Below, one piece after another: positions 1 through 64,000 of a stretch of DNA of 64,000 bases; the stretch's first letter is position 1; every line of letters begins with the position of its first letter. The notes below the pieces were generated by a model that saw nothing but the letters and a program-made list of their open reading frames with translations, was not told where the DNA came from and did no database searches. The DNA comes from Prosthecobacter sp. SYSU 5D2 (GTDB lineage: Bacteria; Verrucomicrobiota; Verrucomicrobiia; Verrucomicrobiales; Verrucomicrobiaceae). Position numbers and translations under genes: made by a program. The stretch spans positions 1 to 64,000 of the forward strand of contig NZ_JBBYXL010000016.1 of NCBI RefSeq assembly GCF_039655865.1, in the 5' to 3' direction.

Positions 1-56
1 CTGTTGCGCCGATGATAGTTGGGCGATAGGCCCTGCGAAAGTAGGTCGCTGCCAGT
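1..56 (+). rRNA. rrf: 5S ribosomal RNA, 3' end (partial)
   Basis: The first 56 bases read as the 3' part of a 5S rRNA: the CGAAAGTAGGTCGCTGCCAG tail is the standard 5S 3' arm, preceded by the GCCGATGATAGT helix segment. The 5' part lies outside the window, so this is probably the end of an rRNA operon running on the + strand. A rho-independent terminator follows within 6 bases. The exact 3' end is uncertain by a few bases. Confidence 0.88.
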
Positions 57-61
57 TTATA

Positions 62-96
62 CCCCCTCCTTCAGCAATGAAGCGAGGGGGTTTTTT
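62..96 (+). terminator. Rho-independent terminator of the rRNA operon
   Basis: CCCCCT (62-67) pairs with AGGGGG (85-90), and the inner CTTC/GAAG bases extend the stem. It is followed directly by six T residues (91-96). It lies just after the 5S rRNA and before the cysH leader. Confidence 0.9.
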
Positions 97-148
97 ATGA
101 CACCTTTTAATTGCATACCTAACAGATATACTTTATCGGGAATCACTC

Positions 149-805
149 ATGACACCTGACGAAATCCAATCCGCCAACCAGCAGCTCCAGGGAGCCACCC
201 CACTTGAAATCATTCAGTGGGCCGTCAATCAGGCTCCTGATGCCTCCATTGTGACGACCAATTTCCGTCCCTATGAAGCGGTCATCCTACATCTGGCCAC
301 CCAAATTCAGCCGCAGATCCCAGCACTTTGGATTGACCATGGAACCAATCTTCCTGAGACCTATATCTTCGCTGAAAAAACTCGGGCTAAACTCAATCTG
401 AATCTCAAACCTTACCTCCCCAAAATGACCGCCGCCCATTGGCTGGCGCTCAATGGCGGCCAGGTCCCCATGCCAGATGAAGTGGAGCGTGTGGAATCCT
501 TCAGCCGCATCATGAAATTGGAGCCTTTCGAGCGCGGCATGACCGAGCTTGCCCCTAAAGTCTGGATCACTGCCCTTCGCAAAGAGCAGAATCCACAGCG
601 CGCCGCCACCCTCCAGCCAGTCATGTGGGATGCCAAATTCCAGTGCCTGAAGATCAATCCCATCCTCGAATGGACCCCGGTTGAAATGGATGCCTACCTC
701 GCCGAGCATGACCTCCCGAACGAGCGCACCTATTATGATCCCGCCAAAGGCGACGAAAAGCATGAGTGCGGTCTGCACGCCAAGCTGGTCACCGATAAGC
801 AGTAA
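149..805 (+). CDS. cysH: Phosphoadenylyl-sulfate reductase (CysH family)
   Basis: A 218-residue adenylyl/phosphoadenylyl sulfate reductase, which reduces activated sulfate to sulfite in the cytoplasm. The adenine-nucleotide alpha-hydrolase fold is recognisable from the TTNFRPYEAV loop near residues 38-47. The catalytic motif ECGLH is near the C terminus, with Cys207 as the nucleophile. The CC...CxxC cysteines that bind the Fe-S cluster in APS-specific reductases are absent, which argues for the thioredoxin-dependent PAPS type. It is the first gene of a cysH-cysD-cysN operon, 25 bp before cysD. A TATACT box near 127 could be a -10 element, but no matching -35 is clear. Confidence 0.88.
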   Translation: MTPDEIQSANQQLQGATPLEIIQWAVNQAPDASIVTTNFRPYEAVILHLATQIQPQIPALWIDHGTNLPETYIFAEKTRAKLNLNLKPYLPKMTAAHWLALNGGQVPMPDEVERVESFSRIMKLEPFERGMTELAPKVWITALRKEQNPQRAATLQPVMWDAKFQCLKINPILEWTPVEMDAYLAEHDLPNERTYYDPAKGDEKHECGLHAKLVTDKQ

Positions 806-830
806 TTTCCATCCTGATTTCTCCCGACGA

Positions 831-1739
831 ATGTCCTCCATCACGCATCTTCAGTTCCTCGAAAGCGAAGCGATCTTCATCCTTCGTGAAACCGCCGCCC
901 AGTTCCAGAAACCCGCGCTCCTTTTCTCCGGGGGCAAGGATTCAATTGTCATGGCCTGGCTTGCACGGAAGGCTTTTTATCCTTCCAAGCTCCCCTTCTC
1001 CCTGCTGCATGTGGACACCGGCCATAACTTCCCGGAGGCCATGACTTACCGTGACTGGTTCGTGGAGGAGATCGGTGCCCAGCTCGTCGTCGGCAGCGTG
1101 CAGAAGAGCATTGATGAAGGGCGTTCTCAGGAGGAGAAAGGCATCAACGCCAGCCGCAATAAATTACAAACCGTTACCCTCCTCGACACCATCGAAGAAC
1201 ACCAGTTCGATGCCTGCCTTGGTGGCGGCCGGCGCGATGAAGAAAAAGCACGCGCCAAAGAACGCTTCTTCAGCCATCGCGATGAGTTCGGCCAGTGGGA
1301 CCCCAAGAACCAGCGCCCGGAGCTCTGGAACATCTTCAACGGCCGCAAGCATTTCGGCGAGCACTTCCGCGTCTTCCCGCTGAGCAACTGGACCGAGATG
1401 GACATCTGGCAGTACATCCGCCAGGAAAACATCCCCCTTCCAAGCCTCTACTTCAGCCACAAACGCAAGATCATCGAGCGTCACGGCCAGCTCCTGGATA
1501 CCGAAACCGGCTTCATCCCCTTGCTGGATGAAGAGAAGCCGAAGATCAAAGAGATGGTCATCCGCTTCCGCACCGTCGGCGATGCCACCTGCACCGGCGC
1601 GGTCGAAAGCACCGCCAGCACCATTGACGACATCGTCGCCGAAGTCGCAGCCGCCCGCCAGACAGAACGCGGCACACGCGCCGATGACAAGCGCTCCGAG
1701 ACCGCCATGGAAGACCGCAAAAAAGAAGGCTATTTTTGA
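831..1739 (+). CDS. cysD: Sulfate adenylyltransferase subunit 2 (CysD)
   Basis: Small, catalytic subunit of ATP sulfurylase, which forms adenylyl sulfate (APS) from ATP and sulfate together with CysN. The PP-loop SGGKDS lies at residues 33-38. The 302-residue length equals the usual CysD length when translation starts at the ATG at 831 (MSSITHLQ). The open frame upstream of that ATG overlaps cysH and has no family similarity, so the longer start was rejected. The conserved C terminus ending EGYF is intact. Neighbours cysH and cysN fix its role in assimilatory sulfate reduction. Confidence 0.95.
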   Translation: MSSITHLQFLESEAIFILRETAAQFQKPALLFSGGKDSIVMAWLARKAFYPSKLPFSLLHVDTGHNFPEAMTYRDWFVEEIGAQLVVGSVQKSIDEGRSQEEKGINASRNKLQTVTLLDTIEEHQFDACLGGGRRDEEKARAKERFFSHRDEFGQWDPKNQRPELWNIFNGRKHFGEHFRVFPLSNWTEMDIWQYIRQENIPLPSLYFSHKRKIIERHGQLLDTETGFIPLLDEEKPKIKEMVIRFRTVGDATCTGAVESTASTIDDIVAEVAAARQTERGTRADDKRSETAMEDRKKEGYF

Positions 1740-1785
1740 TTCCAACGAGACCCGCCTGCAACGCAACCTATACTTTTCTGATCAC

Positions 1786-3126
1786 ATGGACGTTCTCGTC
1801 AACCCTACCGAATCCTCCCTTCTCCGTTTCACCACCGCTGGCTCCGTGGATGATGGCAAAAGCACCCTCATTGGCCGTCTGCTGTATGATTCCAAATCCA
1901 TCTTCGAAGACCAGCTTCTCGCCGTCGAAGAATCTTCCAAGCGTCGCGGTGATGGCCACGTCAACCTGGCCCTCCTGACCGATGGCTTGCGTGCCGAGCG
2001 TGAGCAGGGCATCACCATTGATGTCGCCTATCGTTACTTCGCCACACCGAAGCGCAAGTTCATCATCGCGGATACACCTGGCCACATCCAGTACACCCGC
2101 AACATGGTCACGGGTGCTTCCACGGCAGACCTCGCCATCATCCTCATTGATGCGCGTCTGGGCGTCATCGAGCAAACCATGCGCCATACTTACCTGGCAA
2201 GCCTGCTGCGCATCGGGCATGTCGTCCTCGCGGTGAACAAGATGGACCTCGTGGATTTTGACGAGGCTGTTTATAATAAGATTGTCAGTGACTACATGGC
2301 CTTCGCCGGCGGCTTGGAAAACCTGCCGAAAATCTGCCCCATCCCGATGAGTGCGCTCAATGGCGATAACGTCGTGGAACGTTCCGCCAGCACGCCATGG
2401 TACACTGGCCCCAGCCTGCTGGAGCATTTGGAAAACGTGCAGGTCTATGCCGAGACGGCTGCCGATGCTGCACGCTTCCCTGTGCAGTGGGTTATTCGTC
2501 CGATCTCGGACGCAGCCGATGCACGCCTTGGAAATCTTCATGATTATCGCGGCTTCGCCGGCCGCATGGCCAGCGGCACTTTCCGGACGGGTGATGAAGT
2601 CATCGCCTATCCCTCCGCGATGAAGTCCACCATCACCGGCATTCACACGTTTGAAGGCCCGCAGGAAGAGGCCATCCCGCAGCTCAGCTACAGCCTGACC
2701 CTGGCAGATGAAATTGATACGAGCCGTGGCGGCATGATCGTGAAGGCCAGCGAGCCTGTCGAAACCAACCAGGAGTTCGATGCCATGATCTGCTGGTTTG
2801 CCGACAAGAAGACCCTCAAACCCCGCAGCCGCTTTCACCTCCGCCACACCACCAACGAAGTGCGCGCCGTGGTCACCGATGTCCTTTACAAAGTGAACAT
2901 CAGCACTCTGGAAAAATCCCAGGAGAGCAAGGAATTCAGCCTCAATGACATCGGCTCCATCCGCCTGCGTGTCTCGGCCCCCATCTTCTTTGATTCCTAT
3001 TCCAAGAACCGCACCACCGGCAGCTTCGTCCTTGTGGATGAGCAGACGAATAACACTGTTGCAGCCGGAATGATTATTCGCCCCGTCGCAGACGCTGCGG
3101 ATGAAGACTCTGAAGTGGTGATTTAA
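1786..3126 (+). CDS. cysN: Sulfate adenylyltransferase subunit 1, GTPase (CysN)
   Basis: Regulatory GTPase subunit of ATP sulfurylase, a translation-factor-type GTPase of 446 residues. Motifs seen: G1 GSVDDGKST (19-27), G3 DTPGH, G4 NKMD and G5 SAL, followed by beta-barrel domains. The start chosen is the ATG at 1786 (MDVLVNPTE), 46 bp after the cysD stop; the longer open frame lies inside cysD. The protein ends after the EF-Tu-like domains, so it carries no fused APS kinase (CysC) domain such as NodQ-type proteins have, and no cysC follows in the window. A strong hairpin lies 30 bp downstream. Confidence 0.95.
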   Translation: MDVLVNPTESSLLRFTTAGSVDDGKSTLIGRLLYDSKSIFEDQLLAVEESSKRRGDGHVNLALLTDGLRAEREQGITIDVAYRYFATPKRKFIIADTPGHIQYTRNMVTGASTADLAIILIDARLGVIEQTMRHTYLASLLRIGHVVLAVNKMDLVDFDEAVYNKIVSDYMAFAGGLENLPKICPIPMSALNGDNVVERSASTPWYTGPSLLEHLENVQVYAETAADAARFPVQWVIRPISDAADARLGNLHDYRGFAGRMASGTFRTGDEVIAYPSAMKSTITGIHTFEGPQEEAIPQLSYSLTLADEIDTSRGGMIVKASEPVETNQEFDAMICWFADKKTLKPRSRFHLRHTTNEVRAVVTDVLYKVNISTLEKSQESKEFSLNDIGSIRLRVSAPIFFDSYSKNRTTGSFVLVDEQTNNTVAAGMIIRPVADAADEDSEVVI

Positions 3127-3155
3127 GGCGGGTTAAGCAACTCTTATCTAAGATC

Positions 3156-3199
3156 TGACGGGACGGCATGCACACTCTTCATACCGTCCCGTCATGTTT
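3156..3199. terminator. Hairpin terminator between convergent genes
   Basis: A perfect 11-bp inverted repeat, TGACGGGACGG (3156-3166) and CCGTCCCGTCA (3184-3194), with a 17-base loop and a short TGTTT tract. It sits between cysN (+) and the convergent gene ending at 3218 (-), so it may end transcription from both sides. The T tract is weak. Confidence 0.7.
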
Positions 3200-3217
3200 C
3201 CCATGGGGATGCGAAGG

Positions 3218-3760
3218 TTAATTTCCCGCCGTCGCAGCACTGGAGAAGATCACCGCATGCTTGTCATAGGAAGCATTGGCACCTGACAGATCGGCAAGGT
3301 ACTGGATGGCGTCCGTCAGAGGCAGATTACGAATGCTTAAAGTAAGAGTTTTCGCGGCGAGCGCGGGGTCCTTGATGATGATGTTTGGAATCACCTTGCC
3401 GTCGCTGGCTGTCTTGGAGAGCACCCGCAGGCCTTCCACAGCCTCGGCCAGAGTCACCTCGGTGAATTCAATTTTAGGAATCACAACGGATTCATAACTC
3501 TTCCGCACGGTCGTGACTCCAGACTTCTTCTGGGTACGAATCTGGGCCAGCAGGGCTTTGGTTTCAAAGTGGCGAGGATTGCTCGCCTCCACCTGGGTCA
3601 GAAGCTGGTAGGCCAACTCAATGTCGCCTTTGTAATAGGCGGCGCGGCCCATCTGGAACATTTCGTTTACATCATCCGCCGCTTGGGCAGTCATTGAGCA
3701 GGCAGCCAGGGTGGTGATGAACGCCAAACGAACTCCGACACGTTGAAGAAGTGCTTTCAT
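3218..3760 (-). CDS. Exported TPR/STN-like protein of unknown function
   Basis: A 180-residue exported protein when started at the ATG at 3760 (MKALLQRVG), which is followed by a hydrophobic signal sequence with either a lipobox-like LAAC or an AQA|AD cleavage site. The mature part begins with a TPR-like helical hairpin (MFQMGRAAYYKGDIELAYQL). It ends with a segment (EVTLAEAVEGLRVLS... KTLTLSIRNLPLTDAIQYLA) that resembles the STN/secretin short domain found in Verrucomicrobiota envelope proteins. Domain assignment is by eye. The longer start at 3820 lies upstream of the signal peptide and was rejected. No partner gene is adjacent. Confidence 0.6.
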   Translation of the reverse strand: MKALLQRVGVRLAFITTLAACSMTAQAADDVNEMFQMGRAAYYKGDIELAYQLLTQVEASNPRHFETKALLAQIRTQKKSGVTTVRKSYESVVIPKIEFTEVTLAEAVEGLRVLSKTASDGKVIPNIIIKDPALAAKTLTLSIRNLPLTDAIQYLADLSGANASYDKHAVIFSSAATAGN

Positions 3761-3884
3761 AGGGTGGGGGGATAGTTGGATTAACCCAATCATTTCAACA
3801 GGAAAGGCTCTGAAAGACAAGCCTGTAATTGCATCAAGGCCTAATCAAAGGTTCGGCAAAGCCCGACGAGGCGTAAACACATCA

Positions 3885-4622
3885 ATGCCCAGCTCACGCC
3901 TCCATTTTCTGCGCCTTCTCCTGGCGCTGCCTCTCGCATCCTGCAGGGTGATATTGCCAGAAGCAGCCCGCCCCGTGCGCAAGCTGATCTATGAAGCGCC
4001 CACTGGCAGGGCCACGGAGCTAGTGGTCCTGCTCCCTGGGCGCCACAGCAAGCCGGAAGAATTTGTCCGGGAGGGCATCGTCCGTCAGGTGCAGGAAAAG
4101 CGTCCCGGATCCCGCATCATCGTGCCGGATCTTCATTTGCGATACTACATGGAGCGCACGGCCAGCCAGTGCCTATGGGAGGAGATCATCCATCCGGCCC
4201 GGCAGAAGGGATTGCCAGTCACGCTCATGGGAGTTTCCTTGGGCGGACTGGGGGCGCTCATCACCTGGCTGGAGCACCCACAAGACATCCGCCAGGTTCT
4301 GCTGCTGGCCCCATATTTAGGGGAGGAGGAACTGATGACCGAGATCCGCGAGAACGGCCTGGCAACGTCTGGTTTTCCTTTGAAGGAGCCCCACAATCAG
4401 GAAGATGCCATGCGCCTGCTTTGGGTGAAAATGCATAAACTAAAGTCCCTGGCCACCTCTCCAGCCCTGCCAATCCGGCTGTCTTGTGGGCGAAAAGACC
4501 GCCACCTCTCAGCCAATCGCCTTTTTGCAGAGCGTTTCCTGTCCCCTGAGCAGTATCAGGAAGTGGCAGGGGGACATGACTGGGCGGCTTGGCGGCAGGG
4601 TGCGGCCTGGCTGCTGCGGTGA
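3885..4622 (+). CDS. Alpha/beta hydrolase lipoprotein
   Basis: A 245-residue serine hydrolase-like protein with an N-terminal signal and probable lipobox (PLASC, Cys20). The nucleophile elbow GVSLGG lies in mid-protein. An acid candidate in the GRKDRH segment and a histidine in GGHDW near the C terminus complete a plausible catalytic triad. The substrate cannot be inferred. It is the first of three closely spaced + strand genes (hydrolase, acyltransferase, acetyltransferase), which need not share a pathway. Confidence 0.75.
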   Translation: MPSSRLHFLRLLLALPLASCRVILPEAARPVRKLIYEAPTGRATELVVLLPGRHSKPEEFVREGIVRQVQEKRPGSRIIVPDLHLRYYMERTASQCLWEEIIHPARQKGLPVTLMGVSLGGLGALITWLEHPQDIRQVLLLAPYLGEEELMTEIRENGLATSGFPLKEPHNQEDAMRLLWVKMHKLKSLATSPALPIRLSCGRKDRHLSANRLFAERFLSPEQYQEVAGGHDWAAWRQGAAWLLR

Positions 4623-4664
4623 GACCCTTGCACTCAGCCGTCACACCTCTATGAGTAGGTGTTC

Positions 4665-5294
4665 ATGGCCAAGATACGGATCAAAAACATCGGCAAGGTG
4701 ATCGCGCTGCTCATGCGGGGCATCGGGGCCACTTTGCGGTTTGAGGTGGAGGACAAAGCGGGCGCTTTTAATACCTCGCGCACGGGCTGGATCTGGGCCT
4801 TCTGGCATAACCGCATGTTTGTCATCCCTTACATCCATGAGCTATGGTTTGCCCACATTCCGGGGGCCATCCTCAGTAGCCCCAGCGGTGATGGGCAGAT
4901 CATCGCGGACGTCTGCGCCACCTTCGGTTTTGAAGCCGCCCGTGGCTCCAGCTCGAAGCCGCAAAAGGGCCTTGCGGCCCTCATCATGATGGCGGAAAAG
5001 GTGAAGGAAGGCCGGGACATTGGCATCACCCCGGATGGCCCGCGCGGCCCGCTTTATCACCTGCAGCCGGGCATCATCAAGCTCGGTCAGCTCACCGGCG
5101 GCACCATCGTCCCCGTGCGGGTGGAATACAGCCGTGCCATCCGTTTTAAAACCTGGGACCAGTTCCTCCTTCCCCTCCCCTTTTCCACCGTCCGTGTGAT
5201 CTTTGAGCCTACGATGACAGTGCCGCGCAAGATGACCGAAGAGGAGTTTGAAGCCCAACGTCTCCAACTGGAACAGGCCATGGGCGGGGACTGA
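4665..5294 (+). CDS. Lysophospholipid acyltransferase-like protein (DUF374)
   Basis: A DUF374-type acyltransferase of about 209 residues. The family is related to LPLAT/LpxL acyltransferases and is thought to act on membrane lipids or lipid A. Seen: FWHNRMF with the H-x-x-R type motif, the SSPSGDGQIIADV segment, a conserved GxxRGSSSK stretch, and TPDGPRGP, the most characteristic motif. The ATG at 4665 is preceded by a weak TAGGTG; a GTG two codons upstream (4659) is an alternative. It is probably associated with the inner membrane. Confidence 0.82.
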   Translation: MAKIRIKNIGKVIALLMRGIGATLRFEVEDKAGAFNTSRTGWIWAFWHNRMFVIPYIHELWFAHIPGAILSSPSGDGQIIADVCATFGFEAARGSSSKPQKGLAALIMMAEKVKEGRDIGITPDGPRGPLYHLQPGIIKLGQLTGGTIVPVRVEYSRAIRFKTWDQFLLPLPFSTVRVIFEPTMTVPRKMTEEEFEAQRLQLEQAMGGD

Positions 5295-5341
5295 GAGCCA
5301 GCTTGACACCCAAGGGAGTTTCCGCAGACTCTCAAGAATCT

Positions 5342-5872
5342 ATGCGTGAAATGCTATCAGACGGAGTCATTACCCTGCACCGGTATACCTTGCAGGATGC
5401 CGATGATCTCCATACAGCTGGCCTTGAATCTGTGACGGAGGTTTACCCATGGCTGCCCTGGTGCCACCCAGACTATACTCTCGAGGAGGCCGCGTCCTGG
5501 ATCACCGGGGAAGAACATGCTTGGGAGGAGGGTCGTAATTACGAGTTTGTCATCCGCACCCAGGAGGGTGCCCACGTCGGAGCAGTCGGGCTCAATGGCC
5601 TGCATCATGTCAAGGGCGTGGCCAATCTAGGCTACTGGGTGCGCACTAGCCAGACCGGTCGCGGCTACGCCTCCCGCGCCGCCCGGCTGCTGGGTGAGTT
5701 TGGCCTGCAAGACCTCAAACTCAAGCGGCTAGAAATCGTGGCCTGCGTCACCAATGTGGCGAGCATAAAAGTCGCCGAGAAGTCAGGCGCTTTGAGGGAA
5801 GGCATCTTGCGCAACCGCATTCAGCTTCACGGGAAGTCCCATGATGCAGTCATGCATTCGCTCATCCCCTGA
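5342..5872 (+). CDS. GNAT family N-acetyltransferase (RimJ/RimL-like)
   Basis: A 176-residue acetyltransferase using acetyl-CoA. The RimJ/RimL-type layout is visible: ITLHRYTLQDADDL at the N terminus, a WITGEEHAWEEG helix, the central beta strand GAVGLNGL, the acetyl-CoA loop with QTGRGYASRAARLL (the Q/R-x-x-G-x-G/A equivalent), and the C-terminal NVASIKVAEKSGALREGILR motif typical of this subfamily. The ATG at 5342 was chosen over an upstream TTG that would add a region without similarity. The substrate is unknown. Confidence 0.85.
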   Translation: MREMLSDGVITLHRYTLQDADDLHTAGLESVTEVYPWLPWCHPDYTLEEAASWITGEEHAWEEGRNYEFVIRTQEGAHVGAVGLNGLHHVKGVANLGYWVRTSQTGRGYASRAARLLGEFGLQDLKLKRLEIVACVTNVASIKVAEKSGALREGILRNRIQLHGKSHDAVMHSLIP

Positions 5873-5896
5873 ATCCCCCTTGCCTCTCGGCAATAT

Positions 5897-6838
5897 TCAC
5901 ACCACCGAATCCGCCGCCAGCGCGGCATTGCCGATGATGCCGGATTCATTACTGAAGCGAGCCGGGACGATCTGCAGGCGCTCCCAGACCACGGTGCTGA
6001 GCATGGACTGGACTTTGCGCTTCAGAGGATCAAAAATCAGGTCACCGGCCTGGGCCACCCCGCCGCCGATCACGAAAGCGTCTGGGTTCAGCAGCCAGGC
6101 GATGCTGGAGAGGGCGGTGCCCAGCCAGTCGGCGATTTCATCCCAGATCTGCCGGGCGATGTCATCACCTGCTTTGGCGGCTTCAGCGATCATCTTGGGG
6201 GTGCATTCCTCCAGGGTCTTCTTAACGTGAGCCTCCGCATAGCGTTGCACTGCGTGCTCCGCGATCTCCCGGTTGCCCGTGTATTTTTCCAGGGCGCCCA
6301 GATTGCCGTAGTGCCCGGCGCGACCGTCACTGTCGATGCTCATCTGGCCGATTTCCCCCGCTGCACAGCCGCTGCCGCGATAAAGTTGGCCGTTTAAAAT
6401 GAGCCCGCCGCCAATGCCGGTGCCCATGGTCAGGGCGACGACGTTGTTCAGCCCACGACCTGCGCCGTAGCGGAATTCCGCATAGGCCATCGCATTGGCA
6501 TCATTTTCCACCACCACCGGCAGGCCTGTTTTTTCACTTAGAATGGCCTTCAGCGGCACATGCTTCCAGCCTGGGACATTCGTCAGCACATGGACAAAAC
6601 CGTGGTCAAAGTCCACGAGCCCCGGTACGCCTACGCCGATGGCGGCAATGTCGGGATAGGTCTCGCGCAACTTGGCCACCCGGAGGGCCATCTCGCCGAT
6701 CAATGCGGCAGGTCCGGGAAAATCAGCCGTGGGGATGGGGGCATCCGTGGTGAGCAATTCGCCGTCCCGGCAGACACCCAGCTTCACTGAGGTGCCGCCG
6801 AAATCAATGCCAACTGAGGTGATGGATCTTTCAGACAT
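5897..6838 (-). CDS. ROK family sugar kinase lacking the zinc motif
   Basis: A 313-residue ROK (repressor/ORF/kinase) family protein without a DNA-binding domain, so probably a glucokinase-type hexose kinase. Seen: the phosphate loop DFGGTSVKLG (12-21), the catalytic-base motif ENDANA (Asp113), and the second phosphate motif GTGIGGGLILNG. The family zinc site is lost: the usual GExGH reads GEIGQ (Gln165), and the CxCGxxGCLE block reads GHYGNLGALE, with all three cysteines replaced. The start is the ATG at 6838 (MSERSITSVG); the 26 extra codons upstream are not family-like. It lies convergent to the GNAT gene. Confidence 0.85.
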   Translation of the reverse strand: MSERSITSVGIDFGGTSVKLGVCRDGELLTTDAPIPTADFPGPAALIGEMALRVAKLRETYPDIAAIGVGVPGLVDFDHGFVHVLTNVPGWKHVPLKAILSEKTGLPVVVENDANAMAYAEFRYGAGRGLNNVVALTMGTGIGGGLILNGQLYRGSGCAAGEIGQMSIDSDGRAGHYGNLGALEKYTGNREIAEHAVQRYAEAHVKKTLEECTPKMIAEAAKAGDDIARQIWDEIADWLGTALSSIAWLLNPDAFVIGGGVAQAGDLIFDPLKRKVQSMLSTVVWERLQIVPARFSNESGIIGNAALAADSVV

Positions 6839-6978
6839 AGAAGGGGCGCGGAGGATGCGCGGGGCATCGTGTGGCGCAAGGACAAAAGGTGAAGGGCCTC
6901 CGGTCCGCCCTTCCATCGGAATCAGCTCCAGCCGGGTATCAGGCTGGGTGGTGATACTTCAAAAATGTCCTTCGTGGG

Positions 6979-7860
6979 CTATTGCAGCCCAGGTTCCGCA
7001 GGCCGCACCTCTTCAGGGGCAACCGGTGGCGCCGTCACCGATGCCGGGGCGGGCAGAGTGGTGATGGTGGCTGTGCCTGGGGCCGTTGCCCCTGTGGTGA
7101 CATCGGGTCCTGGACCATTTGGATCATCAGGTTCCAGGGCGGTCGCTTCCTCGGCCTTTTGCGCTGCATCGGCTGCTTTTTTCTTGGCAGCCGCCAGCTT
7201 GGCCGCATTGGCTTTAGACTTCGCATTGGACTGTTTCAAATATGTCGCGTAGTCCGGGCCGCTGCCCACGATGGTCACGGGTGTGCCAAGCGTCACGTTC
7301 TGATAGATAGTGCCTGCGAATTTGGACGGCAGGCGGATGCAGCCGTGGGAGGCGCGGCGCCCCGGACGGGGAATCGGGCCGATGTGCATGCCCACACCAT
7401 CGTTGGTCAGGCGCATGAAGTAAGTCATCTTGGCGGCTTCAAAGCGGCCTCCGGGCGGTAACAGGTCGCGTCCCTGCTTAAAGTCGGAATTGATCAGTTT
7501 GCCATTGGCATCGTAGCCCTTGCCATAAAGGTTGGACACTTTGTCCTGCACCTTCTCGATGATCTTGAATTCCCCGGTGGGAGTCGGAAAGCTGGTGATG
7601 CCGGTGGCCACATAGGTCCAGCCGATTTCATCATCGCCGTTGTAGAGAGTCGCGATCTGCTCATCCACATTGATTTTGATGGAGGTGATGCTTTTGCCTT
7701 GCCCCTTCCATTCATACAGTCCCGTGCGCTTGGCGGCTTCCGCAGGGGCAGGCGGGGGTTCTGCCGGTGGAGTTTGACAGGAAGTCAGCCAAAGGGCAGC
7801 CAAAAGAGCGGTAGTCTGGGCTGCGAAGCGCAGGAAGCGGATGGGGGGCATAATCGCCAT
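6979..7860 (-). CDS. L,D-transpeptidase lipoprotein (YkuD/ErfK family)
   Basis: A 293-residue periplasmic lipoprotein that probably cross-links or modifies peptidoglycan. Its lipobox is LTSC (Cys28). The YkuD catalytic region is clear: HIGPIPRPGRRASHGCIRL, with the SHGC cysteine as nucleophile. A long Ala/Lys-rich helix and a Pro/Ala/Thr-rich tail follow the catalytic domain, perhaps a wall-spanning linker. The start at 7860 is supported by a GAGGG Shine-Dalgarno 7 bases upstream. It is 30 bp downstream of the phosphatase gene on the same strand. A second L,D-transpeptidase is at 59853. Confidence 0.9.
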   Translation of the reverse strand: MAIMPPIRFLRFAAQTTALLAALWLTSCQTPPAEPPPAPAEAAKRTGLYEWKGQGKSITSIKINVDEQIATLYNGDDEIGWTYVATGITSFPTPTGEFKIIEKVQDKVSNLYGKGYDANGKLINSDFKQGRDLLPPGGRFEAAKMTYFMRLTNDGVGMHIGPIPRPGRRASHGCIRLPSKFAGTIYQNVTLGTPVTIVGSGPDYATYLKQSNAKSKANAAKLAAAKKKAADAAQKAEEATALEPDDPNGPGPDVTTGATAPGTATITTLPAPASVTAPPVAPEEVRPAEPGLQ

Positions 7861-7890
7861 ACTACCCTCATACGATCTTGCACTCAAGAG

Positions 7891-8550
7891 TCAGCATGAT
7901 TTGTCGAAGATTTCGAGCAGTTCGCCCGGATTCGAAATAACATGAACGGCACCATTGTCCCTCAATTCCGTCACCGAGCGGAAGCCCCAGTCCACCCCAA
8001 TGGCCAGCATGCCGGAGCTTTTGGCAAACTGCATGTCAATGCCCGAATCCCCTACATAGGCGCATTCATGGATGTCCACGCCGAGCATCGCCGCTGCCTC
8101 GTGAGCCCCCGCAGGGTCCGGCTTGCGTGGCACCTCCAGGCGCTGGCCGAGGATGAGGTCAAAGAAGCCTGCGCCGAAAAAATGCTCCGTCATCGGCACG
8201 GTAAAACGGTGCGCCTTGTTGGAGATGACGCCGGTTTTGAGACCGCGTTTTTTGAGCTCATTCAAATTCTTCACAATGTCCGCATAAGGCTCCGTCTGCT
8301 GCTTCCAGAGGGTGTCGTAAAGGCTGCGGTATTCCTCGGTGCAGATGCGGATCAGCTCCTCACTCCGCACCGCTTCCGGCAGGGCGCGCTCCACCAGTTT
8401 CTCCATGCCATCGCCCACCATCTGCTTGAAGATTTCCACCTCACAGCGCGGATAGCCGCGTGCATCGAGCATGCGGTTGATGGATTCGGCAATGTCTGCC
8501 AGGGAATCAATGAGCGTGCCGTCCAGGTCGAAGATGAATGCTTTGAGCAT
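7891..8550 (-). CDS. gph: HAD hydrolase, phosphoglycolate phosphatase-like
   Basis: A 219-residue subfamily IA HAD phosphatase with motif I DLDGTLIDS, motif II VISNK, the catalytic Lys in RKPDP, and motif III GDSGIDMQFA. The cap sequence and length fit phosphoglycolate phosphatase, which removes 2-phosphoglycolate formed during DNA repair or oxygenase side reactions. Pyrophosphatase-type activities cannot be excluded by sequence alone. It lies between two - strand exported-protein genes, with short gaps suggesting co-transcription. Confidence 0.83.
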   Translation of the reverse strand: MLKAFIFDLDGTLIDSLADIAESINRMLDARGYPRCEVEIFKQMVGDGMEKLVERALPEAVRSEELIRICTEEYRSLYDTLWKQQTEPYADIVKNLNELKKRGLKTGVISNKAHRFTVPMTEHFFGAGFFDLILGQRLEVPRKPDPAGAHEAAAMLGVDIHECAYVGDSGIDMQFAKSSGMLAIGVDWGFRSVTELRDNGAVHVISNPGELLEIFDKSC

Positions 8551-8588
8551 CCCATCACTTGGCCCGGATTGCCCGCCGGTTCAAGGAC

Positions 8589-9716
8589 TCACAGCCCGGA
8601 CTGAGTATCGCCGGAGCCGATGACGATGGGGTTTTCGAGCTTCCACACGGCTGGTTGGCCCTTCTTTTGAGCCGCCAGCCAGTTGAGCGCCGGTGTGTAA
8701 AGGATCTCATGCCCGCCATCAAAAATCGTGATGCGGGCCTGCCCGGACACCTGGCGGAAGACCACCGGCTTGGGCACCCGCATCGCTTCATTTAGCAGGC
8801 GCGTTTCGGGCGATCCCGGCATCCAGCCTGGCCGTTTGGACCCTGGCGGATACAGCGCTACATACAGCGGGTCCGGCTCCGGCACGGGCCAGGAGGCAGG
8901 GATTTGCAGCGTCTCATAGTATTGAAGGATCTCCGCTTCAGGGAGCGGCGCTTCAGCCACTCTGTTAAACGCTAACAAACTATGCCGGAACGGAACGCTG
9001 CCCGTCCTGCCGTCCTGGAGGCCGTGGTTGATATCCAGCGGCACTGCTTTCGCCCGCGCCAGATGAGTGAGCGGCGAGCGCTTCATCGCCTCTGCCAGCG
9101 CCTCGCCCACTGGCGGACCACCCAGGCTTGCCTCGATGTTTTGGGCATACTTGTCCGGCCTGCCCTGCTTCACATGCTCAGTGTGCCAGGCGGCGATGTC
9201 GCTGATGCCACACCAGGCAGACACCCCTGCCCAGATTTCCGGATGCCGCCCGGCCATTTGCATTGCCATGTGGCCGCCGCCGCTCACGCCGATGAGGTAA
9301 ATGCGGCTGGCATCCACCTTGTGGGTCTTTTTCATGTGCTCCACTGCGTCCACAATGTCCTGCACCGCCAGGTCACTGCCCATGGCCGCAGGGGTCATGT
9401 TAGGCCCCCGAAAGTCCGGTGCGATGAAGTGCCAGCCCCGGTCCATGCACCATTGGGCGTAAACCGGCCCATTCGATACCTGTGAATAGCCTCCGCTCCA
9501 GGTGTGCAGAGCCACCAGCAGGGGCTGCGGGTCCTCTGTTTTTGGCGACCAAGTGAGCGCAGGCTGGTCCGTCTGGTCCGCCGTGCTGCGGATCTTTATT
9601 TCCTGAATGTCCGCCTGCCAGCCGCGCAACGATTGGGCGGGCAGATCTGGCAAAAGGGATAGCAAACAAAAGGAGGCAATCAATAGACGGAGCATCCTTA
9701 GCCAACGTGCCGTCAT
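8589..9716 (-). CDS. Secreted alpha/beta hydrolase (prolyl-oligopeptidase-like)
   Basis: A 375-residue secreted serine hydrolase. Signal peptide at the N terminus (LLIASFCLLSLLPDLPAQS). The nucleophile elbow GVSGGGHMA and the oxyanion region (VALHTWSGG) resemble the prolyl oligopeptidase/esterase family. A C-terminal His in FDGGHE fits the triad. The ATG at 9716 has AAGAGG five bases upstream; the GTG at 9722 is in the same frame. The ligand is unknown, but it could be a plant-polymer ester or peptide. Confidence 0.8.
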   Translation of the reverse strand: MTARWLRMLRLLIASFCLLSLLPDLPAQSLRGWQADIQEIKIRSTADQTDQPALTWSPKTEDPQPLLVALHTWSGGYSQVSNGPVYAQWCMDRGWHFIAPDFRGPNMTPAAMGSDLAVQDIVDAVEHMKKTHKVDASRIYLIGVSGGGHMAMQMAGRHPEIWAGVSAWCGISDIAAWHTEHVKQGRPDKYAQNIEASLGGPPVGEALAEAMKRSPLTHLARAKAVPLDINHGLQDGRTGSVPFRHSLLAFNRVAEAPLPEAEILQYYETLQIPASWPVPEPDPLYVALYPPGSKRPGWMPGSPETRLLNEAMRVPKPVVFRQVSGQARITIFDGGHEILYTPALNWLAAQKKGQPAVWKLENPIVIGSGDTQSGL

Positions 9717-9740
9717 CAGCACCTCTTGCGGGCCTTCACC

Positions 9741-10301
9741 TCACGCGAAGATCTCTCCCACTTCGACGCTGAATTCCGCAAATACCGTGCTCTGCACATG
9801 CCCGCTTTCCACAATGGCCAGCAACCTCTCATAACCGCTGCCCGATGGCTGGGTGTAAAGTGTAATGCTCTTGTTCTCCGGCTCCACCAGCCAGTACTCC
9901 TTCACCCCGGCCTCCGCATAAATGCCTGCCTTGCTCCGGTCCCTCTGCTGGGTATTGATCGCCACTTCGATGATGAGTTCGGCGGTGGTGGGGTGGGAGA
10001 GGGCAAAATCTTCCTCATCTCCAGCAATAACCGCAATATCCGGTTCAGGTTCCGAGTGAGCACAGGTGATGGGCCCCTCCTGGGTTAGAAAATAGCTCGG
10101 AGGAATGCAGGCGCGAAGCGTGCGCAACAAACGTCGCAAGATGGTTTCATGCAGTGGTGACTTGGGCAGCTTTTTGAAAGGCAATCCTTGGAGCAGCTCC
10201 ACATCTTCTCCGAACATGCCCCGCCTGGAGAACTCGTGAAAAAGCTCCACGCTGATTTGGAACACCGTTGCCCGGTTTTCTGGACTGTCCAGGATCGTCA
10301 T
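9741..10301 (-). CDS. Uma2 family (DUF820) PD-(D/E)XK-fold protein
   Basis: A 186-residue Uma2 family protein of the restriction-endonuclease-like fold. Family landmarks: FSRRGMFGEDVELLQG near the N terminus, the acidic metal-ligand motif EPDIAVI, and the strand-plus-helix ELIIEVA followed by a conserved KAGIYAEAGVKEYWLV. The usual ELIDGEI reads ELLQGLP. Start at the ATG at 10301 (MTILDSPEN); the GTG at 10352 is an alternative. The family is abundant in cyanobacteria, Planctomycetes and Verrucomicrobiota, and its biological role is not settled. Confidence 0.82.
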   Translation of the reverse strand: MTILDSPENRATVFQISVELFHEFSRRGMFGEDVELLQGLPFKKLPKSPLHETILRRLLRTLRACIPPSYFLTQEGPITCAHSEPEPDIAVIAGDEEDFALSHPTTAELIIEVAINTQQRDRSKAGIYAEAGVKEYWLVEPENKSITLYTQPSGSGYERLLAIVESGHVQSTVFAEFSVEVGEIFA

Positions 10302-10438
10302 CAGTAGTCCATTTTGTCCCGTCTCCTCCCCGCCTGCAATCTCAGGATTCACCTCTAAAAGACGCCCGTCATCCCCCCAGGCGCGTTCTTTTGGGGCTGT
10401 TCATCCGGGCAGAACCGATTTATCGAAGCCATACTTTC

Positions 10439-11527
10439 ATGCCTGCGTATATCCATCACATCGTCACCCAGGTCCCGCAGCATGCCAGCGCTCAGACGGA
10501 AGTGCGGGACCGCATGAAGGAATGGGCACCTGAGACCAAGACGCGTCGCCTAATCCAGACCCTGTATAACCGCAGCGGCATCGAGACACGCCACAGCGTC
10601 TGCCCGGATTTCACCGCCGGCTCAGAGCCCCTCCTGTATTTCACTGATGAGCAGGGCCTGCTCGTCTCCCCCAGCACCGGCCAGCGCAACCGCGTCTATG
10701 CACGCGCCGCCCGCAGCCTGGCCTCTGAAACCGGACGGAGGCTCATGGAAAAGGCCACCGGTTTCGCCCCGGCGGACATCACGCACATCGTCTTCGCCTC
10801 CTGCACTGGCTTCTCCAATCCCGGGCCGGATTACCACCTCATCCGCGACCTTGGCCTGTCGCAGAGTGTGGAAAGATACACCCTCGGCTTCATGGGCTGT
10901 TATGCCGCTTTTCCCGCGCTGCGCATGGCCGCGCAGTTTTGTGAGGCACGCCCGCAGGCCGTCGTTCTGGTCATGTGCCTGGAGCTTTGCACCCTGCATT
11001 TGCAGATGACGGACCAGCCGGATGACATCCTGGCCCACTCCCTTTTTGCCGATGGTGCCGCCGCCGCCATTGTCAGCGCCCGCCCGCCCACCGGTCCGGC
11101 CTGGCGGATGGACAGCTTTGAATCCGCCCTCCTGCCCATGGGGGAATCCGACATGGCCTGGGACATCGGCGACCAGGGTTTTAACATTGTCCTCTCCAGC
11201 TACGTCCCGGACGTCATCGGCACGAACATCCACGGCCTGCTCGCGGGGGTGCTTGGCCGGCAGGAGAAAATCCAGACCGATGTGCAAAACTGGGCCGTGC
11301 ATCCCGGCGGCCGTTCTATTCTGGACAAAGTCAGCCAAAGCCTCGCCCTGCCGGAGGACGCTCTCCAGACTTCCCGCAGCATCCTCAAAGATTATGGCAA
11401 CATGAGCAGCGCCACCATCCTCTTTGTCCTCGCCCGCATGCTGCAGCAGCCCGTCCAGGGCACGACGTGCGCACTTGCCTTCGGTCCCGGCCTCACCGTG
11501 GAGACGGCCCTGCTGGAACCTGTATGA
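10439..11527 (+). CDS. Type III polyketide synthase (chalcone synthase-like)
   Basis: A 362-residue type III PKS that condenses malonyl-CoA onto an acyl-CoA starter and cyclises the product to a resorcinol, pyrone or phloroglucinol-type ring. The triad is complete: Cys154 in GFMGCYAAF, His288 in VHPGGRSI and Asn321 in DYGNMSSAT. The CHS-type FASCTGFSNPGPD segment is also present. Start at the ATG at 10439; the open frame before it overlaps the Uma2 gene leader. The stop codon overlaps the start of the FAD monooxygenase gene (ATGA), so the two are translationally coupled. Starter and product cannot be read from the sequence. Confidence 0.93.
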   Translation: MPAYIHHIVTQVPQHASAQTEVRDRMKEWAPETKTRRLIQTLYNRSGIETRHSVCPDFTAGSEPLLYFTDEQGLLVSPSTGQRNRVYARAARSLASETGRRLMEKATGFAPADITHIVFASCTGFSNPGPDYHLIRDLGLSQSVERYTLGFMGCYAAFPALRMAAQFCEARPQAVVLVMCLELCTLHLQMTDQPDDILAHSLFADGAAAAIVSARPPTGPAWRMDSFESALLPMGESDMAWDIGDQGFNIVLSSYVPDVIGTNIHGLLAGVLGRQEKIQTDVQNWAVHPGGRSILDKVSQSLALPEDALQTSRSILKDYGNMSSATILFVLARMLQQPVQGTTCALAFGPGLTVETALLEPV

Positions 11528-12723
11528 AAACCGCCCAGGTCATCATCATCGGTGCTGGTCCCGTCGGTCTCATGCTGGCCAATTTCTTCGGCGACTCGGG
11601 CATCCGCGTGCTCGTGCTGGACCGCCGCATCGCGCATCCGCCCACCTCCCAGGCCATCGGCGTCACCCCGCCCTCCCTGCATCTTTTTGCCCGGCTCGGC
11701 CTGGCGGATTCCTTGATCCCCCAGGGAGTGAAAATCCAGGACTGCCACGTCCACGGCCAGACCGGTTATCTCGGCTACGCCTCCTTTCGGAAAATAGACC
11801 CGCCTTACCGCTACATCCTCTCCCTGCCCCAGCGCATCCACATGCAGGCGCTGGAGGACCGGCTCGCCAAATGTCCCAGCGTCACCCTGCTGCGTGGCAT
11901 TGAGGTACACTCCGTCACCCAGGCATCCGGTTCCTCGCAGGCCACTTGCCTAACCAATGATGGCGAATTCAAGGCGGATTATCTCATCGGCTGCGACGGC
12001 CACCGCAGCCTCCTCCGCCAGGCCATCGGCGCGAGCGTGCAGCGTGTGGATTACGGCTGCCACTTTATGATGGGCGATTTTACCGACCACAGCAGTCTCC
12101 AGGAAGAAGCCCATCTTTGGTTCACCGCCGCCGGTGCTGTCGAATCCTTCCCCCTGCCCCAGGGTCTGCGCCGCTGGATCGTCCAGACGCCGCAGCCTGA
12201 GACCTCCGGCAGCTTTGGCCTCATCAGCCAGCACGTCCGCCAGCGCACCGGCCACCTGCTGCCGGTGGAGCATCAGCTCAATCAGACCTACTTCAGTCCC
12301 TGGCGCCTCGACTGCACCCCTTATCATCAGGGCCGCCTCATCCTCTGCGGAGATGCTGCCCATGTCATGAGCCCCATCGGTGGCCAGGGCATGAACACCG
12401 GCTGGGCAGATGCGGAGTTCCTTGCGCATGCCCTCACCGGCATCCTTCAGGGCCGCTTTCAAGCCGCCCCGGTCCTGGCGGCTTATGAAAAGCATCGCCG
12501 CCGTGCTGCCGGTGTCGCCGCCACGCGGGCTGCACGCGGCATGTGGTTAGGCACGCGCACCGGCCCCATCTCCAGCCTGCTGCGGGATGCCAGCATGAGC
12601 CATCTCCTGTTCAAAGGCCCCCTCGCTTCTCATCTCGGCCCCTTCTTCGCCATGCAGACCATTCCTTTTCGCAGCCTGGACCAAGTGCCTGCTTCTGTCT
12701 GGAAAAACGCCGCTATCCCATAA
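11524..12723 (+). CDS. FAD-dependent aromatic monooxygenase (UbiH/PHBH type)
   Basis: A 399-residue group A flavoprotein hydroxylase. Seen: dinucleotide-binding GAGPVGLMLANFFG near the N terminus, the DG motif GCDGHRSLLR, and the GD motif with the FAD ribityl site LCGDAAHVMSPIGGQGMN. Its ATG overlaps the polyketide synthase stop, so it probably hydroxylates the polyketide ring, for example resorcinol to hydroxyquinol or quinone. Streptomyces srsA-srsC is a known precedent for such a pairing, but the methyltransferase found there is absent here. The 3' end is 4 bp from the convergent regulator gene. Confidence 0.88.
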   Translation: MKTAQVIIIGAGPVGLMLANFFGDSGIRVLVLDRRIAHPPTSQAIGVTPPSLHLFARLGLADSLIPQGVKIQDCHVHGQTGYLGYASFRKIDPPYRYILSLPQRIHMQALEDRLAKCPSVTLLRGIEVHSVTQASGSSQATCLTNDGEFKADYLIGCDGHRSLLRQAIGASVQRVDYGCHFMMGDFTDHSSLQEEAHLWFTAAGAVESFPLPQGLRRWIVQTPQPETSGSFGLISQHVRQRTGHLLPVEHQLNQTYFSPWRLDCTPYHQGRLILCGDAAHVMSPIGGQGMNTGWADAEFLAHALTGILQGRFQAAPVLAAYEKHRRRAAGVAATRAARGMWLGTRTGPISSLLRDASMSHLLFKGPLASHLGPFFAMQTIPFRSLDQVPASVWKNAAIP

Positions 12724-12726
12724 ACT

Positions 12727-13911
12727 TCACTCCACCAAAAACTCCCTTTCATCCCTGGCGGAAATTTTTCCACCGCAAGACTCTCGCACCACCAGCGTAG
12801 CCTCCAGGCTGATCCGCCGCGCGGGCATCTCCGGCCGCTTCAGGCGCTCCAGCATGGTCTGCATGGCCACCTGGCCGATCTCCCGGCAGGGCTGGTGCAG
12901 CGTGCTAAGAGGCACGGAAAAGAATCCCGCAAAGGGGATATCATCCACGCCCATGATCCGCACCTCCTGCGGGATGCGTATTCCCAGGCCAAGCAGCACC
13001 TGCATCAGGCGGCCCGCTGTCCGGTCATTGGCACACACAAAGGCATCCGGCCTCACCGCCTCCACCATCTCCCGCAAGCTCCCTTCATCTTCTAGATCCA
13101 CGCGCTGCACCTGCTCCGCCTCACATGCCAGCCCCGCTCCTGCGATGGCCGCACAGAACCCCGCTATTCGCTCCTCCACGGAGGAAGCCATCCGCTGCCT
13201 GCTGCATAAAAACACCGGGCGCCGGCTGCCCTGGCCTAACAAATGATTCGTCGCCAGCATTCCCGCCCGCCAGTTGTCCAGCCCCACCAGGTCAAGACCG
13301 CTGCGTCCTGGAAAAGGCACCGCATCCCGGTCCAGCAGCACCACGGGAATCTGTGCCGCCTTCAGCGCCGCCAGAATCTTCGTGTTCATTCCCTCGCGCT
13401 CCGCCGCCGTGATCTCCCCGGCTTCCTCAATCGGCGCAAAAAACACCCCTGCCACCTGCCGCGTGATGCACTGCTGGCAGATCTGCCACGCCCGCTCCAG
13501 CGTCCCTGTGCCTGGCGTCCCCGGCATGGCATTGCACCACAGTAGCGCATGCTCCTCCGCATGGGGTGCCTCCGCCAGACCCTGGCAGATGAATTCAAAA
13601 ATGTCAGTCCTTCCCAGGTCCGGGATCATCAGGCCAAAGGACAGTGCCCTTTTTTCCCTCCTCCCTTCCCCATTGGCCCGCACAAACGTTCCCGATCCTG
13701 CCCGGCGCTCCACCAGCCCCTGGTGGCAGAGGTCCCTCACCGCCCGGCCAATCGTGATGCGCGAAGCCCCAAACCGCTTCTCCAGATGCGCCTCGCTTGG
13801 GATCCTTTCCCCCGCCTGATACTGCCCCGAAAGAATCTCCTTCCGCAAATTTTCAAAAACGAGCTGGTACTTGGGCTGCGCTGGACGGCGGACGGGCGGG
13901 GATGGTGTCAT
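12727..13911 (-). CDS. GntR-HTH / LacI-type sugar-binding transcription regulator
   Basis: A 394-residue repressor of the AraR-like type. An N-terminal GntR winged helix (QLVFENLRKEILSGQY... GERIPSEAHLEKRFGASRITIGRAVRDL) precedes a periplasmic-binding-protein (LacI/GalR) effector domain with FVCANDRTAGRLM and RIMGVDDIPFAGF signatures. Such proteins usually bind a sugar and control uptake or degradation genes. The start codon lies inside the inverted repeat TGTCAT-N6-ATGACA (13906-13923), which suggests autoregulation. It is convergent with the polyketide cassette and divergent from the HAD/MFS pair. Its target may be either, or neither. Confidence 0.88.
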   Translation of the reverse strand: MTPSPPVRRPAQPKYQLVFENLRKEILSGQYQAGERIPSEAHLEKRFGASRITIGRAVRDLCHQGLVERRAGSGTFVRANGEGRREKRALSFGLMIPDLGRTDIFEFICQGLAEAPHAEEHALLWCNAMPGTPGTGTLERAWQICQQCITRQVAGVFFAPIEEAGEITAAEREGMNTKILAALKAAQIPVVLLDRDAVPFPGRSGLDLVGLDNWRAGMLATNHLLGQGSRRPVFLCSRQRMASSVEERIAGFCAAIAGAGLACEAEQVQRVDLEDEGSLREMVEAVRPDAFVCANDRTAGRLMQVLLGLGIRIPQEVRIMGVDDIPFAGFFSVPLSTLHQPCREIGQVAMQTMLERLKRPEMPARRISLEATLVVRESCGGKISARDEREFLVE

Positions 13912-13923
13912 TTAAATATGACA
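13906..13923. promoter_or_regulatory. Candidate operator, TGTCAT-N6-ATGACA
   Basis: Perfect 6-bp arms (13906-13911 and 13918-13923) around the AT-rich centre TTAAAT. It overlaps the start codon of the GntR/LacI-type regulator. Position and dyad symmetry suit an autoregulatory operator. No second copy was found by eye upstream of the flanking genes. Confidence 0.5.
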
Positions 13924-14027
13924 TTACAGCTTTGATGGATGTGGAGGCAAGCTAAAAGCGGCTTTTACCGCCTGTTGGCATCACCGATGCTTGGTAACCT
14001 GTTATATCAATTTTCACCGCCACCCTT

Positions 14028-14942
14028 ATGGCTTATCGCACTTTCCCTTCCCAAACCCCCCCCACCTCCATGTTCAAAACATCCGATGCTGTCACGCAAT
14101 ACCTCGTGGCCAGCGACTTCGACAAAACGCTCAGTTTTAACGACTCCGGTCTCGTCCTCAGTGAAATGATGGGCGTCCCCGATTTCGAAGAAAAAGTCGC
14201 CGGCCTCGCCAAAATCAACCTCGTCCAGCAGGGCGCGGAACTCGCCTACCTCCTCCGTCACGATCCCGGTTTCCGGGGCGTCCGGCGGGAGCACCTGATT
14301 GAAACGGGCAAACAGGTCCGCCTCAAATACAACGTCCCACTCCTCACCCAGATCCTTGGCCAGCAGATCGCCAACTGCCGCTTCCAGTTCCATGTCATCT
14401 CCGCCGGCCCTACCGAGGTCGTCCGGTCAGCCCTGGAAGGAATTGTCCCGCCCGAGCGCGTGTTCGGCACCGACTTCGACTTCGACAGCTCCACTGGGGA
14501 GATCTCCTCCGTCCGCCGCGTTCCCGCCGGTTATGGCAAGGTGGCCGTTCTTCAGGATCTGGAATCCCGGCTCCATGTCAGCCCGGACCGCACCATCTAC
14601 ATTGGTGATGGCAGCTCGGACCTGTACGTCATGCAGCATGTCAACAGCCGCGACGGCCACACCATCGCCGTGTCCGAGGCCAAATCCATTGGCCGCATCG
14701 CCAAGCGCACCGTCCTCAGCGACCACAGCCCCAGCGTTCTTGTCCCCATCCTGGAAGACATCCTCAAATGGGATTCTGCCCAGATCCGCCAGCTCTTCGC
14801 GGCCCATGGCCTCACCCTTCAGGACTGGGATAAAGTACGCACCGACTGGCTGGCCTTCCATGACGAGCTGGAACCACCTCTCGCCGTGGAGCATCGTTGG
14901 TTAGGCGCTGAACTCAAGCCCGTTCATCTCAATGGAAACTGA
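14028..14942 (+). CDS. HAD-IB-like phosphatase
   Basis: A HAD superfamily protein of up to 304 residues. Motif I reads SDFDKTLS, with the nucleophile and acid Asp of the DxDxT signature. Motif II is in HVISAGP. The metal-binding motif is [10 protein letters not shown]. This pattern is closest to SerB/HAD-IB enzymes, but the substrate is unknown. The start is uncertain: ATG 14028, or ATG 14070 (MFKTSDA); neither has a clear ribosome binding site. The last 11 bases overlap the MFS transporter start, so the two are probably one operon, divergent from the regulator at 13911. Confidence 0.8.
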
Positions 14943-16197
14943 TCCCCCCTCTCCAGGGGATGCAGCCTCAGTGCCACCGCCCGTCGCCGCACGGCGGGCG
15001 GTGACCCTGCTGTTTTTCATCAATGGCGCCCTCTTTGCCAGCTGGGTGTCGCGTATCCCCGCCCTTCAGCAAAAGCTGGACCTCAGCCACGGCACCCTCG
15101 GCCTTGCCCTCCTCGGCATGGCCACCGGTGCCCTCGTCTCCATGCCCCTTGCTGGCTGGTGCTCCACCCGTTACGGCAGCCACCGCGTCTGTCAGCTTTC
15201 AGCCGCTCTTTATGCCCTGGCACTGCCCCTGCTGGCCTTCGCGCCCGGCACCGCCGCCTTCATGATCGCTCTGGTCTTTTTTGGTGCCGCCCATGGTGCC
15301 CTGGATGTCGCCATGAATGCCCAGGCCGTGCAGGTGGAAAAGCAGTACCCCCGGCCCATCATGGCCGCCTTTCATGCCTGGTTCAGCCTCGGCGGTCTCG
15401 CCGGGGCCGCGCTCGGCGGCAGCCTGGCCACCTGGGGTCTTTCCCCCGTGGGCCATTACCTCCTGGCAGCAGGTCTTCTTGGCGGCGTCGGTGCCGTCTT
15501 CGCCCTGCCGCGCCTTTTCCAGGATACGGAGCCGTCAAACCCGACCCTTTCTTCCCTCGCGTCCACTTCAACGCGTGCCCCGCTGGACTGGGGTCCCGAA
15601 AAACGCCGCCTGCTCCTCCTCGGCACCGTCGCCTTCTGCGTTATGATTGGCGAAGGGGCCATGGCGGACTGGAGCGCCGTCTTCCTCCTTCAGGTGACGG
15701 GCGCAGCGGAAGGCATCGCCGCTGCCGGTTATGCTGCTTTTTCCATCGCCATGGCTGTGTGCCGTTTTTGCGGGGACCGCCTCGCCCAGCATCTCGGTCC
15801 CGTTCATCTCGTCCGTCTCAGCGGTCTCCTCGCCACCGTTGGTCTTGCCCTCGCTCTTCTGGACGGGCGGCCCGTATCCGCCCTGATCGGCTTCGCTGCC
15901 GTCGGGGCGGGCTTTGCCACCGTCGTGCCGCAGGTCTTCAGCGCTGCCGGGAATGTCCCCGGCGTCGCCTCTGGCCCTGCCCTCGCCACTGTCACCACCA
16001 TGGGCTACCTGGGTTTCCTCATCGGTCCGCCCTTCATCGGTCTTGTGGCGGAGGCCGTCGGCCTGCGCCTCTCTCTTGGCACCATTCTGTTGACCAGCAT
16101 GATGCTCATCCTTCTCGCTCCTGCCTTGCGCCTCCCCTCCGGTCGTCGCCGCCGCTCATCTGCCACAAAAAACAAATCCATCTTTGTTCCCATTTGA
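14932..16197 (+). CDS. MFS transporter (YbjJ-like)
   Basis: A 421-residue major facilitator superfamily protein with about 12 hydrophobic segments. The N-terminal [22 protein letters not shown] pattern and the cytoplasmic loop [12 protein letters not shown] (motif A region) resemble the YbjJ/FucP-like group. It begins inside the 3' end of the HAD phosphatase gene. Export or uptake and the substrate are unknown. A Ser/Thr/Pro-rich loop near residues 200-220 is the usual central cytoplasmic loop. Confidence 0.85.
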
Positions 16198-16279
16198 TCT
16201 TGTTATCCACTCCAACCCGGTGTCCCCAAACCCAAAGATGCAGGTCTTGAACAAGACTAGGATGAAGAAATAACTGGCC

Positions 16280-18181
16280 TCACTCCCCCTCGTCCCCAAA
16301 CATTCCCAGTGCCTGGAACGGCAGCGTCAGGCCTTCCTTCAGCACCTTCCCGCTGAGCTGCACACTGTCCTTCGTCACCTCGGCGGACCCGCCCAGCAGC
16401 TTCTTCACGCCGCCTACCGGCCCGTCCGGAGAAACGCGGATGTCATCCAGCGGCCCTCGAATGGTCATGTCCGTCAGCACGTGGCTTAGTGGCAGCGTGA
16501 TCCGGCCCACCACTCCGCGCAGATTTGCCCGGGCGTGCCCCTCCACCTGTCGGCTGACCAGATCCACCGTCCCTTTGGAGGTCACCGTCACGGCCTCGCT
16601 CCGACCTTTGAACGGGTCGATGGTCGCCACCCCGCGTGTCATCGAAAACGTCACCTGGAACGATCCCGCCCCCGCGCGGCCCCGGTCCGGCAGCAATTTC
16701 GGGAAGAGCGCATACGTCTGCTCCAGCAGCGGGATGTGCACGACAGGCGCATTCGTCAGCACCAGGCTGCCACTGCCGGTGGAGCGCACCGGGTCATTGC
16801 AGATCACCCCGTTATACTCCAGCGACAGGTCAGACTTTTCCAGCCCACCGCCCACCTCCCCCAGCCACGGCTCCAGCCGCGCCAGTTGCAGGGACTTGAT
16901 CGTCACCTTGGCCTTGCTCAGTGTTTCCCCGTCATAGTTCGCATCCAGAGTGAACCGTCCCTCCAGCATTTTTCCGTTGAGCCCGTCGAATTTCCATTCC
17001 CCGTCCTGGTAGGAAAGCCCGCCCGTGATCTCATCCACCTCCACCGGTCTCCCCCGCACCTGCACCACGATCGCCGCCGGCGTCTTAAACTGCGCGCTCG
17101 CCAGCGTCCACACCGGCGGTTGCTCGCCCGTTTTCAGTACAAAATCTCGCGCCACGATCTCCGGGAAAGTCTTCACCGTCACCCCTGCAGGCACCTTGTC
17201 CGCCAGCGCCGGGAATCCCCGCGCCAGCTCCACCAGATCCGCATTTCCCTGGATCTCCGTCACCGTCACCGTCTTCGTGCTGCCTTCATAGCTGCCTTTA
17301 AAAGCATCGCTCCGGCCCCCACCATCGGTCAGCGTACCGCCCATCATCAGCGGCGTCTCCCGCCAGCCGGACCGTGTTAGCTCCACCAGCGCCGCCCCCG
17401 TTGTCAGCTTCAGGTCAGCGGCCAGGCTCAGCCCGCCCTGGGACACCTGTCCTTCCACCAGCGCCTCCCGCATCGGCAGGCCCCGCCAGTTTAGCTCCGT
17501 CCCGGTGCCCTTCACCTCCGCGCTCCACACCACCGGCTTGCTCTGCAAGTCCGCCGAAAACGCCCCCGTGATCTGAAACTCGCCGCTGCCATCCTCGAAG
17601 CGCAGCGTGTTCAGCACACTCCGCAACGCCCGTAAATCCATCTCGAACGCCTCCTTCGGCCCCTCTCCCTTGGCCCCCAGCAGGATTTCCCCCTTCATAT
17701 CCGTCCTCAGCGCCCCGTGTCGCATTCCCACCTGGGTCAGTTCCAGCTTCCGGTCCTGCAGCACAAAGTCCGTCGAAAAATCCGTCAGCTCCACTGTCCC
17801 CTCTTCATCCGTAAAGACCAGCGTCGCCTCCTCCGCCCGCCATTTCGTGATCGCCCGCCGCTCAGCCCAGGCCTTTCCCCACAGCACATCCACATCCAGC
17901 CGGCTGATCTGCAGCAGCGGCTGCCCCTCATCCTCCAGCCGGTACAGCGCCGCCTCCGTCAGCGTGATTCCTCCCCACACTGTCCACGTTTCCGCTTTCG
18001 ATTTCAGCATCAACCCCCGCTCCGCCAGCCGCTCATTCACCTTAGCCTTCGCCTCCCGTACCAGCCAGTGGTGCCCTATCCATAGTCCCCCCAGCACCAC
18101 CACCAGGACACACACCACCCAACCCAGCCTGCGAAAAGGGGAAGAAACAGAATCAGAAGCAGTAGTCTCAGCCATACCCAT
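16280..18181 (-). CDS. AsmA-like membrane-anchored protein
   Basis: A 633-residue protein with one N-terminal transmembrane anchor (GWVVCVLVVVLGGLWIGH) and a long beta-rich periplasmic part. The repeated strands and the C-terminal GSGSLVLTNAPVVHIPLLEQ, FQVTFSMTRGVATIDPFKG and GTVDLVSRQVEGHARANL segments match the AsmA-like C-terminal region. That family includes bridge-like proteins proposed to carry phospholipids to the outer membrane. Start at the ATG at 18181, with GAGGA nine bases upstream; an in-frame ATG two codons later is possible. It stands alone and is convergent with the MFS gene. Confidence 0.78.
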   Translation of the reverse strand: MGMAETTASDSVSSPFRRLGWVVCVLVVVLGGLWIGHHWLVREAKAKVNERLAERGLMLKSKAETWTVWGGITLTEAALYRLEDEGQPLLQISRLDVDVLWGKAWAERRAITKWRAEEATLVFTDEEGTVELTDFSTDFVLQDRKLELTQVGMRHGALRTDMKGEILLGAKGEGPKEAFEMDLRALRSVLNTLRFEDGSGEFQITGAFSADLQSKPVVWSAEVKGTGTELNWRGLPMREALVEGQVSQGGLSLAADLKLTTGAALVELTRSGWRETPLMMGGTLTDGGGRSDAFKGSYEGSTKTVTVTEIQGNADLVELARGFPALADKVPAGVTVKTFPEIVARDFVLKTGEQPPVWTLASAQFKTPAAIVVQVRGRPVEVDEITGGLSYQDGEWKFDGLNGKMLEGRFTLDANYDGETLSKAKVTIKSLQLARLEPWLGEVGGGLEKSDLSLEYNGVICNDPVRSTGSGSLVLTNAPVVHIPLLEQTYALFPKLLPDRGRAGAGSFQVTFSMTRGVATIDPFKGRSEAVTVTSKGTVDLVSRQVEGHARANLRGVVGRITLPLSHVLTDMTIRGPLDDIRVSPDGPVGGVKKLLGGSAEVTKDSVQLSGKVLKEGLTLPFQALGMFGDEGE

Positions 18182-18413
18182 CAAATCGAATCCTCTTCCC
18201 CAGACACGCCTGCACATCTTCTTTAGACTTTTACAACCCTTCGTGATCAGAGCGGAATCCGTCAGAGGCAGAAGCCCAAAATAAATCTTCGAACAAGTCA
18301 GGCTGCGCCAGATTGAGCAACGTTCTCATTCAGGTTGTCTTCCGTGCACCGTCAGGCTGCTGTGCATCAGGGTTGACGCTGTGCGCCTTTCTGCCTGATT
18401 CGTCCTCATCACC

Positions 18414-19301
18414 ATGAAACGCCTTTCCTTCCTGCCGCTGGTTTTCCTCCTTGCCCACTGCACCGCTCCACAACCGGGGAGCAATGCTGACAGCCTTCCG
18501 CCGGCGGCCACACGCGGCCTGCCTCAGATCATCAACGTCTCCGCCTATGACCCGAAAGAGCGCCAGCGGGAAGGCCGCAGTTATTCGGAGAACGATGTCT
18601 CCGCCCTGCGCGCCAACGGCGCCAGCGGCCTCATCGCCCGGGCGGGCAAGGGTGGCAACCTGGACACCAAATGCGCCAATTTCCTCACCGCTGCAGATCG
18701 TGCCGGGATGCTGGTGGGCGTTTATTACCGTCTGCAAAACCATGTGGATGCCGTCGCCCAGGCGGACCAGTTTATTAACCGTGCTCAGTCGCTGGCCCGC
18801 AGCCGTTCCTGGAATGCTTCCTCGCTGCTCCTGTGTGGAGACTTCGATGCCAACTCCCGCCTCTCGGATATCCTGCGCTTCATGGACAGGGTGGAGTCCC
18901 GCACCGGGGTCGTCCCCGTAGCTTATCTGGAAAACAGCGCCCATTTAAAAATCCTCCTGGGAAATGCCGATGCCACCACCAAAGCCAAACTCCGCCGCAT
19001 GCCCTACTGGCTGGCCCTATACTCTCACGAAAGCGGTGCAGGGCCGCAGTTCCCTGCCCCAGGGAATCCTAAAGGCCTCGTCAACCAGTACCGCGTCTGG
19101 TCTGACTGGACCCTCTGGCAGTATGGCGGTGTGGACTGGGAAGGCGGCCGCTCACGCCCCAAGGTGTATAACCACGGCCCCTGGCGTTTCAGTCCCTACT
19201 TTGGCAACATGGACCGTCCGCTGGAGCGCAATGTTTTCAATGGTTCTCCTGCCGCCCTCCAGAACTTCTGGAAGCGCCATGGCCTGCCACTCAAGCGTTG
19301 A
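18414..19301 (+). CDS. GH25-like lipoprotein with altered active site
   Basis: A 295-residue lipoprotein (lipobox LAHC, Cys16) with the glycoside hydrolase family 25 (lysozyme) TIM-barrel pattern: NVSAYDP, GLIARAGKGGNLD, FLTAADRAGMLVGVYYRL, LLCGDFDAN and a final WTLWQYGG. In active GH25 enzymes the first strand carries an Asp (ID-V-S) and the fourth a DxE pair. Here these read Asn41 (INVS) and Asp143-x-Asp145, so two of three acidic residues are changed. It may be a weak or non-catalytic wall-binding protein. It is followed 33 bp downstream by another lipoprotein gene. Confidence 0.78.
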   Translation: MKRLSFLPLVFLLAHCTAPQPGSNADSLPPAATRGLPQIINVSAYDPKERQREGRSYSENDVSALRANGASGLIARAGKGGNLDTKCANFLTAADRAGMLVGVYYRLQNHVDAVAQADQFINRAQSLARSRSWNASSLLLCGDFDANSRLSDILRFMDRVESRTGVVPVAYLENSAHLKILLGNADATTKAKLRRMPYWLALYSHESGAGPQFPAPGNPKGLVNQYRVWSDWTLWQYGGVDWEGGRSRPKVYNHGPWRFSPYFGNMDRPLERNVFNGSPAALQNFWKRHGLPLKR

Positions 19302-19334
19302 GTTTTGCGGATCCCTCCGTATAAGCATCCACTC

Positions 19335-19916
19335 ATGAACCCTTTGTCCTTGCTCCCTTTCATGACACAAAGCATTCGGCGGGCTGGGACCGCTGCCATG
19401 CTGGCTTTCCTGGCCAGTTGCAGCACCCCGAAGGATGCAACGGAACCAGTTGAAACGCTAGAAACGGCGGAAACGTTTTCCTCGCCCGCCGCTGAGACCC
19501 CGGCTGCTGCACCTACCGATCCTGCCGTCAGCCTGTCGGAAAGATCCCTCTTGGAAATGACCTTTGAGGAAGCCCAGGCCCTCAGTCCCCAGAACCTCCA
19601 GGTCGGCCCCCTATATCGCGTCGCTGCGGATGCGGTGGAAGTCCTCAAAACAGACCGCGCTGGCAACCCCGTCAAGGTGCTTGCCAAGGGCCATGTCTTT
19701 TTGGAAATGGACCTCGGTGAACGTGCCACCGGACTCTGCGACGAAGCCACCGTGAGCATCCGTGACATCTTGCTTGAGGGCAATCCCATGGTCAAACAAG
19801 GCGTCAACGTCGCCAAATCCACTTCGGAGAAAACCACCATGTTCATCCACTATGACCGCCTCAACATCCGGGGCCGTTATGAGATTGTGAAGCTGGAGGA
19901 CATGCCCCTGTTCTGA
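19335..19916 (+). CDS. Lipoprotein of unknown function
   Basis: A 193-residue predicted lipoprotein with a positively charged n-region, hydrophobic core and lipobox LASC followed by STP. A Glu/Thr/Ala/Pro-rich linker follows. The C-terminal globular part is beta-rich (VLAKGHVFLEMDLGERATGLCDEATVSIRDILLEG) and has no motif I recognise. Start at ATG 19335; an ATG at 19362 (MTQSIRR) would give a more standard signal length. It lies close behind the GH25-like gene and may be co-transcribed. Confidence 0.65.
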   Translation: MNPLSLLPFMTQSIRRAGTAAMLAFLASCSTPKDATEPVETLETAETFSSPAAETPAAAPTDPAVSLSERSLLEMTFEEAQALSPQNLQVGPLYRVAADAVEVLKTDRAGNPVKVLAKGHVFLEMDLGERATGLCDEATVSIRDILLEGNPMVKQGVNVAKSTSEKTTMFIHYDRLNIRGRYEIVKLEDMPLF

Positions 19917-20093
19917 GTTCGGTATAGATCACTCTTCCGGCACCAGTTCATGCTTCAGGGTAAAGGGATCCAAGCCGGGTCCCGATGCCATTTAGCCTAC
20001 ACACATGTCGAAATATTCTTCGTGATTAATTCGTTTATGTCCGAAAGCTGACTAGAATAAGCGGAAAGCATAACCCTTAGCCTGAGTTCCCTT

Positions 20094-21506
20094 ATGTTGA
20101 AATATCTCCGCAAATATTCCATTGCCACAGGCATTTTTGCAGCCTGCGCCTTCATGGTGCCATCAGCACCGGCAGATGACGGCCAGTTAGGCAGATTAGA
20201 AGTGCAGGATTTCATGGGGAAAAAGGTCTATGAAAATGCACGTGTTATCGGCCCCACCGACAAGGGCTTGAAAGTGGTGCACGATGCAGGCATCTCCATC
20301 ATCGCCTTTAAAAACCTGCCCCCTCACATCCTCGCCAAGTATCCCCAGACTGAGGCACCAAAAATGGAGGATCTAAAACCCGCCCCTGTCCCGCCGACGA
20401 CAGCAGCCAAGCCTGAGGGCACCCAAGTGAACCCCGGTGTACCTGGTGCCGCGGTATCCTCTTTTGATCCGAACTGCCTTGTGCTGATCAGGACTGATGG
20501 CGGAGCCGGGTCGGGTTTCATTGCCTCCACTGGGGGCAAGAGCTACGTCTACACCAATGCGCATGTACTTTGTGGAACGCCAGGCTCCTTCACGAAAAAA
20601 ATTGTCAGTATCAAGACCGCCAGCGGGAGAACCCTCCCGCTCCCTCCCGAGTTGGAACTGTCCGACTCCTATGATGCAAATTCTCCTGGCGGACTGGAAG
20701 ACATCGCGCGCTTTCCAGTGACCTTGCTGGAGGGGGAAACGGCCTATGAAATCAAGCCCTTCGATGTGACAGGATCCATGAACCGCAATGTGGTGGCCTA
20801 TGGCAACAGTGCCGGAATGGATGTTGTCACCTCCCTCAAAGGCCAGATTCTGGGCCTGGGCACCGACCGGATCGAAATAAGCTGTGAAATCGTCGGCGGA
20901 AACAGTGGGGGACCCGTGGTTCTGGAAGATGCAAAGCAGGTCATTGGAATTTCCACTTACCTGTCTGCCAAAGGAACGCGGGACATTTGGAGCAAGAATA
21001 CCGTTTTTGATGGAGTCCGCCGCTTTGCCGTCCGGCCTGAACAGGTCACCAAATGGCGAAAGATGTCCCTCGGCGCGCTTCTCCATGGTCTCAGTGAGCT
21101 TGAGGCCTTTGACCGGGATACTCTGACATTAGCCGCCGCCTGTTATCTGAATCCCAGACCCAATCGCGGCGGATTTGACATGCCCACCTTGTCGAGGGGT
21201 GACTTTGTGGTGAAGCAGATCATCATTGATGGCGGGCGTCATCCATTGGGTGCAACGATTTCGAATGGCATTGCCCGTGTCAATCAGCGGCTGGGAGCTT
21301 CTTCCTCCACGATATCCATGCAAGGGGTGGTCCCCGTTTTTTCCGAGTTTTTCTCGTCGGTAACACAAAAATCAAATGCGCAGATCACCTCGATACAAAT
21401 GTCGGACCGGGCTCCCTATGTCCGACAGTTTTTTGCCGAACTCATCGAGACTCGAAAGGCTGTCCATGCCCAGTTTGTGCAAGAGGGCCTAACCCGGTTC
21501 AGATAA
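20094..21506 (+). CDS. Exported trypsin-like serine protease
   Basis: A 470-residue secreted protein. Signal peptide (GIFAACAFMVPSAPADD), then an N-terminal SHD1-like module (DFMGKKVYENARVIGPTDKGLKV), a Pro-rich linker, and a trypsin-like/DegP-type peptidase domain. The triad is His157 (TNAHVL), Asp203 (LEDIARF) and Ser271 (GGNSGGPV). The last 170 residues are helical and unassigned. No PDZ domain is visible, which differs from DegP. It has its own upstream gap of 177 bp, in which no clear promoter stands out. Confidence 0.82.
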   Translation: MLKYLRKYSIATGIFAACAFMVPSAPADDGQLGRLEVQDFMGKKVYENARVIGPTDKGLKVVHDAGISIIAFKNLPPHILAKYPQTEAPKMEDLKPAPVPPTTAAKPEGTQVNPGVPGAAVSSFDPNCLVLIRTDGGAGSGFIASTGGKSYVYTNAHVLCGTPGSFTKKIVSIKTASGRTLPLPPELELSDSYDANSPGGLEDIARFPVTLLEGETAYEIKPFDVTGSMNRNVVAYGNSAGMDVVTSLKGQILGLGTDRIEISCEIVGGNSGGPVVLEDAKQVIGISTYLSAKGTRDIWSKNTVFDGVRRFAVRPEQVTKWRKMSLGALLHGLSELEAFDRDTLTLAAACYLNPRPNRGGFDMPTLSRGDFVVKQIIIDGGRHPLGATISNGIARVNQRLGASSSTISMQGVVPVFSEFFSSVTQKSNAQITSIQMSDRAPYVRQFFAELIETRKAVHAQFVQEGLTRFR

Positions 21507-21540
21507 GGCTTTCCACCATTAAAAGCGTGCCTAAAAAACG

Positions 21541-22944
21541 TTATAGTTCTGGAAATACTGCCGTCAGGTCCAGCGGATCCTCCATCTTCTTTTGCAGATC
21601 GCGGAGCTGCTTGAACAGGGTCTTCACCCGCTCCTTTTGCTCCGCTTGGCCGGCCAGGTCATGCAGCTCATCGGGATCTTCGGTCACGTGGTAAAGCCGC
21701 AGTTTTTTGGCCACAGGATAGGCGATGAGTTTCCAACCATCGGCGATGATGGCTCGCTGAAGGTTCAGGTAGGCTCCATAGACAGGGGCTGCGGTGGGTG
21801 CGGAGGACCCGTCCCGGATCAATGGCAGCAGGCTTTTGAACTCGACGTCCTGAGGTTTGCCGCCGGCCAGGTCCAGGCTGGTGGCCATGACATCCTGTAG
21901 GTAGATGGGCGCGCCCACTTTCCCGGGCTGCACGCCGGGGCCTTTGACCATGAAGGGCACGCGCAGGCTGTGTTCATACATGTTCTGTTTGCCTAACAAA
22001 CCATGCTTGCCCACGGCCAGACCGTGGTCGGCGGTGAAGAAGATCCAGGTATTCTCCGCCTGGCCGCTGGCATCCAGGGCCGCTAGAATACGGCCGATCT
22101 GTGCATCCAGATGAGTGATCAGCGCATAGTATTCGGCCCGGTGCGTCTTGACGGCAAATTCCGTGCGGGGAAACGGGGCCAGCTTCTCATCCCGCAGGGG
22201 ATAGCAGCCGATCTCCTTTTTATACGGGTATTCCGGCTGATAGCTGGCCGGGATGGCGATGCGGTCCAGCGGATACTTGGACACATACTCCGCCGGTGCC
22301 TGGCGGGGATCATGCGGGGCATTGAAGGCCACATACATAAAGAAAGGTTTCGTCTTGCCCAGGCCGCTTTGCAAGAAACCCACGGCATCATCCGCCGTCA
22401 CCTCGCTCCAGTGCTTGCCGCCCTGCCAGAAGCCGCCCTGGGCGGGATCGGACGGGCTCCAGACATCCGGCTGGCCAGCAATGGGGCGGTTGTACGCCGC
22501 CGGTGTATCCTTGGGCATCCCTCCACGGACATTGGCGGTGCGGCCGAAACACTTGTCCGCAGGCACCGCCACATGCCACTTGCCAGTCATCAGGGTTTCA
22601 TATCCGTGGGCCGCCATGCGCTGGGACCACATCTGGCCCTCCTTTTGCGCCTGTGGAAGGTTCACCTGCTGCGCCCGCCACACATGCTTGCCGGTATTCA
22701 GCATGGTGCGGCTGGCCACGCAGACTGCTCCGCTCCAGGAGCCCATGTTATACGCATGGGTGAAGACTTTGCTTCTCTCCGCCAGTCGGTCCAGGTTCGG
22801 CGTCTCAATGTCCGTTTTTTCAAAATGGCGGACTGCATCATAAGTATAGTCATCGGCAAAGAGGAACAGGATGTTCGGTTTCTCCGCCGCACTGAGGCTG
22901 ATGGGCAAAAGGCAGGCGCAAAGGACAAGAAGCTTCGAATACAT
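21541..22944 (-). CDS. Secreted sulfatase (iduronate-2-sulfatase-like)
   Basis: A 467-residue type I sulfatase that removes sulfate esters, probably from algal or animal polysaccharides. Signal peptide ends near SLSAAEKP. Ca-binding NILFLFADD comes next, then the formylglycine motif CVASR (Cys75-Arg79), which is the permitted C-x-A-x-R variant of the usual CxPxR. TGKWH and the C-terminal HGLAVGKHGLLGKQNMYEHSLRVPF block are also present. A formylglycine-generating enzyme must mature Cys75; none is encoded nearby. It is convergent with the protease gene. Confidence 0.93.
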   Translation of the reverse strand: MYSKLLVLCACLLPISLSAAEKPNILFLFADDYTYDAVRHFEKTDIETPNLDRLAERSKVFTHAYNMGSWSGAVCVASRTMLNTGKHVWRAQQVNLPQAQKEGQMWSQRMAAHGYETLMTGKWHVAVPADKCFGRTANVRGGMPKDTPAAYNRPIAGQPDVWSPSDPAQGGFWQGGKHWSEVTADDAVGFLQSGLGKTKPFFMYVAFNAPHDPRQAPAEYVSKYPLDRIAIPASYQPEYPYKKEIGCYPLRDEKLAPFPRTEFAVKTHRAEYYALITHLDAQIGRILAALDASGQAENTWIFFTADHGLAVGKHGLLGKQNMYEHSLRVPFMVKGPGVQPGKVGAPIYLQDVMATSLDLAGGKPQDVEFKSLLPLIRDGSSAPTAAPVYGAYLNLQRAIIADGWKLIAYPVAKKLRLYHVTEDPDELHDLAGQAEQKERVKTLFKQLRDLQKKMEDPLDLTAVFPEL

Positions 22945-23042
22945 GGGAGGAGTGCAAACGAACGAAACTTCCCGTCATTTCAACCCATCCCGCTGGCGTG
23001 CTGTGTGCTTGTCTGAAAGCCGAACTTCATCTATCTGTGCCC

Positions 23043-24305
23043 ATGTCCCAATCCCCCCCGTCTGCTGTGGAAAAGCCTCAAGAGGTGCTCATCCTGGGAG
23101 GTGGCTTTGCCGGCCTGTCCTGCGCCAAGGGGCTGGATGATCCCCGCTTTCACGTGACCCTGGTGGACCGCTGGAACCATCACCTCTTTCAGCCCCTGCT
23201 CTATCAAGTGGCCACAGCCGGCCTTTCCACCACCGAGATCGCCCAGCCGCTGCGCTCCATCCTATCGGATTACAAGAACGTCACTACGCTCATGGATGAG
23301 GTGGTGCGCATTGACCTGGAGGGCAAGCAGGTCATCACCAAGGAGCGCACCCTGCCCTATGATCACCTGGTCATCGCCCTGGGAGCCAAGACAGGGTTCT
23401 TTGGCCGCAATGAATGGGAACCCTTCACCTTCGGCCTGAAGAGCCTGGAGGATGCCATGAACATCCGTCGGGAAGTGCTGCTGGCTTATGAGAAAGCCGA
23501 GGCCGCCAATGATCCTGCGGAGACGGCGCGGCTGCTGACCATGGTCATCGTCGGTGGCGGACCCACTGGCGTGGAGATGGCAGGCTCCCTGGCGGAACTG
23601 GCCAAGGTGGTGCTGCGGGAGGACTTCCGGCACATTGACCCGGCACAATCCAACGTGCATCTCATTGAGGCAGGACCGAAGCTCCTGCCAGTCTTCCCGG
23701 ACACGCTGACCGACTATACCCGCGAGCACTTGGAGGAGTTGGGAGTGAAGGTGCACCTCAACTGCCCGGTGAAGGAAGTGGGGCAGGGGTATGTCATTGC
23801 CGGAGAGCAGCGCATCGAGGCCAACATCATCGTCTGGGCCGCGGGCGTGGAGGCCAGCCCGGTGACCAAGACACTGGCCGGCGTTCCCCTGGACCGGGGC
23901 GGGCGCATCCAGGTGCAGCCGGACCTCAGCCTGCCGGACTATCCTCAGGTTTACGCCGCCGGAGATCTCGTCAGCCTCACCGATGTCAATAAGGTACGCG
24001 TGCCCGGCGTCTGCCCCGCCGCCATCCAGATGGGCCAGCACATCGCCAAAGTCATCCTGAAGGGCGACCGCATCCCCTATGCCTATTGGGACAAGGGCAG
24101 CATGGCCACCATTGGGCGCAAGGCCGCCGTGGCCATGTTCAAAGGCATGAACTTCCGCGGTTTCTTCGCCTGGCTCATGTGGCTGTTCGTCCACCTGCTG
24201 TTCCTGGTCGGCATGAGAAATCGCGCCGCCGTCTTTCTGCACTGGGTGTGGTCCTACTTCACCTGGCAGCGCGGGGCACGGATCATCCTGAACCGGGACG
24301 AATAA
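23043..24305 (+). CDS. ndh: Type II NADH:quinone oxidoreductase (NDH-2)
   Basis: A 420-residue single-subunit, non-proton-pumping NADH dehydrogenase that feeds quinones in the inner membrane. Seen: FAD-binding GGGFAGLSCAKGL, NADH-binding VIVGGGPTGVEMAGSLAEL, the NDH-2 quinone-site region with NHHLFQPLLYQVATAGLS, and the C-terminal AAGDLV FAD contact. The last 60 residues are hydrophobic and amphipathic (FFAWLMWLFVHLLFLVG), the membrane anchor. Start at ATG 23043 (MSQSPPSAVE); the longer open frame has no similarity. Confidence 0.93.
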   Translation: MSQSPPSAVEKPQEVLILGGGFAGLSCAKGLDDPRFHVTLVDRWNHHLFQPLLYQVATAGLSTTEIAQPLRSILSDYKNVTTLMDEVVRIDLEGKQVITKERTLPYDHLVIALGAKTGFFGRNEWEPFTFGLKSLEDAMNIRREVLLAYEKAEAANDPAETARLLTMVIVGGGPTGVEMAGSLAELAKVVLREDFRHIDPAQSNVHLIEAGPKLLPVFPDTLTDYTREHLEELGVKVHLNCPVKEVGQGYVIAGEQRIEANIIVWAAGVEASPVTKTLAGVPLDRGGRIQVQPDLSLPDYPQVYAAGDLVSLTDVNKVRVPGVCPAAIQMGQHIAKVILKGDRIPYAYWDKGSMATIGRKAAVAMFKGMNFRGFFAWLMWLFVHLLFLVGMRNRAAVFLHWVWSYFTWQRGARIILNRDE

Positions 24306-24314
24306 CCAAAAGTA

Positions 24315-25604
24315 TCACTGGCCGCGCATGGCCCGCACGTGAGTGAGTGCGGCCTCGGTCATGAACTTGCTGGCCTCAGGGCTGCTTTTGTGGCCCGTCA
24401 GCGGCATGGTGAGGATGCTTTTGGGCACCGTCAGCGCATTGTAGGCGGCATAAACGCTGGTGGGCGGGCAGACGGTGTCAATGAATCCCACAGTAATCGC
24501 CGCACCCTGGCACTTGGCGCGGCTGGCGAAGTTCACATTGTCAAAGTAACGAGCAGTTTGCAGCTCGGCCTCCACCGGTTTGCCTTCGATGTGGGTGACT
24601 AACTTGGGCCAGCCATTGATGCGGCCCACGACGCTGCCCGTGTGATCGCAGCCGGCGGGCACGCCGGCACAGAAGAAGGTGACGCGCTCGTCCAGCCCGG
24701 CGGCGGCGAAGGCCTGAAAGCCGCCCTGGCTGCTGCCATAGACGATGAGCGTCTTGCCATCCCACTCCGGCTGCGCCGTCAGGAAATCCAGCGCGCGGAT
24801 CACGCGCAGGAACATGCTTTTGAAGTAGTTTTTCTCGCGGTCATCCCGGCCCTGATATCGGTAGTTCAGCAGGGCACCGGCCGCCTGTTCGTCATAAAAT
24901 TCTGTGGGCTTGCCGTTAGGCAGGCCGTGCGCATTGATGTCCATGGCCAGCATGCCGCCTTCACGCGCAGACCACGACAAAATTCCCATGCTGGAGCCGC
25001 CCACACCTGCGCCATGGACGAATAAAATGGCCGGACAGCTTTTGGCCTTCGCCTCCTTCGGCCTGCCATAATAGCCGGACACCGGAGCTCCCAAGCAGGT
25101 GATCTGCGCATCAAAGGCATCCACATTGGCCACCGTGCTTTTCACTGGAGTGAGAGTGGATTTCATCTCCACCTTGGCCAGCGCGGCTTTTTGGGCGGTC
25201 CAAAAGGCGTCAAAATCGTCCGGCACGGGCAGGCTGGGCTGGATCTTCAGCGGGCTGAAGGCGGCCCCGGCCTGGGCGAATTCTTTCTGGCCTGGCAGGC
25301 TGAATCGCATCAGCAAAAAACCCGGCTCATCCAGAGTGCCTGTGATGCTGGCTTTGCCATTCTTGATTTCCACCGTTTCTTCCCGCTTCGGCTCCACGCC
25401 ATCTTTGGACAGAATGCAGATGACCTTGCCATGGGATAAAGATTTTCCTTGTTCAGTTACTTCCAGATCAAACCGGACAGTCTCTCCCACCTCGTAAACA
25501 GCCTTTGGCCGGCCGGTCACGGCTTTCAAGGAATAAGCCGGCTTTGGGGCCGTCTGGGCGGCCAGTGGGAAGGCGATGGCTAGAAATAAGAGGCTGCGGA
25601 TCAT
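24315..25604 (-). CDS. Secreted acetylxylan esterase family (AXE1) protein
   Basis: A 429-residue exported carbohydrate esterase of the AXE1/cephalosporin C deacetylase type (CE7-like). Signal peptide (LLFLAIAFPLAAQ), then a beta-sandwich-like N-terminal region of about 120 residues, then the alpha/beta hydrolase domain starting FDAFWTAQKAALAKV. The triad: Ser in YGSSQGGFQA, Asp in GFIDTVCPPTSVY, His in TGHKSSPE. Its target is probably acetylated xylan or oligosaccharides. It is convergent with ndh. Confidence 0.86.
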   Translation of the reverse strand: MIRSLLFLAIAFPLAAQTAPKPAYSLKAVTGRPKAVYEVGETVRFDLEVTEQGKSLSHGKVICILSKDGVEPKREETVEIKNGKASITGTLDEPGFLLMRFSLPGQKEFAQAGAAFSPLKIQPSLPVPDDFDAFWTAQKAALAKVEMKSTLTPVKSTVANVDAFDAQITCLGAPVSGYYGRPKEAKAKSCPAILFVHGAGVGGSSMGILSWSAREGGMLAMDINAHGLPNGKPTEFYDEQAAGALLNYRYQGRDDREKNYFKSMFLRVIRALDFLTAQPEWDGKTLIVYGSSQGGFQAFAAAGLDERVTFFCAGVPAGCDHTGSVVGRINGWPKLVTHIEGKPVEAELQTARYFDNVNFASRAKCQGAAITVGFIDTVCPPTSVYAAYNALTVPKSILTMPLTGHKSSPEASKFMTEAALTHVRAMRGQ

Positions 25605-25812
25605 GAGCCAGATTCAACGGCGAAATGAAGGAAAGTCTGTCGTCGGGCCTTCGCTCTTTTCTTGAGGAAATCAGCAAGGCTGAACGTTTGAGGTGCCAGG
25701 CAAGTCAAAGCGCTGGCTTGACCCTGGCCCGTGCTCGTTGCAAGTTTGTTGTTAAGCGTTAAATCCGCGCCCATCCCCCATTCATCATGACAACCCCCGC
25801 CGCACGCCTTGC

Positions 25813-28386
25813 ATGAGTTTGCCGGATATCGCTGGACATGAATTGCAGGACCTGATCGGCAGCGGCAGCTGCGGTGCGGTTTACCGTGCAAGCGCCGGCG
25901 GCAAAGCCTGTGCGGTAAAGGTTTTCTCCTCCATGGCCATCAACCGGAAGGCGCTGGCCACGGCCCTCAATGCCCTGCGCCAGGTGCCGCATCATCGCGG
26001 TGTGCTGCCGGTGGAAAATTTTAATTTCGACCGCAGTCCCTATTACACAGCCATGCCCTTGGTGGGCATGATGATGAAGGATACCCAGGGCCGGCGGGTG
26101 TGGCAGACGCCCACTCTGGAATCCCTCTGCAACCAGCCGAATCCAGAACAGGCCTGGAACTACATCTACCAGCTTGCCGATGCCCTGGCCTGGCTTCATT
26201 TGCATGGCATCCCGCATGGTAACCTGCGTCCCGGTAATGTGCTGCTGGAGGATGACGCCGAAGCCAGCCTCCGCCTCACCGACATCGCCCAGGGCTGGGT
26301 GGGCGGCATCCACCACCTGGAGCTGACAGACCATTTTGTGCATCTATGTCCCGAGCAGGCGGAAAATCCAGATGGCGTCTTTGCCGGATACGGAGCCAGT
26401 TGGGATGTCTATAGCTTCGGCGTACTGGCCTACCGCCTCCTCACCGGCCAGCTCCCCCGTGGAGCCCGGGCCTGGGCGGAGCAGGTGGCCTCTGTCCAGA
26501 AGAAAGCGGCTTCCGGCCTGGCTTATGGCATTGACAGCGCCGCCCTCATCACGGCAGTGCGCGCGCAGCCCAAGATCTCCTGGCCGGACACCCCGCAATC
26601 CAAGTGGGATGAACGCCGCCGCAACATCATCGAGCGCGCCCTGGATCTGAATTCCGCCGCCCGCTGGACGGACATGCGGGAAGTGGTACGCGAGTTTGAA
26701 GTGCTGGAGTCTGATTATTTGCTGGAAGAATCCCGCGAGCAGACCGTGCAGGAGCGCAAGAGGCAGGCGGTCAAAGTACGGTCCCTCCAGGTCGTCACGC
26801 TCAGTCTCGTCACGCTGGTGATCCTCATCAGCACCTATGCTTTTATGACCCTGCGTCGTGCGCAGAAATCCGAAGTCACGAACTTGCAAAGCGAGGCGGT
26901 TTTAAAAGACGCCATTGAGACACGCGAGGCGGACAAGGCCGCGCTCACCACCCAGCGGGACCAAGCCCTCGCCCAAAAGAAAACGGCCGATGCCAACCTG
27001 CAGCACTCGCAGAGAGCGGTGGACCAGTTTCTGACGCAGCTCCTGCAAACTCCCACCAGCAACGAGCTGGACACTGAATTCTCCAAAGGCCAGCTCCGCG
27101 ATGCCCTCGCCTTTTGCCAGGCCGGGCTTCCTTTGCTGGAGGCCGATCCGGCGCTCGGTGTGGAACGGCTGCGCTCCTATGGCAACATAGGCCGGATCTA
27201 TCTGCGCATGCGGGACTATGATGAAGCCCGCTCGTATTTGGAAAAGGCCCGCGACCAGGCCGCCATGCTCCTGAAGGATAACAAAGACCACCCGCAGGTG
27301 GCTTTGTACCATCAGTGGTTCGGCAGATACAGCCTGCTGCTTTCCGACCTGTCAGATCGCAAAGGGGAAAAAGCCAGCTCCCTGGCCTTCCTCTCAGACG
27401 CTACCCACAGCCTCACTGAAGGCCTCGCCGCCGATCCCAAGAACCGTCTGGCCCGCAACGAGTGTGCCCGCGCCTGGATGGAATACGGAAAGCGCATGCT
27501 CAGCCATGGCGACCTGACCGAGGCTGAACAGGCCCTGGCCCATGTCTCTGAGGTGCTGGACCCCAAACTCCTCGGCGGCGAGCCCATCCCTGATGAGCAG
27601 TTCCTCCTGGCCCGGGCCCAATTTGCCAAAGGCCTGACGCAGCGGGATGCCGGGCGCATCCAGGACGCCCTCACCACTCTCATTGATGCCGTCACCGTCA
27701 TGGGAGACCTCGTCATGGGCTCCTCCCCGCGCAACCAGGAGCAGGCACTCATGCTGGCGGATGCCTACACGGAGCTCGCGGAGCTGATCGGCAAAAGCAT
27801 CGGGGCCAAAGAAGCCCGGGAGGCCCATATGCAGGCCATCCCCATTCTGCTGGAGCTTAACCGCCTGCTGCCGGAGTGGACTGAAGTAAAATACCAGCTC
27901 GCCAAAAACTACGGCGGCATCGCCCTGCTGGAGCGGGATGCAGGCAACAACACGGAGGCAGTGAAGAAGAAGCAGGACGCCATTGAACTAATGAACGAGA
28001 TCCTGGAGGAGGAGCCGGACAACCTGCACTTCGGCGTTCTGCAGGCCAAGCTCAAAGGCGAGTATGCGGAGCTGATGTCCGATACCGGCAAGCCCACCGC
28101 TGCGCTGCCCATTGTGCAGCAGGCCGTCACCTCTCTGGAGGCGCTGCTTTCCAAAGAACCGGACGCGCGCCTCACGCCGGAGCGCAGGAACCAGGAGATC
28201 CAGCTCGCCCAGATGTATGGCGTGCTGGGCCACACGAGCCAGACACTCAGCAAAAAGGACGATGCCAGAAACGCCTTCAGCTTTGCCGTGAAGCGCTGGG
28301 AAAAACTCGCCGCCCTCGTCCCTGGGGATGACACCATCCAGCAGGGTCTCACCTGGGCGAAGGATCGCCTCACGAAGCTGAAATAA
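25813..28386 (+). CDS. Transmembrane pseudokinase with C-terminal TPR domain
   Basis: An 857-residue protein. Residues 5-310 form a Ser/Thr protein kinase-like domain: glycine loop GSGSCGAVYRA, AVKVF with Lys36, and a CPEQAE activation-segment end. The catalytic loop reads HGNLRPGN (about 134-141) instead of HRDLKPxN, and DFG is replaced by DIA (Asp157), so the catalytic base Asp is missing. A transmembrane helix follows at about 324-347. Next is a coiled-coil stretch, then roughly 450 residues of TPR-like helical repeats outside the membrane. It probably acts as a scaffold or sensor. The gene lies 6 bp upstream of the M32 peptidase start. Confidence 0.87.
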   Translation: MSLPDIAGHELQDLIGSGSCGAVYRASAGGKACAVKVFSSMAINRKALATALNALRQVPHHRGVLPVENFNFDRSPYYTAMPLVGMMMKDTQGRRVWQTPTLESLCNQPNPEQAWNYIYQLADALAWLHLHGIPHGNLRPGNVLLEDDAEASLRLTDIAQGWVGGIHHLELTDHFVHLCPEQAENPDGVFAGYGASWDVYSFGVLAYRLLTGQLPRGARAWAEQVASVQKKAASGLAYGIDSAALITAVRAQPKISWPDTPQSKWDERRRNIIERALDLNSAARWTDMREVVREFEVLESDYLLEESREQTVQERKRQAVKVRSLQVVTLSLVTLVILISTYAFMTLRRAQKSEVTNLQSEAVLKDAIETREADKAALTTQRDQALAQKKTADANLQHSQRAVDQFLTQLLQTPTSNELDTEFSKGQLRDALAFCQAGLPLLEADPALGVERLRSYGNIGRIYLRMRDYDEARSYLEKARDQAAMLLKDNKDHPQVALYHQWFGRYSLLLSDLSDRKGEKASSLAFLSDATHSLTEGLAADPKNRLARNECARAWMEYGKRMLSHGDLTEAEQALAHVSEVLDPKLLGGEPIPDEQFLLARAQFAKGLTQRDAGRIQDALTTLIDAVTVMGDLVMGSSPRNQEQALMLADAYTELAELIGKSIGAKEAREAHMQAIPILLELNRLLPEWTEVKYQLAKNYGGIALLERDAGNNTEAVKKKQDAIELMNEILEEEPDNLHFGVLQAKLKGEYAELMSDTGKPTAALPIVQQAVTSLEALLSKEPDARLTPERRNQEIQLAQMYGVLGHTSQTLSKKDDARNAFSFAVKRWEKLAALVPGDDTIQQGLTWAKDRLTKLK

Positions 28387-28391
28387 ATCTC

Positions 28392-29873
28392 ATGCCATCC
28401 ACCGCTTTCGACCAGCTGATCGCCCTCGCCCAAGAGGTCTCCGTTCTTACCTCCACCGAGTCCATGCTTTCCTGGGATCAGGAAACGTACATGCCCGCGC
28501 GCTCGCTCAACCATCGTGCCCGCCAGATGGCCTACCTGAATGGCAAGGCCCACTCCCTGGCCACCGGTACCGTTTTCCGCAAACTGCTGGCCAAGGCCGA
28601 AACCGAAAAGACCCGCGATGCCAAAGCCGCCGCCAACCTGCGCGAGCTGCGCCGTGACTATGACCGCGCCGCCAAACTGCCGCAAAAGCTCGTTATCGAG
28701 GAAAGCGAACTCTGCGCCCATGGCAAAGCCGCCTGGGCGGAAGGACGCAAGAAGTCTGACTTCAGCCTCTTCGCCCCGCACCTACAAAAGCTCGTCACTC
28801 TGGCCCGCAAAAAGGCCGATCTGTGGGGTTACGCGGATGAACCTTACGATGCCCTTTTGGAGACCTATGAGCGCGGCGCCCGCACGCGGGAAGTGGCTGA
28901 ACTCTTTGCCAAGCTGAAGCCCGACCTCACCCAGATCGCCCGGCAGGCGGTGGAGCAGAGCGCCTCCGTGAAGCCTAACCTGTTGCGTGGCAAATATCCC
29001 ATTGAGAAACAGCAGATCCTCAATGCCGAAGTCGCCGCCAGCCTGGGCTTCGATTTCGAGGCGGGCCGCATTGACACTACCGCGCATCCCTTTTGCACCA
29101 CCCTCGGTCCTGCCGATATCCGCCTAACCACACGTTATGATGAGGCGGACTTTACCTCTTCCCTCTTCGGCGTCATGCATGAGGCCGGGCACGGGCTTTA
29201 TGAGCAGGGCCTGCCGGTGGATGACTTCGGGCTGCCCTCCGGCCGCGCCTGTTCTCTGGGCATCCATGAATCCCAAAGCCGACTGTGGGAAAACCACGTG
29301 GGCCGCTCCCGCAGCTTCTGGGAAAAGTGGCTGCCACGCACGGCCGAGATCTTTCCTCATCTGAAGAAGATCAAGCTGGATGACTTCCTCCGCGCCATCA
29401 ACCGCGCCGAGTATTCCTTCATCCGCGTGGAGGCGGACCAGGCCACCTATGACCTGCACATCCTTTTGCGCTTCAGCATCGAGCGCCGCCTCGTCAGCGG
29501 CGAGCTGGCCGTCAAGGATGTGCCGAAGGCCTGGAATGAGGAGTTTGAAAGTTTGTTCGGCATGGTGCCTCCGGATGATGCCCACGGCTGCCTGCAGGAC
29601 ATTCATTGGAGCATGGGCGGCCTCGGATACTTCGCCACCTACACGCTGGGCAATCTGAACGCCGCCCAGCTTTTCGCCACTGCCCGCAAGCAGAAGAAAA
29701 TCGCCACCGCCCTGGATCGGGCCGACTACGCCCCGCTGCTCACTTGGCTGCGCGACAAAGTCCACTCCCAAGGCGGCACCCCCCTCCCTGGTGAGATCAT
29801 GCTGCATGCCACCGGCAAGCCTACCGACGCCAAATGGCACCTCAAGCATCTGCGGGAGCGGTTTGGGGAGTAA
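28392..29873 (+). CDS. Carboxypeptidase M32 (Taq type)
   Basis: A 493-residue cytoplasmic metallocarboxypeptidase. The zinc motif is HEAGH in FGVMHEAGHGLYEQGLP. The downstream GIHESQSRLWENHVGRSRSFWE block holds the third zinc ligand and is diagnostic for M32. The C-terminal DIHWSMGGLGYFATYTLGN segment is also family-typical. Length is normal for the family (about 500). It follows the pseudokinase by 5 bp, which suggests a shared transcript although no functional link is known. Confidence 0.94.
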   Translation: MPSTAFDQLIALAQEVSVLTSTESMLSWDQETYMPARSLNHRARQMAYLNGKAHSLATGTVFRKLLAKAETEKTRDAKAAANLRELRRDYDRAAKLPQKLVIEESELCAHGKAAWAEGRKKSDFSLFAPHLQKLVTLARKKADLWGYADEPYDALLETYERGARTREVAELFAKLKPDLTQIARQAVEQSASVKPNLLRGKYPIEKQQILNAEVAASLGFDFEAGRIDTTAHPFCTTLGPADIRLTTRYDEADFTSSLFGVMHEAGHGLYEQGLPVDDFGLPSGRACSLGIHESQSRLWENHVGRSRSFWEKWLPRTAEIFPHLKKIKLDDFLRAINRAEYSFIRVEADQATYDLHILLRFSIERRLVSGELAVKDVPKAWNEEFESLFGMVPPDDAHGCLQDIHWSMGGLGYFATYTLGNLNAAQLFATARKQKKIATALDRADYAPLLTWLRDKVHSQGGTPLPGEIMLHATGKPTDAKWHLKHLRERFGE

Positions 29874-29891
29874 TTGCCTTCCTTCTCAGTC

Positions 29892-31835
29892 ATGCCGCAC
29901 GATCTCACCGCCACACTTCAACAGCATTTTGGCCATAAGGCTTTCAGGCCGGGGCAGGAACAGGTGATGGGGGCGCTGCTGGAGGGGCGGAGTGCGCTGG
30001 CGCTTTTTCCGACGAGTGCGGGGAAGTCGTTGTGCTACCAGCTGCCGGCGCTGCTGATGGACGGGGTGACGCTGGTCATCTCGCCGCTGATTGCGCTGAT
30101 GAAGGACCAGGTGGAGGCGCTGCGGGCGCGGGGGATTGGGGCGGCGCGGCTGGATTCATCGCTGAAGCTGGATGAGGCGCAGCAGGTCTTTGATGACCTG
30201 CGCTCGGGCAAGACGAAGCTGCTTTACATCGCCCCGGAGAGGCTGATGAATGAAAACTTCATCGAGCGGCTGAAGCGGCTCAAGATTGCCATGATGGCGG
30301 TGGATGAGGCGCACTGCATCTCGGAATGGGGACACAATTTCAGGCCGGAATATCTGCGCCTGGCGCTGGTGGCGAAGGAGCTGGGCATCCGGCCTGTGCT
30401 GGCGCTCACAGCCACGGCGACCCCCAGTGTGGCTGCGGACATCCGGCGGGCGTTTGACATCGCGGATGCGGATCATGTGCAAACGTCGTTTCACCGGCCT
30501 AACCTGCATTACCGAATCACGCCCTGCCCGGCGGCGAAGCGTAAGGAATATCTCACCAAGCTGCTGAACAAACGCAAGGTGCCCTCCATTGTCTATGTGA
30601 CGCTGCAACAGACGGCGGAGGAGGTGGCAACGCATCTGCAGCGCAATGGCGTCAATGCGCTGGCCTATCATGCCGGCCTGGCCGATGAGCATCGCCATGC
30701 GGCGCAGGACGGTTTCATGACCGGGGAGACGGATGTCATCGTGGCGACGATCGCTTTTGGCATGGGCATTGACAAGGCGGACATCCGCGCGGTTTACCAT
30801 TACAACCTGCCGAAGACGCTGGAGAACTACATGCAGGAAACCGGTCGCGCGGGGCGCGATGGAAAAGCCTCTGTCTGTGAGATGCTGGCCTGCCAGGATG
30901 ACTGCATCGTACTGGCCAATTTTACTTATGGCGACACACCGACGCCGCAGGCATTGCGGCAATTGTTGGATCATTTGTTACGCCAGGGGGATGAATTTGA
31001 CATCTCCATCTATGAGCTTTCCGGCAGCACGGACATTCGTCCGCTGGTCATTGAGACGGTGCTGACGAATCTGGAACTGAACGGACTGGTGCGGCCACTG
31101 GGCATGTTTTATTCCAGCTATAAGTATGCCTTTCTCCAGCCGGAGGCGCGCATCCTCTCTGGTCACAAGCCGGAGCGGCAGGCATTCCTTCGGCGGCTGT
31201 TTTCCTGCGGCAAACGCGGGCACAAATGGACGACAATCAGCCCCGATGAGGCCGCTGCTGAAATGGAGGAGCCGCGTGACCGCATCATGAAGGCACTGAC
31301 CTGGCTGGAGGAGGCCGGCGAGATCCAGATGAAGCCCAGTGGTGCCCGCCAGCGCTACCGCCTGTGCGGGGAGCCGGCGCGGCGCGATCCCGACCAGGTG
31401 GCGGTGAAAATGCAGGCGCTGTTTGCGGAGCGCGAGACGCGGGATGTGCAGCGGCTCCAGCAGATCCTGGAACTGGCCAGCCAGCGCGAGTGCATCACCC
31501 GCTGGCTGCTGCGTTATTTTGGCGAAGAGATGCCCGCCGACTGCGGCACCTGCACGAGCTGCAAGGAGCGGGAGAAAGGGGTGGACATGAGCCAGCCGCG
31601 CCCCATTCCCCAGGCGGCCCGTCCCAGCGTCACCACCGAGGATGTGGCGGTGATCCGCGACCTCATGGACGAGCGCCACGCGGCGCTGCGCACGCCGCGC
31701 CAGCTGACCCGTTTCCTCTGCGGCATCTCCAGCCCCGCCACCAGCCGCTCCCGGCTGACGCGTCTAGGCACCTTCGGCATGCTGGACCAGGTGCCTTTTG
31801 ATGACGTGCTGGCGCAGGCGGAGACGATGCGGTGA
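29892..31835 (+). CDS. recQ: ATP-dependent DNA helicase RecQ
   Basis: A 647-residue superfamily 2 helicase for recombination and replication-fork repair. Walker A is TSAGKS (41-46), Walker B is DEAH in AVDEAHCISEWGHNFRPEY, and motif VI is QETGRAGRDG. The RQC zinc-binding cysteines are in CITRWLLRYFGE...DCGTCTSC. The tail after residue 590 looks like a winged-helix or degenerate HRDC rather than a full HRDC domain. The ATG at 29892 was chosen; an upstream TTG would overlap the preceding stop. Confidence 0.93.
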   Translation: MPHDLTATLQQHFGHKAFRPGQEQVMGALLEGRSALALFPTSAGKSLCYQLPALLMDGVTLVISPLIALMKDQVEALRARGIGAARLDSSLKLDEAQQVFDDLRSGKTKLLYIAPERLMNENFIERLKRLKIAMMAVDEAHCISEWGHNFRPEYLRLALVAKELGIRPVLALTATATPSVAADIRRAFDIADADHVQTSFHRPNLHYRITPCPAAKRKEYLTKLLNKRKVPSIVYVTLQQTAEEVATHLQRNGVNALAYHAGLADEHRHAAQDGFMTGETDVIVATIAFGMGIDKADIRAVYHYNLPKTLENYMQETGRAGRDGKASVCEMLACQDDCIVLANFTYGDTPTPQALRQLLDHLLRQGDEFDISIYELSGSTDIRPLVIETVLTNLELNGLVRPLGMFYSSYKYAFLQPEARILSGHKPERQAFLRRLFSCGKRGHKWTTISPDEAAAEMEEPRDRIMKALTWLEEAGEIQMKPSGARQRYRLCGEPARRDPDQVAVKMQALFAERETRDVQRLQQILELASQRECITRWLLRYFGEEMPADCGTCTSCKEREKGVDMSQPRPIPQAARPSVTTEDVAVIRDLMDERHAALRTPRQLTRFLCGISSPATSRSRLTRLGTFGMLDQVPFDDVLAQAETMR

Positions 31836-31926
31836 GGTGATGATTGTGAATTGCGATGGATCGCTTGTATCCCTCCGGCTCCCCTGCCACGTTTGACCGC
31901 CAGCAAAACCTTTTTTCAAGCGCCCT

Positions 31927-32664
31927 ATGACCCTCCGCGAGCCTGAAATTGTTGAACTCTCCACACCCTCAGGTCCCATGCGCACGATGGTGCTGCGGCC
32001 TGCGGGTCCGGGACGTTATCCAGGGCTGATTTTTCACTCAGAGATTTTTCAACTGACGGCTCCGATTGTGCGCACGGCAGCCTTTCTCGCAGGCCATGGG
32101 TTCATCGTCGCCGTGCCGGAGATTTATCATGAGTATCTGGCTGCGGGGACGGTGCTGGCTTATGACCAGGCGGGCTCGGATGTGGGGAACCGGCTGAAGA
32201 CGGAAAAGTCCGTCGCTGCCTATGATGCGGACAATCGGGCGGTGCTGGACTACCTGAAAGCTCATGAAGACTGCACGGGGCGGCTGGGTTCCTTTGGCCC
32301 GTGCATTGGCGGACATCTGACTTACCGCGCTGCCCTGCAGCCAGATGTGGCTGCGGCGGCCTGCTTTTATCCCACCGACCTTCACAAGCGCAGCCTGGGG
32401 GCCGGCATGAACGATGACTCCCTGGCCCGCGCGGCAGAAATCAAAGGCGAGCTGATGCTGGTCTTCGGACGTCAGGACCCGCATGTCCCTGCAGAAGGCC
32501 GTGCGCTCATCTACCAGACACTGACCGCTGCCGGGGTGAATTTCACCTGGCATGAATTCAATGCCGCCCACGCCTTTCTCCGCGATGAGGGCCTGCGCTA
32601 CGATGCCGAACTGGCCCGTCAGGCGCTGGGCCTGACGGTGGATTTTTTCCGGCGGTGTTTGTGA
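31927..32664 (+). CDS. Dienelactone hydrolase family protein
   Basis: A 245-residue alpha/beta hydrolase with the dienelactone hydrolase triad: Cys126 in GPCIGGHL, Asp184 in FGRQDPHVP and His215 in AAHAFLRDEG. The family's conserved Glu that tunes the cysteine is present in HSEIFQL (Glu39). No signal peptide is seen. Substrates in this family range from dienelactones to other esters, so the name describes the fold and not a pathway. It is isolated, between recQ and the frameshifted kinase gene on the opposite strand. Confidence 0.86.
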   Translation: MTLREPEIVELSTPSGPMRTMVLRPAGPGRYPGLIFHSEIFQLTAPIVRTAAFLAGHGFIVAVPEIYHEYLAAGTVLAYDQAGSDVGNRLKTEKSVAAYDADNRAVLDYLKAHEDCTGRLGSFGPCIGGHLTYRAALQPDVAAAACFYPTDLHKRSLGAGMNDDSLARAAEIKGELMLVFGRQDPHVPAEGRALIYQTLTAAGVNFTWHEFNAAHAFLRDEGLRYDAELARQALGLTVDFFRRCL

Positions 32665-32701
32665 GACTGACAGGCAGAGTCACTGCAACCGGTGTGGTGG
32701 G

Positions 32702-33569
32702 CTAATCCTCCGACGGCTCCCACAGCTTCACTGCCCCCGGTAACAAGGCGGAAGCACCCGGAGGAACCAGGGCGATGACGAGGTCCACGGGGATGATGAC
32801 GCCATCCAGGTCACGGCGGAAGTTGCGCGCGTGGGCATCGGTGATGAGAATGCCGTCCCGCTGGCGATACCAGGTCACGCCGTGGACTTCGGGGTTGATG
32901 ATGCAGGCATCGTCCACCCGCTCAAAGCCATGCGCAATAAAGAAGTCCGCCGCGTCTTCCAGCGTGGCGGGCAGGTTTTCATCTTCCGCAATGAAGGGCT
33001 GCTCCACTGCCATTTGCGGCTCCGCGTCTGTACCGACCACCTTGCCAAGATACTGGGTGCGCATCCCGAAAACATCCGTCATGACCGCCCAGCGGCGCAG
33101 GTATTCGGAGGGCAGCGCGGCCCGCATCATCAGACGGCTCTTGTTTTGAAACGTGCGCGGATCCAGCAGCCGGGTTTCATCCATGATGCGGCCGTAAAAC
33201 CCGGGGAGGGTGTGTTTGACGACGACACCTAATGTCTCGGAGCCAAAAATAGTATGTTCACCGCCCACGCCGAAAACTTCAGACGGGGGGTGGTGGAGAC
33301 TCGGCCTCAGCCTGCAACTGCGTCAGTTCACCTTCGCGGGCTGCGAAGAGCGGCTGCTTTGAATGCCTGCCAAAACGGATTTGCGCATCTGCTCCCGCGA
33401 GACGCGTGGCTGATTGGAGCAGATCGCGAACAGCTTTTTTGGGTCGGTGATGATGACGGCTTCCGGTTTCGTCTTGGATGATTGTAACGCCATTCGGCCG
33501 GGATTCCATGCAGAAAATCACCTGCACCGTTTCTCCCGGCGGGGGCAGTCTCTTGTTGAACTCGCCCAC
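32702..33569 (-). pseudogene. Standalone polyvalent-protein-type kinase, frameshifted
   Basis: Two open segments on the - strand, 33279-33569 and 32702-33268, become one 288-residue protein if one base is removed from the six-C run at 33285-33290; PPPP then continues directly into SEVFGVGGEHT. The second part resembles the kinase-like domain of phage/MGE polyvalent proteins (Kinase-PolyVal): GGEHTIFGSE, VVKHTLPGFYG with a VAIK-like Lys, PSEYLRRW, EQPFI, GFERVD, and ITDAHARNF...IIPVDL as catalytic and metal loops. The GTG at 33569 is the only start in that frame. A true disruption and a sequencing error cannot be told apart here. It is divergent from lpdA. Confidence 0.6.
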
Positions 33570-33616
33570 CCCCTGCGCTTTTCTGCGCGTATCATCACTC
33601 CCCCAATCTCACACTC

Positions 33617-34993
33617 ATGAACTACGACCTCATCGTCATCGGCGGCGGGCCTGCGGGCTACGTCGGAGCCATCCGCGCAGCGCAACTCGGCAAAAAAGTG
33701 GCCTGTGTGGAGAATGACCGCGCCGGGGGCACCTGCCTGAACTGGGGTTGCATTCCCACCAAGGCCCTGCTGAAAAACGCCGAGCTTTACCACACCCTCA
33801 CCCACCGGGCCGAGGAATTTGGCCTCAAAGTGGAAGGCCTCAGCTATGACTGGTCCAAGGTCGTCGGCCGCAGCCGGGGCGTGTCCGACAAGCTGAACAA
33901 GGGCATCGAGTTCCTCTTCAAAAAGAACAAGGTGGACTACCTCAAAGGCACCGCCAGCATCCCGGCCGAAGGCAAGGTGGAAGTGACCGCTGCCGACGGC
34001 AGCAAGGAAACCCACGAGGCCGCCAACATCCTCATCGCCACCGGGGCCAAAACCCGCGACATGCCCGGCTTCCCCTTCAACGGCACCACCGTCATCGGCA
34101 GCAAGGAAGCCATGACCCTGGAAAAGCAGCCAAAGAGCATCATCGTCATCGGCGCAGGTGCCATTGGCATCGAGTTCGCCTATTTCTTCAACGCCTACGG
34201 CACCAAGGTGACCGTGGTGGAAATGCTGCCTGACGTGCTTCCTGTGGAAGACACCGAAGTGTCCAAACTCCTGGAAAAAAGCCTCACCAAGGCCGGCATC
34301 CGCATCCTCACCAACACCAAGGTCACCGGCACGTCCGAGGACGGCAAAGGCGTCAAAATCACCGTCGAAGGCGCTGCCAATGAAACCCTCGAGGCCGATG
34401 TCTGCCTCGTCGCCATCGGCGTGAAGCCCGTGCTGCCAGGCGGCATTGAGCTGAAGCTGACCGACCGCGGCTGGCTGCACACGGACGACAAGTATCAAAC
34501 CAGCGTCAAAGGCATCTACGGAGCTGGCGACATCATTGGGCCTCCGTGGCTCGCCCACGTGGCCAGCTACGAGGCCGTGCAGTGCGTGGAAGGCATCTTC
34601 GCCGGTCACAAGCCGAAGAAGGTCACCGTCTTCCCAGGTTGCACCTACTGCCATCCGCAGGTGGCCAGCATCGGTCTCACCGAGCGCGCTGCCAAGGAAA
34701 AGGGCCTCAAGTTCAAGGTCGGCAAGTTCCCTTACGTCGCCAGTGGCAAGGCCCTCGCCGCCGCCGAGCCGGAAGGTTTTGTCAAAATCCTCTACGGTGA
34801 GCCTCATGGCGAGATCATCGGCGCCCACATCGTCGGCAGCGAAAGCACCGAGATGATCGCCGAGATCGGCCTGGCCATGAACCTCGAAGCCACCTGGGAT
34901 GAAATCGAAGCCACCATCCACGCCCACCCGACGCTGAGCGAGATGGTCAAAGAAGCCACCGAAGTGGCCAAGGGGCACCCGATCCACGTTTAA
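33617..34993 (+). CDS. lpdA: Dihydrolipoyl dehydrogenase (E3)
   Basis: A 458-residue flavoprotein that reoxidises dihydrolipoyl groups of 2-oxoacid dehydrogenase complexes or the glycine cleavage system with NAD. Seen: FAD motif GGGPAGYVGAIRAAQLG, redox disulfide GGTCLNWGCIPTK, NAD motif GAGAIGIEFAYFF, the GAGDI FAD contact, and the C-terminal catalytic HAHPTLSE. No E1/E2 genes are adjacent. A small membrane-protein gene follows 14 bp downstream and may be co-transcribed. Confidence 0.95.
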   Translation: MNYDLIVIGGGPAGYVGAIRAAQLGKKVACVENDRAGGTCLNWGCIPTKALLKNAELYHTLTHRAEEFGLKVEGLSYDWSKVVGRSRGVSDKLNKGIEFLFKKNKVDYLKGTASIPAEGKVEVTAADGSKETHEAANILIATGAKTRDMPGFPFNGTTVIGSKEAMTLEKQPKSIIVIGAGAIGIEFAYFFNAYGTKVTVVEMLPDVLPVEDTEVSKLLEKSLTKAGIRILTNTKVTGTSEDGKGVKITVEGAANETLEADVCLVAIGVKPVLPGGIELKLTDRGWLHTDDKYQTSVKGIYGAGDIIGPPWLAHVASYEAVQCVEGIFAGHKPKKVTVFPGCTYCHPQVASIGLTERAAKEKGLKFKVGKFPYVASGKALAAAEPEGFVKILYGEPHGEIIGAHIVGSESTEMIAEIGLAMNLEATWDEIEATIHAHPTLSEMVKEATEVAKGHPIHV

Positions 34994-35007
34994 CTTCACA
35001 TCCCTCA

Positions 35008-35418
35008 ATGAAGGCGATCACCGAACACTTGATAGTGGCGGTGATCGCCATTTTTATGGCCTTCGTCGGTTATTGGTTGATGGATAAATATGCCTCCCTA
35101 GACTTCGGATGGGGAAGGATGGAATGGACGAAGGAGAGCTTGGGCTGGGCAGTCTGGTTGTCAGTCATCTCGGTTTTGACCTGGCTGTATCTCTACCGGG
35201 TGTGCCGCCGGCTTCACTGGTTGGTCATGCCAGTCATGGGCGTTTTCAGCCCGATTATCGGAGCCCTACTCCTTGTCATCCCGTATCTTATTTTTCCTTT
35301 TTTGGTCATCTGGATGTATGTCCCGGTAGTCTTTCCGGTGGGCATTGTCACAGGTTTTCTGATCAGTGCGGCGACGCTGCCTTTCCGGCCTCAGAAGATC
35401 TTGAGAGGTAACGCGTGA
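35008..35418 (+). CDS. Small membrane protein, unknown
   Basis: A 136-residue protein with four hydrophobic segments (about 8-25, 46-64, 71-92 and 95-120) and a basic C terminus. No recognisable family. The gene begins 14 bp after the lpdA stop, so it probably shares that transcript. Composition and codon use look like the neighbours. Confidence 0.6.
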   Translation: MKAITEHLIVAVIAIFMAFVGYWLMDKYASLDFGWGRMEWTKESLGWAVWLSVISVLTWLYLYRVCRRLHWLVMPVMGVFSPIIGALLLVIPYLIFPFLVIWMYVPVVFPVGIVTGFLISAATLPFRPQKILRGNA

Positions 35419-35497
35419 AAGGTTGCCACTTGTTACTGGGGATTGCCAGCCTGGTCGGTTCAGGCTCGGCAGGGTGAATAGGCAAATTAAACGTTAA

Positions 35498-35881
35498 ATG
35501 AGTATTATGCAAAACTCACAACTATTCCGCCGCGGTGTTGTTCTCCCTCAAAATCGAGAAGCTGAAGCGTCATTAAGATTGAATGATGTCAGCGAGAATA
35601 CGCCCGTGCGCTATTTGAAAATCGGGAATCAACAGGAATTCGAATTACTGTGGGGGGTGGGAATTTTCCAGCGTATTAACGCGTACTCAAATGGCCTCAT
35701 TGATGATTATGAAGAGTGTTTTGTGGATGCCAGTTCTATGCCCGCAGTTCTCAAAGCAATTAAAGAAATCCAATTCTCCAATAACCCGCATGATATGAAA
35801 ACAGAGCATTTTTTGGTCTCTCTTTCATCCCTGGCTAGTGAAGCCGCCTCGTTGGGACGCCCTCTTCTGTTTGTTCTCTGA
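35498..35881 (+). CDS. AT-richer small hypothetical protein
   Basis: A 127-residue soluble protein with no family I recognise. Features: basic/polar N terminus, YLKIGNQQEFELLWGVGIFQ strand-helix region, an acidic DDYEECFVDAS stretch, and a hydrophobic C terminus ending RPLLFVL. Its DNA is visibly AT-richer than the flanking genes and uses codons such as ATT, AAT and TTA that are rare nearby. This suggests acquisition from elsewhere or a young gene. ATG 35498 is used; an ATG three codons later is an alternative. Confidence 0.5.
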   Translation: MSIMQNSQLFRRGVVLPQNREAEASLRLNDVSENTPVRYLKIGNQQEFELLWGVGIFQRINAYSNGLIDDYEECFVDASSMPAVLKAIKEIQFSNNPHDMKTEHFLVSLSSLASEAASLGRPLLFVL

Positions 35882-35941
35882 CAATCGACAGCTTCATCAG
35901 TTATTTTTACAAACTGCTCGGTCGTAGCAAGACCGCCCCCT

Positions 35942-36469
35942 TCACACAAAATTCGCCTTCATTCTCGGCTCCCGAATCAAGGCCGTGCTGAGCTTTTGCG
36001 CCTCCTCAGCAGGCAACCACAGCTCCAGTCCAAGACGCAAAACGAAGCGGTTCGGCGTGGCATTGGGGCGCAGGGTGAGCAAGATGTCCACGGCAGTGGT
36101 GACCAGTTCGGGTGCCAGCATTCCTTGGGCGTGCAGTTCCTTGACGATGATCACCAGCGCCATCGCGGTGCTGCGGGAGCGGCCGGCCCAGCATTGGAAA
36201 ACCAGGGGCTCACGGGCGGTGCTGGCCGCATAGGCCAGCAGGCTTTCCAGATGTGTGACGTTCGGCCCCGGCCCCTCACCGCCTGGCGTGGGCAGGGCAT
36301 CTTCAAAGGCCAGATGACACGCGCTTTTGGCACCCGCCAGCTCCGCCTCGGCATGCAGGGGATCGCGGATGCTCACCACATGCCAGCGGCCCGGGTCCGC
36401 TGCCAGAAACGGCCCGACCTGGATGGCCGAGCAGATGGCCAGTTCGCGGTTCAGGCGCTCAATGAACAT
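35942..36469 (-). CDS. Protein tyrosine/dual-specificity phosphatase-like protein
   Basis: A 175-residue protein with the CX5R phosphatase loop: FQCWAGRSRSTAMAL, with Cys93, Arg99 and the following Ser. The residue before the Cys is Gln instead of the usual His. An upstream Asp in VVSIRDPLH could be the start of the general-acid region. This is the size of a minimal dual-specificity phosphatase or phage/MGE-type PTP-like domain. No signal peptide. It lies 69 bp upstream of ychF on the same strand. Confidence 0.7.
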   Translation of the reverse strand: MFIERLNRELAICSAIQVGPFLAADPGRWHVVSIRDPLHAEAELAGAKSACHLAFEDALPTPGGEGPGPNVTHLESLLAYAASTAREPLVFQCWAGRSRSTAMALVIIVKELHAQGMLAPELVTTAVDILLTLRPNATPNRFVLRLGLELWLPAEEAQKLSTALIREPRMKANFV

Positions 36470-36538
36470 GGTGCGTCAATTCACGCCCCGTGGCGCTTTG
36501 CAAAAAGAGATTTCAGGGCCAAAAGGGCAGGGGACGCC

Positions 36539-37654
36539 TCACACATTGAAGCGCCATTCCACAACGTCACCGTCGCGCATGACGTATTCCTTGCCTTCGA
36601 TGCGCAGCTTCCCGGCCTCGCGTGCTTTCGCTTCGGAGCCTAGAGTGACGAGGTCATCAAAGTGGACGATCTGCGCGGCGATGAAACCGCGCTCGAAGTC
36701 GCCATGGATCACGCCGGCGGCCTGGGGGGCCTTCATGCCTTTGGTGATGGTCCAGGCACGGGTTTCTTTTTCACCCGTGGTCAGATAAGTCTGCAGGCCC
36801 AGCAGGGAATAGACGCTCTTGATGAGCAGGTTCACCCCGCTGTCTTCGACGCCCAGATCGGCGAGATAAGCCTTGGCCTCATCTTCAGGCAATTCACCCA
36901 GCTCGCTCTCGATGGCGGCGCTGACGACGGTGGCACTGGCCGCATGGGCATGCTTCACATACTCACGCACCTTGGCCACCTGAGGGTGTTTGTCAGGGTT
37001 TTTGGAGGCTTCGGCCAGTTCGTCCTCAGCCACGTTGCAGGCGTAGATGCAGGGCTTGCCGCTAAGCAGGAAAAAGGACTTTAGCAGCTTCTTTTCTTCA
37101 TCATTCAGCTCCAGCGTCACGGCGGGCTTCATCGCATCCAGGTGCGGAAGCAGTTTTTCGCAAAGCGCGTGTTCCGCCTGGGCTTCCTTGATGCCGCGCT
37201 TGGCATCTTTGTCCGTGCGGGACTTGCGCTTGGACACGCTGTCCATGTCGGCCAGGATGAGTTCCGTATTGATGACCTCGATGTCGCGGATGGGGTCCAC
37301 GCTGCCATCCACATGGGTGATGTCGCCACTTTCAAAACAGCGCACCACGTGCACGATGGCGTCCACCTCGCGGATGTGGCTGAGGAATTTGTTGCCCAGG
37401 CCTTCACCCTGGCTCGCGCCTTTCACCAGACCGGCGATGTCCACAAATTCAATGGCCGCAGGCACCAGCTTCTGCGAGCCGCTGAGCTTGGACAGCACCG
37501 CCAGCCGCTCGTCCGGGACAACGACGACTCCCTGGTTGGGCTCGATGGTGCAAAAGGGGTAGTTCGCCGCCTCCGCCTTGCGGGTGCGGGTGACTGCGTT
37601 AAACAGAGTGGATTTGCCTACATTGGGAAGGCCGACGATTCCAGCTTGGAGCAT
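36539..37654 (-). CDS. ychF: Redox-regulated ATPase YchF (OLA1 family)
   Basis: A 371-residue Obg-related P-loop NTPase that prefers ATP and binds ribosomes. Walker [13 protein letters not shown] is at the N terminus, the switch/G3 region is [20 protein letters not shown], and the usual G4 specificity motif is changed as in all YchF proteins (YACNVAED). The C-terminal TGS-like domain ends with the conserved [17 protein letters not shown]-type block. Length and motifs are standard. Confidence 0.96.
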
Positions 37655-37795
37655 AAGAGGGTGAGGATAGCGGTCTCCGCCTCAGGTGCGAACGAAAAGT
37701 GCGCCTCTTTCACTCCCCACACCGCGGATTTCCTTCATGGAAGCCTCCGCCATCTCCTGCTTGCCCCGCCTTCCGGTCTGGGTCAAAAATGACAC

Positions 37796-38440
37796 ATGTC
37801 AGTCCCTGCCGCCCACTCCGTCGCCCTCCAGCCAGACTCCTGGCAGGCCGCGCTGGCCCAGGTCTGCACCCATCTCCTTCAGGAAAAAAAGCAGATCCTC
37901 CTCTGCATCACGGGCAAGTCCGGCGCTGGCAAGTCCACCCTCGGCAAGCTCATCCGCAAAAAAGGACTCCCCGGCCTGCAGCCCCGGAAAATCGGTGTCA
38001 TTGACGATGGCGTACTGGCCGTTCCCCTTTTCGGCATCTTCACCCGCCGCATCAAAAGCCGCAGCCGTGAGCGGGACAATCTGGCCCCCTTCAGTCACTT
38101 CCTGAAGAACAAAAAGATGGTCGTGTATGTGAACACCAAACCAGAACGGCGACTGGACCGTTGCGACGTGGCCCTGCGCCTACGCCTGCCGGAGGAGATC
38201 CGTGAGCAGCGCCTCAATGACCGTGACCACGATGGTGGAATACGTTTCCGCAGCACCGTGAATGCGGATGATGAAGTCGGCATCCAGGCGGATCATGTCT
38301 TTGACTTATGCCTGGTGGAGTCTCATGATCCCGCGCCGCTCACTGGCGCTCAATCTTCCATGGTCCTGGTCCCGTTTCTATCCAAAGCGGCCCCGGACAT
38401 GGCGAACTGGGCCTCTTATGCGGCAGAATGCTGCTCCTAG
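37796..38440 (+). CDS. P-loop NTPase/kinase-like protein, unknown
   Basis: A 214-residue protein with a perfect Walker A motif, GKSGAGKSTLGKLI, near residue 40. A possible Walker B strand is KIGVIDDGVLAV. There is a basic loop (FTRRIKSRSRERD) and a strand VVYVNTKPERRLDRCDVALRLRLP before an Arg-rich lid-like region. The layout fits a small-molecule kinase, but no family is recognised. Its TAG stop is immediately followed by the ATG of the MBOAT gene, so the two are very likely translated from one message. Confidence 0.65.
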   Translation: MSVPAAHSVALQPDSWQAALAQVCTHLLQEKKQILLCITGKSGAGKSTLGKLIRKKGLPGLQPRKIGVIDDGVLAVPLFGIFTRRIKSRSRERDNLAPFSHFLKNKKMVVYVNTKPERRLDRCDVALRLRLPEEIREQRLNDRDHDGGIRFRSTVNADDEVGIQADHVFDLCLVESHDPAPLTGAQSSMVLVPFLSKAAPDMANWASYAAECCS

Positions 38441-40027
38441 ATGACCTTCACGTCCTGGCAATACGCCCTCTTTCTCCCGCTCGTCGTCCTGCTGTACTGG
38501 CCGTTGCCACGGCTCGGTCGCATGGGGCTGCTGCTCGTCGCCAGCTACTTCTTTTATGGCATGTGGGACCTGCGCTTCCTGGCGCTCATCATGGCCTCCA
38601 CGGGCATTGACTACTTCTGTGCGCGCTCCCTCATCGGCGCACGGGAGTGGCGGGGAAAGGTCCTCCTCACTACTCTCGCCCCCTTCCTCTGGCTCGGTGG
38701 CTGCGCCCTTTTTGCCAAGGAATACGTCACCATCAGCCAGGCCAGCCTCATCGTTGCCGCCGTCTTCCCCCTGCTCTTTGTCCCCGTGCATGAGTGGCTC
38801 TGGACCCGGCCCGAGCCCGCCCGCCGCCGGGGTTTCCTGTGGCTCAGCATCCTGACGAACCTCGCCGTCCTGGGCTTCTTCAAATACTTCGGCTTCTTCG
38901 CTGACAGCCTCGTCGCCCTCCTCGGCTCGGCAGGCATGGATCCTGGCTGGACGCTGCCAAACATCATCCTGCCTGTCGCCATCTCCTTTTATACCTTCCA
39001 GTCCGTCGCCTATGCGGTGGATGTGTATCAAGGCAAGGTACAGCCCGCTCCGGACCTGCTCACCTTTTCCGCCTACCTGGCCTTTTTCCCCCAGCTCGTC
39101 GCCGGTCCCATCGAGCGTCCGGGCAAATTCATGCCGCAGTTCACCCAGGCTGCCGTCTGGGAGTGGGAGCACCTCCATGCCGGCCTGCGGCTGCTGCTCA
39201 TCGGCGCGTTTAAAAAAGTCTTCGTCGCGGATAACTGCGCCATCATTGCCAACTACGTCTTCAATCCCGGCTCCACGCCCAATGCCCCCTGGGCGCTGCT
39301 TGGCATCGTCGCCTTCGCCTTCCAGATCTATGGCGACTTCTCCGGTTATACCGATCTCGCCCGTGGCTCCGCCCGCCTGCTGGGCATCCGCCTCAGCATG
39401 AATTTCCGCTTCCCGTACCTCGCCACCGGCCCGTCGGACTTTTGGCAGCGGTGGCACATCACCCTTTCCAGCTGGTTCCGGGATTACGTGTATATCCCCC
39501 TCGGTGGCAACCGCACCGGGCCCACCCGCACCGTGGTGAATCTCTGGATCACCATGCTGCTCGCCGGCCTCTGGCATGGGGCGAGCTGGACCTTCGTCCT
39601 CTGGGGCGGATACCACGCCGCCCTGCTCACGCTCTACCGCATCGTCCCCGCCCTCGGCAAACTCGAGACCACCGCCCTGGAGGAAGCCTGCACCTGGCCC
39701 CGGCGCACCCTCGCCATCGTGCTCATGTTCACTTTGACCCTCTTCGGCTGGGCCATCTTCCGTGCGCAGACCATGCCCCAGCTCGGAGTCTGGCTACATG
39801 CCCTCACCGACTGGACCGCCGGAGAAGACTGGACCAAACCCGCCCTCTGGCTCGTGTTCCACATCCTGCCCCTCATCCTGCTCCAGCTCCTCACGCTGAA
39901 ACCCCGCGATGAAGCCGAGCTGACCCGCCTCCCCTGGGTGGCCCGTGGCCTCGTCTTTTTCCTCCTCTTCGTCGCCTTCGTCAGCTCCCTCTCCACGGAG
40001 CAGGAGTTCATCTATTTCCAGTTCTGA
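38441..40027 (+). CDS. MBOAT family O-acyltransferase (AlgI-like)
   Basis: A 528-residue polytopic membrane acyltransferase of the AlgI type, which moves acetyl groups across the inner membrane for polysaccharide acetylation. Seen: FPQLVAGPIERPGKFMPQF, GDFSGYTDLARGSARLLG, the FWQRWHITLSSWFRDYVYIPLGG block with one catalytic His, and GLWHGASWTFVLWGGYHA with the invariant His. About 11-12 hydrophobic segments are visible. The downstream SGNH gene is the usual periplasmic partner, and the P-loop gene touches its start. Confidence 0.92.
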   Translation: MTFTSWQYALFLPLVVLLYWPLPRLGRMGLLLVASYFFYGMWDLRFLALIMASTGIDYFCARSLIGAREWRGKVLLTTLAPFLWLGGCALFAKEYVTISQASLIVAAVFPLLFVPVHEWLWTRPEPARRRGFLWLSILTNLAVLGFFKYFGFFADSLVALLGSAGMDPGWTLPNIILPVAISFYTFQSVAYAVDVYQGKVQPAPDLLTFSAYLAFFPQLVAGPIERPGKFMPQFTQAAVWEWEHLHAGLRLLLIGAFKKVFVADNCAIIANYVFNPGSTPNAPWALLGIVAFAFQIYGDFSGYTDLARGSARLLGIRLSMNFRFPYLATGPSDFWQRWHITLSSWFRDYVYIPLGGNRTGPTRTVVNLWITMLLAGLWHGASWTFVLWGGYHAALLTLYRIVPALGKLETTALEEACTWPRRTLAIVLMFTLTLFGWAIFRAQTMPQLGVWLHALTDWTAGEDWTKPALWLVFHILPLILLQLLTLKPRDEAELTRLPWVARGLVFFLLFVAFVSSLSTEQEFIYFQF

Positions 40028-40040
40028 TTTTCGCCTCCCG

Positions 40041-41033
40041 ATGCGCGCCCTCACCCGCAGCTTCCTTCTCTTTGCCGCCATCCTCCTCGTGGCGGAGCTC
40101 GCCGCCCGCTTCGCCTTCGTCCGCACCATGGAGGGCCGGTTTGACTATGGTTACCACCCCACCGCCGGGTTTGTTGAAACCTCCGATGGCCAGATCGAGC
40201 TCCAGCGCTCCGGCGGCCGCCGTTTTTTCCCCCAGACCTTTGCTAAAGAACGCCCCGCTGGCGTCTATCGCGTCATCGTCATTGGCGATTCCGTCGCCCG
40301 TGGCAAGGACGTCCCCCTCTCCTACACCGGCCAGCTTGAAAAAAAGCTCCGCGACCAAGGCATCCAGGCCGAGTGCATCAACATGGCCCTCCCCGGGTTC
40401 GGTGCCCGCCGCAAGGACCTCGTCCTCCAGCAGGCCATGAAGTACCAGCCCAGCCTTATCGTCCTCCATGTCGGTTTTTCCAATGAATACGAGGACGAGC
40501 GCGAGTGGAAGCGCCGGGATGATTTCAACAGTCCCCACCCTAAAAACTGGCTCATGCACTCTCTCGTCATGCGCCAGTTTTATGAGATGAAGACCGAGAA
40601 AATCTACTGGCAGTGGCTGCCCAACAGCGTCCGCGACCAGTCCGGTATTTCGGATGCCAACATGGAGATGCAGGCCTCCGAGGACGAGACCATCCAGCGC
40701 GAGTGGCAGGCCCGGCTGGAAAAGGTCACCCAGGACGGCCTCCAGCGCCTCCGCGCCGCCCAGATCCCCACCGTTCTCGTCCTCCAGGCCTCCAACACCC
40801 GCAAGCCCGACGGCCAGGGCGGCATCGTCCTGGATGATGAACTCCTCAACACCTGGACCGCCCCCCTGGAGAGCGACCTCGTCGCCCGCGTCCGCATGAA
40901 AGAAGCCATTCCTGCCACCCAGGTTCAGCAGCTCTATTCCGATACCAACCACGTCCGCCCCGAAGGCCACCGCCTCATCGCCGCCCAGATCCTGCGCACC
41001 CTCCAGCAAAAAGGCTGGCTCCCCGCAAAGTAG
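40041..41033 (+). CDS. SGNH/GDSL hydrolase, probable acetylation partner
   Basis: A 330-residue protein with an N-terminal membrane anchor or signal (SFLLFAAILLVAELAARF). SGNH landmarks: block I IGDSVARG (Ser nucleophile), block II NMALPGFGARR (Gly), a block III candidate in GFSNEYED, and block V DTNHVRPEGH (Asp and His). Such proteins act as AlgJ/AlgX-like acetyltransferases on exopolysaccharide beside an MBOAT channel; that role here is inferred from the 13-bp gap to the MBOAT gene. The ATG at 40041 was chosen because the longer frame lies inside the MBOAT gene. Confidence 0.82.
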   Translation: MRALTRSFLLFAAILLVAELAARFAFVRTMEGRFDYGYHPTAGFVETSDGQIELQRSGGRRFFPQTFAKERPAGVYRVIVIGDSVARGKDVPLSYTGQLEKKLRDQGIQAECINMALPGFGARRKDLVLQQAMKYQPSLIVLHVGFSNEYEDEREWKRRDDFNSPHPKNWLMHSLVMRQFYEMKTEKIYWQWLPNSVRDQSGISDANMEMQASEDETIQREWQARLEKVTQDGLQRLRAAQIPTVLVLQASNTRKPDGQGGIVLDDELLNTWTAPLESDLVARVRMKEAIPATQVQQLYSDTNHVRPEGHRLIAAQILRTLQQKGWLPAK

Positions 41034-41142
41034 GTCAGTTGGGCCCCAACTGATGCTTGGAAACCACAGCTACAAAACACCCCGCACCCAAAGAACGCCC
41101 GTAGCATGCGCAGTGTGGCACGATAGGCACGCCGCACGGAGC

Positions 41143-41174
41143 GCGAGTATGTTGATCGAAGCGAAACTACTCGC
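41143..41174. repeat. Stem-loop in 282-bp gap (palindrome)
   Basis: GCGAGTA (41143-41149) pairs with TACTCGC (41168-41174). The inner GTT/AAC and TCG/CGA pairs make a long bulged hairpin with an AAG loop. It is followed by CTTTC, too T-poor for a convincing terminator. The rest of 41034-41315 shows no gene; ordinary leader sequence precedes the ThuA-like gene. Confidence 0.55.
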
Positions 41175-41315
41175 CTTTCATGGATGATGAAGCCTCCTGG
41201 GCAAAACCAGCCTCCGTTGTCCAAGACACCTGCCTGATCACCCTGCAGCAGGGTTCCGCTGCCGGGCAGTTTACTCCGTAAATCACGCTCGCAGCTCACG
41301 TATTCGTCCTCCACC

Positions 41316-42095
41316 ATGAAGTCCCTCCTTCTCACCCTCGCCTGCCTCCTCGGCCTCACCACGCCGCTGTCCGCGCAGTCACCCGCCCACATCGTCATCA
41401 TGGTGGTGGAGGAAGAATACAACTACGACGCCCCCACCACCATGGGCGACTTCGCCGCCAAGGACCTCCGCCCCCTCGGCCACAAGGTCACCGTCATTCT
41501 TGGCGACCAGCCCGAAAAACACCACTTCCCTGGCCTGATTGAGGCCCTGAAGGACGCTGATCTCCTTATCCTCTTCTCCCGCCGCCGCTTCCCGCCGAAG
41601 GAGCAGCTTGCCGCCATCCGCGCCCACCTGGATGCGGGCAAGCCCCTCCTCGGCATCCGCACCGCCAACCACGCCTTCATCCCCGTCCCCACGGAAACCG
41701 TCACCGATCCCGCCCTCGCCACCTGGCCCGAGTTCAACCCCGAAGTCCTCGGTGGCCAGAACACCGGCTACGAAACCAAAGGCCTGCCTTACAGCGTCAG
41801 CATCGCCCCCGGCGCAGAAAGCAGTCCCCTCCTCCAGGGGGTAAACCCCGCCACGATCCAGGGCCACAAATCCCTCTACAAAGTCCTGCCCCTCGCCGCC
41901 GATACCACCCCCCTGCTCATCGGCACCGCCCAGTCCCCCAGCACCACCCCGCCCCAGCCCGTCGCCTGGACCCGCCACCACGGCCCAAACAAAGCCCCCA
42001 TCTTCTACACCAGCCTCGGTGCCGCCGATGACATGAAGATCCCCGCCGTCCGCCAGCTCCTGCTCAATGGCGTCAAATGGACCCTGGGCCGCTGA
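41316..42095 (+). CDS. Exported ThuA-like domain protein
   Basis: A 259-residue secreted protein (signal LLTLACLLGLTTPLSAQ) with the ThuA-like, glutamine amidotransferase-like fold. Landmarks: VVEEEYNYDAPTTMGDFA, DADLLILFSRRRFPPKEQLAAIRAHL, GKPLLGIRTANHAF, and the C-terminal RHHGPNKAPIFYTSLGAADDM. ThuA relates to disaccharide use, but most exported ThuA-like proteins of Planctomycetes/Verrucomicrobiota have no assigned reaction. Confidence 0.85.
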   Translation: MKSLLLTLACLLGLTTPLSAQSPAHIVIMVVEEEYNYDAPTTMGDFAAKDLRPLGHKVTVILGDQPEKHHFPGLIEALKDADLLILFSRRRFPPKEQLAAIRAHLDAGKPLLGIRTANHAFIPVPTETVTDPALATWPEFNPEVLGGQNTGYETKGLPYSVSIAPGAESSPLLQGVNPATIQGHKSLYKVLPLAADTTPLLIGTAQSPSTTPPQPVAWTRHHGPNKAPIFYTSLGAADDMKIPAVRQLLLNGVKWTLGR

Positions 42096-42224
42096 GTGAA
42101 AACAAAGTCGAGTGGCCCATCGCCCCAGAACATTGCCCTGGTCAATAACGTCTTGTTGCTGACAGCAAACAGGCACGATTTCATACAGGTGCCAGGGCTG
42201 CGGTTTGAAAACTGGCGCGAATCA

Positions 42225-43430
42225 TCACTCCACCTCCGCCACACCGCTGTTGCCGTAATTTTTCTGCCAGCGGCCTTCCAGCGTGTGGACGATGTGCGGG
42301 GTGTAGAGCTCGGGTTCGAGGAGGAAGGAGTCGTGGCCTTTGGCGGAGTGCACGGTGATGTGCATGCAGGAGGACTTGGCCTTTTCCAGGGCGCTGATCA
42401 TCTCGGCCTGCTCTTCGGGGTAGAAGCAGAAGTCGGAGTCAATGCTGAAGACGAGGTAGTGATGACCGGCGGCGGTGCTGCGGGCGAAGAGCTGCTCGTA
42501 GTTGTCCACGCCGGCATCCCGCAGGGGGTCAAAGCGCAGCCACATGTTGATGATGCGCAGGTAGCTGTTGGCATCGAAGCGGCTGACGAATTTTTTCCCC
42601 TGGTAGAGCATGTAGCTTTCGACGTTATGCCCCACCTTATACCAGGAGAGCTGGCCGTCGGGCTGGCTGACATTGGCCCCGGCGCGTTTTTCGATGGTGT
42701 CCAGGTGCACAAAGGTCTTGTGGGAGATCATGCGGGCGAGCGCCAGGCCATAGGCCGGGTTGGGACCTTCGTAATAGTCGCCGCCGTTAAAATGAGGGTC
42801 GTTTTCGATGGCCATGACCTGCTCAAACAAGGTCATGCGGGTGAGCACCGTGGTCTTCAGCCCGGTGGCTACCGGCATGACGATGCGCACGCGCTCCGGG
42901 TATAGAGTGGCCAGATTCAGCGCCAGGAGGCCGCCGATGCTGGTGCCGATAACCGCATGAAGCTGCCCGATGCCGAGATGGTCCAAAAGGGCGATCTGGC
43001 TGCGGACGACGTCGCTGGTGAGCACGGGGGGAAAGGTGCTGCCGTAGGGCTTGCCCGTTTCCGGATTGATGGAGGCGGGGCCGCTGCTGCCGTAGCAGCC
43101 GCCCAGGTAGTTGGCGCAGATGACGCAGTAGCGGGTGGTGTCCAGGGCTTTGCCGGGGCCGATGAACAGGTCCCACCAGCCGGTTTGCACGTCCTTCGTC
43201 CAGCGCTCGCCGATGCCTTCGATGGCCTCGGTGTGGCCGGCAGCGTGCTGGCTGCCGGAGAGGGCATGGAAGAGCAGGATGGCGTTGTCCTTTTTGGCAT
43301 TCAGCCTGCCATACATCTCATAGGCCACGGTGATGCCCGGCAGCGAATCGCCGCTGGCGAAGAGGAAGGGCTCAGACTCGGAGCCGAGATGGAAGAATTG
43401 CGTGGCAGTTTTGCCCTGACCTTTGGACAT
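42225..43430 (-). CDS. metX: Homoserine O-acetyltransferase (MetX family)
   Basis: A 401-residue alpha/beta hydrolase-fold acyltransferase acting on L-homoserine in methionine biosynthesis. Family blocks: LLFHALSGSQHAAG, GWWDLFIGPGKALDT, CANYLGGCYGSSGPASINP, nucleophile elbow GTSIGG, Asp in FSIDSDFCFYPEEQ, and His in KGHDSFLLEPE. Activity as acetyl- or succinyltransferase cannot be decided by eye. No metW follows in the window. The upstream gap is only 57 bp and shows no riboswitch-like structure. Confidence 0.9.
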   Translation of the reverse strand: MSKGQGKTATQFFHLGSESEPFLFASGDSLPGITVAYEMYGRLNAKKDNAILLFHALSGSQHAAGHTEAIEGIGERWTKDVQTGWWDLFIGPGKALDTTRYCVICANYLGGCYGSSGPASINPETGKPYGSTFPPVLTSDVVRSQIALLDHLGIGQLHAVIGTSIGGLLALNLATLYPERVRIVMPVATGLKTTVLTRMTLFEQVMAIENDPHFNGGDYYEGPNPAYGLALARMISHKTFVHLDTIEKRAGANVSQPDGQLSWYKVGHNVESYMLYQGKKFVSRFDANSYLRIINMWLRFDPLRDAGVDNYEQLFARSTAAGHHYLVFSIDSDFCFYPEEQAEMISALEKAKSSCMHITVHSAKGHDSFLLEPELYTPHIVHTLEGRWQKNYGNSGVAEVE

Positions 43431-43487
43431 AAGAAGAGGACGTAGCAGCAGGAAGACGGGCTTTCAAGGTGCAAGGTGACCCAGCGG

Positions 43488-44507
43488 TCACGCCTCCAGC
43501 TCGAAGAGGGCATTCTTCAGCAGCCTGTCCAGCGCCCGGCGGTAGGGGCTGGGCATGGCAGTGGCCGGAAGTTCCGCATGGGGGATGACGCGATGGGAGG
43601 CGGGCCAGTCATGCTTTTGGTTAGGCGCGGCCTCATGCACCCACAGGGTCACTTTATAGCGGGTGATGCCGTAGGTGGCCTTAAGCAGGACGGGCGGCGG
43701 ATTCTCCGTCAGGCTGTCAGGCAGGGCCGGGAGCTTCCACAGGCCGGTGCGGCGCGCGCCGGTTTCCTGCTCCAGCAGCACGCCATCGGCGGTGTGGAGA
43801 AAAATCACCCGCTCGGTCACCTCGGTGATCTGGGTCTTGCCAGACTTCACCGGCAGGCTGGCAGGCTCCGTGGCGCGGCAATGTTTTTTGACCGGGCAGA
43901 CCGGGCATTGTGGCTGCGCTGGGCGGCAGGTGACCTGGCCCAGTTCCATCAGCGCAGAGTTCAAGGCACGCGGGTCGTCGGTAGCACGGACGAGTTCCGT
44001 CGCCCGTTCCCACAGGCGTTTGCTGCCAGCAGGGGAATCAACTGGCGTGGCATCATTGTCCAAACGGGACAGCACACGGGCCACATTGCCATCCACAATC
44101 GGCTCCGCCAGCCCAAAGGCAAAGCTGGAGACCGCCCCCGCCGTGTAAGGCCCGATGCCCGGCAGCGCCAGAATGGAAGCAGGCTCGTTTGGAAAAACGC
44201 CCCCATGCTCCTCCATCACGGTGCGGGCCAGCTTTTGCAGATTCCTCGCCCGCCGGTAATACCCCAGGCCCTCCCAGGCCATCAGGATGTCACTCTCAGA
44301 AGCAGCCGCCAGCGTGGCGAAATCAGGAAAGCGGGCCAGCCACCGCGCATAATACCCCCGGTCCAGCACCGTGCTGATCTGCGTCTGCTGCAGCATGATC
44401 TCGGAGACCAGGATGGCATAGGCATCCCGCGTTTCACGCCAGGGATAAACGCGCCCGTTCTGGTGGAACCAGGAGACAAGATCTGAGGCAAGGGAGGAAG
44501 CGGGCAC
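43488..44507 (-). CDS. mutY: Adenine DNA glycosylase MutY
   Basis: A 339-residue base-excision repair enzyme that removes adenine opposite 8-oxoguanine. Seen: the catalytic-Glu region VSEIMLQQTQISTV, HhH motif LPGIGPYTAGAV with catalytic Asp in PIVDGNVARVLSR, the [4Fe-4S] ligands in CRPAQPQCPVCPVKKHC, and a C-terminal NUDIX-like 8-oxoG recognition domain. The start is a GTG at 44507; no upstream ATG is in frame. It lies 57 bp upstream of metX, so metX probably depends on the same transcript. Confidence 0.92.
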   Translation of the reverse strand: MPASSLASDLVSWFHQNGRVYPWRETRDAYAILVSEIMLQQTQISTVLDRGYYARWLARFPDFATLAAASESDILMAWEGLGYYRRARNLQKLARTVMEEHGGVFPNEPASILALPGIGPYTAGAVSSFAFGLAEPIVDGNVARVLSRLDNDATPVDSPAGSKRLWERATELVRATDDPRALNSALMELGQVTCRPAQPQCPVCPVKKHCRATEPASLPVKSGKTQITEVTERVIFLHTADGVLLEQETGARRTGLWKLPALPDSLTENPPPVLLKATYGITRYKVTLWVHEAAPNQKHDWPASHRVIPHAELPATAMPSPYRRALDRLLKNALFELEA

Positions 44508-44575
44508 GAGGATGCTGTGCTTACGATTCAGCGGCTTTCAAGGCAGCATTTGCATACTCTCGACCGGTTCCCATT

Positions 44576-45286
44576 TCAGTATTTAGCGTCACGGTTGCGG
44601 CCTTTGGCCATCTCCCGAAGAAGCTCCAACTGGATTTGCTGAACCTCCATCAGGCGGGTGGCATGCTGATGGAGCAGATAGTCCATCTTGTCATGCAGAT
44701 GGCGAATCTCGAGTTCAGCTTTGAGATTGATTTTATAGTCATTTTCAGCCCGTTTACGGTCACGGCTTTCCTGGCGGTTCTGGCTCATCATGATCACCGG
44801 TGCCTGAAGGGAAGCCAGGCAGGAGAGGATGAGATTCAAAAGGATGAAAGGATAGGGATCATATCCATGGTTGGCCAACAGGAGGACATTGAGCAGGATC
44901 CAGACAGCCATGAAGCCACCAAAGGACATGATGAACGTCCAGCTGCCGCCAAATTCAGCCAGCTTGTCTGAGAGTTTCTGGCCGACGGTCAGCTTGCCGT
45001 TTTCATCTTCTTCCCCCGCAGGATGCTCGCTCAACACTTCCTGGCGCCGGAGGCTTTGCAGCACTTCCTCATCCAGATGGCTAAGGTCGCCTAACTGGGT
45101 TTGCAATAACTGCCGGACGTATTCCAGCCTGGCTTCGTTGAGCGCATCAATCCCAATCAGGGAATTGTCCGTGAGCTCCGGGTTTTTCTCCCGGAGGACA
45201 CCTGCGATCTGAGGGGGTAGCGCCGCCAGGACGCGCAGTTTTTCAGAGGAGTAAACTTTGCCGGTGACAGCGCAGGTTTGGGCCAT
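44576..45286 (-). CDS. DUF1003 membrane protein
   Basis: A 236-residue protein with the DUF1003 pattern: KLSDKLAEFGGSWTFIMSFGGFMAVWILLNV, then DPYPFILLNLILSCLASLQAPVIMMSQNRQ, giving two transmembrane helices followed by a coiled-coil cytoplasmic tail (ENDYKINLKAELEIRHLHDKMD). A small N-terminal Cys-containing segment (MAQTCAVTGKVY) may be a zinc-ribbon-like half. Function unknown in all organisms. Confidence 0.85.
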   Translation of the reverse strand: MAQTCAVTGKVYSSEKLRVLAALPPQIAGVLREKNPELTDNSLIGIDALNEARLEYVRQLLQTQLGDLSHLDEEVLQSLRRQEVLSEHPAGEEDENGKLTVGQKLSDKLAEFGGSWTFIMSFGGFMAVWILLNVLLLANHGYDPYPFILLNLILSCLASLQAPVIMMSQNRQESRDRKRAENDYKINLKAELEIRHLHDKMDYLLHQHATRLMEVQQIQLELLREMAKGRNRDAKY

Positions 45287-45354
45287 ACCCCATCCATAGA
45301 TCCATTCGTTTTAACTGACAAGCGAGGTGCAGGCTTTCTTCGACGGCAGTAAGA

Positions 45355-47478
45355 TCACCGTGAAGAAACAGACTTCGGCGTGCTCTTCAGCAGCTTTTCC
45401 AGGGCTTCGTCCGGGGTGACGCCTTTTTTCAGGGCTTCGTCGTATTCGGTCTTGGCCTTGTCCCACTTGGGCGGGTTCCAGGTGGCGTAAAGGACGGCGA
45501 GGTTGAAGTGGGCTTCGCCGTAGTTGGGGTCGATGGCCAGGGCGGTTTTGAATTCACGCTCGGCGCGGTCCATGAGGCTGAGGCGGGTGGAAATGATGCC
45601 CAGGTAATGATGGGCACGGGCGTTTTTCGGGCTCTTTTCCAGGCCTTTTTCAAAAGCGGCGGTCGCATCGTTCCAGCGCTGCTGTTTGAAGTGGGTCACG
45701 CCCAGATGGAAGGAGGCCAGTTCGTTGCCAGGATCAATGGTGAGGCATTTTTTCAGCGCGGCCTCAGCATCGCTGAGTTTGTTTTCACGCTGGCGGGAAT
45801 ACCCCAGGCCGACAAGGGCGGTGGTGTTTTCCGGCTCAACGCGCAGCGCATCCTGGTAGAGGGCGGCGGCCTCGGCAAATTTCTGGCTGCTGAAGGCTTC
45901 ATTCGCCTTTTCCAGCAGGGAGTTGACGGGCTTTTCCTCGGCCTCTTTCGCACCGGCAGGTTTCGGGGCCTTGGCAATGAGCGTGCCCTGGATGCTGTCC
46001 CCGCCGAGCAGTTCCCGGACGGAGGGATCGGAGAAGAGTTTTTCTTCATCCGGGGTCAGGCTCATGCGGCTGCCGCGCAGTTCTTCCACCTGCTCCAGCA
46101 GCTTGGAGGAGACACCTTCCATTTTTTGCAACTCGGCTAAAACGAGGTCCTTGGCCTGCTGCTGGCGGTACTGGCTGCGCAGCTGGCGCATAACGATCTC
46201 GCGCAGCAGGTCGTTTTCTTTGGCCAGTTCCGGGGTGAGCAGGTCGGGCTTGCCTTCACGCAGATTGTTGAGCTGGAGAGTCAGCTCGGCCACCTGGGTC
46301 TGGTAGCTGGCGCTCTGCTGGCGCAGGGTGGTCATCTCTGTCTGCAATGCGGTGAGCTGGCCGCGCAGCTCGGTGATCTCCTGGTCCTTGCGCGTGGCGT
46401 CCTGCTGGAGGGTGGCCACCAGCTTTTGGGCGGAGGCGAGCTCCTGCTTAAGGCGGTCGTTTTCCGCGACGATGAGCTTGACCTCATCGCTGGCGGGCGC
46501 GCGTTTTTTCAGGGCTTCAATCTCGGTCTGCATGCCCAGGTTCTGGGCGCTGAGTTTGTCACGCTCCACCGTGGCGGCGTCACGGGCGGCGACGGCTTCA
46601 TCCCGCTGTTTGATGGCGGCATCGCGCTCGGCCAGCAGGTCGTTACGTTCCTTTTCCAGGGTGGTGATACGCAGGGCGGCATCGGCCAGTTTTTGGGAGG
46701 CTTCTTTGGAGGCCAGTTCGGCGGCCTCAAGGCGCTGGGAAGCCTTGCGATACTCGGCTTCCAGGCCCAGCTTTTCCTTCACCAGCGCATCCATCTGGGT
46801 GTTGGTCGCCTGTCCGGAGGCGATCTGCTGCTTCAGCGTTTCCACAGCCTTTTCCAAAGCGGAGGACTTTTGGAAAAGCGCATCTTTGTCCGAGCGGGCA
46901 GTGGTGATCTCTCCCGAAGCCCACTGATACCATTGCTGCCACTTGGAGAGGTCCATCTGCATCTGGTTGTTCTGCGTCTCCAGGGCCAGCATGCGCTGAC
47001 GGTAGTTTTGTTCCCATTGGGAAAGCACATCACTCAGGCTGGGCATCGTGCCCGCCGGGGCCGCCAGGGTGCCTGGCGCGGGGGCCACAGCCGTGCTGCT
47101 GAAGCCGGGCATGGCCGCAGCAGGGGCCGGGGAGGGCGCAGAGGCGGCGGCCGCCGGCTGGGCCTGTGGCTGAGGCTGCGCCAGCCGCGCCTGCAGGCGG
47201 GTGATGGCCTGCTGCGTCAGTCCACGGCGGTTGGAGAGCACTTCCGGCTGCCATTCAGGATGGGCCTGCGCGAGACCGTCAAAAATCTGACCCATCTGCT
47301 GATATGTCTGCAGCGCACCCTGGATATTGCCATCCGCTTCCAGCTTCTCCGCGTCCCTCTTCATCACGAAACCGCGGAAAAACTGCTCGGCAGCATCATC
47401 CACCTGTGCCTGGGCAAAGGGGGAAACGATCAAAGCAAGGCCAAGGGCGGCCAGGGGGGCGAGACGGCTTTTCATCAT
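45355..47478 (-). CDS. Exported coiled-coil and TPR protein
   Basis: A protein of about 707 residues with a signal peptide (APLAALGLALIVSPFAQAQ). Layout: a short helical N-terminal domain, a Pro/Ala/Gln-rich linker, roughly 300 residues of coiled coil rich in Glu, Lys and Ala with ERDxLxAERDxAIxQRD-type heptads, then about four TPR units at the C terminus. It is probably a periplasmic scaffold, comparable to YbgF/CpoB-type proteins in layout only. Start at MMKSRL (47478); a next-codon ATG is equally possible. Confidence 0.75.
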   Translation of the reverse strand: MMKSRLAPLAALGLALIVSPFAQAQVDDAAEQFFRGFVMKRDAEKLEADGNIQGALQTYQQMGQIFDGLAQAHPEWQPEVLSNRRGLTQQAITRLQARLAQPQPQAQPAAAASAPSPAPAAAMPGFSSTAVAPAPGTLAAPAGTMPSLSDVLSQWEQNYRQRMLALETQNNQMQMDLSKWQQWYQWASGEITTARSDKDALFQKSSALEKAVETLKQQIASGQATNTQMDALVKEKLGLEAEYRKASQRLEAAELASKEASQKLADAALRITTLEKERNDLLAERDAAIKQRDEAVAARDAATVERDKLSAQNLGMQTEIEALKKRAPASDEVKLIVAENDRLKQELASAQKLVATLQQDATRKDQEITELRGQLTALQTEMTTLRQQSASYQTQVAELTLQLNNLREGKPDLLTPELAKENDLLREIVMRQLRSQYRQQQAKDLVLAELQKMEGVSSKLLEQVEELRGSRMSLTPDEEKLFSDPSVRELLGGDSIQGTLIAKAPKPAGAKEAEEKPVNSLLEKANEAFSSQKFAEAAALYQDALRVEPENTTALVGLGYSRQRENKLSDAEAALKKCLTIDPGNELASFHLGVTHFKQQRWNDATAAFEKGLEKSPKNARAHHYLGIISTRLSLMDRAEREFKTALAIDPNYGEAHFNLAVLYATWNPPKWDKAKTEYDEALKKGVTPDEALEKLLKSTPKSVSSR

Positions 47479-47636
47479 GGGGAGGCGGAATTTAGCGGAT
47501 TTCCTCCCTCTTGTAAATAGCCGTCCCACATTGCCTGCTGGACGGGAAAGCGCATGGTTGCTAGCATTCAGGCGCAATTTCGGGAAAAAACCGCCGTTTA
47601 CCCCGTTCCCCCAAACTCAACCATCCTTATAACCCC

Positions 47637-49088
47637 ATGGGTCTTAACATCATCTCACGTCGTCATTTTCTGGGCCGCACGGCCAGCCTCGCCGCAGGCG
47701 CATTCGCCGGTCCAAACCTCCTCCTCCGCGGCCAGAACGCCGCCGGCAAAAGGCTTAACCTCGCCGTCATCGGCGCCAATGGCAAAGGCCAGTCGGATAC
47801 CCAGGGCGTGACCCTGAACCACAACGTCGTGGCCCTGGTGGACGTGGACATGAAGCGCCTGAATGAGGCCGCCAAGAAGCGCGAAGACCACCACCTGAAG
47901 TCCGGCGAAAAAGCCCCCGCTGCGCCGAAGCTGTACCAGGACTTCCGCAAGATGTTCGACGAGATGGCCAACGAGATTGACGGCGTCATCGTCTCCACGC
48001 CTGACCACACCCATTACGTGGCGGCCATGCATGCCATCAAGCACAATAAGCACGTCTGCGTGCAGAAGCCCCTTTGCAACTACATCGGCGAAGTGCGCAA
48101 CCTGCACAAAGCTGCCAAGGACGCCAAAATCACGACCCAGATGGGCAACCAGGGCCGCACCATGGACGGTCAGCGCATCGCCAAGGAATGGATCGAGCAG
48201 GGTGCCATCGGCACGCTCAAGGAAATCCGCCTGTGGACCAACCGCCCCATCTGGCCCCAGGGCCCCCTGGTGAAAAAAGCCGCCGAAGTGCCTGAAGGCC
48301 TCGACTGGGACCTCTGGCTGGCCAGCGAGGCCACCGAGCCCTACTTCGAATTTGAAATCCCTGAAGGCATGAGCGCCAAGCGTGGCAACAGCATCCACCC
48401 CTTCAACTGGCGTGGCTGGTGGCAGTTCGGCTCCGGCGCCCTGGGCGACATGGGCTGTCACATCATGGACTCCACTTTCAGCATCCTCGGCCAGCTTATC
48501 CCTGAGCAGATTGATGCCACCAGCAGCCCCATCTCGGACACCTGCGCCCCTGTCTGGTCCGACCTCGTTTACCACATGCCTGCCGGCAAGCACGGCGCGC
48601 TGAAGGTCTCCTGGCAGGACGGCTCCAAGGACGGCAAGCCGAACAAGCCTGAAATCTCCCCGCACATGACCAGCGACCTGGCCAAGAAGGCTTTCGACAA
48701 AGCCAGCAGCGGCATGATGTTCATCGGCACCGAGGCCACCATCTTTGAAGGCGAGGCCTATTGCTCCAGCCCGGTCATCTATAATGAAGACCGCTACACC
48801 CAGGTGCGCCTGGACATGAAGGCCGGCAAGATCAAGCAGACCGAGAAGCGCAGCGCCATGCCAAACAACCCGCAGGGCGAGTGGGCCCACCACATCGTCA
48901 ACGGTGGTGATCCAAGCTCCAACTTCGACTACAGCTGCCCGCTGACGGAGTTCGTCCTCCTCGGCAACCTCGCCGTCCGCGCCCAGCAGAGCGTGCAGTG
49001 GGACAAGCAGGGCATGAAGGTCACCAATGCCGAAGCCGCCAACAAGTTCATCTCCCGTCCCGCCTACCGCGACGGCTGGAAGGTCTGA
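47637..49088 (+). CDS. Tat-exported Gfo/Idh/MocA family oxidoreductase
   Basis: A 483-residue oxidoreductase with a twin-arginine signal (SRRHFLGRTASLAAGAFAG). The Rossmann part begins LAVIGANGKGQSD, followed by VSTPDHTHYVAAMHAIKHNKHVCVQKPL; the usual EKP motif reads QKP, keeping the catalytic Lys. A GDMGCHIMD segment carries a conserved His of the active site. Large paralogous sets of such exported dehydrogenases are typical of Planctomycetes and Verrucomicrobiota and probably act on sugars or cyclitols. A strong terminator follows. Confidence 0.92.
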   Translation: MGLNIISRRHFLGRTASLAAGAFAGPNLLLRGQNAAGKRLNLAVIGANGKGQSDTQGVTLNHNVVALVDVDMKRLNEAAKKREDHHLKSGEKAPAAPKLYQDFRKMFDEMANEIDGVIVSTPDHTHYVAAMHAIKHNKHVCVQKPLCNYIGEVRNLHKAAKDAKITTQMGNQGRTMDGQRIAKEWIEQGAIGTLKEIRLWTNRPIWPQGPLVKKAAEVPEGLDWDLWLASEATEPYFEFEIPEGMSAKRGNSIHPFNWRGWWQFGSGALGDMGCHIMDSTFSILGQLIPEQIDATSSPISDTCAPVWSDLVYHMPAGKHGALKVSWQDGSKDGKPNKPEISPHMTSDLAKKAFDKASSGMMFIGTEATIFEGEAYCSSPVIYNEDRYTQVRLDMKAGKIKQTEKRSAMPNNPQGEWAHHIVNGGDPSSNFDYSCPLTEFVLLGNLAVRAQQSVQWDKQGMKVTNAEAANKFISRPAYRDGWKV

Positions 49089-49122
49089 TCTCTTGACAGG
49101 CTATTAGTTAGACTCAACTTTG

Positions 49123-49159
49123 ATCCCCAGGTCTGCTCCGTCAGGCCTGGGGATTTTTT
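49123..49159 (+). terminator. Rho-independent terminator
   Basis: ATCCCCAGG (49123-49131) pairs perfectly with CCTGGGGAT (49146-49154), followed by a six-T run that includes the last stem base. It ends the Tat oxidoreductase gene on the + strand. On the other strand there is no comparable T run, so termination of the peroxiredoxin gene from the opposite side is less likely. Confidence 0.9.
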
Positions 49160-49165
49160 GTGGCG

Positions 49166-49690
49166 TTACTTTAGATCCGCCAGCGCCTTCTTGATGTCAT
49201 CCGCTTGGCTCGCCGTCGAAGCGCTCGCATCATGCCAGACGATCTTGCCGTCCTTGACCAGAAAACATTGCCGCTGGGACATGGCCAAAAGTCCGCCCAT
49301 GACCTTACCTACCTTGAAGGCCTCCAGCACCTTGCCATCCGGGTCCGCAATGAGGTCATACGGCAGCTTGCGCTCCGCCTTGAATTTCTTCTGCGCCTCT
49401 ACCTTGTCCAGGGAGACCCCCAGCACCTGCACGCCCTCCTTGGTCAGGTCCGCAAACGCATCCCTCAGGGAGCAGGCCTGGGCCGTGCAACCGGGCGTAT
49501 TCGCCTTCGGGTAAAAGAACACCACCGTTGGCCCCTTCTGGTAAACATCCGCAAAATTCACTGTCTGCCCATCCTGGTTCACGGCGGAAATCTGCGGAGC
49601 AGGCTGGCCAATGAGGGTTTCTTTGGCCTCACAGGAGCTGCCAAAAAGGCCGGTAAAGATGGCAGTGAGAAGTCGCATGGTGTGTTTCAT
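49166..49690 (-). CDS. Exported peroxiredoxin (BCP/AhpC-TSA type)
   Basis: A 174-residue thiol peroxidase. Short N-terminal signal (MRLLTAIFTGLFGSSC) with a weak lipobox, so it may be a periplasmic lipoprotein. Peroxidatic Cys68 is in ANTPGCTAQACSLRD, with Cys73 five residues later as the likely resolving cysteine, the atypical 2-Cys bacterioferritin comigratory protein pattern. Start at ATG 49690 (MKHTMRLL); the open frame continues upstream without similarity. Confidence 0.87.
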   Translation of the reverse strand: MKHTMRLLTAIFTGLFGSSCEAKETLIGQPAPQISAVNQDGQTVNFADVYQKGPTVVFFYPKANTPGCTAQACSLRDAFADLTKEGVQVLGVSLDKVEAQKKFKAERKLPYDLIADPDGKVLEAFKVGKVMGGLLAMSQRQCFLVKDGKIVWHDASASTASQADDIKKALADLK

Positions 49691-49807
49691 TGGATCGGAG
49701 CTGCCCAGACTGTTCGCCCCAAACGGCTCGCCGGATTCATCCGTTTGTCGTTCAATACACAGCGAAGAAGGATATGCCCTCCAAAAGGAATCCCAAGCCC
49801 TGCTCCC

Positions 49808-49847
49808 TCCTGTAAATCCTGCCAATCCTGGAATCCTGTCTAAAATT
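49808..49847 (+). repeat. 40-bp dispersed repeat, copy A
   Basis: A 40-bp unit built from four TCCTG-containing blocks (TCCTGTAAA, TCCTGCCAA, TCCTGGAA, TCCTGTCTA). It matches copy B at 53081-53120 at about 36 of 40 positions in the same orientation. It lies between the NlpC/P60 and peroxiredoxin genes. Confidence 0.8.
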
Positions 49848-49861
49848 CTCAGCCAGCAGAC

Positions 49862-50620
49862 TCACTCCCGAATCCCCCGATACCGATACGCCAGATACCC
49901 CTTCTCCTGCAAAAACTCCATGCGCACCTGGCGGCGGAAGACTTTCCAGGTGGGATGGCAGCCAGCCTCGTAAACATTCACCCGCGTCCGGGCCGGGTTC
50001 CCCCAACCGGCAAAAAGCAGCACATGCGCATTGTGCGTATTCAGGATGTCCCCCGGCCGCAGCTCGTGATGGCTCGCCAGCCGGGTGCACAGGGCGGGCA
50101 GCTCCCGCGTGGAATAGGACCGCTCCAGCCGCCAGCAGCGGGAGACCAGGCCGGAGCAGTCGATGCCCGCCGCCTCCAGGCTGACCGCCGCGTCCAGTCC
50201 GGCGCGTTTCACCGGCGTATAGATGTCCCCCGCCGCCAGGCCCCGCTTCACCTTCTCATCAAACGATTCCAGAGTATCAAATCCGCCCCATTGATACGGC
50301 ATGCCCGCATTCCACCTGCCCGGGATCCACCACCCCGGCCGGGTGCCGTCCGCCGGTTGATAACCGATGTCCGGCGTATCCACCCGTATACCCCGCGCAT
50401 CCTCCCCATGCCGGATATTCGCCTCCGCCGCCCGCCACCGGTGCTGGCTATACGCCTGCGCGATCGCCATCACCTCCGCCCGGCGCACCGCTTTTCGCGG
50501 CGTCGTATCCACCTTCACTTGCGGGGATGAACACGCCGCCAGCACCAGCAGCAGGCCGACTAAACAGGCGTTCAAGCACAGGGGCGGAATTTGAAAAAGG
50601 GCAGGGGATCGCATCGGCAT
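49862..50620 (-). CDS. NlpC/P60-like lipoprotein
   Basis: A 252-residue lipoprotein (lipobox LAAC, Cys30). The C-terminal half carries NlpC/P60-like cysteine peptidase features: Cys155 in GIDCSGLVSR and His199 in THNAHVLLFAGW. Two further His/Asn candidates lie nearby. It would cut peptide links in cell-wall fragments in the periplasm. ATG 50620 (MPMRSPAL) was chosen over a GTG two codons upstream. It is divergent from serS with a 62-bp gap, so the two promoters must lie very close together. Confidence 0.78.
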   Translation of the reverse strand: MPMRSPALFQIPPLCLNACLVGLLLVLAACSSPQVKVDTTPRKAVRRAEVMAIAQAYSQHRWRAAEANIRHGEDARGIRVDTPDIGYQPADGTRPGWWIPGRWNAGMPYQWGGFDTLESFDEKVKRGLAAGDIYTPVKRAGLDAAVSLEAAGIDCSGLVSRCWRLERSYSTRELPALCTRLASHHELRPGDILNTHNAHVLLFAGWGNPARTRVNVYEAGCHPTWKVFRRQVRMEFLQEKGYLAYRYRGIRE

Positions 50621-50682
50621 TTGCACGGTAAGCCCGCCCGCGTACTCGACAACGGCCTTTCTCCCGCTAATCTCCGCGCCCT

Positions 50683-51954
50683 ATGCTCGATATCCGCCTC
50701 ATCCGCGACAACCCTGATCTGGTCAAAGAACGCCTCGCCACCCGCAGTGGTGACTTCGCCTCTGTGGTGGATGAGGTCCTGTCCATTGACAGCGCCCGCC
50801 GCACGGCGGAGACCGAGCGCCAGAAGCTCCAGGGCGACCGCAACCGCATCAGCAAAGAGATCGGCATGGCCAAAAAGAATGGCCAGGACACCACCGCCAT
50901 TGAGGCCGAAGTTCGCGGCATCAATGAGCGCATCGAGCAGATCGGCCATGAAGCCGACGCCGCCGATCTGCGCCAGCGCGAGCTCCTCCTCGGCCTGCCC
51001 AACATGCCGCATGAGGCCTGCCCCATTGGCCACAGCGCCGAGGAAAACCCCGAGGTGCGCGTTTGGGGCGAGAAGCCCAAATTCGACTTCGAACCCAAGG
51101 ACCACACCATCCTCGGCCAGCAGCTCGGCCTGCTGGACTTTGAGGCCGCCGCCAAAATCACCGGCAGCGCCTTCGTTGTCTATCGCGGCCAGGGTGCCCG
51201 GCTGGAGCGCTCCCTCATCAGCTTCCTGCTGGACCTCCACACCACCCAGCACGGGTATGAGGAAATCAGCCCACCTCTTTTGGTCAAAGCCGATTGCCTC
51301 GTCGGCACCGGCCAGCTCCCCAAATTTGGCGACCAGGTGTATCATAGCGCCGAGGATGATCTCTACCTCATCCCCACCGCCGAAGTGCCCGTGACCAACC
51401 TGCATCGCGATGAAATTTTAAAGCTGGAGCAGCTCCCCATCAACTACGCCGCCTACACCCCCTGCTTCCGGCGCGAGGCAGGAAGCGCCGGCCTCGGCAC
51501 CCGCGGCCTCATCCGCATGCACCAGTTTGACAAAGTGGAGCTCGTCAAGATCACCACCCCGGAGACCAGCATGACCGAGCTGGAAAGCCTGACCGCCAAT
51601 GCCGAAAAAGTGCTTCAATTGTTAGGCCTGCACTACCGCATCATCGAGCTTTGCACCGGCGACATCGGCTTCGGCTCCGCCAAGACTTACGACATCGAAG
51701 TCTGGGCCCCCGGCCAGGGCACCTATCTGGAAGTATCGAGCTGCTCCAACTTCGGCGATTACCAGGCCCGCCGCATGAACCTGCGCTACAAGGACGAGAA
51801 CGGTAAAAACCGCGTCCCCCACACCCTCAACGGCTCCGGCACCGCCCTCGCCCGCCTCTTCGTCGCCCTCGTGGAGACCTATCAGCAGGCCGATGGCAGC
51901 ATCCTCATCCCCGAAGCCCTGCGTGGACACTTCGGCAAGGACAGGATCAGCTAA
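50683..51954 (+). CDS. serS: Serine-tRNA ligase
   Basis: A 423-residue class II aminoacyl-tRNA synthetase charging tRNA-Ser. The N-terminal antiparallel coiled coil ([14 protein letters not shown]... [20 protein letters not shown]) is clear. Motif 2 is [12 protein letters not shown], and motif 3 is [16 protein letters not shown]. The last 11 codons plus stop are repeated 158 bp downstream with synonymous differences, so the present C terminus may have been supplied by an inserted element. Confidence 0.96.
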
Positions 51955-51957
51955 AGC
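51928..51957 (+). repeat. serS 3'-end direct repeat, copy 1 (in gene)
   Basis: Thirty bases covering the last eight sense codons of serS, the stop and three further bases. They are identical to 52086-52115. Upstream, the preceding three codons (CTG CGT GGA) differ from the second copy only at synonymous positions. Confidence 0.92.
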
Positions 51958-52076
51958 CAAGACTGGAAAACCACTAATAGGCACTAATTAACACTAATAT
52001 TCTAACCAGTAATTCAGGGTTCTGGGCATTAGTGCCTGTTAGTGAGCATTAGTGGTTTAAAAAGCCAGAACCCTGG
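51958..52076. other. Small element with interleaved inverted repeats
   Basis: Between the two serS tails lies 119 bp with two inverted repeats. The first has three CACTAAT-type units at about 10-bp period on the left (51971-51998) and three matching TTAGTG units on the right (52028-52053). The second pairs CAGGGTTCTGG (52015-52025) with CCAGAACCCTG (52065-52075). The arms alternate left1-left2-right1-right2, the order of an H-type pseudoknot. AT content is much higher than in the flanks. There is no reading frame. Confidence 0.7.
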
Positions 52077-52115
52077 TTGCGCGGCCACTTCGGCAAGGAC
52101 AGGATCAGCTAAAGC
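52077..52115 (+). repeat. serS 3'-end direct repeat, copy 2 (displaced tail)
   Basis: Reads [11 protein letters not shown]-stop, the same as the serS C terminus, in codons TTG CGC GGC CAC and onward. It is identical to copy 1 from 52086. It is detached from any upstream serS sequence and ends 9 bp before the next gene. Confidence 0.9.
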
Positions 52116-52124
52116 GCCGTCAAC

Positions 52125-52496
52125 ATGCATGAGGAAATCCAAGGCCTCTGGTTCTGTCCCTCTCCGGAAGTGCCTGGAGAGCTGGACTATTACCACTTCG
52201 ATACTTCCGGCAAGGTGGTCACTTTCACTCCCTTACCTCCGGAGCTGGGTCTGGGCCGTCAGTTGATGGCAATCGCCTACCGGACCGAGCCGGAGGGCGA
52301 AACCGGCTTTAGATTACGTTTAAGATCTCAGGATTCCTGGCAGCACATGCAATACCATCTGGTCTCTGGACTGTTGACCATCTATGATGATCGCGGCCAT
52401 GAATGGAAATTCTCCCAAGTCCCCGAAACTGAAATCCCGCCGTGGTTTGAAGAGCGTCTCACTGAGGAGCACCGAAAGCTGGAGGAGCGTCTGTAG
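52125..52496 (+). CDS. Small hypothetical protein
   Basis: A 123-residue soluble protein, rich in Glu, Pro and aromatic residues. The pattern is beta-strand-like throughout (GLWFCPSPEVPGELDYYHFDTSGKVVTFTPLP...), followed by a highly charged helix at the C terminus (FEERLTEEHRKLEERL). It resembles a small lipocalin/META-type fold only loosely, and no family is claimed. It lies directly behind the duplicated serS tail and ahead of an IS256 remnant. Confidence 0.55.
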   Translation: MHEEIQGLWFCPSPEVPGELDYYHFDTSGKVVTFTPLPPELGLGRQLMAIAYRTEPEGETGFRLRLRSQDSWQHMQYHLVSGLLTIYDDRGHEWKFSQVPETEIPPWFEERLTEEHRKLEERL

Positions 52497-52562
52497 CAAA
52501 GAGTGGTGTAAAGTCTGTTCTGTAAAATTGGTTCGGCCTTGACTGCGCCCCGATAACAGGGT

Positions 52563-52858
52563 GTGCAGCTCGGTCACGCCAACGGGTTCAAGCCCAAAAC
52601 CCTTGCCACACGCATGGGCCAGGTCGAACTGCGCATCCCTCAGGTGCGCCATGGCGGCCTGCTGGTGGACTGCGCCGTGCTCATCGCCATCGGCATGGAT
52701 GGCAAACGCACCATCCTGGGCGTCAGCGACGCTCACCCAGGTATCGGCGGCACGTCAGGCCGTCTTCCCCGCCGTGCCCTGGTCCCGCGTCGCGTGCGGG
52801 ACCAGCTCCATCTGCAACAGAGCGCACAGGCCTATGTGCCGCGTCTGGAGATGCGCAG
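52563..52858 (+). pseudogene. IS256-family (mutator-type) transposase remnant
   Basis: Recognisable transposase pieces in different frames: HANGFKPKTLATRMGQVELRIPQVR, then VDCAVLIAIGMDGKRTILGVS, SDAHPG, AARQAVFPAVPW in a shifted frame, and HLQQSAQAYVPRLEMR back in the first frame. In intact IS256-family transposases these blocks are separated by more than 100 residues, so the gene has internal deletions as well as frameshifts. No terminal inverted repeats or target duplication were found. The rest of the 52497-53191 gap holds no gene; a 40-bp repeat lies at 53081. Confidence 0.82.
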
Positions 52859-53080
52859 TTCGGCTCATGGAAGTGGCCATGCGCCATGGTGCCCTGGGTT
52901 ATGAGGCAATGGGCCTCCCCCTTCCCTTTTCCAATTTCCGCTTCGGTGTCTTTATTTTATGAGGCAACGCGCCTGATCGACACTTTTACAGAATAAACTT
53001 TGCACGGCCTGTCAGCCATGCATGCTGAAAGAGCTGGAATGTGCCGGACATTAGCAATGCGAATCTCTTTCTCAATCTGT

Positions 53081-53120
53081 TCCTGTAAATCCTGCCCATC
53101 CTGCAATCCTGTCGAAAATC
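53081..53120 (+). repeat. 40-bp dispersed repeat, copy B
   Basis: Same four-block TCCTG unit as at 49808-49847, with about four substitutions, on the same strand. It is 72 bp upstream of the PQQ-dependent dehydrogenase start. Confidence 0.8.
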
Positions 53121-53191
53121 CGGGCTTCTCCCTACGTTTTGTCTCTTCCCAAAGTCTGCGTTTTGCCTCAATCTCCCATCTCTCTCTCTTC

Positions 53192-54379
53192 ATGAAACTC
53201 GTCTCCCTTCTCACCTCCGGTCTTCTCCTGGCCAGCAGCGCCCTGGCGCAGGATACCGTCAAGCTCACCCGCATCTATGAGAACCTGGAGACGAAGTTTC
53301 CCATCGCAGTCGTAATCCCGCCGGATGACAGCCAGCGCCAGTTCCTGGCCCTCCAGCGCGGCCAGATCCTGATCTTGCCGGAGGACGAAAAAGCCGCCGA
53401 GGCCAAGACCTTCCTGGACCTCAGCAGCCGCAACATGGAGGCCGACAACGGCAAGTTTGAAGAAGGCCTCAACGGCCTGGCCTTTCACCCCAAGTTCAAG
53501 GAGAACGGCCTCTTTTACCTCTGCTACACCCTGCAGAAGCCCAAGCGCCTGGTGGTCACGGAAATGAAAGTCAGCGCCGATGGCAACAAGGCCGATGAAA
53601 GCACCGAGCGCACCCTCCTGGAGATCCCGCTGATCAACTGGAACCACCACGGCGGAAACATCCTCTTCGGCCCCGACGGCTACCTTTACATCGGTGTGGG
53701 GGACACCTCCAAGCGAAACGACGAGCAGCGCATGGCCCAGCTCAATGCCGTCCTCGTCGGCAAGGTCCTGCGCATTGACGTGGACAGCCGCGAATACAAC
53801 AACGCTTACGGCATCCCCTCCGACAACCCCTTTGCCGACGGCGTCAACGCCCAGCCGCAGGTCTATGCCTACGGCATCCGCAACCCCTGGGGCCTGCACT
53901 TTGACGGCCAGGGCCGCTTCTGGCTGGCCGATGTCGGCCAGGATCTTTGGGAAGAGATCAACTGGATCGTCAAAGGCGGAAACTACGGCTGGAGCTACCG
54001 CGAAGGCTCCCGCACCTTCCCCCTGCGCCCAGACCCCGCCCCGTCCGAGATCAACCTCATTGACCCCATCCACGAATACCACCACGGCGACGGACTCAGC
54101 ATCACCGGCGGCGTCACTTACATCGGCAATGCCCTGCCTGAGCTCAAAGGAGCCTATGTCTATGGCGACTTCGTTTTGGGTAAAATCTGGGCTCTGCGAG
54201 TGGACAATGATGGCAAAGTGCAGAGTAACGACCTCCTTTACACAAGCCCGCAGACCGCTGCCAACGATCCCAAAAAGAAGCCCAGCGTTCACATGAAGCC
54301 CACCGCCTTCTGCTACGATGCCAAGGGTGAAATGCTCGTCCTGGACTGGAACGGCGCCATCCATCGCCTCAGCAAATAA
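53192..54379 (+). CDS. Secreted PQQ-dependent sugar dehydrogenase
   Basis: A 395-residue exported protein (signal LTSGLLLASSALAQ) of the glucose/sorbosone dehydrogenase beta-propeller family. It oxidises aldoses to lactones with PQQ and Ca. Landmarks: GLNGLAFHPKFKENGLFYLCYT, NHHGGNILFGPDGYLYIGVGD, AYGIRNPWGLHFDGQGRFWLADVGQD, EINWIVKGGNYGWSYREG, and a final YGDFVLGKIWAL. Start at ATG 53192. It is followed 41 bp later by a DapA-family gene, probably in one operon. Confidence 0.9.
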   Translation: MKLVSLLTSGLLLASSALAQDTVKLTRIYENLETKFPIAVVIPPDDSQRQFLALQRGQILILPEDEKAAEAKTFLDLSSRNMEADNGKFEEGLNGLAFHPKFKENGLFYLCYTLQKPKRLVVTEMKVSADGNKADESTERTLLEIPLINWNHHGGNILFGPDGYLYIGVGDTSKRNDEQRMAQLNAVLVGKVLRIDVDSREYNNAYGIPSDNPFADGVNAQPQVYAYGIRNPWGLHFDGQGRFWLADVGQDLWEEINWIVKGGNYGWSYREGSRTFPLRPDPAPSEINLIDPIHEYHHGDGLSITGGVTYIGNALPELKGAYVYGDFVLGKIWALRVDNDGKVQSNDLLYTSPQTAANDPKKKPSVHMKPTAFCYDAKGEMLVLDWNGAIHRLSK

Positions 54380-54420
54380 GCCAGCGAAACCCGCTTCTCC
54401 GGCCCCCTTTTTCCCGAACC

Positions 54421-55551
54421 ATGTCCGATCTGATCTCCGCCGCCGCCGATCTCAAGCCCACCACCACCTGGCAGGAAACCGTCTGGGCCTATACCCCGGA
54501 AGAATCCCTGGTGGACCACAGCAGCAAGGCCCGCCTCTGCGTGGCCACCCTGCTGCCCTTCAAGGACCAAAAGCCGGACTGGGACGGCTTTTCCAAAAGC
54601 ATCCGCTGGATGCAGCAGTGCGGTGAATATTATGGCGTGGAAATGGTCTTCGTATTGAATGCGGATACCGGCTATATTTTTGACCTCAGCAACGAGCTAT
54701 ACGCAGAAGTATTGAAGCGCTTCCGCGCCGAGTTCCCCTCGCAGAAGTTCATCGCCGGCGTCACTGCTCGCGGTGCAGAAAAGGACGACATTTTCAAAGC
54801 CGAGCGCTACTGGCCCCTGCTGGACATTGCCCAGAGCCATGACAATGGCGAGATGATGATCATGACCTCCCGGCTGCTGAACATCCTGGAGCCGGAAGCC
54901 CGCCGTGATGCCTATTTTGAGATCGCCGAGCACATCACCCACCCCGCCATCGCCCATGCTCTGGAGCCGTCCTTTGTCCCCTGGGCCAGCCCGTATGAAC
55001 CCTGGCTGCTGCACGAAATCGCCAATCATCCGAAGTATGTCGGTGGCAAAATCAGCACCCTGGACGAGCCGCACTTCCTTTACTGGGCCGCCATGTGCAA
55101 GGACCTGAACCTGCCCTTCGCCCCCCACAGCGGCGATGACTACGGCATCCCCACCGCCATCCGCCTGGGCCTGCCCCTGCTCATCGGTGCCGGCGTCAGC
55201 GCCTGCCCGCTCATCTGCGCCGCCCGCGACATGTGGCTGCTGGACAGCGTCGCAGACAAGAAGTTCAAGACTGGCAGCGGCCGCTTCGATACCCGCGTCT
55301 ATAAGCTCTTCGAGGCCTTCCAGTCCTTCGAAGACCTCGTCTTCCGCCTGGATGACCGCATGAGCGCCGCCCCGTATAAACACAGCACCGCCCATGTGCT
55401 GCACCACCTCGGCCTCATCGAAGCCCCCGAATCCCATCCAGACTGCAAAGACCTCCGTGGCAGCGACGAAGCCCTGCGCATGGAAGAGGCTATGCGCCGC
55501 CCCCTCCGTGTGGCCAAACGCCTGGGTATCCCCTATTTCGCACGTAAATAG
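54421..55551 (+). CDS. DapA/NanA family aldolase-like protein
   Basis: A 376-residue protein of the dihydrodipicolinate synthase/N-acetylneuraminate lyase superfamily, longer than the usual 290-300 residues at the N terminus. The Schiff-base Lys is likely in KYVGGKIS near residue 210. Barrel strands such as LCVATLLPF, FIAGVTARG and LPLLIGAGVS are visible. No signal peptide. Its position behind a sugar dehydrogenase fits a role in 2-keto-3-deoxy sugar acid cleavage, but this is inferred from context only. Confidence 0.75.
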   Translation: MSDLISAAADLKPTTTWQETVWAYTPEESLVDHSSKARLCVATLLPFKDQKPDWDGFSKSIRWMQQCGEYYGVEMVFVLNADTGYIFDLSNELYAEVLKRFRAEFPSQKFIAGVTARGAEKDDIFKAERYWPLLDIAQSHDNGEMMIMTSRLLNILEPEARRDAYFEIAEHITHPAIAHALEPSFVPWASPYEPWLLHEIANHPKYVGGKISTLDEPHFLYWAAMCKDLNLPFAPHSGDDYGIPTAIRLGLPLLIGAGVSACPLICAARDMWLLDSVADKKFKTGSGRFDTRVYKLFEAFQSFEDLVFRLDDRMSAAPYKHSTAHVLHHLGLIEAPESHPDCKDLRGSDEALRMEEAMRRPLRVAKRLGIPYFARK

Positions 55552-55680
55552 CAGCCCGCTGAGAAGTGGCCGCACCTAGCGCAGCGCCGCAAAGCGAATC
55601 CCAGCGCGGAAAGCCGGGGCGAAGCCGAAAACGTCCCTGGCACACCCGCCGCCGCACCCCAATTCGAATTTTAAATGAAG

Positions 55681-55719
55681 ACAGGTTGTCTAACCTGTTG
55701 AGCGCAGTTCGCTGCGCTC
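55681..55719. promoter_or_regulatory. Two adjacent perfect hairpins in lipoprotein leader
   Basis: ACAGGTT-GTCT-AACCTGT (55681-55698) is followed one base later by GAGCGCAG-TTCG-CTGCGCTC (55700-55719), the latter with a TTCG tetraloop. They end 23 bp before the start at 55743. They are flanked by an imperfect direct repeat, ACCCCAATTCGAATTTTAAA (55656-) and ACCCCCATTCTAAATTCTT (about 55724-). No T tract follows, so a transcript-stability or palindromic-repeat role is more likely than termination. Confidence 0.6.
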
Positions 55720-55742
55720 ATGAACCCCCATTCTAAATTCTT

Positions 55743-56126
55743 ATGAAAGCGAAAATTCACCATCTTATGGCCCTGGCCACGGTGGGTCTGGCGCTGACCC
55801 TTAGCTCCTGCGTCAGCCCTTATGCAGGCCCGCATGAACGCGACGGTGCCGTCATCGGCGCGGTCGGTGGCGGTGCTCTGGGTGCCATCATCGGCAACCA
55901 AAGTGGCCGTCCGCTCGAAGGGGCCGCCATTGGCGGTGCCCTGGGTGCCTTAGCCGGTTCCTCCATCGGGGCCAGTCAGGACCGGCGCTACTATCATCGC
56001 GGCGGCTACGGTTACAGCCGTCCCGTTTACTATCGCGGCGGTCCCCGCTATAGCCCTTATCGCGGCAGCTACTACCGCTCTGGCTATAGCTACGGCCACC
56101 GTGGATACCACCCTGGTTACTGGTAA
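55743..56126 (+). CDS. Glycine-zipper lipoprotein, copy 1
   Basis: A 127-residue outer-envelope lipoprotein (lipobox LSSC). The centre is a glycine-zipper helix pair (GAVIGAVGGGALGAIIG, then GAAIGGALGALAGSSIGAS) as in 17-kDa surface antigen/OmpA-like glycine-zipper proteins. The tail is rich in Tyr, Arg, Gly and Pro. It is the first of two tandem paralogs; the second is at 56268. Expression may be tuned by the double hairpin in its leader. Confidence 0.8.
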   Translation: MKAKIHHLMALATVGLALTLSSCVSPYAGPHERDGAVIGAVGGGALGAIIGNQSGRPLEGAAIGGALGALAGSSIGASQDRRYYHRGGYGYSRPVYYRGGPRYSPYRGSYYRSGYSYGHRGYHPGYW

Positions 56127-56267
56127 TGCCCTTCTGTCGTTCCTCGGGACGGCAGATGTCCCTGACGGGAGGTTTTGAAACTTTTTTACTGAGCTTCGAA
56201 TACTTCCCGTCAGCGGGCGTCTATGCGTTTGTGCGTGCTATTCGCCCGCATGACCCCCCTCACTACC

Positions 56268-56702
56268 ATGAACAGAATCCTTCGTTATTTGGCAGCCGTC
56301 GGCACCCTGGGTTTGGGCCTGAGTCTGACTTCATGTGTGACCCCTTATCCCGGTCCTAATGAACATATGGGAGGCGTCGCCGGAGCCATTGGAGGCGGTG
56401 CGTTAGGGGCCATCATTGGCAACCAAAGCGGGCGCCCGCTTGAAGGAGCCGCCATCGGCGGTGCCCTGGGTGCTCTGGCTGGATCCGCCATTGGGGCCAG
56501 CAATGATCAATACTATGGCTACCGTCAGCCCGTCGTTTATCGCCGCCCGGTCGTCATAGCACCCCGGCCCGTATTCGCCCCGGCACCAGTGCTATACGGC
56601 CCCCGGCCCTTCGGCCCCAGCTTCGTCGCCACCACCGGGTACCATTATGGGCCCGGCATCGGTTACCGTCGTGGCTTTGGCTCTGGTCCATATTGCTGGT
56701 AG
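56268..56702 (+). CDS. Glycine-zipper lipoprotein, copy 2
   Basis: A 144-residue lipoprotein (lipobox LTSC) with the same order as copy 1. The stretch from GGGALGAIIGNQ through GALGALAGS is almost identical between the two, while the Tyr/Pro/Arg-rich tail differs, with APRPVFAPAPVLYGPRPFGP repeats. Start at ATG 56268 (MNRILRYLAAV); the frame upstream is open but not signal-like. The 141-bp gap to copy 1 has no other gene. Confidence 0.78.
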   Translation: MNRILRYLAAVGTLGLGLSLTSCVTPYPGPNEHMGGVAGAIGGGALGAIIGNQSGRPLEGAAIGGALGALAGSAIGASNDQYYGYRQPVVYRRPVVIAPRPVFAPAPVLYGPRPFGPSFVATTGYHYGPGIGYRRGFGSGPYCW

Positions 56703-56745
56703 GCAATGGATGGAATAGACGGGTCTCAGACTCCGTTCTGGTACC

Positions 56746-57825
56746 ATGCGACCTGCCCATACTTTCCTCGCCGTCCTTGCCACCCTGTTGACCAGCTTCG
56801 CGGGGGCCAGTGAGATCCGGGTCTATGTGTCTGAAAGCGGGGACAAGCGCATCGCCGTTTATACCCTGGATGAAGCGACTGGCGACCTCACCCGCAACGG
56901 TGCCATGGACTTGCCAGGCGCACCAGGCAGCCTAGCTGTCAGCCAGGACCAGCGGCATCTCTATGCCGCTGTGCGCAGCACCCGCCAGTTCGCCTCATTG
57001 GCGATTGATCCTGCCACCGGCCTGCTCGCGGAGCCTGTCCTGACCCCTCCCGGCATCAATGCCGCCTATGTGCATGTGGACAAAACCGGCCGCTGGCTGC
57101 TGGCCGCCTCCTACAGTGAGGGCATGGTCTCCCTGAGCAAGATCACCCAGGGCGTCATTGACGGCGCGCCGGTGCTGACCATGGAGACCGGCAAGAAGGC
57201 CCACAGCATCCAGACCGATGCCGCCAACCGCTTCGCTTTTGTGCCCCATGTGGGGGAGCTGAACAAGGTGGAGCAGCTCCGCTTTGATGCCGCCGCCGGC
57301 ACCCTCAGGCCGAACACACCGCCCGCCCTGCCGGGAGGCGAAGGGGAAGGTCCGCGCCACATGCAGTTTCACCCCAACGGGCGCTGGGCCTACTTCGTTA
57401 ACGAACAGGGAAAAAGCGTGACCCTGTGCGACTACAACGCGGAAACCGGCACCTTGAAAAGCCGCCAGTCCGTTTCCACCATCCCGGCAGACTGGGACAA
57501 AACCAAGGGCTCGTGCGCGGACATTCATGTGAGTGCCGATGGCCGTTTTGTCTATGCCTCCAATCGCGGCCATGACAGTCTGGCCGTCTTTTCCATCCAT
57601 CCGGAGACCGGGGAGCTGACCTCCCATGGCCAGACGCCGACGGAAAAGACCCCGCGTTCCTTTTGCTTGGTGCCAGGAGGAGAAAACTATGTCATCTCGG
57701 CGGGCGAGGGCTCCAATCGCCTCATCGTCTTCCGCCGCGATGCTAAGACAGGCGCCCTCACTCCGCTGAAGACCTATGACTGCGGCAAAGGCCCGGCCTG
57801 GGTCACTGCTGTAAAGTTTGACTGA
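56746..57825 (+). CDS. Exported lactonase-like beta-propeller protein
   Basis: A 359-residue secreted protein (signal FLAVLATLLTSFAGAS) of the 6-phosphogluconolactonase/lactonase family, a seven-bladed propeller. Blade repeats such as GAPGSLAVSQDQRHLYAAVRS, GEGPRHMQFHPNGRWAYFVNE and DIHVSADGRFVYASNRGHDSLAVF are plain. Export makes a role on free sugar lactones more likely than on 6-phosphogluconolactone. It could take the lactone made by the dehydrogenase at 53192; this is inferred from proximity. Confidence 0.85.
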   Translation: MRPAHTFLAVLATLLTSFAGASEIRVYVSESGDKRIAVYTLDEATGDLTRNGAMDLPGAPGSLAVSQDQRHLYAAVRSTRQFASLAIDPATGLLAEPVLTPPGINAAYVHVDKTGRWLLAASYSEGMVSLSKITQGVIDGAPVLTMETGKKAHSIQTDAANRFAFVPHVGELNKVEQLRFDAAAGTLRPNTPPALPGGEGEGPRHMQFHPNGRWAYFVNEQGKSVTLCDYNAETGTLKSRQSVSTIPADWDKTKGSCADIHVSADGRFVYASNRGHDSLAVFSIHPETGELTSHGQTPTEKTPRSFCLVPGGENYVISAGEGSNRLIVFRRDAKTGALTPLKTYDCGKGPAWVTAVKFD

Positions 57826-57871
57826 GCCTTATACCTGCCCCTTCACCTCCTCATTTCATCTGCTAAACCAT

Positions 57872-58669
57872 ATGCGCTTTATCCTCTTCTTGGCCTTGGT
57901 CAGCATCACTTTCAGTATGAAGGCGGCGGAGCCTGCACCGGTGCTGCGGGTGCTGTGTTACAACATTCATTATGGCCAGGGCATGGACGGAAAGTATGAC
58001 CTGGAGCGCTTGGCCAAAGTCATCACGGCGGCCAAGCCGGACCTTGTGGCGCTGCAGGAGGTGGATGTGGTGGTGCGCCGCTCCGGCCAGGTGCACCAGG
58101 CTCAGAAGCTGGGGGAGCTGACCGGCATGGCGGTGCGCTTCGGTCCCACGCAGCACTATGAAGGCGGTCTGTATGGAAATGCCATCCTGACCCGCCTGCC
58201 CATCCTGGATGAGCTCATCCACCCCCTGCCTTATACGGAGGCCACGCCGGAGCGGCAGACCTACCCGCGTGGGGCCATCGCCCTGAAGGTGCAGGCACCG
58301 GACGGGCAGCCGCTGCGGTTCATCAGCACGCACTTTCAGCATAACCTGCCGGAGGACCGGGTGGCCCAGGCCAAGGCGGTGAACCAGCTCTTCGCCGCAG
58401 AAGGCGACACCCTGCGCACAATCCTTGCCGGGGACTTCAATGCCACGCCTGAGGCCGAGCCCATCACCATTCTCACAGAGCGGTGGACCCATGCTCTGGA
58501 TGCGGAAAAGGCTCCCTCCTCCCCCTCCGTGCAACCGCGCGCGCGTATAGATTATATCTTTTACCGCCCGCAGACCCGCTTCCGCCTGCTTAGCAGCGAG
58601 GTCATCCCGGATGCCATGGCCTCCGACCATCGCCCTGTGCTGGCCACCTTTGAAATCCTGACCCAGTAG
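57872..58669 (+). CDS. Exported endonuclease/exonuclease/phosphatase family protein
   Basis: A 265-residue secreted protein (signal LFLALVSITFSMKAAE) of the EEP (DNase I-like) superfamily. Catalytic landmarks: CYNIHYGQG, ALQEVD (metal Glu), GDFNATPEAE, and the C-terminal ASDHRPVLATF with the catalytic His pair region. Members act on nucleic acids, sphingomyelin or inositol phosphates, so the substrate is open. Start at ATG 57872; the longer frame overlaps the lactonase gene by 8 bases but lacks a signal at its N terminus. Confidence 0.85.
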   Translation: MRFILFLALVSITFSMKAAEPAPVLRVLCYNIHYGQGMDGKYDLERLAKVITAAKPDLVALQEVDVVVRRSGQVHQAQKLGELTGMAVRFGPTQHYEGGLYGNAILTRLPILDELIHPLPYTEATPERQTYPRGAIALKVQAPDGQPLRFISTHFQHNLPEDRVAQAKAVNQLFAAEGDTLRTILAGDFNATPEAEPITILTERWTHALDAEKAPSSPSVQPRARIDYIFYRPQTRFRLLSSEVIPDAMASDHRPVLATFEILTQ

Positions 58670-58683
58670 TCCAAGGCCATCAT

Positions 58684-59604
58684 TCAGTATCGCTTGAAGA
58701 TGATTTTCAGTGAGGTGTGCTTCAAGATCTCTAATTGTTCCGGGTTCAGGAAAGCCGCTGCCCTTTGGAGGTATCCCGCGTCGAGTTCGTATTCGCCAGT
58801 TGCGATTTGTGCAGCGGTCGGGCTTGGGGTGCTGCGTTTGACAGGTTTGGACGACCTCTCCTGGCGGATGTCGGCCATCAGCCCCATGAGCTGGTCCCGC
58901 TGCTCCAGAGTCAGAGAGGCACCGGCGGAGTCAAAGCTGCCCATAGCGATTTGAACCAGCCCGCGCTCACCCTTGCTGTTTTCCCAGATTTGAAAGGCCT
59001 TGAAGTCCTCTTCATTGTTGAGGAAATGCCGGATGGCCTCGTCGGACTTCTTGCGGCTGGCAGTCATCTCCTTGGACAGGGCGTTGCGTTCCTCTTTGGA
59101 AAGACCGGGCTGGGTCATCTTCGCCATGTTCTCCCCCTGGATGGTTAGGCGCTCCTTGAGCAGGTGGCGGAAGCTCTCCAGCTCCGGCCCCGCCAGGCCG
59201 AAATCCTTGATCAGTTTTCCATAGGTGATGTCAATCTGGCCGATCTCCGTCTGAACCCTTTTTTCATGATAGGCGGCCAAGTCGAAGTTTCGTTTCGTGT
59301 CCGTGTTTCCGCCAGAGGCGGCCGTTACCTGGGGGTCGCTGCGCATCCCGCCGCCCGCCGAGGTGGCGGCGGTTTTCTCCGCCGCTTCGGCCAGCGCATC
59401 TGCCTTTTTTTCTGCCGCCAGGGCGGTGGTTTTGAGTTTGTCATGCTCGGCCTTGAGGGCCGTGTGCTCCTGCCGGATCTGGCGCAGTTCATTCTCAAGT
59501 TCCTGCACTCTTTCAGCCATCGGGCTTGGCTGGGAGGTATAGATGCCAGCGCTCCCGGCGATCATCACGAGGGCTCCCACGGTATAGAGACTTGTGCGTT
59601 TCAT
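58684..59604 (-). CDS. Membrane-anchored coiled-coil protein, unknown
   Basis: A 306-residue protein with one N-terminal hydrophobic segment (LYTVGALVMIAGSAGIY), a coiled coil of about 50 residues (RVQELENELRQIRQEHTALKAEHDKLK), a Gly/Thr-rich spacer, and a helical C-terminal domain. The last part is similar in style to other Verrucomicrobiota proteins that end in repeated helices, but no family is assigned. It is convergent with the EEP gene. Confidence 0.6.
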   Translation of the reverse strand: MKRTSLYTVGALVMIAGSAGIYTSQPSPMAERVQELENELRQIRQEHTALKAEHDKLKTTALAAEKKADALAEAAEKTAATSAGGGMRSDPQVTAASGGNTDTKRNFDLAAYHEKRVQTEIGQIDITYGKLIKDFGLAGPELESFRHLLKERLTIQGENMAKMTQPGLSKEERNALSKEMTASRKKSDEAIRHFLNNEEDFKAFQIWENSKGERGLVQIAMGSFDSAGASLTLEQRDQLMGLMADIRQERSSKPVKRSTPSPTAAQIATGEYELDAGYLQRAAAFLNPEQLEILKHTSLKIIFKRY

Positions 59605-59852
59605 CTTGGATGACAGTCTGATGTTGGCGTTGCTAAAACCGCCTGAAGATTAACAAAAACCTGCATTGGCAGGCAAGCCCATTATATTCGACTGGTTAGG
59701 CAGCATTGATGAGCAGACCGAATCCATGTTTTGCACGGGGTATAAATTCCGAGGTCCGCCCCTTGACCAACGGACATAATCCCGTGATTTATAAGGACTC
59801 CAAAAACGGCCATCCTCTCCCTCTCAAGCTCCCCCGGTGGAATCCGTTACCC

Positions 59853-60962
59853 ATGAATACTCTGCTTTCTCCTTTGGTGACCCTGCTGCTCGTCACCGCC
59901 CTTATGGGCAGCTTCGCCAGCCCTGCGGCGCACGCCATCATTCCAGATCCCATGCCCCCTGCACCGGAACCCGTAGAGGACATCCTGCGGCTGCAGATCT
60001 TTTTGGACACGCAGCTCTTCGGCCCGGGCAAGCTGGACGGCCGCCCGGGTGAGATCACTGAAAAGGCGCTGAATCGATATCAGACCGCCCAGGGCCTGCC
60101 GCTGACAGACGTCGCCACGCATACGCTGGACCTCTCCAGCATCGGGACGACCTATACCACTTATTCCCTCCGGCCTGAGGATCTGCAATACATCGGCGAC
60201 CTGCCCAGCCAGCCTTCGGCGCAGAGCAAGAAGAAATACCTGCCGTATGACTCCGTGCTGGAGTTCCTGACTGAGCGTTTTCACTGCTCCCCGGAGCTGC
60301 TGACCTACATCAACCAGCCGGTGAAAATAGGCAGCTTAAAGCCGGGTGAGGTGGTGAAGGTGCCCAATGTCCCGCCCTTCCTCATTGAGGAGCTGACGCA
60401 GATCGCCAAGCTTCCTGAAGTGCCTGAATTCCTGGGCCGCGTCATCAAGATTGATACGCGGGAAAAGATCCTCACCCTTTATGATGGTGACCGGTTGCTG
60501 GCCAGCCTGCCCATCACTCCCGGCAGCGGCTACCTGGCCACCCCGCCTGGGACTTGGCGCATCGTCGGCATCGCCCAGATGCCCACCTTCCGCTGGGACA
60601 AAAGCGTGCTGGAATACGGCGTGCGCAGCAGCAGCTATTACAACCTTCCCATGGGGCCGAACAATCCGGTGGGGGTCATGTGGATTGGCCTGAACAAAGC
60701 CGGCATCGGCATTCACGGCACCAATTCCCCGCAGACCATCGGACGCAGTTCCAGCCACGGCTGCATGCGCACGGCCAACTGGGATGTCGTGCGCTTGGTC
60801 AAATTGATCACCCAGGGAATGACCGTCATCATCGAAGGCCCCGCCCCCGTCCCCCGCCCCGTATTGGCCAAAGCCAAAAAGACTGAAGAAGAACCCCCGC
60901 CTGAAGTTCCTGCAGAGCCGGAACCCAAAAAGGGTTTCAAGCTGCTGTTCTGGAAAAAGTGA
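59853..60962 (+). CDS. L,D-transpeptidase with N-terminal peptidoglycan-binding region
   Basis: A 369-residue exported protein (signal LLLVTALMGSFASPAAHA). A peptidoglycan-binding-like domain (ILRLQIFLDTQLFGPGKLDGRPGEITEKAL) is followed by a LysM-like segment, then the YkuD catalytic domain with GIHGTNSPQTIGRSSSHGCMRTANWD (Cys nucleophile in SHGC). The C terminus is Pro/Glu/Lys-rich. It belongs to a different subgroup from the lipoprotein transpeptidase at 6979. Start at ATG 59853; the frame is open upstream without a signal. The 248-bp gap before it holds no gene. Confidence 0.9.
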   Translation: MNTLLSPLVTLLLVTALMGSFASPAAHAIIPDPMPPAPEPVEDILRLQIFLDTQLFGPGKLDGRPGEITEKALNRYQTAQGLPLTDVATHTLDLSSIGTTYTTYSLRPEDLQYIGDLPSQPSAQSKKKYLPYDSVLEFLTERFHCSPELLTYINQPVKIGSLKPGEVVKVPNVPPFLIEELTQIAKLPEVPEFLGRVIKIDTREKILTLYDGDRLLASLPITPGSGYLATPPGTWRIVGIAQMPTFRWDKSVLEYGVRSSSYYNLPMGPNNPVGVMWIGLNKAGIGIHGTNSPQTIGRSSSHGCMRTANWDVVRLVKLITQGMTVIIEGPAPVPRPVLAKAKKTEEEPPPEVPAEPEPKKGFKLLFWKK

Positions 60963-60964
60963 AA

Positions 60965-61560
60965 TCAACCGAGGACGCACCCTGCCGCCCGCATCTCTTC
61001 CACGGCCCGGTCCACATCCCCCGGCAGCAGATTTACCCCCGGCAGGCATCTAGCATCAGCTTCACCCGGAAGCGCTTTGCCAGTGCATCCAGCACGGTGA
61101 ATTTCACGCAGTAGTCCGTGGCCACTCCCGCCACATGCAGCTCTACCACGCCCTGCGCTTTCAGCCATTCGCCCAAACCTGTTGAGGCCCGGTGGCCGTT
61201 GTCAAAAAGACCGCTGTAGCTGTCGATCTGCGCATTCATCCCTTTGGTAAACACCCTCTGGATGCACCGAGTCTCCAGCCCTGGAGCAAACAATGCCCCG
61301 CCGGTATTCTGTACACAGTGCACCGGCCAAAGCGTCTGCGGCAGGCCGTCTAACAATATTTGCTCATAGACCTTTCTGCCCGAATGGTTCACCGCAAAGC
61401 TCCCATGATCCTCTGGATGCCAGTCCTGGGTCGCTACCACCAGGTCAAAGTCTGGCATCATCCCGTTCACCACGGGGATGATCTCATCACCCCCAGCCAC
61501 AGCCAGCGCTCCGCCGGGCATGAAGTCATTTTGAATGTCAATCAGCAGAAGTGTTTTCAT
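60965..61560 (-). pseudogene. pncA: Nicotinamidase PncA with C-terminal frameshift
   Basis: Nicotinamidase converting nicotinamide to nicotinate for NAD salvage. The first 175 residues are normal: Asp8 (DIQNDF), Lys106 (FTKG), Cys151 (ATDYCVKF), metal site Asp47/His49. The frame then ends LDACRG-stop. One extra G in the five-G run near 61036-61040 restores the family C terminus in the other frame (GVNLLPGDVDRAVEEMRAAG, ending at 60965), giving 198 residues. All catalytic residues precede the break, so a truncated enzyme might still fold. It is 11 bp downstream of pncB. A sequencing error is possible. Confidence 0.85.
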
Positions 61561-61571
61561 ATGATAATCCG

Positions 61572-63032
61572 TTAGGCCGTTGCTCCAACCTTTCCCTTCG
61601 CCGCCGCCATCATGGCCAGCTTCCTTTCCGCCAGCGTGCGCTCCACTCCTGCCGGGTATTCATGCGGATGTTGCAGCCGTTTCACCGTCGCATTCAGATG
61701 CGTCAGTTGTTCCCGGCATCGCGCCTGGATCTCCGGCAACGTCGGCGGTTCCCCAACCAGCACGCCTTTGCGGAAAACCGGCCTCAACAGATTCTCATGG
61801 GTCGCTCCATCCGGCATCGCCTTCACCCGCGTCGGATCTGCCGGATGCACGATCTCCGTTGGCATCGGGCAGCCGCTTTCTTCATCAAAGATCGCATCGC
61901 CCCTGAACTCGCCGTTGAGGGTGAACCGCCGCACCTGCTGGATGCCCGGATTGCTCACCTTGATCGCCTGCTCGCTCAGCTTGATTTTTGGCTGCCACTC
62001 CCCGTTTTCATCACGGATGGCACCCAGTTTATACACCCCTCCCAGCGCTGGCTGCTCGCCCCCGGTCACCAGTTTTGTGCCCACACCCCAGACATTGATG
62101 GCCGCGTCCTGATGCTTCAGGCTGTCGATCAAATGCTCATCCAGATCATTGCTCGCCACAATCGTCGCATTGGGGAAACCCGCCTCATCCAGGATGCGCC
62201 GCGCCTCGATGCTCAGCCACGCCAGGTCACCCGAATCCAGCCGGATGCCCGCCAGTTCATGCCCCTCCCGCCGCAGCCGCAGGCCGATCTCCACCGCATG
62301 CCTCACCCCCTCCAGCGTGTCATAGGTATCCACCAGAAACACACAGTTGTTAGGCATGGCCTCCGCATACGTCGCAAAGGCCTCCAGCTCCGTATCAAAC
62401 GACATCACCCACGAGTGCGCATGCGTGCCCCGCACCGGAATCCCGTGCCTCATGCCCGCCAGCACATTCGAGGTCGAAGCACACCCGCCAATGAATGCCG
62501 CCCGGCTCGCCATCACCGCCCCGTCCGGTCCCTGCGCACGCCTCAGGCCAAACTCCAGCACCGGTTCACCCTGTGCCGCCAGGCACACCCGCGCCGCTTT
62601 CGTTGCGATCAGCGTCTGAAAATTCACGATGTTCAGCAGCGCCGTCTCCACCAGTTGCGCCTGGATCAGCGGCCCCTGGATTCTTAGCAGCGGCTCATGC
62701 GGAAACACCACCGTCCCTTCCGGGATCGCCTCCACATTGCACTGCCATTCCATCTTCCCCAGATACTCCAAAAAATCCTTCTCGAACAACGGCCGCCCGT
62801 CCCGTCCCGGCAGCGTCGCCAGATACTCCAGCTCCTCCTGGGCAAAACGAAAACCCTCCAGCCACCGCACCACATCCCCCAGCCCCGCGGCGATGGCATA
62901 CCCACCCGCGAACGGCAGCTTGCGGAAGAACAGATGAAACACCGCCTCCTGCTCCGCCTTGCCAGACTTCCAGTATCCGGCCGCCATCGTGAGCTGATAG
63001 AGATCCGTGAGAAGGGGGGTGTTGGTTGTCAT
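61572..63032 (-). CDS. pncB: Nicotinate phosphoribosyltransferase
   Basis: A 486-residue enzyme making nicotinate mononucleotide from nicotinate and PRPP. Landmarks: [76 protein letters not shown], catalytic His in [11 protein letters not shown], and [12 protein letters not shown]. Start at ATG 63032 ([10 protein letters not shown]). With pncA directly downstream it forms the standard nicotinamide-to-nicotinate mononucleotide route. Confidence 0.95.
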
Positions 63033-63060
63033 AAAAAAGGTAAAAAAGAGGGAATCGGAA

Positions 63061-63453
63061 TCACGAAAGACGGCCATCCAGATAATCCCGCAATCGCGGA
63101 TTCACCCGCTCCGCCCACACCCCGTGATACCACGGCGAGCGCATTTGCAGGCCGATCACCAGCAGCGTCACCGGCACCTGCCAGCCACACGCCGGCCACC
63201 AGCCCAGCTGCCCCTGCGCCGCATGAAAAAGCACGTTCAAAACCAACGCCCCCGCCCACAGCATCTCCCACCTCCGCCACACCATGAACACATTGCAAAA
63301 CAAAAAGAAATGCCCCACCGCCACCGGCACAATCCACCACATCTCATTCCCTTGCGAGTGCAGCCACCATGCCAGTATCACCCCCACGATGAGTATGACC
63401 GCATCTCCGATTGAGAACCGCAAGCCGTGGCGCCGTGGAGGTGGTAGATTCAT
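63061..63453 (-). CDS. Small tryptophan-rich membrane protein
   Basis: A 130-residue protein with about four hydrophobic segments, rich in Trp ([43 protein letters not shown]), and a basic C terminus. Function unknown. It lies 28 bp upstream of pncB on the same strand, so it may be co-transcribed. The start is ATG 63453. Confidence 0.6.
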
Positions 63454-63521
63454 GTCTGATATTTAGGCTAACAATAAGTGTTTAATGTATCTCCCAGCCC
63501 CAAACGGGCGGCACAACAGGG

Positions 63522-63594
63522 CCCAAGGCAAACGAAGTGCAGCCCTTGGGTTTGGACAGGCTGCCCCCACCCCCGCGAAAGAGCCCTGAAAGGG
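63522..63594. repeat. Paired palindromic intergenic motifs
   Basis: CCCAAGG (63522-63528) pairs with CCTTGGG (63544-63550) around a loop containing CGAAG. About 30 bp on, CCCT (63584-63587) pairs with AGGG (63591-63594) around GAA. The style resembles short palindromes scattered between genes in Verrucomicrobiota and Planctomycetes genomes. It lies between the membrane-protein gene and the ADP-ribosylglycohydrolase gene. The rest of that 188-bp gap shows no gene. Confidence 0.45.
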
Positions 63595-63641
63595 TCGGAC
63601 ACTCCAGATTCCTCGCGGACAAACCTGCGAACCGCCACCAT

Positions 63642-64000
63642 TCATAACGTCTTAAAAAGCGAGTTAAACCTTTCGAAAAGGCCTCTGAGATCACCTTGCC
63701 TTGGCAAGACCTCCAACCATTCCTGCGGGATCGCCTCCAGTCCGTAATAGATCCCCGCCAGTCCTCCGGCCACGCAGCCCGTCGTGTCTGTATCATCGCC
63801 CAGGTTCACAGCCTTGAGCACGCATTCGGCGAATGAACTGGTGGTCAGAAGGCACCACAGGGAGGCGGTGAGGGTATCCAGGACATACCCTCCGGAGCCG
63901 ATCTGAGATTCGGCAATGTCCTGAAGAGAAGGCTGCATCAGCACGCTGAAGTGGCCAAACTCGCCTGCTTTTTCAAATATCCCGGCGAAACAGGATTGCG
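63642..64000 (-). CDS. ADP-ribosylglycohydrolase family protein, partial
   Basis: Only the C-terminal 118 residues are in the window; the 5' part lies beyond 64000. The segment GSGGYVLDTLTASLWCLLTT, followed by AVNLGDDTDTTGCVAGGLAGIYYG, is the metal-binding C-terminal signature (DDTDTTG) of the DraG/ADP-ribosylglycohydrolase family, which removes ADP-ribose from proteins or hydrolyses related substrates. It is near the NAD salvage genes, but this may be chance. Confidence 0.88.
   Translation of the reverse strand, partial: QSCFAGIFEKAGEFGHFSVLMQPSLQDIAESQIGSGGYVLDTLTASLWCLLTTSSFAECVLKAVNLGDDTDTTGCVAGGLAGIYYGLEAIPQEWLEVLPRQGDLRGLFERFNSLFKTL

Follow-up and report, generated by a model that had tools for sequence, protein, structure and literature searches.

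The serS gene of Prosthecobacter sp. SYSU 5D2 is followed, a short distance past its stop codon, by what looks like a second serS end, and the locus raises the question of how this second end and the structured interval in front of it arose. The stretch of DNA analysed, referred to as the window, was 64,000 nucleotides long; the features discussed are listed in Table 1.

The two copies of the serS tail

The last 11 codons of serS, stop codon included, and three more bases were repeated downstream with a start-to-start spacing of 158 bp. The copies were identical at 36 of 39 positions, including an exact run of 30 bases (51928–51957 and 52086–52115). The remaining positions (C/T at 51919, T/C at 51924 and A/C at 51927) gave the codon pairs CTG/TTG, CGT/CGC and GGA/GGC, all of them synonymous, so both copies translate to one identical 11-residue peptide. 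The preliminary description of this DNA, made from the letters alone, had reported the spacing, the 30 identical bases and the three synonymous upstream differences, each of which was found where it had been placed. Its view that the second copy is a real serS end also held: the tail 27-mer CACTTCGGCAAGGACAGGATCAGCTAA, allowed up to three mismatches, had two matches in the 5.87-Mb genome, both at the serS locus, so the repeat is not due to chance. With the tail confined to this locus, the dispersed copies of the hairpin described below do not carry it. All three differences fell within the first 9 of the 39 positions, for which the chance is about 0.01 (three of three); with a 38-nt version of the repeat it is about 0.04 (two of two).

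Table 1. Positions of the features at the serS locus (numbering of the window)
Feature	Position	Strand	Description
serS	50683–51954	+	Intact, with 423 codons and a stop; full-length alignment with relatives (94 % amino acid identity to G038)
Tail copy 1	51919–51957	+	In-frame serS end plus 3 nt
Inserted unit	51958–52077		120 bp: hairpin with 10 bp to the left and 19 bp to the right; absent at the orthologous site of G038
Left arm	51968–51998	+	AAACCACTAAT-N3-CACTAAT-N3-CACTAAT
Loop between arms	51999–52027
Right arm	52028–52058	-	Inverted triple heptamer ending in ATTAGTGGTTT
Tail copy 2	52077–52115	+	Displaced native serS end past the serS stop codon; 12 nt separate its own stop from the ATG at 52125
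Downstream neighbour gene	52125–52496	+	Product of 123 aa, family unknown; in G038 a homologue with 48 % identity directly follows serS

An empty site in a close relative

serS was located in 36 of 37 genomes (that of SYSU 5D2 included) and then in 23 of 24 further members of the genus; 47 same-genus relatives were searched, and the serS end was readable in 43. None of these 43 had a second serS tail within the flank examined (mostly 1.5 kb), the best match covering 21 of 36 positions, compared with 33 of 36 in SYSU 5D2. The closest relative by serS protein was G038, whose gene was 85 % identical in nucleotides and in that respect no closer than three others. There, serS was followed by TAA, 12 nt and the ATG of the neighbour-gene homologue, and the site was without insert. 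In SYSU 5D2 it was copy 2, not copy 1, that lay 12 nt before the neighbour's ATG. Since copy 2 keeps the spacing seen in G038, it was taken as the native end, and copy 1 with the 120 bp as the added part. The preliminary description had suggested comparing serS loci of relatives with and without the insert; the comparison gave an empty site in G038 and no second tail in the flanks examined. The 120-bp unit at the serS end almost certainly entered as an insertion.

The 123-aa gene is likely the ancestral downstream neighbour of serS; at E 0.01 its product matched nothing in Pfam or NCBIfam. Just after it, at 52563–52904, lay a remnant of an IS256/Mutator-type transposase (PF00872, E 1.4e-5; NF033543 below its cut-off).

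The serS product ends in GKDRIS (51928–51954), unlike the ends in the 43 readable same-genus relatives, which were mostly of the form G[AS][ED]KI-. As KDRIS is common to both copies and absent from the 43 relatives, the change in the tail predates the duplication, and the two copies do not represent an imported tail beside a native one of AEKIG-like form. The arginine codon was CGC in five near relatives (G038, G037, G018, G019 and G023), as in copy 2, and we thus read the CGT of copy 1, the copy that is translated, as a synonymous change that came later.

Structure of the insert

The insert is built around two arms facing each other across a loop, each with three CACTAAT heptamers separated by three variable spacer bases, which gives a period of 10 bp, and with AAC before the outer heptamer. 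The arms form an inverted repeat of 31 nt that is 77 % complementary. Base 52077 can be assigned either to the insert or to the TTG of copy 2. The G+C content of the 120 bp was 40 %, compared with 60 % for the window, and 51952–52085 was predicted to fold at −41.3 kcal/mol as RNA (z −2.71 against shuffles) and at −20.4 as DNA (z −2.68). No ORF of 60 aa or more, and hence none of the size of an integrase, lay wholly inside the interval between the tails, which two mechanically called ORFs entered from outside (51622–51984, minus strand; 52042–52266, plus strand). Rfam searched at E up to 1 over 51000–53500 gave one sub-threshold match only, away from the insert; distant blastn against phage records gave no match, and no further copy with the flanks of the serS insert was present in the genome.

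The preliminary description had proposed site-specific integration into the 3' end of serS by an element that brought a replacement tail, leaving either a minimal element or the scar of a larger one. A small gene-less element inserted at the serS end agrees with the lack of an ORF and with the empty site in G038, and this part of the proposal stands. Its other part, the scar of gene-end-specific integration with an imported tail, is not supported. Such an event would leave the gene end directly repeated, with the copies differing synonymously, and an empty site in relatives; against it, both copies have the same KDRIS end, unlike the relatives, and there is no integrase-sized ORF in the interval. 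Nor did any viral contig match the exact degenerate patterns for tail-encoding DNA, in its present or its usual form, and a displaced tail beside the repeat, which the preliminary description had suggested looking for at other gene ends, was found at none of 40 other family members. We therefore regard integration of this kind as very improbable.

A dispersed family of hairpins

The outer-arm pattern had 25 matches at about 20 places in the SYSU 5D2 genome, and the reversed control had none. Across the phylum, where the preliminary description had suggested that the repeat be sought, the triple heptamer (one mismatch at most) was present in 49 of 387 genomes, with no match to the reversed control in every row listed. 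It is near certain that the serS insert belongs to a dispersed hairpin family. The hairpins of the SYSU 5D2 genome appeared to be intergenic when judged by eye, without gene calls. The element at position 10503 of contig C5 was lacking in the relatives G037 and G019; exact insertion boundaries were not obtained from the orthologous sites of two other hairpins, the intergenic sequence being too diverged.

Pairing between the arms was compared over 27 elements from the own genome, the genus and the phylum. Heptamer positions were complementary in 17–27 of the 27, a figure inflated by the choice of these elements by their heptamers. The spacer figures are free of this effect, and were 15, 13 and 8 of 27 for the outer spacer and 7, 4 and 9 of 27 for the inner spacer. 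Where CACTAAT had changed to CAGCAAT, the opposite arm mirrored the change in 5–6 of 8 cases. To judge from these patterns, the arms look more like phased protein sites than like a stem kept for pairing alone.

Several other features of the family were noted. In a subfamily of three hairpins from the own genome (L121, L122 and L123, at C6:106632, C7:7020 and C8:46029) about 20–28 bases were conserved beyond each arm, so the repeated unit there is larger than the hairpin. CACAGAT- and TTCCGTG-type heptamer arrays adjoined CACTAAT hairpins in the flanks of L126 and L118, which suggests that a single genome can hold arms of several types. Arms were also clustered, with about nine to ten within 17 kb at L280 (G372, contig C34) and within 7 kb at L284 (G109, contig C59). 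Two solitary arms with complementary heptamers, 20 kb apart on one contig (at 77.7 and 97.5 kb), were considered as the ends of a large element; this reading was dropped because the span between them holds genes that, by eye and from general knowledge, we take to be housekeeping genes, e.g. panC.

Inverted arms at GxxExxY genes

Through the genomes with clustered arms a locus was reached (L285, in G282) at which a GxxExxY gene (TIGR04256/PF13366, PDDEXK_3) lay exactly between two inverted CACTAAT arms. Matches to this family at E up to 0.001 were found in 228 of the 387 genomes. At many of the GxxExxY loci across the phylum, inverted arms of the same plan were present, the heptamer varying by locus (CACAGAG, CACGAAG, CACGGAG, CAGGAT and others). 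The fixed-gap pattern AACCAC-N7-CAC-N7-CAC (one mismatch at most) detected an arm at only one of 30 GxxExxY loci (L297), in addition to L285. It missed most arms because both spacing and heptamer vary, and was replaced by reading of the flanks and by local alignment of the upstream flank with the inverted downstream flank, a score of 18 or more being counted as inverted arms.

By this measure, inverted flanking repeats were present at 51 of 65 GxxExxY loci, compared with none of 38 serS control loci and with 45 of 509 cross-pairs of flanks from different loci. These loci were the best-scoring places in the phylum listing, not a random sample, and were 65 out of 71, six having flanks cut by contig ends (L292, L300, L312, L315, L317 and L344); visual inspection showed that, of the 51, at least four (L328, L316, L318 and L321) had other inverted repeats, not heptamer arrays. 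With 39 more loci the count rose to 85 of 104, the other 19 being below the score, or to 84 of 103 once L285, found through its arms, was discounted; 104 of 105 loci were scored in this larger set, from which the duplicate L381 and all of the cut loci except L344, five in number, had been left out beforehand. Matched flank pairs had a mean score of 22.0, compared with 11.5 for cross-pairs, each locus having its own heptamer type on both sides. These arms are associated with GxxExxY genes, and we hold this association with high confidence.

CACTAAT arms themselves cleanly bracketed a GxxExxY gene at two loci only, L285 and L069, the latter in the same genus (G023) with the gene between two similar CACTAAT hairpins. 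In the fetched flanks of CACTAAT arms, a GxxExxY gene was found in 1 of 25 rows from the own genome, 1 of 24 from the genus, 2 of 30 phylum loci (with one weak case) and 0 of 3 viral loci, and in the flanks of serS control loci in 0 of 51. That most CACTAAT arms have no such gene nearby is expected if most are gene-less, though it is no proof. GxxExxY matches occurred in 44 of the 49 genomes with CACTAAT arrays and in 184 of the 338 others (Fisher p 7e-7; tallied by eye, with kinship ignored).

The SYSU 5D2 genome had three GxxExxY matches. One of them, L127, was an intact gene of 133 aa (E 8e-36) whose product had a PD...ELK stretch (by eye), as expected of PD-(D/E)XK proteins; no solved structure matched the protein at E 0.01. 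A CACTAAT arm lay just after this gene, but its orientation was opposite to that usual for 3' arms; on the 5' side no arm was seen. The GxxExxY genes of L127 and L069 lay between similar neighbour genes, as would fit either a single old insertion common to both or a hot spot. At least six other GxxExxY elements (L295, L299, L304, L309, L335 and L336) lay between genes that read by eye as gatA and gatB, and this gap looks like a recurrent place of insertion. In the window, a profile built for this analysis found no GxxExxY gene; the serS insert is thus a gene-less relative with arms of the GxxExxY design, not a full member.

The link could reflect no more than a shared taste for intergenic space, the hairpins being cellular regulatory or structural sites. 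This reading concerns the nature of the hairpin and is compatible with any of the explanations of the duplication given below. It would account for the predicted stability of the hairpin RNA, for the intergenic positions in the own genome and for the lack of a nearby GxxExxY gene at most CACTAAT arms, five of the 49 CACTAAT genomes having no GxxExxY match at all. Against it, arms of one heptamer type, particular to the locus, lie on either side of GxxExxY genes, and inverted arms were absent from all of the serS controls; we consider it improbable.

Direct repeats at other members of the family

Direct repeats flanking other hairpins were sought in 44 rows (24 from the genus and 20 from the own genome), of which the window itself, L066 (no recognisable heptamer) and the duplicates L074 and L076 were left out. 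None of the resulting 40 distinct members, which included 10 solitary arms, had a flanking direct repeat near the size of that at serS. The serS locus scored 32 and the best of the others 13 (L062; its own shuffles 9). L064 (12) and L077 and L078 (both 11) also exceeded their own shuffles, making four members in all, by 2–4, and scores of up to 13 were obtained from shuffles of other loci. It is therefore not borne out that the family habitually replaces gene tails.

Among the 51 armed GxxExxY loci, three (L318, L331 and L311) had direct repeats whose score exceeded that of shuffles by more than 3. L311 had a second repeat unit alongside, and only at L331 was the repeat flush with the arms. 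The repeat at L331, GAAAAAAATG, is A-rich and 13 nt long including the end of the arm; it reads as a duplicate of the start region of the next gene, and would then be a gene-edge duplication, the mirror image of the serS case. When all 85 armed GxxExxY loci were compared with shifted controls, only L331 exceeded them. Because the other 84 showed no more than the controls, the duplication at serS could also be an accident of recombination or copying.

Origin of the serS duplication

The explanation that we favour starts from an inverted-arm element of the GxxExxY type. A MITE-like copy of it, lacking the gene, would have inserted at the junction of serS and its neighbour, where the ancestral gap was about 12 nt, and about 38 bp of target, comprising the serS tail with its stop codon, would have been duplicated in the process. 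Copy 1 would then keep serS intact, and copy 2 would be the displaced original end ahead of the neighbour gene. A GxxExxY PD-(D/E)XK protein supplied in trans may have acted on the arms and moved the hairpin, a widely staggered break followed by fill-in producing the duplication; at least one intact copy in the own genome, with the ELK motif, is a possible source. An insertion at a gene edge would be expected to persist chiefly where the duplicated bases make the gene whole again; long duplications should then be seen at gene edges and seldom elsewhere. Several observations count against this explanation: duplications are not general in the family, the three differences are clustered, no other copy in the genome has the flanks of the serS insert, most CACTAAT arms lack a GxxExxY gene in the fetched flanks, clean bracketing of such a gene by CACTAAT arms was seen at two loci only, and 19 of 104 GxxExxY loci were below the score for inverted repeats. 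In addition, the 38-bp repeats are separated from the arms by 10 bp and 19 bp, although the L121–L123 subfamily also has conserved flanks outside the arms. As a whole we regard the explanation as evenly balanced; the narrower claim, that transposition duplicated the target at serS, may with equal justice be accepted or doubted.

The clustering of the differences at one end somewhat favours another account, in which an illegitimate or template-switch event took place without transposition at the site, the hairpin arriving by copying or one-sided recombination. The serS of a related strain, with its hairpin, could for example have been joined at microhomology in the end of the recipient's serS, the recipient's tail being left as a remnant. 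Synonymous differences confined to the upstream part of the repeat (p ~0.01) and repeats that are not flush with the arms would both follow, and the state of copy 1, CTGCGTGGACAC, was found in another member of the genus (L018). The donor would have needed the rare KDRIS tail, which none of the 43 same-genus relatives has, and no donor arrangement was found; such an event is possible, yet we think it rather unlikely.

Alternatively, the serS tail may have been duplicated in tandem first and the hairpin have come to lie between the copies later, or the hairpin itself may have promoted replication slippage. Hairpins can promote slippage, and the lack of long target duplications at the other family members examined would fit. 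For a tandem duplication followed by insertion, however, two rare events must have hit the same 38 bp independently, and the duplication alone was present in no relative examined. We give this account little weight.

Comparison with known mobile elements

The serS insert is MITE-like: it is about 100 bp long with terminal inverted repeats, has no gene inside and belongs to a family of many copies, of which larger relatives carry a gene between similar ends. It departs from MITEs in that no general target-site duplication was detected and no DDE transposase partner was identified. MITEs share their ends with an autonomous element; the GxxExxY genes bracketed by similar arms would be the candidates for that part here. 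A gene-end-specific integrative element would have an integrase and attL/attR sites and would itself supply the tail, whereas the serS insert has no integrase-sized ORF and the two tails share one unusual end.

A second likeness is to REP elements and REPINs with their RAYT tyrosine transposases, described as short dispersed palindromes and a small gene, bracketed by the same palindromes, that is the candidate mobiliser (PMC3116915, PMC3733652). Here too, palindromes surround a gene that may move them. REPs and REPINs are defined by a stem whose foot is the tetranucleotide GTAG or CGTC (PMC3733652); on that definition the serS insert differs, having neither foot, arms of triple heptamers and variable, largely unpaired spacers. 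The candidate partner is also different, a protein of the PD-(D/E)XK family instead of a RAYT. A RAYT partner was tried and rejected: at 10 Y1_Tnp loci of the own genome, an exact match to the arm heptamer was found in none of the flanks fetched, a few of these flanks being truncated where the contig ended. For a long and variable target duplication there is precedent in IS1634 and IS1549, whose insertions are described as leaving direct repeats of 8 to 514 bp (PMC2266710).

None of the literature matches listed, which cover the field in part, was a paper on these arms or on GxxExxY mobility. The GxxExxY family is named after its motif, and its entry as shown states no function. We tentatively suggest, with more reserve than conviction, that GxxExxY proteins and inverted triple-heptamer arms make up a mobile-element class so far undescribed, that the gene-less hairpins are its non-autonomous form and that the insertion at serS duplicated a gene edge of about 38 bp. 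Should GxxExxY genes prove to be mobile units, marked out by arms with three helically phased heptamers, a testable role would be gained for the family; a class of palindromic repeats would be explained, and the RAYT/REPIN pairing would have a nuclease-type counterpart. The serS locus offers a readable example of an element that entered a gap of 12 nt without breaking either gene.
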